A DNA stretch of 11,129 bases from Actinobacteria bacterium UBA5975 (GTDB lineage Bacteria > Actinomycetota > Actinomycetes > Nanopelagicales > Nanopelagicaceae). Positions 1-11,129 of the stretch are shown in pieces (within the stretch, counting starts at the first letter, position 1; every line of letters begins with the position of its first letter). The translations under genes were made by a program, and so were the position numbers. Location of the stretch: contig DJBN01000103.1 of NCBI GenBank assembly GCA_002430075.1, forward strand, positions 1,850-12,978, read 5' to 3'. The notes beneath the pieces were generated by a model, which saw only the letters and a list, made by a program, of their open reading frames with translations, did not search any database and had not been told where the DNA came from.

Positions 1-265
1 GCCAACCCCTGCAGCAACGCCAACGGTTGTTGAATTCACAATTACACAAGTTGCAGCTAATAATGGGCGCTCGAGTTGCTGGAGCGTAATCGATGGATCT
101 GTCTATGATTTAACAGATTGGATTAGTTCTCATCCTGGTGGATCAAGTGCAATTCTTTCATTGTGTGGTGTAGATGGAACTAATTACTTTAAGGCCCAAC
201 ATGGAAGTCAGGGCAAACCTAATCAACGCTTGAGTAGTTTTTTACTTGGCCCTTTAAAGAGTTGA
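1..265 (+). CDS. Cytochrome b5-like haem-binding domain protein (3' part only)
   Basis: This is the C-terminal 87 residues of a protein whose start lies left of the window; the reading frame is open from base 2 to the TGA at 263-265 with no in-frame ATG or GTG. The first 25 or so visible residues are rich in Pro, Ala, Thr and Asn and look like a linker. They are followed by a cytochrome b5-type fold with W-S-V-I-D-G, V-Y-D-L-T-D-W and the diagnostic H-P-G-G motif. Visible His44 (in HPGG) and His67 (in QHGSQ) are 23 residues apart, the usual spacing for the two axial haem ligands. Such domains on a low-complexity linker are often secreted or membrane-anchored electron carriers, but the part that would show a signal peptide is missing. 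The gene ends 33 bases before the DCC gene, so the two may be co-transcribed. The domain call is firm; the function is not known. Confidence 0.85.
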   Translation, partial: PTPAATPTVVEFTITQVAANNGRSSCWSVIDGSVYDLTDWISSHPGGSSAILSLCGVDGTNYFKAQHGSQGKPNQRLSSFLLGPLKS

Positions 266-298
266 TCTAAACTCTGCTTTTTTGCTGAGATTAGTTGC

Positions 299-688
299 AT
301 GAGAAATATTTCATCGAAAGATAAGATTGTTGTCATCTACGATGGCCAGTGCCGATTTTGTCAGGCAAGTGTTGATTGGATCCAGCAGAAGCTGAGCATT
401 ACTGCGATTCCATTTCAAGTGGCAGAGCTCGAAAAGTTTAATCTCACTTTAGATCAAGTTTCCAAATCGGTTTACGTAATTGCAGATTCTTGCAACTACG
501 CGGGGGCCAACGCGATTGCCTATTTATTGAAAAACCGAGGTAACCGCGGTCTATCGTCTCTGATTACAGGATCTGGCGCTTTGGGACGCTGGGCTTATCG
601 TTGGATTGCAACTCATCGAAACTCTTTCTTTGTTAGAAAGATGACTACGTGGCTGGAATATTCCAATTCAAAGAATGGTGGCGGGTGA
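299..688 (+). CDS. DCC-family (DUF393) thiol-disulfide oxidoreductase-like protein
   Basis: A small 129-residue protein with the family signature Y-D-G-x-C-x-x-C near the N-terminus (Y14, D15, G16, C18, C21), as in DUF393/DCC proteins. These are thought to have a thioredoxin-like fold with a CxxC redox site; substrates are mostly unknown. The length is normal for the family. The ATG at 299 is the only sensible start, two codons before the conserved region's leading strand; the upstream GAGA at 287-290 is a weak ribosome binding site. The last four codons (N-G-G-G) and the TGA stop at 686-688 lie inside the decayed tRNA-Tyr copy on the other strand, so the C-terminal tail was made or rewritten by the event that put the tRNA fragment here. 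The conserved body appears intact, so I keep it as a gene and not a pseudogene. It probably belongs with the upstream b5-domain gene. Confidence 0.8.
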   Translation: MRNISSKDKIVVIYDGQCRFCQASVDWIQQKLSITAIPFQVAELEKFNLTLDQVSKSVYVIADSCNYAGANAIAYLLKNRGNRGLSSLITGSGALGRWAYRWIATHRNSFFVRKMTTWLEYSNSKNGGG

Positions 689-708
689 AGGATTTGGACC
701 TTCGAAGG
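673..708. repeat. Direct repeat, left copy (pairs with 742-777)
   Basis: These 36 bases match 742-777 with one mismatch (697 G versus 766 A). They cover the three bases before the CCA, the acceptor 3' strand, the T arm and the start of the variable arm of tRNA-Tyr. A second exact 12-base match, 712-723 with 786-797, continues the homology after a deletion in the variable arm. Confidence 0.92.
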
Positions 709-723
709 TATGGGGATTTACAG
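676..723 (-). pseudogene. tRNA-Tyr 3'-half remnant (displaced fragment, possible attachment-site scar)
   Basis: Read on the minus strand, this piece holds the anticodon loop with GTA (CTGTAAA), the 3' side of the anticodon stem (TCCCC), a shortened variable region, a complete T arm (GAAGG/CCTTC), the 3' acceptor strand ACCCGCC, the discriminator A and CCA. It lacks the 5' acceptor strand, D arm and 5' anticodon stem, so it cannot be a working tRNA. Compared with the intact gene at 745-829 it has a T-to-C change in the T loop (position 697) and loses several bases of the variable arm. Homology stops exactly at the anticodon loop (base 723). Tyrosine integrases commonly recombine in tRNA anticodon loops and leave such 3' halves at the far end of an island; here only 21 bases separate the fragment from the intact tRNA. 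A partly deleted tandem duplication is the alternative. Confidence 0.8.
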
Positions 724-741
724 AAAGACCTCGGCTTGAAT

Positions 742-777
742 GAATGGTGGCGGGTGAAGGATTTGAACCTTCGAAGG
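742..777. repeat. Direct repeat, right copy, inside the intact tRNA-Tyr
   Basis: Partner of 673-708, offset 69 bases. The three bases GAA at 742-744 lie just 3' of the tRNA's CCA and are also shared, so the duplicated unit extends slightly past the mature tRNA end, as expected of a duplicated genomic segment. Confidence 0.92.
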
Positions 778-829
778 CAGAGCCGGGGGATTTACAGTCC
801 CCTCCCATTGGCCGCTCGGGCAACCCGCC
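745..829 (-). tRNA. tRNA-Tyr (GTA anticodon), CCA encoded
   Basis: On the minus strand the gene starts at base 829 with GGCGGGT and ends with ACCCGCC, discriminator A and an encoded CCA at 747-745. The acceptor stem pairs fully over 7 bp. The D arm has CCC/GGG ends, and the anticodon stem GGGGA/TCCCC closes the loop CTGTAAA with anticodon GTA. The long variable arm, a GGC-TCT-GCC hairpin, marks a class II tRNA, as bacterial tRNA-Tyr is. The T arm is GAAGG-TTCAAAT-CCTTC. The 85 bases fit the class. It runs towards the remnant at 676-723, so an unprocessed transcript would carry a second T-arm hairpin and CCA in its 3' trailer. I see no clear rho-independent terminator after it. Confidence 0.97.
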
Positions 830-877
830 AATTGAGTTACAAGAGGAAAATTTCTTTTCCGACCGTAGTGCTGGCGT

Positions 878-907
878 ATCGTAACAAAAGCAAGGCTAAG
901 TGACCAA
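878..907 (-). promoter_or_regulatory. Candidate promoter for tRNA-Tyr
   Basis: On the minus strand a TACGAT -10 box (883-878) lies 18 bases after a weak -35 TTGGTC (907-902). It would start transcription roughly 40 bases before the tRNA. The box fits the TAnnnT pattern but the -35 is poor, so this is tentative. It shares the 110-base gap with the opposite-facing cdd promoter. Confidence 0.3.
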
Positions 908-930
908 TTCCCAAAGCCAGCCGCATCTCG

Positions 931-936
931 TAGACT
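931..936 (+). promoter_or_regulatory. -10 box (TAGACT) for a leaderless cdd operon transcript
   Basis: TAGACT fits TAnnnT and ends 6 bases before the ATG at 943, so transcription would begin at or next to the start codon. No Shine-Dalgarno sequence precedes the gene. A -35 at 17-base spacing would be TTCCCA (908-913), which is weak. The same arrangement is seen for deoC and nucleoside hydrolase 2, which supports leaderless starts as a habit of this genome. Confidence 0.55.
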
Positions 937-939
937 CTT

Positions 940-1335
940 GTGATGAGCGCAAATATTGATTGGGATTCAATCCACACCCTTGCAAAAGCGGCCATGCTGA
1001 AGGCATATGCCCCTTACTCCAAATTCCCAGTAGGTGTCGCCGCACTGGTTGACGATGGACGATTAATCAGTGGCGCGAATGTAGAGAATGCCAGTTACGG
1101 CATTGGCCTTTGCGCTGAATGTTCTCTCGTTAGTGCGCTAACTATGTCTGGCGGTGGTCGGCTAGTTGCCATTGTCTGCGTAGATGCCGATGGCAATTTC
1201 CTCGCTCCATGTGGACGTTGCCGCCAATTGATTTTCGAGCATGGCGGAAGCGATGCTCTTTTAATGACGCCTGATGGCCCAGAGAAAATGAGCGCAATGC
1301 TTCCTTGGGCTTTTGGCCCGGAGAATTTGCAATAA
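940..1335 (+). CDS. cdd: Cytidine deaminase
   Basis: Hydrolytic deamination of cytidine and deoxycytidine to uridine and deoxyuridine, in the cytosol. The 131-residue product is the short, single-domain form that usually makes homotetramers. The key residues are all present: substrate-binding N-V-E (47-49), zinc ligand Cys58 and catalytic Glu60 in C-A-E, and zinc ligands Cys91 and Cys94 in P-C-G-R-C-R-Q. The frame opens with GTG (940) directly followed by ATG (943). The ATG is the better start because it sits 6 bases after the TAGACT -10 box and gives M-S-A-N-I-D-W; the coordinates here include the GTG. It is the first gene of a four-gene operon and its TAA is directly followed by the ATG of the adenosine deaminase. 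The uridine it makes could go to the phosphorylases or hydrolases elsewhere in the window. Confidence 0.96.
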   Translation: MMSANIDWDSIHTLAKAAMLKAYAPYSKFPVGVAALVDDGRLISGANVENASYGIGLCAECSLVSALTMSGGGRLVAIVCVDADGNFLAPCGRCRQLIFEHGGSDALLMTPDGPEKMSAMLPWAFGPENLQ

Positions 1336-2433
1336 ATGGCTCTGCAAATTTCTGAAGACCATATTGCTCGTGCACCAAAGGTTCTGCTGCATGATCACCT
1401 TGATGGAGGTCTACGTCCTCAGACAATGATTGAGCATGCGCTTGCCAGTGGGTACACAAAATTGCCAAGCTATGACGCAGTCGAACTAGGGCATTGGTTT
1501 GTAGAGGCATGTAGCTCTGGAACTCTTGAGCTTTATCTTGAGACCTTTGAACACACAATCTCTGTGATGCAGACTCAAGAAGAGATTATTCGAGTTGCAC
1601 GTGAGTGCGTCCTTGATCTTGCAGCAGATGGAGTGCTATATGCGGAAGTCCGTGGTGCACCAGAGCTCTTTACCCGTAAAGGGCTCACTATGGATCAAGT
1701 TATTGAAGCAACAGTTGAAGGATTTTCTCAAGGCACCTCTGAAATTGCGCACTCAGGAAAAAGGATTCGCGTCGAACATATTCTCTGTGCGCTCCGGCAA
1801 AATCATGCGAGTGAAGAGGTGGCTTCAAAGGTTGTTAAATATAAGGGGCGCGGAGTAGTTGGTTTTGATATTGCTGGACCCGAGGCAGGATTTCCACCAA
1901 CTGATCACATAAAAGCTTTTAATTACCTTCAATCTAATGGTGCCCACTACACAATCCACGCAGGAGAGGCATTCGGAGTCGAATCCATATCCCTGGCTGT
2001 CCGTGAATGCAGTGCTGAGCGTATTGGACACGGCATTCGCCTCATCGATGATATTGACTTCTCAAATGGTCAGGCTCGCTTGGGTTCTCTTGCTCAAGAA
2101 ATCCTAGATCGCCAGATATGCCTTGAGATGGCTCCTACCTCTAACCTTCAAACAGGTGGTGCGGCCTCCTACGCAACCCATCAGATTGGGGTGATGAAGA
2201 AACTTGGCTTCAATGTCACGCTTAATACTGATAATCGCCTCATGAGCGCAACTTCTATGATTCGCGAGGTTCGTGAGATAGCCGATGGCTACAACTGGAA
2301 TATCAACGATCTCCACGATATTGCTCGTAATGGTATTTATGGCGCATTTATCTCTCGAGAAGAACAGGATGAAATCTATCAATCCCAGATCAATCCAGTA
2401 TTTAATCAAATCACATCAGAGTTATCCAAGTAA
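1336..2433 (+). CDS. add: Adenosine deaminase
   Basis: A zinc-dependent amidohydrolase that converts (deoxy)adenosine to (deoxy)inosine. In order it shows the metal motif H-D-H-L-D-G-G (His19, His21), G-F-D-I-A-G-P-E (176-183), H-A-G-E (His208 metal ligand, Glu211 catalytic), R-I-G-H-G (His232), E-M-A-P-T-S-N (264-270) and L-N-T-D-N (296-300) with the metal-binding Asp299. The second residue of the usual T-D-D is Asn here; I believe this occurs in other actinobacterial members, but it leaves some doubt over substrate range. The 365 residues fit the family. The ATG follows the cdd stop with no gap, and GGAG at 1320-1323 is a rather distant ribosome binding site, so translational coupling is likely. 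The stop overlaps the P450 start as TAATG. Related enzymes acting on N6-substituted adenines cannot be excluded. Confidence 0.93.
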   Translation: MALQISEDHIARAPKVLLHDHLDGGLRPQTMIEHALASGYTKLPSYDAVELGHWFVEACSSGTLELYLETFEHTISVMQTQEEIIRVARECVLDLAADGVLYAEVRGAPELFTRKGLTMDQVIEATVEGFSQGTSEIAHSGKRIRVEHILCALRQNHASEEVASKVVKYKGRGVVGFDIAGPEAGFPPTDHIKAFNYLQSNGAHYTIHAGEAFGVESISLAVRECSAERIGHGIRLIDDIDFSNGQARLGSLAQEILDRQICLEMAPTSNLQTGGAASYATHQIGVMKKLGFNVTLNTDNRLMSATSMIREVREIADGYNWNINDLHDIARNGIYGAFISREEQDEIYQSQINPVFNQITSELSK

Positions 2434-3611
2434 TGATTGATTTTAAAGATATTCATTTTATTGATAACCCTTACCCTGCACTTAAAGAGCTCAGATCTAT
2501 TGGGAAACCGGTTTGGCATCAAGAGCTCCAACTTTTTCTAGCTGCAAAATACTCAGATGCAAATGATGTTCTTCGCAACAAATCTCTTGGGCGAATATTT
2601 ATTCCTAGGTCTCCTGAAAGTGAATGGTTTGAATATAACTATCTCCATGCCGATTCAATACTCGATAGCGAGCCTCCGAAGCACACACGCCTGCGCTCGC
2701 TGGTAGCAAAGGCATTTAATCGCCAACGTATCGAGGGTCTCCGTCCAGATATTGAGCGTCTCACCCATCAACTTCTCGACAATATTCAAGCTAAAGGAGG
2801 CGAATTTGATGTAATTGCAGATTATGCAGAACCACTCCCGGTCAAAGTTATTGCTGCGCTACTTGGATTTCCAGATAGTGATGAGTACTTGCTTCGCCCT
2901 TGGTCGCAATCCATTGTGAAGATGTATGAGGTCAATCCGACAGAGGCGTATAAAGCTGAGGCAAAGAAAGCCGCGAAAGAGTTTGCAGCTTACATCCATG
3001 ACTTGATGCTAGAACGTTTAGAGAAACCAGGTGATGACCTCATCTCCGAGCTCGCTCAGGTTACTGAGTCAGGAGAAAAGTTATCGACACACGAGCTCAT
3101 TGCAACGTGCGTACTACTACTCAATGCGGGCCACGAGGCGAGCGTAAATGGATTTGGCAATGGAATAGTTGCGGCTTATCAGCACCCCGATCAGTGGAAA
3201 TTACTTCAGAGCCAGGCTGAGACTATTGCTGCAACTGCTGTCGAAGAATTCCTACGCTTTGATGCTCCACTCCACTTCTTTGATCGCACAGCAACCGCTG
3301 ATACGGAAATTGGTGGAGTGGAAATTAAAAAGGGTCAAAAAATAGTTTCGCTCTTGGGTTCTGCAAACCGTGATGAGGATGTCTTTGACAATAGTGACCA
3401 AATGGATCTCACCCGTAATCCCAACCCACATATCGGATTTGGTGCTGGAATTCACTTCTGCCTCGGAGGCCCATTGGCACGATTAGAGATGTCAATCTCA
3501 CTTCCAGAACTTTTTAAACGATTTCCCACTCTCGAATTAACAGGAACTCCAGTTCGTCGTCCAACTTTCTCGCTTAGAGGATATGAATCAGTTATGGCAA
3601 AGGTGAAATAA
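2433..3611 (+). CDS. Cytochrome P450 (soluble, class I bacterial type), substrate unknown
   Basis: A 392-residue haem-thiolate monooxygenase without a membrane anchor. It has the I-helix motif A-G-H-E-A-S (232-237), the K-helix E-x-x-R (Glu272 to Arg275), and the haem loop F-G-A-G-I-H-F-C-L-G-G with the cysteine ligand Cys343. Position 236, where most P450s have the oxygen-activating Thr, is Ala followed by Ser, the same pattern as in the erythromycin P450 EryF (CYP107A1), where a substrate hydroxyl helps proton delivery. The ATG overlaps the adenosine deaminase stop (TAATG), and its own stop overlaps the next start in the same way, so it is embedded in the nucleoside operon. No ferredoxin or reductase is nearby. 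The family call is very firm. A role on a modified nucleoside is inferred from context only; it could also be an unrelated passenger. Confidence 0.95.
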   Translation: MIDFKDIHFIDNPYPALKELRSIGKPVWHQELQLFLAAKYSDANDVLRNKSLGRIFIPRSPESEWFEYNYLHADSILDSEPPKHTRLRSLVAKAFNRQRIEGLRPDIERLTHQLLDNIQAKGGEFDVIADYAEPLPVKVIAALLGFPDSDEYLLRPWSQSIVKMYEVNPTEAYKAEAKKAAKEFAAYIHDLMLERLEKPGDDLISELAQVTESGEKLSTHELIATCVLLLNAGHEASVNGFGNGIVAAYQHPDQWKLLQSQAETIAATAVEEFLRFDAPLHFFDRTATADTEIGGVEIKKGQKIVSLLGSANRDEDVFDNSDQMDLTRNPNPHIGFGAGIHFCLGGPLARLEMSISLPELFKRFPTLELTGTPVRRPTFSLRGYESVMAKVK

Positions 3612-4549
3612 TGACAAAGAAGAACCTAATTCTCGATGTAGATACCGGTATTGATGATGCATTCGCACTTCTCTTTGCAGCTCGACATCCTGAAATCAAT
3701 CTCCTCGGAGTTACCTGTGTCGATGGCAATACAAACCTAAAACAAGTAGTGATCAATACACTCAAAGTCCTTGATGCTGCAGGTGCAGGCGATATCCCTG
3801 TATCAAAAGGTGCAGCCCGTCCACTCATTGATGAGCCACGTTATGCCGAATACATACATGGCAATGATGGGCTTGGAGATTTAGGTACACCACTTTCTAC
3901 CAGAAAGCTCGATTCTCGTCCCGCAGTTGAGCTATTACGTGACCTTATAGAAGGCTCTGCCGAGCCAGTAACTCTCGTACCTTTAGCGCCGCTGACAAAT
4001 ATCGCACTCTTTCTGCGTTCTTATCCAGAGACTGCAGCGAAACTTGAGCGAATTGTCCTTATGGGTGGTTCAGCATCATCGGGAAATGCAACTCCTGCTG
4101 CAGAATTCAATATCTGGCATGATCCTGAAGCTGCTGCAATTGTTTTCAGCAGCGGCATTCCTATCACTATGTATGGTCTAGATGTCTTTATGGAGCCTCG
4201 CGTTACCGCCGCACAAGCTGCAACACTAATCGAAGAGGGTAAGACTTGCTCAGAATTCGCAGGACGCCTTATTGAACATTTCATTAAGCGTATGGGTCAT
4301 GATGTGACATTGGGTGATTACGGAGCAGTTGCTACCGCAATCAGACCCGAACTCTCAACTTTTGAAACCTTCAGAGTTGTTGTCGATACATCTTTTGGCC
4401 CAAGTCGTGGGCAGACGCTCTGTGACCGACGCGCGTGGAAAGATGATGAGCCAGAATCAACACATGCGAAGGCTGCTGATGTAAAAGTTGCTATGCAAGT
4501 AAATGTGCCAGCGATGATTTCATTGTGGCTGGAGACAATCTCTGGTTAA
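3611..4549 (+). CDS. Nucleoside hydrolase 1 (IUNH family, catalytic His replaced by Gly)
   Basis: Inosine-uridine preferring nucleoside hydrolase family: cleaves the N-glycosidic bond to give base and ribose. The N-terminal calcium site D-V-D-T-G-I-D-D (9-16) is intact (Asp11, Asp15, Asp16), as are the G-G-S-A-S and A-E-F-N-I-W regions with Asn167. Near the C-terminus most members have L-H-D-P, with His as likely acid and Asp as calcium ligand. This protein has L-G-D-Y: Asp236 is kept but the His position is Gly235. Purine-specific IAG-type hydrolases also lack this His but have Trp there, so the substrate cannot be read directly. The full 312 residues fit the family. AAAGGTG at 3599-3605 is a good ribosome binding site, and the ATG overlaps the P450 stop (TAATG). 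Its TAA overlaps tail-to-tail with the opposing ALDH-like gene. Confidence 0.92.
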   Translation: MTKKNLILDVDTGIDDAFALLFAARHPEINLLGVTCVDGNTNLKQVVINTLKVLDAAGAGDIPVSKGAARPLIDEPRYAEYIHGNDGLGDLGTPLSTRKLDSRPAVELLRDLIEGSAEPVTLVPLAPLTNIALFLRSYPETAAKLERIVLMGGSASSGNATPAAEFNIWHDPEAAAIVFSSGIPITMYGLDVFMEPRVTAAQAATLIEEGKTCSEFAGRLIEHFIKRMGHDVTLGDYGAVATAIRPELSTFETFRVVVDTSFGPSRGQTLCDRRAWKDDEPESTHAKAADVKVAMQVNVPAMISLWLETISG

Positions 4550-5400
4550 ACCCCGATTGGGTGCCAGACCGTCTTATTCTCCATAAATGCAAGAACTCGC
4601 GCAGGGGATTGACTCTCCTTAAATCTGAAAATTCGCTTGAGATTATCCGCACCTGCTACACGTAGATTCTTCTCTTGCGACGCAGTAAGACCAGATGCAT
4701 CGACCCCATCTATATCCATGTGAGAGCCAACCCAAGGAGCAAGTTCAGCGCTGGAACCGGTAAGAATATTGACGACTCCCCTTGGGACATCGCTAGTGCC
4801 GATAACCTCGCTCAAGGTGATTGCTGGAAGCGGATACTTTTCACTGGCAATGGCAATCAGGGTATTTCCACCAGCAAGTACAGGTGCAATTGCTTGCACG
4901 AGACCAAGAAGAGATGGCTTAGTCGGCGCAAAAGTTGCAACTACGCCGAGAGATTCTGGAATTGTAAAGTTATAGAAAGAGCCTGAAACCGCATTGGTAG
5001 AACCGTAAATTGCACCAATCTTGTCGCACCAACCTGAGTACCAAACCCAGAGATCGACAGCATCTTCAACCTGTTTCTTAGCCGCAGTTTGTGTCACTCC
5101 CTCTAGAGCGACAATCTCATCTACAAACTGACTTGTGCGCCCTTCCATCATTTCAGCGATGCGATAGAGAATTTGGCCACGGTTAAATGCAGTCGCACTA
5201 CCCCAGCCATCCTGTGCCGCACGCGCTGCCACAACGGAATCGCGAAGATCTTTCCGTGAAGCCAGCGACGGATTGGCAATGAACAATCCTTCGGAGTTCT
5301 TGACCTCATAAGTTCGGCCAGACTCACTCCGCGGAAACGCTCCGCCGATAAATAACTTATAAGTCTTCTTCACATCAAGCCGTGGTGATGAATTTGCCAT
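4546..5400 (-). CDS. ALDH-fold protein without catalytic domain (ALDH16 C-terminal-domain-like)
   Basis: This 284-residue protein matches the N-terminal, NAD-binding part of aldehyde dehydrogenases (Y-K-L-F-I-G-G-A-F near 14-22, G-V-V-N-I-L-T-G, I-A-P-V-L-A-G-G-N-T). It has no E-L-G-G-K segment and no Cys motif, so the catalytic domain is absent. The P-W-N and V-L-K-P motifs of active enzymes read P-T-K and I-A-S-E here. It ends in K-T-V-W-H-P-I-G. This is what the C-terminal pseudo-domain of two-domain ALDH16 proteins looks like, so I read it as a natural subunit and not a broken gene; there is also no room for a lost 3' part, because the stop is 4 bases inside the converging gene. The strong site AAGGGAG (5414-5408) and the TAATG overlap with the catalytic ALDH upstream imply coupled translation and a heteromeric complex. 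Confidence 0.85.
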   Translation of the reverse strand: MANSSPRLDVKKTYKLFIGGAFPRSESGRTYEVKNSEGLFIANPSLASRKDLRDSVVAARAAQDGWGSATAFNRGQILYRIAEMMEGRTSQFVDEIVALEGVTQTAAKKQVEDAVDLWVWYSGWCDKIGAIYGSTNAVSGSFYNFTIPESLGVVATFAPTKPSLLGLVQAIAPVLAGGNTLIAIASEKYPLPAITLSEVIGTSDVPRGVVNILTGSSAELAPWVGSHMDIDGVDASGLTASQEKNLRVAGADNLKRIFRFKESQSPARVLAFMENKTVWHPIGV

Positions 5401-6839
5401 TACTTTGCTCCCTTCAAATATGCTGAGAGCCCGTGACGTCCGCCTTCACGGCCCCACCCAGATTCTTTGTAACCACCGAATGGGCTAGCTGGATCAAACT
5501 TATTAAATGTATTGGCCCAAATTACACCTGCGCGGAGATGTTTTGCCGTCCATAAGATACGTGAGCCTTTATCTGTCCAAATTCCTGCAGAGAGGCCATA
5601 AGGGGTGTTGTTTGCCTTCTCAATCGCTTCTTGTGGAGTGCGGAATGAGATGACTGAGAGAACGGGGCCAAAGATTTCTTCGGTTGCAATGCGATGAGCT
5701 TGTGTCACGCCAGTGAAGATTGTTGGTGCGAACCAAAATCCCTTACTTGGAATTACACAATCGGTCGAGAATCGGAGCGCACCTTCTTCATCTCCTGAAT
5801 TAGCTAGTTCGGTAATCTTTGTGAGTTGTTCTCTGGAATTTATTGCGCCGATATCAGTGTTTTTATCAAGTGGATCTCCAAGGCGAATAAGTGCCATCCG
5901 ACGCTTCAGCTTTTCAAGAAGCTCCTCTTGAATATTTTCTTGAACCAGCAGACGAGAACCTGCACAGCATACGTGTCCTTGATTGAAGAAGATTCCACTA
6001 ACTATTCCCTCGACGGTCTCATCAACCGGCGCATCTTCAAAGACTATATTTGCGCCCTTCCCGCCTAGTTCGAGAGTGAGACCCTTTCCGGTGCCGGCAA
6101 CTGATCGTGCAATTAACTTTCCCACATCAGTGGACCCTGTAAATGCAATTTTACTTATATCTGGGTGGTTAACAATTGCCGCACCTGTTGCGCCATCTCC
6201 TGTGACAATATTGACAACACCTGCAGGAAGTTCTGCCTGCTCACAAACTTCTGCAAAGAGCATCGCGGTAAGAGGGGTAGTCTCGGCAGGCTTTAATACA
6301 ACTGTATTTCCAGTTGCAAGCGCCGGAGCGATTTTCCATGCGAGCATGAGTAGGGGAAAGTTCCACGGAATAATTTGACCCACAACCCCATACGGCTTTG
6401 GATTAGTACCTACTCCGGCATGCTCAAGTTTATCTGCCCAGCCTGCATGGTAGAAAAAGTGTGCAGCCGCTAATGGAATATCCACGTCACGAGTTTCGCG
6501 GATCGGCTTTCCGTTATCGAGTGTTTCAAGAACAGCAAACTCACGGGCGCGCTCCTGCATAATGCGAGCGATGCGATAGAGGTACTTACCCCGCTCTGCG
6601 GGAGCCATCTTTGACCAAATTTTTAAACCAGCTTGGGCCGCTTTCACAGCCCTATCAACGTCAGATTTTTCAGCGTATGCAACCTTTGCGAGTACTTCTT
6701 CTGTTGCTGGATTAATGGTGATAAAGCTTTTACCCGACTTAGGAGCGATGAATTTGCCGCCAATATAGAGTTTATAGAGCGAATTAATCTTAACAATTGC
6801 CTTTGACTCTGGTGCGCTGGAATATTCGAATGTCATCAT
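5400..6839 (-). CDS. NAD(P)-dependent aldehyde dehydrogenase (catalytic, ALDH16 N-terminal-domain-like)
   Basis: A complete 479-residue ALDH that oxidises an aldehyde to a carboxylic acid. It shows I-I-P-W-N (Asn160, oxyanion hole), V-L-K-P (Lys183, cofactor binding), F-T-G-S (233-236), L-E-L-G-G-K (Glu257, general base), F-N-Q-G-H-V-C-C-A-G-S-R with the catalytic Cys291, and E-E-I-F-G-P. The usual N-Q-G-Q is N-Q-G-H here. The gene opens with two ATG codons (6839 and 6836), the first overlapping the deoC stop as TAATG, and it closes with a TAATG overlap with the shorter ALDH-like gene. Its position after deoC suggests that the natural substrate is acetaldehyde from deoxyribose breakdown. Together with the 284-residue partner it adds up to about the size of a fused ALDH16. 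Confidence 0.95.
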   Translation of the reverse strand: MMTFEYSSAPESKAIVKINSLYKLYIGGKFIAPKSGKSFITINPATEEVLAKVAYAEKSDVDRAVKAAQAGLKIWSKMAPAERGKYLYRIARIMQERAREFAVLETLDNGKPIRETRDVDIPLAAAHFFYHAGWADKLEHAGVGTNPKPYGVVGQIIPWNFPLLMLAWKIAPALATGNTVVLKPAETTPLTAMLFAEVCEQAELPAGVVNIVTGDGATGAAIVNHPDISKIAFTGSTDVGKLIARSVAGTGKGLTLELGGKGANIVFEDAPVDETVEGIVSGIFFNQGHVCCAGSRLLVQENIQEELLEKLKRRMALIRLGDPLDKNTDIGAINSREQLTKITELANSGDEEGALRFSTDCVIPSKGFWFAPTIFTGVTQAHRIATEEIFGPVLSVISFRTPQEAIEKANNTPYGLSAGIWTDKGSRILWTAKHLRAGVIWANTFNKFDPASPFGGYKESGWGREGGRHGLSAYLKGAK

Positions 6840-7777
6840 TAATCCAATGTTACGTAGTTAGGGCCTTCGTAATGGCCAGAGGTGAGTTTCTTGCGCTGCA
6901 ATAAGAGGTCATTGAGAAGTGCACTTGCGCCGATTCGAAATAGCTCCGGATTGAGCCACTCTTCTCCCGCTGTCTCTTTTACTAGAACGAGCTGCTTGAT
7001 AGCATCTTTTGTCGTTCTAATTCCTCCGGCGGGTTTAACGCCGATGCGTTGCCCCGTCATCTGATAATAATCGCGTACCGCCTCTAGCATCACCAAAACA
7101 ACTGGTGCGGTTGCGGCCGGAGAAATTTTACCTGTGCTGGTCTTGATGAAATCTGCGCCTGCTGCCATTGCCAAGAATGAAGCTTTACGGACATTGTCAT
7201 AGGTAACGAGTTCGCCAGTCTCGAGAATGACCTTGAGGTGGGCTTTCCCCTCACAGAGCGATTTAATGTAAACGATTTCACTATAAACCTTCTCCAGATC
7301 TCCCGAGAGAAATGCTCCACGATCGATTACCATGTCGATTTCGGTGGCGCCATTGGCAATCGCATCTTTAGTATCTCGTTCTTTGACTTCAAGTGAAGCG
7401 CGGCCAGAAGGAAATGCCGTTGAGACTGCCGCAACAGGTATTTGACTTCCACCACTTGCATCAAGATGTTTGCGTGCTACAGAAACCATATCGTTGTACA
7501 CACAGATTGCTCCAACATGTGGAACAGTTGAATCTGTCGAATCTGGGCGAATCGCTTTATTACAAATTGCTTTTACTTTCCCTTTCGTGTCCGCACCTTC
7601 AAGGGTTGTTAAATCGATCATGCTAATCGCCATATCGATTGCCCATCTCTTGCTCGCTGTCTTGATACTCCGAGTTGCTAACATCGCAGCACGTGCATCC
7701 GCACCAACTTGATCGACCGGAGAAAGTGTTCGCAAGAATCCCTTAATAGAAACAAGCGAACCATCGGTGAGAGCCAT
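6839..7777 (-). CDS. deoC: Deoxyribose-phosphate aldolase
   Basis: Class I aldolase that splits 2-deoxyribose-5-phosphate into glyceraldehyde-3-phosphate and acetaldehyde, the last step of deoxynucleoside catabolism. The active-site set is complete: Asp148 in T-E-I-D-M-V, the Schiff-base Lys212 in F-I-K-T-S-T-G-K, and the proton-relay Lys248 in G-V-K-P-A-G-G-I-R-T. At 312 residues it is longer than the E. coli enzyme and carries an N-terminal extension of about 40 residues before the first conserved helix, as in the longer DeoC group. The ATG at 7777 sits 6 bases after a TAAGAT -10 box and has no Shine-Dalgarno, which favours a leaderless message. It is first in a three-gene operon with two ALDH genes, the first joined by a TAATG overlap. 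The phosphopentomutase needed upstream in the pathway is not in the window. Confidence 0.96.
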   Translation of the reverse strand: MALTDGSLVSIKGFLRTLSPVDQVGADARAAMLATRSIKTASKRWAIDMAISMIDLTTLEGADTKGKVKAICNKAIRPDSTDSTVPHVGAICVYNDMVSVARKHLDASGGSQIPVAAVSTAFPSGRASLEVKERDTKDAIANGATEIDMVIDRGAFLSGDLEKVYSEIVYIKSLCEGKAHLKVILETGELVTYDNVRKASFLAMAAGADFIKTSTGKISPAATAPVVLVMLEAVRDYYQMTGQRIGVKPAGGIRTTKDAIKQLVLVKETAGEEWLNPELFRIGASALLNDLLLQRKKLTSGHYEGPNYVTLD

Positions 7778-7783
7778 GATGCA

Positions 7784-7812
7784 ATCTTAACCATGTCGGC
7801 ACTTACTGAGAA
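7784..7812 (-). promoter_or_regulatory. Leaderless promoter of the deoC operon
   Basis: On the minus strand a -35 TTCTCA (7812-7807) is followed after 17 bases by a -10 TAAGAT (7789-7784), which ends 6 bases before the deoC ATG. Transcription would begin at the start codon. Its -35 overlaps that of the opposite promoter for nucleoside hydrolase 2 by two bases, so one bound regulator or polymerase could affect both. Confidence 0.55.
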
Positions 7813-7831
7813 GGTGTAACTTCGATAATCT
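7803..7831 (+). promoter_or_regulatory. Leaderless promoter of nucleoside hydrolase 2
   Basis: A -10 box TAATCT (7826-7831, overlapped by GATAAT at 7824-7829) lies 7 bases before the ATG at 7839, with TTACTG (7803-7808) at 17-base spacing as a poor -35. There is no Shine-Dalgarno. Between the two divergent promoters lies a small inverted repeat, GAAG(7810-7813)...CTTC(7820-7823), which is too short to call an operator. Confidence 0.5.
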
Positions 7832-7838
7832 TCTCTAC

Positions 7839-8777
7839 ATGAAGCCAACTCCAATAGTTCTTGACTGTGACCCAGGCCATGATGATGCACTCGCAATGAT
7901 TCTGGCTGCATATAATCCCCATATCAATCTCCTGGCCATTACTACGGTATCTGGCAACGGAATAATTGCAAAGGTTACTGAAAACGCACTTCGTATCTGT
8001 GCCCTGGCGAAAATTAACGTCCCAGTTGCAAAGGGATCAGGTAATGCAATTCTTGGTTACATCGAGGCCGCAACCGATATTCATGGTGAAACCGCTCTCG
8101 ATGGCGCACCTCTCCCAGAACCAACTTTTGCTTTGGAGAAAATTTCTGGAGTTGATTTAATTGCCAAAGTAGTACGTGAACACCCTGAAAAGGTAACTCT
8201 TGTTGCAACCGGCCCGCTTACCAACATAGCTCTATTTCTCAAGCTGTATCCAGAATTGCGGTCGAATATTGCAGAGATCGTCTTTATGGGTGGGAGTGCC
8301 TCACGTGGAAACCGCACCCCTTATGCAGAGTTCAATATATGGATGGATCCCGAAGCCGCTGATGTTGTGGTGAAATCTGGAATTCCATTAACAATGTGCG
8401 GTCTTGATGTCACGCACCAAGCCCTAGTAACTCAAGCAATCTTCTCTAAGCTTGAGGCGATGGGCACGGGGCTCTCCAAGACCGTTATCGGTCTTCTTAA
8501 ATTCTTTGCATCTACTTATAGCAATGTCTTTGAAATGCCCGATCCCCCACTTCACGATCCTGTTGCTGTCGCGCTTCTCATTGATCGTTCAGTTGTAAAG
8601 ACTCGACTCTCAAATGTTGAAATAGAACTTAACGGAAAATTTACTCGTGGTGCAACCGTTGTAGATATCTACAATCGTAGCGGGGGCGTTACAAATGTAG
8701 AGGTTGCGCTCGAACTTGATTTTGAGAAGTTCTGGAAAATGATGCTCGATGCAGTTGAGGCTGCTGGAAAGGCTTAA
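7839..8777 (+). CDS. Nucleoside hydrolase 2 (IUNH family, complete active site)
   Basis: Full-length (312 residues) inosine-uridine preferring nucleoside hydrolase with every usual motif. The calcium site is D-C-D-P-G-H-D-D (9-16: Asp11, Asp15, Asp16). Asn166 sits in A-E-F-N-I-W. The C-terminal P-L-H-D-P carries His239 and Asp240, the pair found in active base-releasing members. The C-terminal G-K-F-T-R-G-A-T-V-V-D segment also fits. It should release base and ribose from ribonucleosides; the exact preference cannot be read from sequence. It stands alone as a transcription unit, 61 bases from and divergent to deoC, with a leaderless-type promoter. Its TAA overlaps the stop of the opposing uridine phosphorylase gene by 4 bases (TTAA), leaving no space for a terminator. 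Confidence 0.95.
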   Translation: MKPTPIVLDCDPGHDDALAMILAAYNPHINLLAITTVSGNGIIAKVTENALRICALAKINVPVAKGSGNAILGYIEAATDIHGETALDGAPLPEPTFALEKISGVDLIAKVVREHPEKVTLVATGPLTNIALFLKLYPELRSNIAEIVFMGGSASRGNRTPYAEFNIWMDPEAADVVVKSGIPLTMCGLDVTHQALVTQAIFSKLEAMGTGLSKTVIGLLKFFASTYSNVFEMPDPPLHDPVAVALLIDRSVVKTRLSNVEIELNGKFTRGATVVDIYNRSGGVTNVEVALELDFEKFWKMMLDAVEAAGKA

Positions 8778-9526
8778 TCGACTGCTCGACCGTTTGCCTT
8801 GTCTTCGGCGATAATTTCTCGAAGTGAATCGATAGAAGTCTTCAAGAGCAAGTCCAAAGGTGGCATTGGATCTTTCGCATGGACAGCCATAATTCCACCA
8901 GCACGCACTCGTAACATTGAAGCAATAACGAAGATTGCCGCGGCCTCCATCTCGGAGCAGATTGCGCCACCGATTTCCCACGCCTTCCAGCGATTAATTA
9001 AATCTGCTGCTACACCCATGCGTTCTGGTTCGTGTTGACCATAGAAGGAATCTTTTGACTGGGTTATTCCAAGTCGGTAGCGAGCACCATTCTTAATTGC
9101 GGCGCGCTTGATTGCAGCGACAAGATCTACATCGGCAACCGCAGGAAATTCAATAGGCATATAGTGCTTCGAAGTGCCCTCATCACGGATTGCAGCGGTA
9201 ATAATTGCTAATTCGCCAGAAATGCTATCGGGTTGAATGTGGCCGGATGTTCCTACGCGAATGAAGGTATCTGCACCCACGCGTACTAATTCCTCAAGAG
9301 CTATAGCAGCAGAAGGGCAACCGATACCTGTCGAAGTAACTGAAACTTTAACGCCATCGAGATATCCTGTATATGTGTTGTATTCACGATTGCTCGCGAC
9401 ATGAACTGGGTTGTCAAAGAGTTCTGCAATAGGTTCACATCGCCCAGGATCCCCCGGTAGCAATACGTATTTTCCAACATCACCCTTCTTCAGTTGAAGG
9501 TGGTACTGCTTCTCATCATTAAGCAT
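8774..9526 (-). CDS. udp: Uridine phosphorylase-type nucleoside phosphorylase, copy A
   Basis: NP-I family enzyme: (deoxy)uridine plus phosphate gives uracil and (deoxy)ribose-1-phosphate. The 250 residues carry G-D-P-G-R (25-29), N-R-E (Arg47), I-R-V-G-T-S-G (Arg90, Thr93) for phosphate binding, and S-E-M-E (181-184) for the ribose. The base-recognition loop F-Y-G-Q-H-E-P-E keeps the Gln (Gln154) but has Glu where the E. coli enzyme has Arg168; I recall this F-Y-G-Q-H form from Gram-positive uridine phosphorylases. Its start overlaps the end of copy B by 8 bases and is set by a strong AAGGAG site (minus strand, 9538-9533) 6 bases before the ATG. It is the last gene of a minus-strand operon. 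Confidence 0.92.
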   Translation of the reverse strand: MLNDEKQYHLQLKKGDVGKYVLLPGDPGRCEPIAELFDNPVHVASNREYNTYTGYLDGVKVSVTSTGIGCPSAAIALEELVRVGADTFIRVGTSGHIQPDSISGELAIITAAIRDEGTSKHYMPIEFPAVADVDLVAAIKRAAIKNGARYRLGITQSKDSFYGQHEPERMGVAADLINRWKAWEIGGAICSEMEAAAIFVIASMLRVRAGGIMAVHAKDPMPPLDLLLKTSIDSLREIIAEDKANGRAVD

Positions 9527-10250
9527 TCTGATCTCCTTTTATCAATTCACGAATTGCCAAAACTGCAGTTTCTATAAGCGGTTCCAGTGAACCCAGCTCA
9601 CCTTCTCCATGCATCACCATAATGCCACCTGCCCTAACTCTGAGTATGGATGCGAGAACGAACAGAGTTGATACCTCCATCTCGGAGCAAATAGCTCCAC
9701 CGATCTCCCATGCCCGCCAGCGTTCGAGGAGATCATGAGTTACACCAGAGTGCTCGGGTTCCACCTCACCGTAGTAGGAGTCTTTAGATTGAGAGAATCC
9801 AACCTTAAAAGGAAGGCTCTTGGCTGCTGCCGCTTTTCGGAGAGCCTGAATAACTTCAAGGTCTGCAACAGCTGGAAATTCAATAGGCATGTAATGGCTG
9901 GATGTTCCCTCATCACGAATTGCACCAGAGACTATTGCAAGTTCCCCCGATTGCGTACCCGGCTGAATCGAACCTGATGTTCCTACCCGAATAAATGTCC
10001 TCGCTCCAACTCGAACCAACTCCTCCATCGCAATTGCAGAGGAAGGGCATCCGATTCCTGTTGAAGTTACTGAGACTTTTACTCCATCAAGGTAGCCTGT
10101 AAATGTTACGTATTCACGGTTAGTGGCGATGTGTTGGGCATTATCAAAGTGACGAGCGATTACCTCTGCACGCCCAGGATCTCCCGGCAGTAATACATAC
10201 TCTCCTACATCTCCGGGAAGAAGATGTAAGTGGTGCTGCTTCCCCGTCAT
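9519..10250 (-). CDS. Uridine phosphorylase-type nucleoside phosphorylase, copy B (variant base pocket)
   Basis: A 243-residue tandem paralogue of the next gene, clearly alike over its whole length. Phosphate-binding residues are kept: G-D-P-G-R (23-27), N-R-E (Arg45), I-R-V-G-T-S-G (Arg88, Thr91), and S-E-M-E for the ribose. In the base-recognition loop, however, it reads Y-Y-G-E-V-E-P-E, with Glu152 in place of the Gln that binds uracil, and S-E-M-E-V-S-T in place of A-A-A. That suggests a different base preference from copy A, such as another pyrimidine or a purine; this is inference. The ATG overlaps the stop of nucleoside hydrolase 3 (ATGA, 4 bases), so translation is likely coupled, with only a poor GAGAGAG-like site before it. 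Confidence 0.9.
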   Translation of the reverse strand: MTGKQHHLHLLPGDVGEYVLLPGDPGRAEVIARHFDNAQHIATNREYVTFTGYLDGVKVSVTSTGIGCPSSAIAMEELVRVGARTFIRVGTSGSIQPGTQSGELAIVSGAIRDEGTSSHYMPIEFPAVADLEVIQALRKAAAAKSLPFKVGFSQSKDSYYGEVEPEHSGVTHDLLERWRAWEIGGAICSEMEVSTLFVLASILRVRAGGIMVMHGEGELGSLEPLIETAVLAIRELIKGDQNA

Positions 10251-11129
10251 ATTAATTTCACTCTCTCAATAAAAAAATCCATAAATCCATCGACATCTAC
10301 TTCCATAGCAACCTTTGCATTTGGTGCATTTCCGGTAGCCGAAAAATGGTCGGCTGAAATCTTTGCAGTTGTGAATTCACCGTGGAGTTCAATATCAAGA
10401 TAATAATCACGAAAAGTCACAAGTTTTGGATTAACCAATATTGCGGCCGCTAAAGGATCATTAATGGCGCACCCCTGAATACCCTGATACTCCGCATGAA
10501 ACTCCATATAAAAGGCTGTGGAGCGTTCAATAAAGTCATGGATTTCAGCCTTGGAGCCTCTCAGTCTTTCAACGTGCGCTTTCGTGAAGAGACATTTATA
10601 TGTGACATCTAGGGGAATAATTGTGAGATCTATTCCAGAACGTAGGAGTATATCGAACGCTTCAGGATCACAAAAAACGTTGTACTCAGATGATGGTGTT
10701 GCATTCCCAGGATGATGAATTGTTCCTGCCATTGAAACAACTCTCTTAATTTTCTTTCGCAGTGACGGATCGATAAGAAGTGCAAGCGCAAGATTAGTGA
10801 CCGGACCGATACAAAGAATTGTGATTTCACCAGGATTTGCATTCACAATTTTGATAATGAGATTGGCTGCCTTACCTTCAATCGCCTTCAAGGTTGGTGT
10901 GGGCAATATTGCATAGCCAAGACCAGTATCTCCATGCGTTTCCTCAGCTATAGAGAGTGACCTCACAAGTGGTTCGTGTGCACCTTCAGCAACAGGGATA
11001 TTCTGCATTCCGAGTAATTCGACCAGTTTGAGAGCATTTACCGTGCACTTTTGAACAGTTGTATTTCCGTGAGTGGTGGTGATCGCCTGTAAAGAAATTT
11101 CAGGCATTGCTTTGAGAAGAATTAGTGCT
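10247..11129 (-). CDS. Nucleoside hydrolase 3 (IUNH family, His-to-Asn variant; 5' end outside window)
   Basis: The frame is open to the right edge. The codons before the Met at 11107 read A-L-I-L-L-K-A, continuing the family's usual helix before P-E-I-S-L, so the true start and the N-terminal calcium motif D-x-D-x-G-x-D-D lie beyond the window. About 293 residues are visible. H-G-N, the A-E-E-T-H-G-D region, G-P-V-T-N-L-A-L and S-S-E-Y-N-V-F-C-D-P-E identify the family. In the C-terminal motif the usual H-D-P is N-D-P (A-I-N-D-P-L-A), so the catalytic-type His is Asn while the calcium Asp is kept. Y replaces F in the usual A-E-F-N. It heads the visible part of an operon with two uridine phosphorylase-type genes and overlaps the first by ATGA. 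Confidence 0.9.
   Translation of the reverse strand, partial: ALILLKAMPEISLQAITTTHGNTTVQKCTVNALKLVELLGMQNIPVAEGAHEPLVRSLSIAEETHGDTGLGYAILPTPTLKAIEGKAANLIIKIVNANPGEITILCIGPVTNLALALLIDPSLRKKIKRVVSMAGTIHHPGNATPSSEYNVFCDPEAFDILLRSGIDLTIIPLDVTYKCLFTKAHVERLRGSKAEIHDFIERSTAFYMEFHAEYQGIQGCAINDPLAAAILVNPKLVTFRDYYLDIELHGEFTTAKISADHFSATGNAPNAKVAMEVDVDGFMDFFIERVKLI

Follow-up and report, generated by a model that had tools for sequence, protein, structure and literature searches.

A CYP107-family cytochrome P450 in an actinobacterial nucleoside salvage cassette, probably acting on a modified nucleoside

We propose that the CYP107-family cytochrome P450 encoded in the stretch of DNA analyzed here (the window, 11.1 kb at its full length) probably takes a modified nucleoside of some kind as its substrate. 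Within the order of the window, the Nanopelagicales, the P450 gene is part of a defined insertion or excision unit between the otherwise adjacent genes add and ALDHb, it is for the most part gained or missing together with the gene for an atypical nucleoside hydrolase (NH1), and this cassette tracks one type of PnrA-like, nucleoside-type importer. Our confidence in a nucleoside substrate, which derives from these cassette data, is set a little lower than it would otherwise be because the cargo of the importer is ambiguous and because some loci do not have NH1 on one transcript with the P450. The choice of a particular modification is a less certain step. We tentatively predict that the P450, in a cassette with NH1, oxidizes an imported modified nucleoside, most likely by demethylating a 2'-O-methylribonucleoside. 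The P450 likely lets planktonic freshwater bacteria feed on chemically modified nucleosides, which are probably beyond the reach of the ordinary salvage enzymes.

Genomic setting of the P450

The window is a nucleoside-salvage island within a 1.22-Mb, 83%-complete genome (G000). The genes cdd, add, P450 and NH1 are on the plus strand and are followed by ALDHb, ALDHa and deoC on the minus strand and then by NH2, UPb/UPa and NH3. The features are as follows.

940 to 1335, plus strand: cdd, cytidine deaminase, ATG at 943 (NF004064, above cut-off)
1336 to 2433, plus strand: add, adenosine deaminase (NF006847, above cut-off); its stop overlaps the P450 start (TAATG)
2433 to 3611, plus strand: CYP107-family cytochrome P450, 392 amino acids (PF00067; AlphaFold2 model; 8yhn closest solved structure)
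3138 to 3140, plus strand: codon (GCG) of P450 I-helix Ala236, in the place of the usual catalytic Thr (from the sequence)
3459 to 3461, plus strand: codon (TGC) of the P450 heme ligand Cys343 (from the sequence; invariant alignment column)
3611 to 4549, plus strand: NH1, atypical inosine-uridine type nucleoside hydrolase (PF01156); its start overlaps the P450 stop (TAATG)
4546 to 5400, minus strand: ALDHb, short aldehyde-dehydrogenase-like gene at the cassette border (PF00171, partial); adjoins add in cassette-free genomes
5400 to 6839, minus strand: ALDHa, aldehyde dehydrogenase (PF00171)
6839 to 7777, minus strand: deoC, deoxyribose-phosphate aldolase (TIGR00126, above cut-off)
7839 to 8777, plus strand: NH2, canonical pyrimidine-type nucleoside hydrolase with His239 kept (PF01156); closest solved chain a cytidine/uridine-specific hydrolase
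8774 to 9526, minus strand: UPb, uridine-phosphorylase-like enzyme (PF01048; TIGR01718 just below cut-off)
9519 to 10250, minus strand: UPa, phosphorylase-superfamily enzyme, paralog of UPb (PF01048)
10247 to 11128, minus strand: NH3, third nucleoside hydrolase, running off the window (RihA-like NCBIfam match below cut-off)

Pfam and NCBIfam assign cytidine deaminase, adenosine deaminase, P450 and inosine-uridine nucleoside hydrolase to the products of cdd, add, P450 and NH1. The open reading frame coordinates agree with the original prediction that the P450 is joined by TAATG overlaps of stop and start to add on one side and a nucleoside hydrolase gene on the other. The cdd gene runs from its ATG at 943 to its stop at 1335, directly before add.

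The P450 and its family traits

Membership of the P450 superfamily is clear from the PF00067 match (93.9 bits against a cut-off of 22.8), and the AlphaFold2 model has a mean pLDDT of 95.3. The closest solved structure is 8yhn, CYP107P2 of Streptomyces avermitilis (TM 0.95), with an identity of 42-44% over 385-401 positions. By P450 nomenclature, two proteins share a family when their identity exceeds about 40% and a subfamily when it exceeds about 55%; the window P450 therefore belongs to the CYP107 family and falls outside the CYP107P subfamily, as judged against CYP107P2, the one named CYP107P compared. CYP107U1 had been considered as the Streptomyces relative and was dropped, as 8yhn is CYP107P2. 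After CYP107P2, the structure and sequence matches take in P450s of many kinds, and no function is read from them. No second P450 was found in the 1.22 Mb of the 83%-complete genome, in which the gene is single copy.

In an alignment of 74 family members (the window P450 and 73 of 75 representatives, L163 and L175 being left out), the heme ligand Cys343 and the ExxR residues E272 and R275 are invariant. The I-helix motif is LLNAGHEAS, with Ala236 where many P450s carry Thr, as in EryF. The original prediction had called attention to this change, and it is indeed there, but as a family trait rather than a local one, since the position is Ala in 74 of 74 members. Other near-invariant positions in pocket-lining regions are W157, S158, M164, Y165, E166, F283 and R285, and N231 is Asn in 65 of the 74 and Met in 9. 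The substrate-recognition blocks as a whole are conserved no more than random blocks (921 of 5000 random sets were as high), which is why we argue from single positions only.

A removable cassette between add and ALDHb

The original prediction would have been undermined by a P450 confined to this genome, and this is clearly not the case: orthologs at about 60-90% identity are present in 90 of 296 genomes of the order. This set was read by eye at about 60% identity or more, it includes the fragments in G053, G133, G213 and G251, and fragments scoring below the end of the match list could be missed. Paralogs in the order have 38% identity or less and score 221 bits or less, with only short ortholog fragments between them and the orthologs.

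Gene order was read at 60 of the 90 ortholog genomes, and the cdd-add-P450-NH order for which a conservation check had been proposed is largely held. Directly upstream of the P450 is add in 53 of 60 loci, with one locus ending there and six differing. On the downstream side NH1 is the next gene in 12 loci, is one gene further in 32 and is further off in three, and the rest have a contig end (3), ALDHb next (6) or no NH1 (4). The intervening gene, at the one locus tested, is a ribokinase-like PfkB gene on the opposite strand (297.9 bits against TIGR02152, cut-off 299.65), so the P450 and NH1 are not on one transcript where the ribokinase intervenes. In the window the two are directly joined with no ribokinase between them.

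At loci that lack the P450, add and ALDHb lie within 9 bp of each other in 16 of 17 cases and are 595 bp apart in the other. These 17 cassette-free loci were hand-chosen among the 206 genomes without a P450 ortholog; one further locus, L265, lies on a short contig and belongs to G109, the sole genome with NH1 in which no P450 was found. Where the cassette is present, add and ALDHb are mostly separated by about 1.2 kb when it holds the P450, 2.1 kb when NH1 accompanies the P450 and 3.0 kb when ribokinase is there as well, in a list of 61 loci that counts some genomes twice and takes in L147 and L181 from outside the Nanopelagicales. The outliers are two loci with add elsewhere (L078 and L080), two with a gap of 3.65 kb (L044 and L161) and one with 2.09 kb but without NH1 (L052). 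Because the flanks close up in 16 of the 17 P450-less loci, we regard the P450, with or without ribokinase and NH1, as a removable cassette.

Co-occurrence with NH1 and the importer

NH1 is found in 75 of the 296 genomes of the order, and 74 of these also carry the P450 (Fisher p 1.4e-52, a value inflated, and as evidence weakened, by relatedness among the genomes). In the genus of the window, 60 genomes have both genes, three have the P450 only, none has NH1 only and 72 have neither. The add and deoC genes, present in 242/296 and 229/296 genomes of the order, respectively, are general, unlike the P450 and NH1. No NH1 was found in 16 of the 90 P450 genomes, some of which are incomplete. The P450 state requires six changes on a tree built from ALDHa and deoC at 68 loci; the well-supported branches of this tree provide only three independent pairs (sign test p 0.25), in which NH1 goes with the P450 in 2.7 of 3 on average and the importer in 3 of 3.

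The importer is encoded at the head of the operon. The type in question, defined as over 60% identity to the nupC-type importer of L032, is present at 30 of 30 P450 loci and 0 of 11 P450-less loci, counting those with a detectable nupC and thereby omitting 21 of 51 and 6 of 17 loci, respectively. Similarly, the close BmpA type is found in 42 of 63 P450 genomes of the window's genus vs 3 of 72 without the P450. Relatedness among the genomes inflates these contrasts too. This BmpA-type protein (PF02608) is PnrA-like and its solved relatives include the lipoproteins Lbp and TmpC, while in NCBIfam the importer comes nearest to models for 'putative B6' transporters, none of which it matches above the cut-off. 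The window's own genome is without the P450-tracking importer type at the threshold used.

The active site of NH1

The Asp metal ligands and the ribose-binding Asn and Glu residues, with roles as in solved nucleoside hydrolases, are conserved in 53 of 53 NH1 sequences (a set in which some genomes are present twice). The position equivalent to His239 of NH2, presumably the residue that protonates the leaving base, is Gly in 53/53 NH1, His in 21/21 NH2 and Asn in 18/18 NH3 sequences, and in 48 NH1 sequences the neighboring residue is Tyr instead of Pro. Lacking the His that usually protonates the base, NH1 probably acts on substrates with another base or leaving group. A changed base side combined with intact ribose residues suggests that it is the base, and not the sugar, that is unusual.

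The P450 family beyond the order

The P450 family spans the class at about 42-60% identity and is separated from the next P450s (about 300 vs 264 bits). Whole or partial nup-cdd-deoA-add operons hold a P450 of this family in two Aeromicrobium records and in Nocardioidaceae, Jatrophihabitans, Sporichthyaceae and Pseudonocardiales records, those of the Nocardioidaceae, Sporichthyaceae and Pseudonocardiales being metagenome-assembled genomes (MAGs). A member in a Chloroflexi MAG lies beside bmpA-nupABC, and in Aquiluna-type genomes the P450 is near Indigoidine_A-like genes, a family that we take to be PsuG-like and to function in pseudouridine breakdown.

Linkage to nucleoside genes is recurrent but far from universal. 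The P450 tree has 82 rows. Counting as linked any row with two or more nucleoside genes no further than 8 kb from the P450, 33 rows are linked, 48 are not, several of these having one short flank, and one is too short. The label changes at least nine times on the tree, seven of these changes being forced by starred branches. None of the nucleoside salvage genes of the reference set was near the family member in 21 Streptomyces-labelled loci, in 12 of which purA is nearby, and panC is near the P450 in Terrabacter, Humibacillus and Janibacter melonis. Neighbor open reading frame clusters from high-GC genomes contained many antisense artefacts and were not used.

Redox partners and formaldehyde disposal

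A P450-type ferredoxin was not found, either as Fer4_15 in the window's genome, which has three unassigned Fer2 matches, or as Fer4_13 in 15 genomes. PF07992 is too general to single out a redox partner. No mycothiol-dependent formaldehyde dehydrogenase (TIGR03451) scored over the cut-off in 135 genomes. A weaker Zn-alcohol dehydrogenase match occurs in 28 of 63 P450 genomes vs 9 of 72 without the P450, an enrichment that is not strict and is too loose to count, with the line drawn at about 224 bits and G205, G239 and G236, all with the P450, just below it. Formaldehyde disposal as a genomic proxy for demethylation therefore has no support.

Possible substrates of the P450

The claim that the P450 is functionally coupled to nucleoside breakdown is borne out by gene order, co-occurrence with NH1, the cassette-free sites and the return of the family in nucleoside operons of a Chloroflexi MAG and of further actinomycetes. 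The role first suggested for this P450, in which a modified nucleoside loses an alkyl group by oxidation, is chemically sensible. In the reaction sequence that we tentatively favor, RNA-derived 2'-O-methylnucleosides would enter the cell through an importer, the P450 would hydroxylate the O-methyl carbon and the resulting hemiacetal would fall apart into formaldehyde and the ordinary nucleoside. A hydroxyl of the substrate might replace the missing I-helix Thr in proton delivery. The demethylated nucleoside could then be taken to base and ribose by Add, Cdd, the hydrolases and the phosphorylases, and the ribose that is released might be recovered by the ribokinase. A modification that is independent of the base, such as 2'-O-methyl, is suggested by the fact that the P450 accompanies purine and pyrimidine enzymes alike, and an ordinary nucleoside as the product fits with the 16 of 90 P450 genomes in which NH1 was not found. 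The 2'-O-methyl group is further favored because 2-oxoglutarate dioxygenases, FJS/PHYHD1, are reported to demethylate free 2'-O-methylnucleosides oxidatively (PMC12709175, available excerpt).

The altered base side and intact ribose side of NH1 argue against 2'-O-methyl, however, and for a P450 that oxidizes a base-modified ribonucleoside at its base, with NH1 adapted to the oxidized or modified base. An N6-alkyl adenosine of the isopentenyl type from tRNA is one such substrate. Such a substrate would account for the co-occurrence of the P450 with an NH1 in which Gly replaces the base-protonating His while the ribose and metal residues are kept, and for add as the usual upstream neighbor; there are Indigoidine_A-family genes by the P450 operon in some relatives, and a P450 of Rhodococcus fascians has been genetically implicated in hydroxylation of isopentenyl-type cytokinins (in the accessible part of PMC8234997). 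We nevertheless rate this serious rival slightly below the 2'-O-methyl reading, as NH1 was not found in the P450 genomes mentioned above, cdd and deoA are no less frequent partners of the P450 than add in the operons of other actinomycetes, and Add of E. coli is reported to support growth on N6-methylated purines (according to an extract of PMC13296781), so that no oxygenase is needed in that case. It is unlikely that the whole CYP107P-like family has a housekeeping, non-nucleoside substrate in common and that the P450 sits with the nucleoside genes for co-expression only. The 48 of 81 family rows located elsewhere, near panC or purA for example, are in keeping with this, and the pocket-region motifs do not differ between linked and unlinked members, as if all shared a single substrate, but in the Nanopelagicales the P450 comes and goes with NH1 and the importer type, and distantly related lineages again have it linked to nucleoside genes. 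Much less probable still is a xenobiotic or terpenoid/flavonoid oxidase. CYP107P2, the closest solved structure, is reported to hydroxylate apigenin at low conversion and to bind terpenoids (PMC9977193 and PMC12566721, both available in part), yet such a role hardly explains why the only P450 found in a 1.2-Mb genome is kept at exactly this place, with add on one side and a nucleoside hydrolase gene on the other. The other outcome that would have counted against the original prediction, an ortholog known to act on some unrelated compound, is not clearly established; the flavonoid and terpenoid reports in those partial sources concern a protein of 42-44% identity.

Demethylation of 2'-O-methylribonucleosides by the P450 would, if true, give the orphan CYP107P-like family a natural substrate and a solved P450 family a substrate class, and would provide acI-type bacteria, which are described as outnumbering other groups in most freshwater lakes (PMC5301498, excerpted text), with a possible way to exploit the modified nucleosides that RNA turnover leaves behind. 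It would be unusual for primary nucleoside salvage to involve a P450, and no title among the matches listed from the openly licensed literature (CC0, CC BY, CC BY-SA) describes one in a nucleoside salvage arrangement; one of these matches, PMC7321100, is on a myxobacterial sesquiterpene-nucleoside. Whether there is an oxygen-dependent branch of salvage in actinobacteria, in which the P450 strips 2'-O-methyl groups and is exchanged between genomes as a unit with its own importer, ribokinase and a re-tooled NH1, is a more speculative matter, and we consider it rather doubtful. Such a branch would cover abundant freshwater actinobacteria and many other actinomycetes.

Comparison with known systems

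P450eryF (CYP107A1) has Ala at the I-helix Thr position. This Ala is common to it and the window P450, and the titles of 1z8q and 1jip name A245 mutants, whereas its substrate is a macrolide and its identity to the window P450 is 34-36%. CYP107P2 is closer, with the same fold, the nearest solved sequence and an aligned I helix that also reads NAGHEA, but it differs in that the Streptomyces loci are without the reference nucleoside salvage genes and in the flavonoids and terpenoids reported for it. Those compounds, the only ones found on record, look like screening substrates, and a natural substrate of CYP107P2 was not found in the literature searched.

Several systems are comparable by description only. 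The fas-operon P450 of R. fascians and CYP735A are implicated in, or shown to be, acting on adenosine derivatives, although in cytokinin synthesis and not in salvage (PMC8234997, in part). RK9NH, LbNH and AgNH are, like NH1, nucleoside hydrolases, and excerpts of PMC6278475 and PMC12709175 describe them as acting on 2'-O-methylnucleosides; they differ in cleaving the methylated nucleoside without an oxygenase. RK9NH adjoins a deoC-like aldolase gene, and the clusters of its relatives include ribokinase (PMC6278475, same excerpt). FJS/PHYHD1 belong to another enzyme class, the 2-oxoglutarate/Fe(II) dioxygenases, and the comparison is one of how they work, yet the job proposed here for the P450, oxidative demethylation of a free nucleoside before salvage, is the one that the available text of PMC12709175 ascribes to them.

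Gene Surroundings of the P450 Cassette

Immediately upstream of the salvage island lie genes for a protein with a cytochrome b5-like domain and a DCC1-like thiol oxidoreductase (window positions 2-265 and 299-688), and the 3' part of the tRNA-Tyr gene listed here has a partial repeat upstream of it, near positions 673-710, that was spotted by eye.
745-829, tRNA-Tyr
Heading the operon is a PnrA-like importer of which two types occur, and these track the absence (loci L248-L264) versus the presence (L032-L089) of the P450 cassette. In three of three loci from Aquiluna-type genomes (L162, L166, and L201) the start of the P450 gene is overlapped by the gene directly upstream, which at the single locus tested, L162, encodes a nitroreductase-family protein and is itself just preceded by a rhodopsin gene.

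Salvage-Associated Enzymes

The phosphorylase-superfamily paralogs of the window form a tandem pair with overlapping ends (8774-10250), and a short aldehyde dehydrogenase-like gene is also present.
4546-5400, minus strand, ALDHb, 284 aa, with a match to the aldehyde dehydrogenase profile that is confined to the profile's first part
Many of the examined loci retain ALDHb next to the full-length aldehyde dehydrogenase ALDHa, and ALDHb is possibly a regulatory or scaffolding partner.

Within the subfamily of the nucleoside hydrolase NH1 (window 3611-4549 and orthologs in L032-L091), the metal and ribose residues are retained despite the replacement of the usual catalytic His by Gly, a substitution seen in all of the sequences (53/53).
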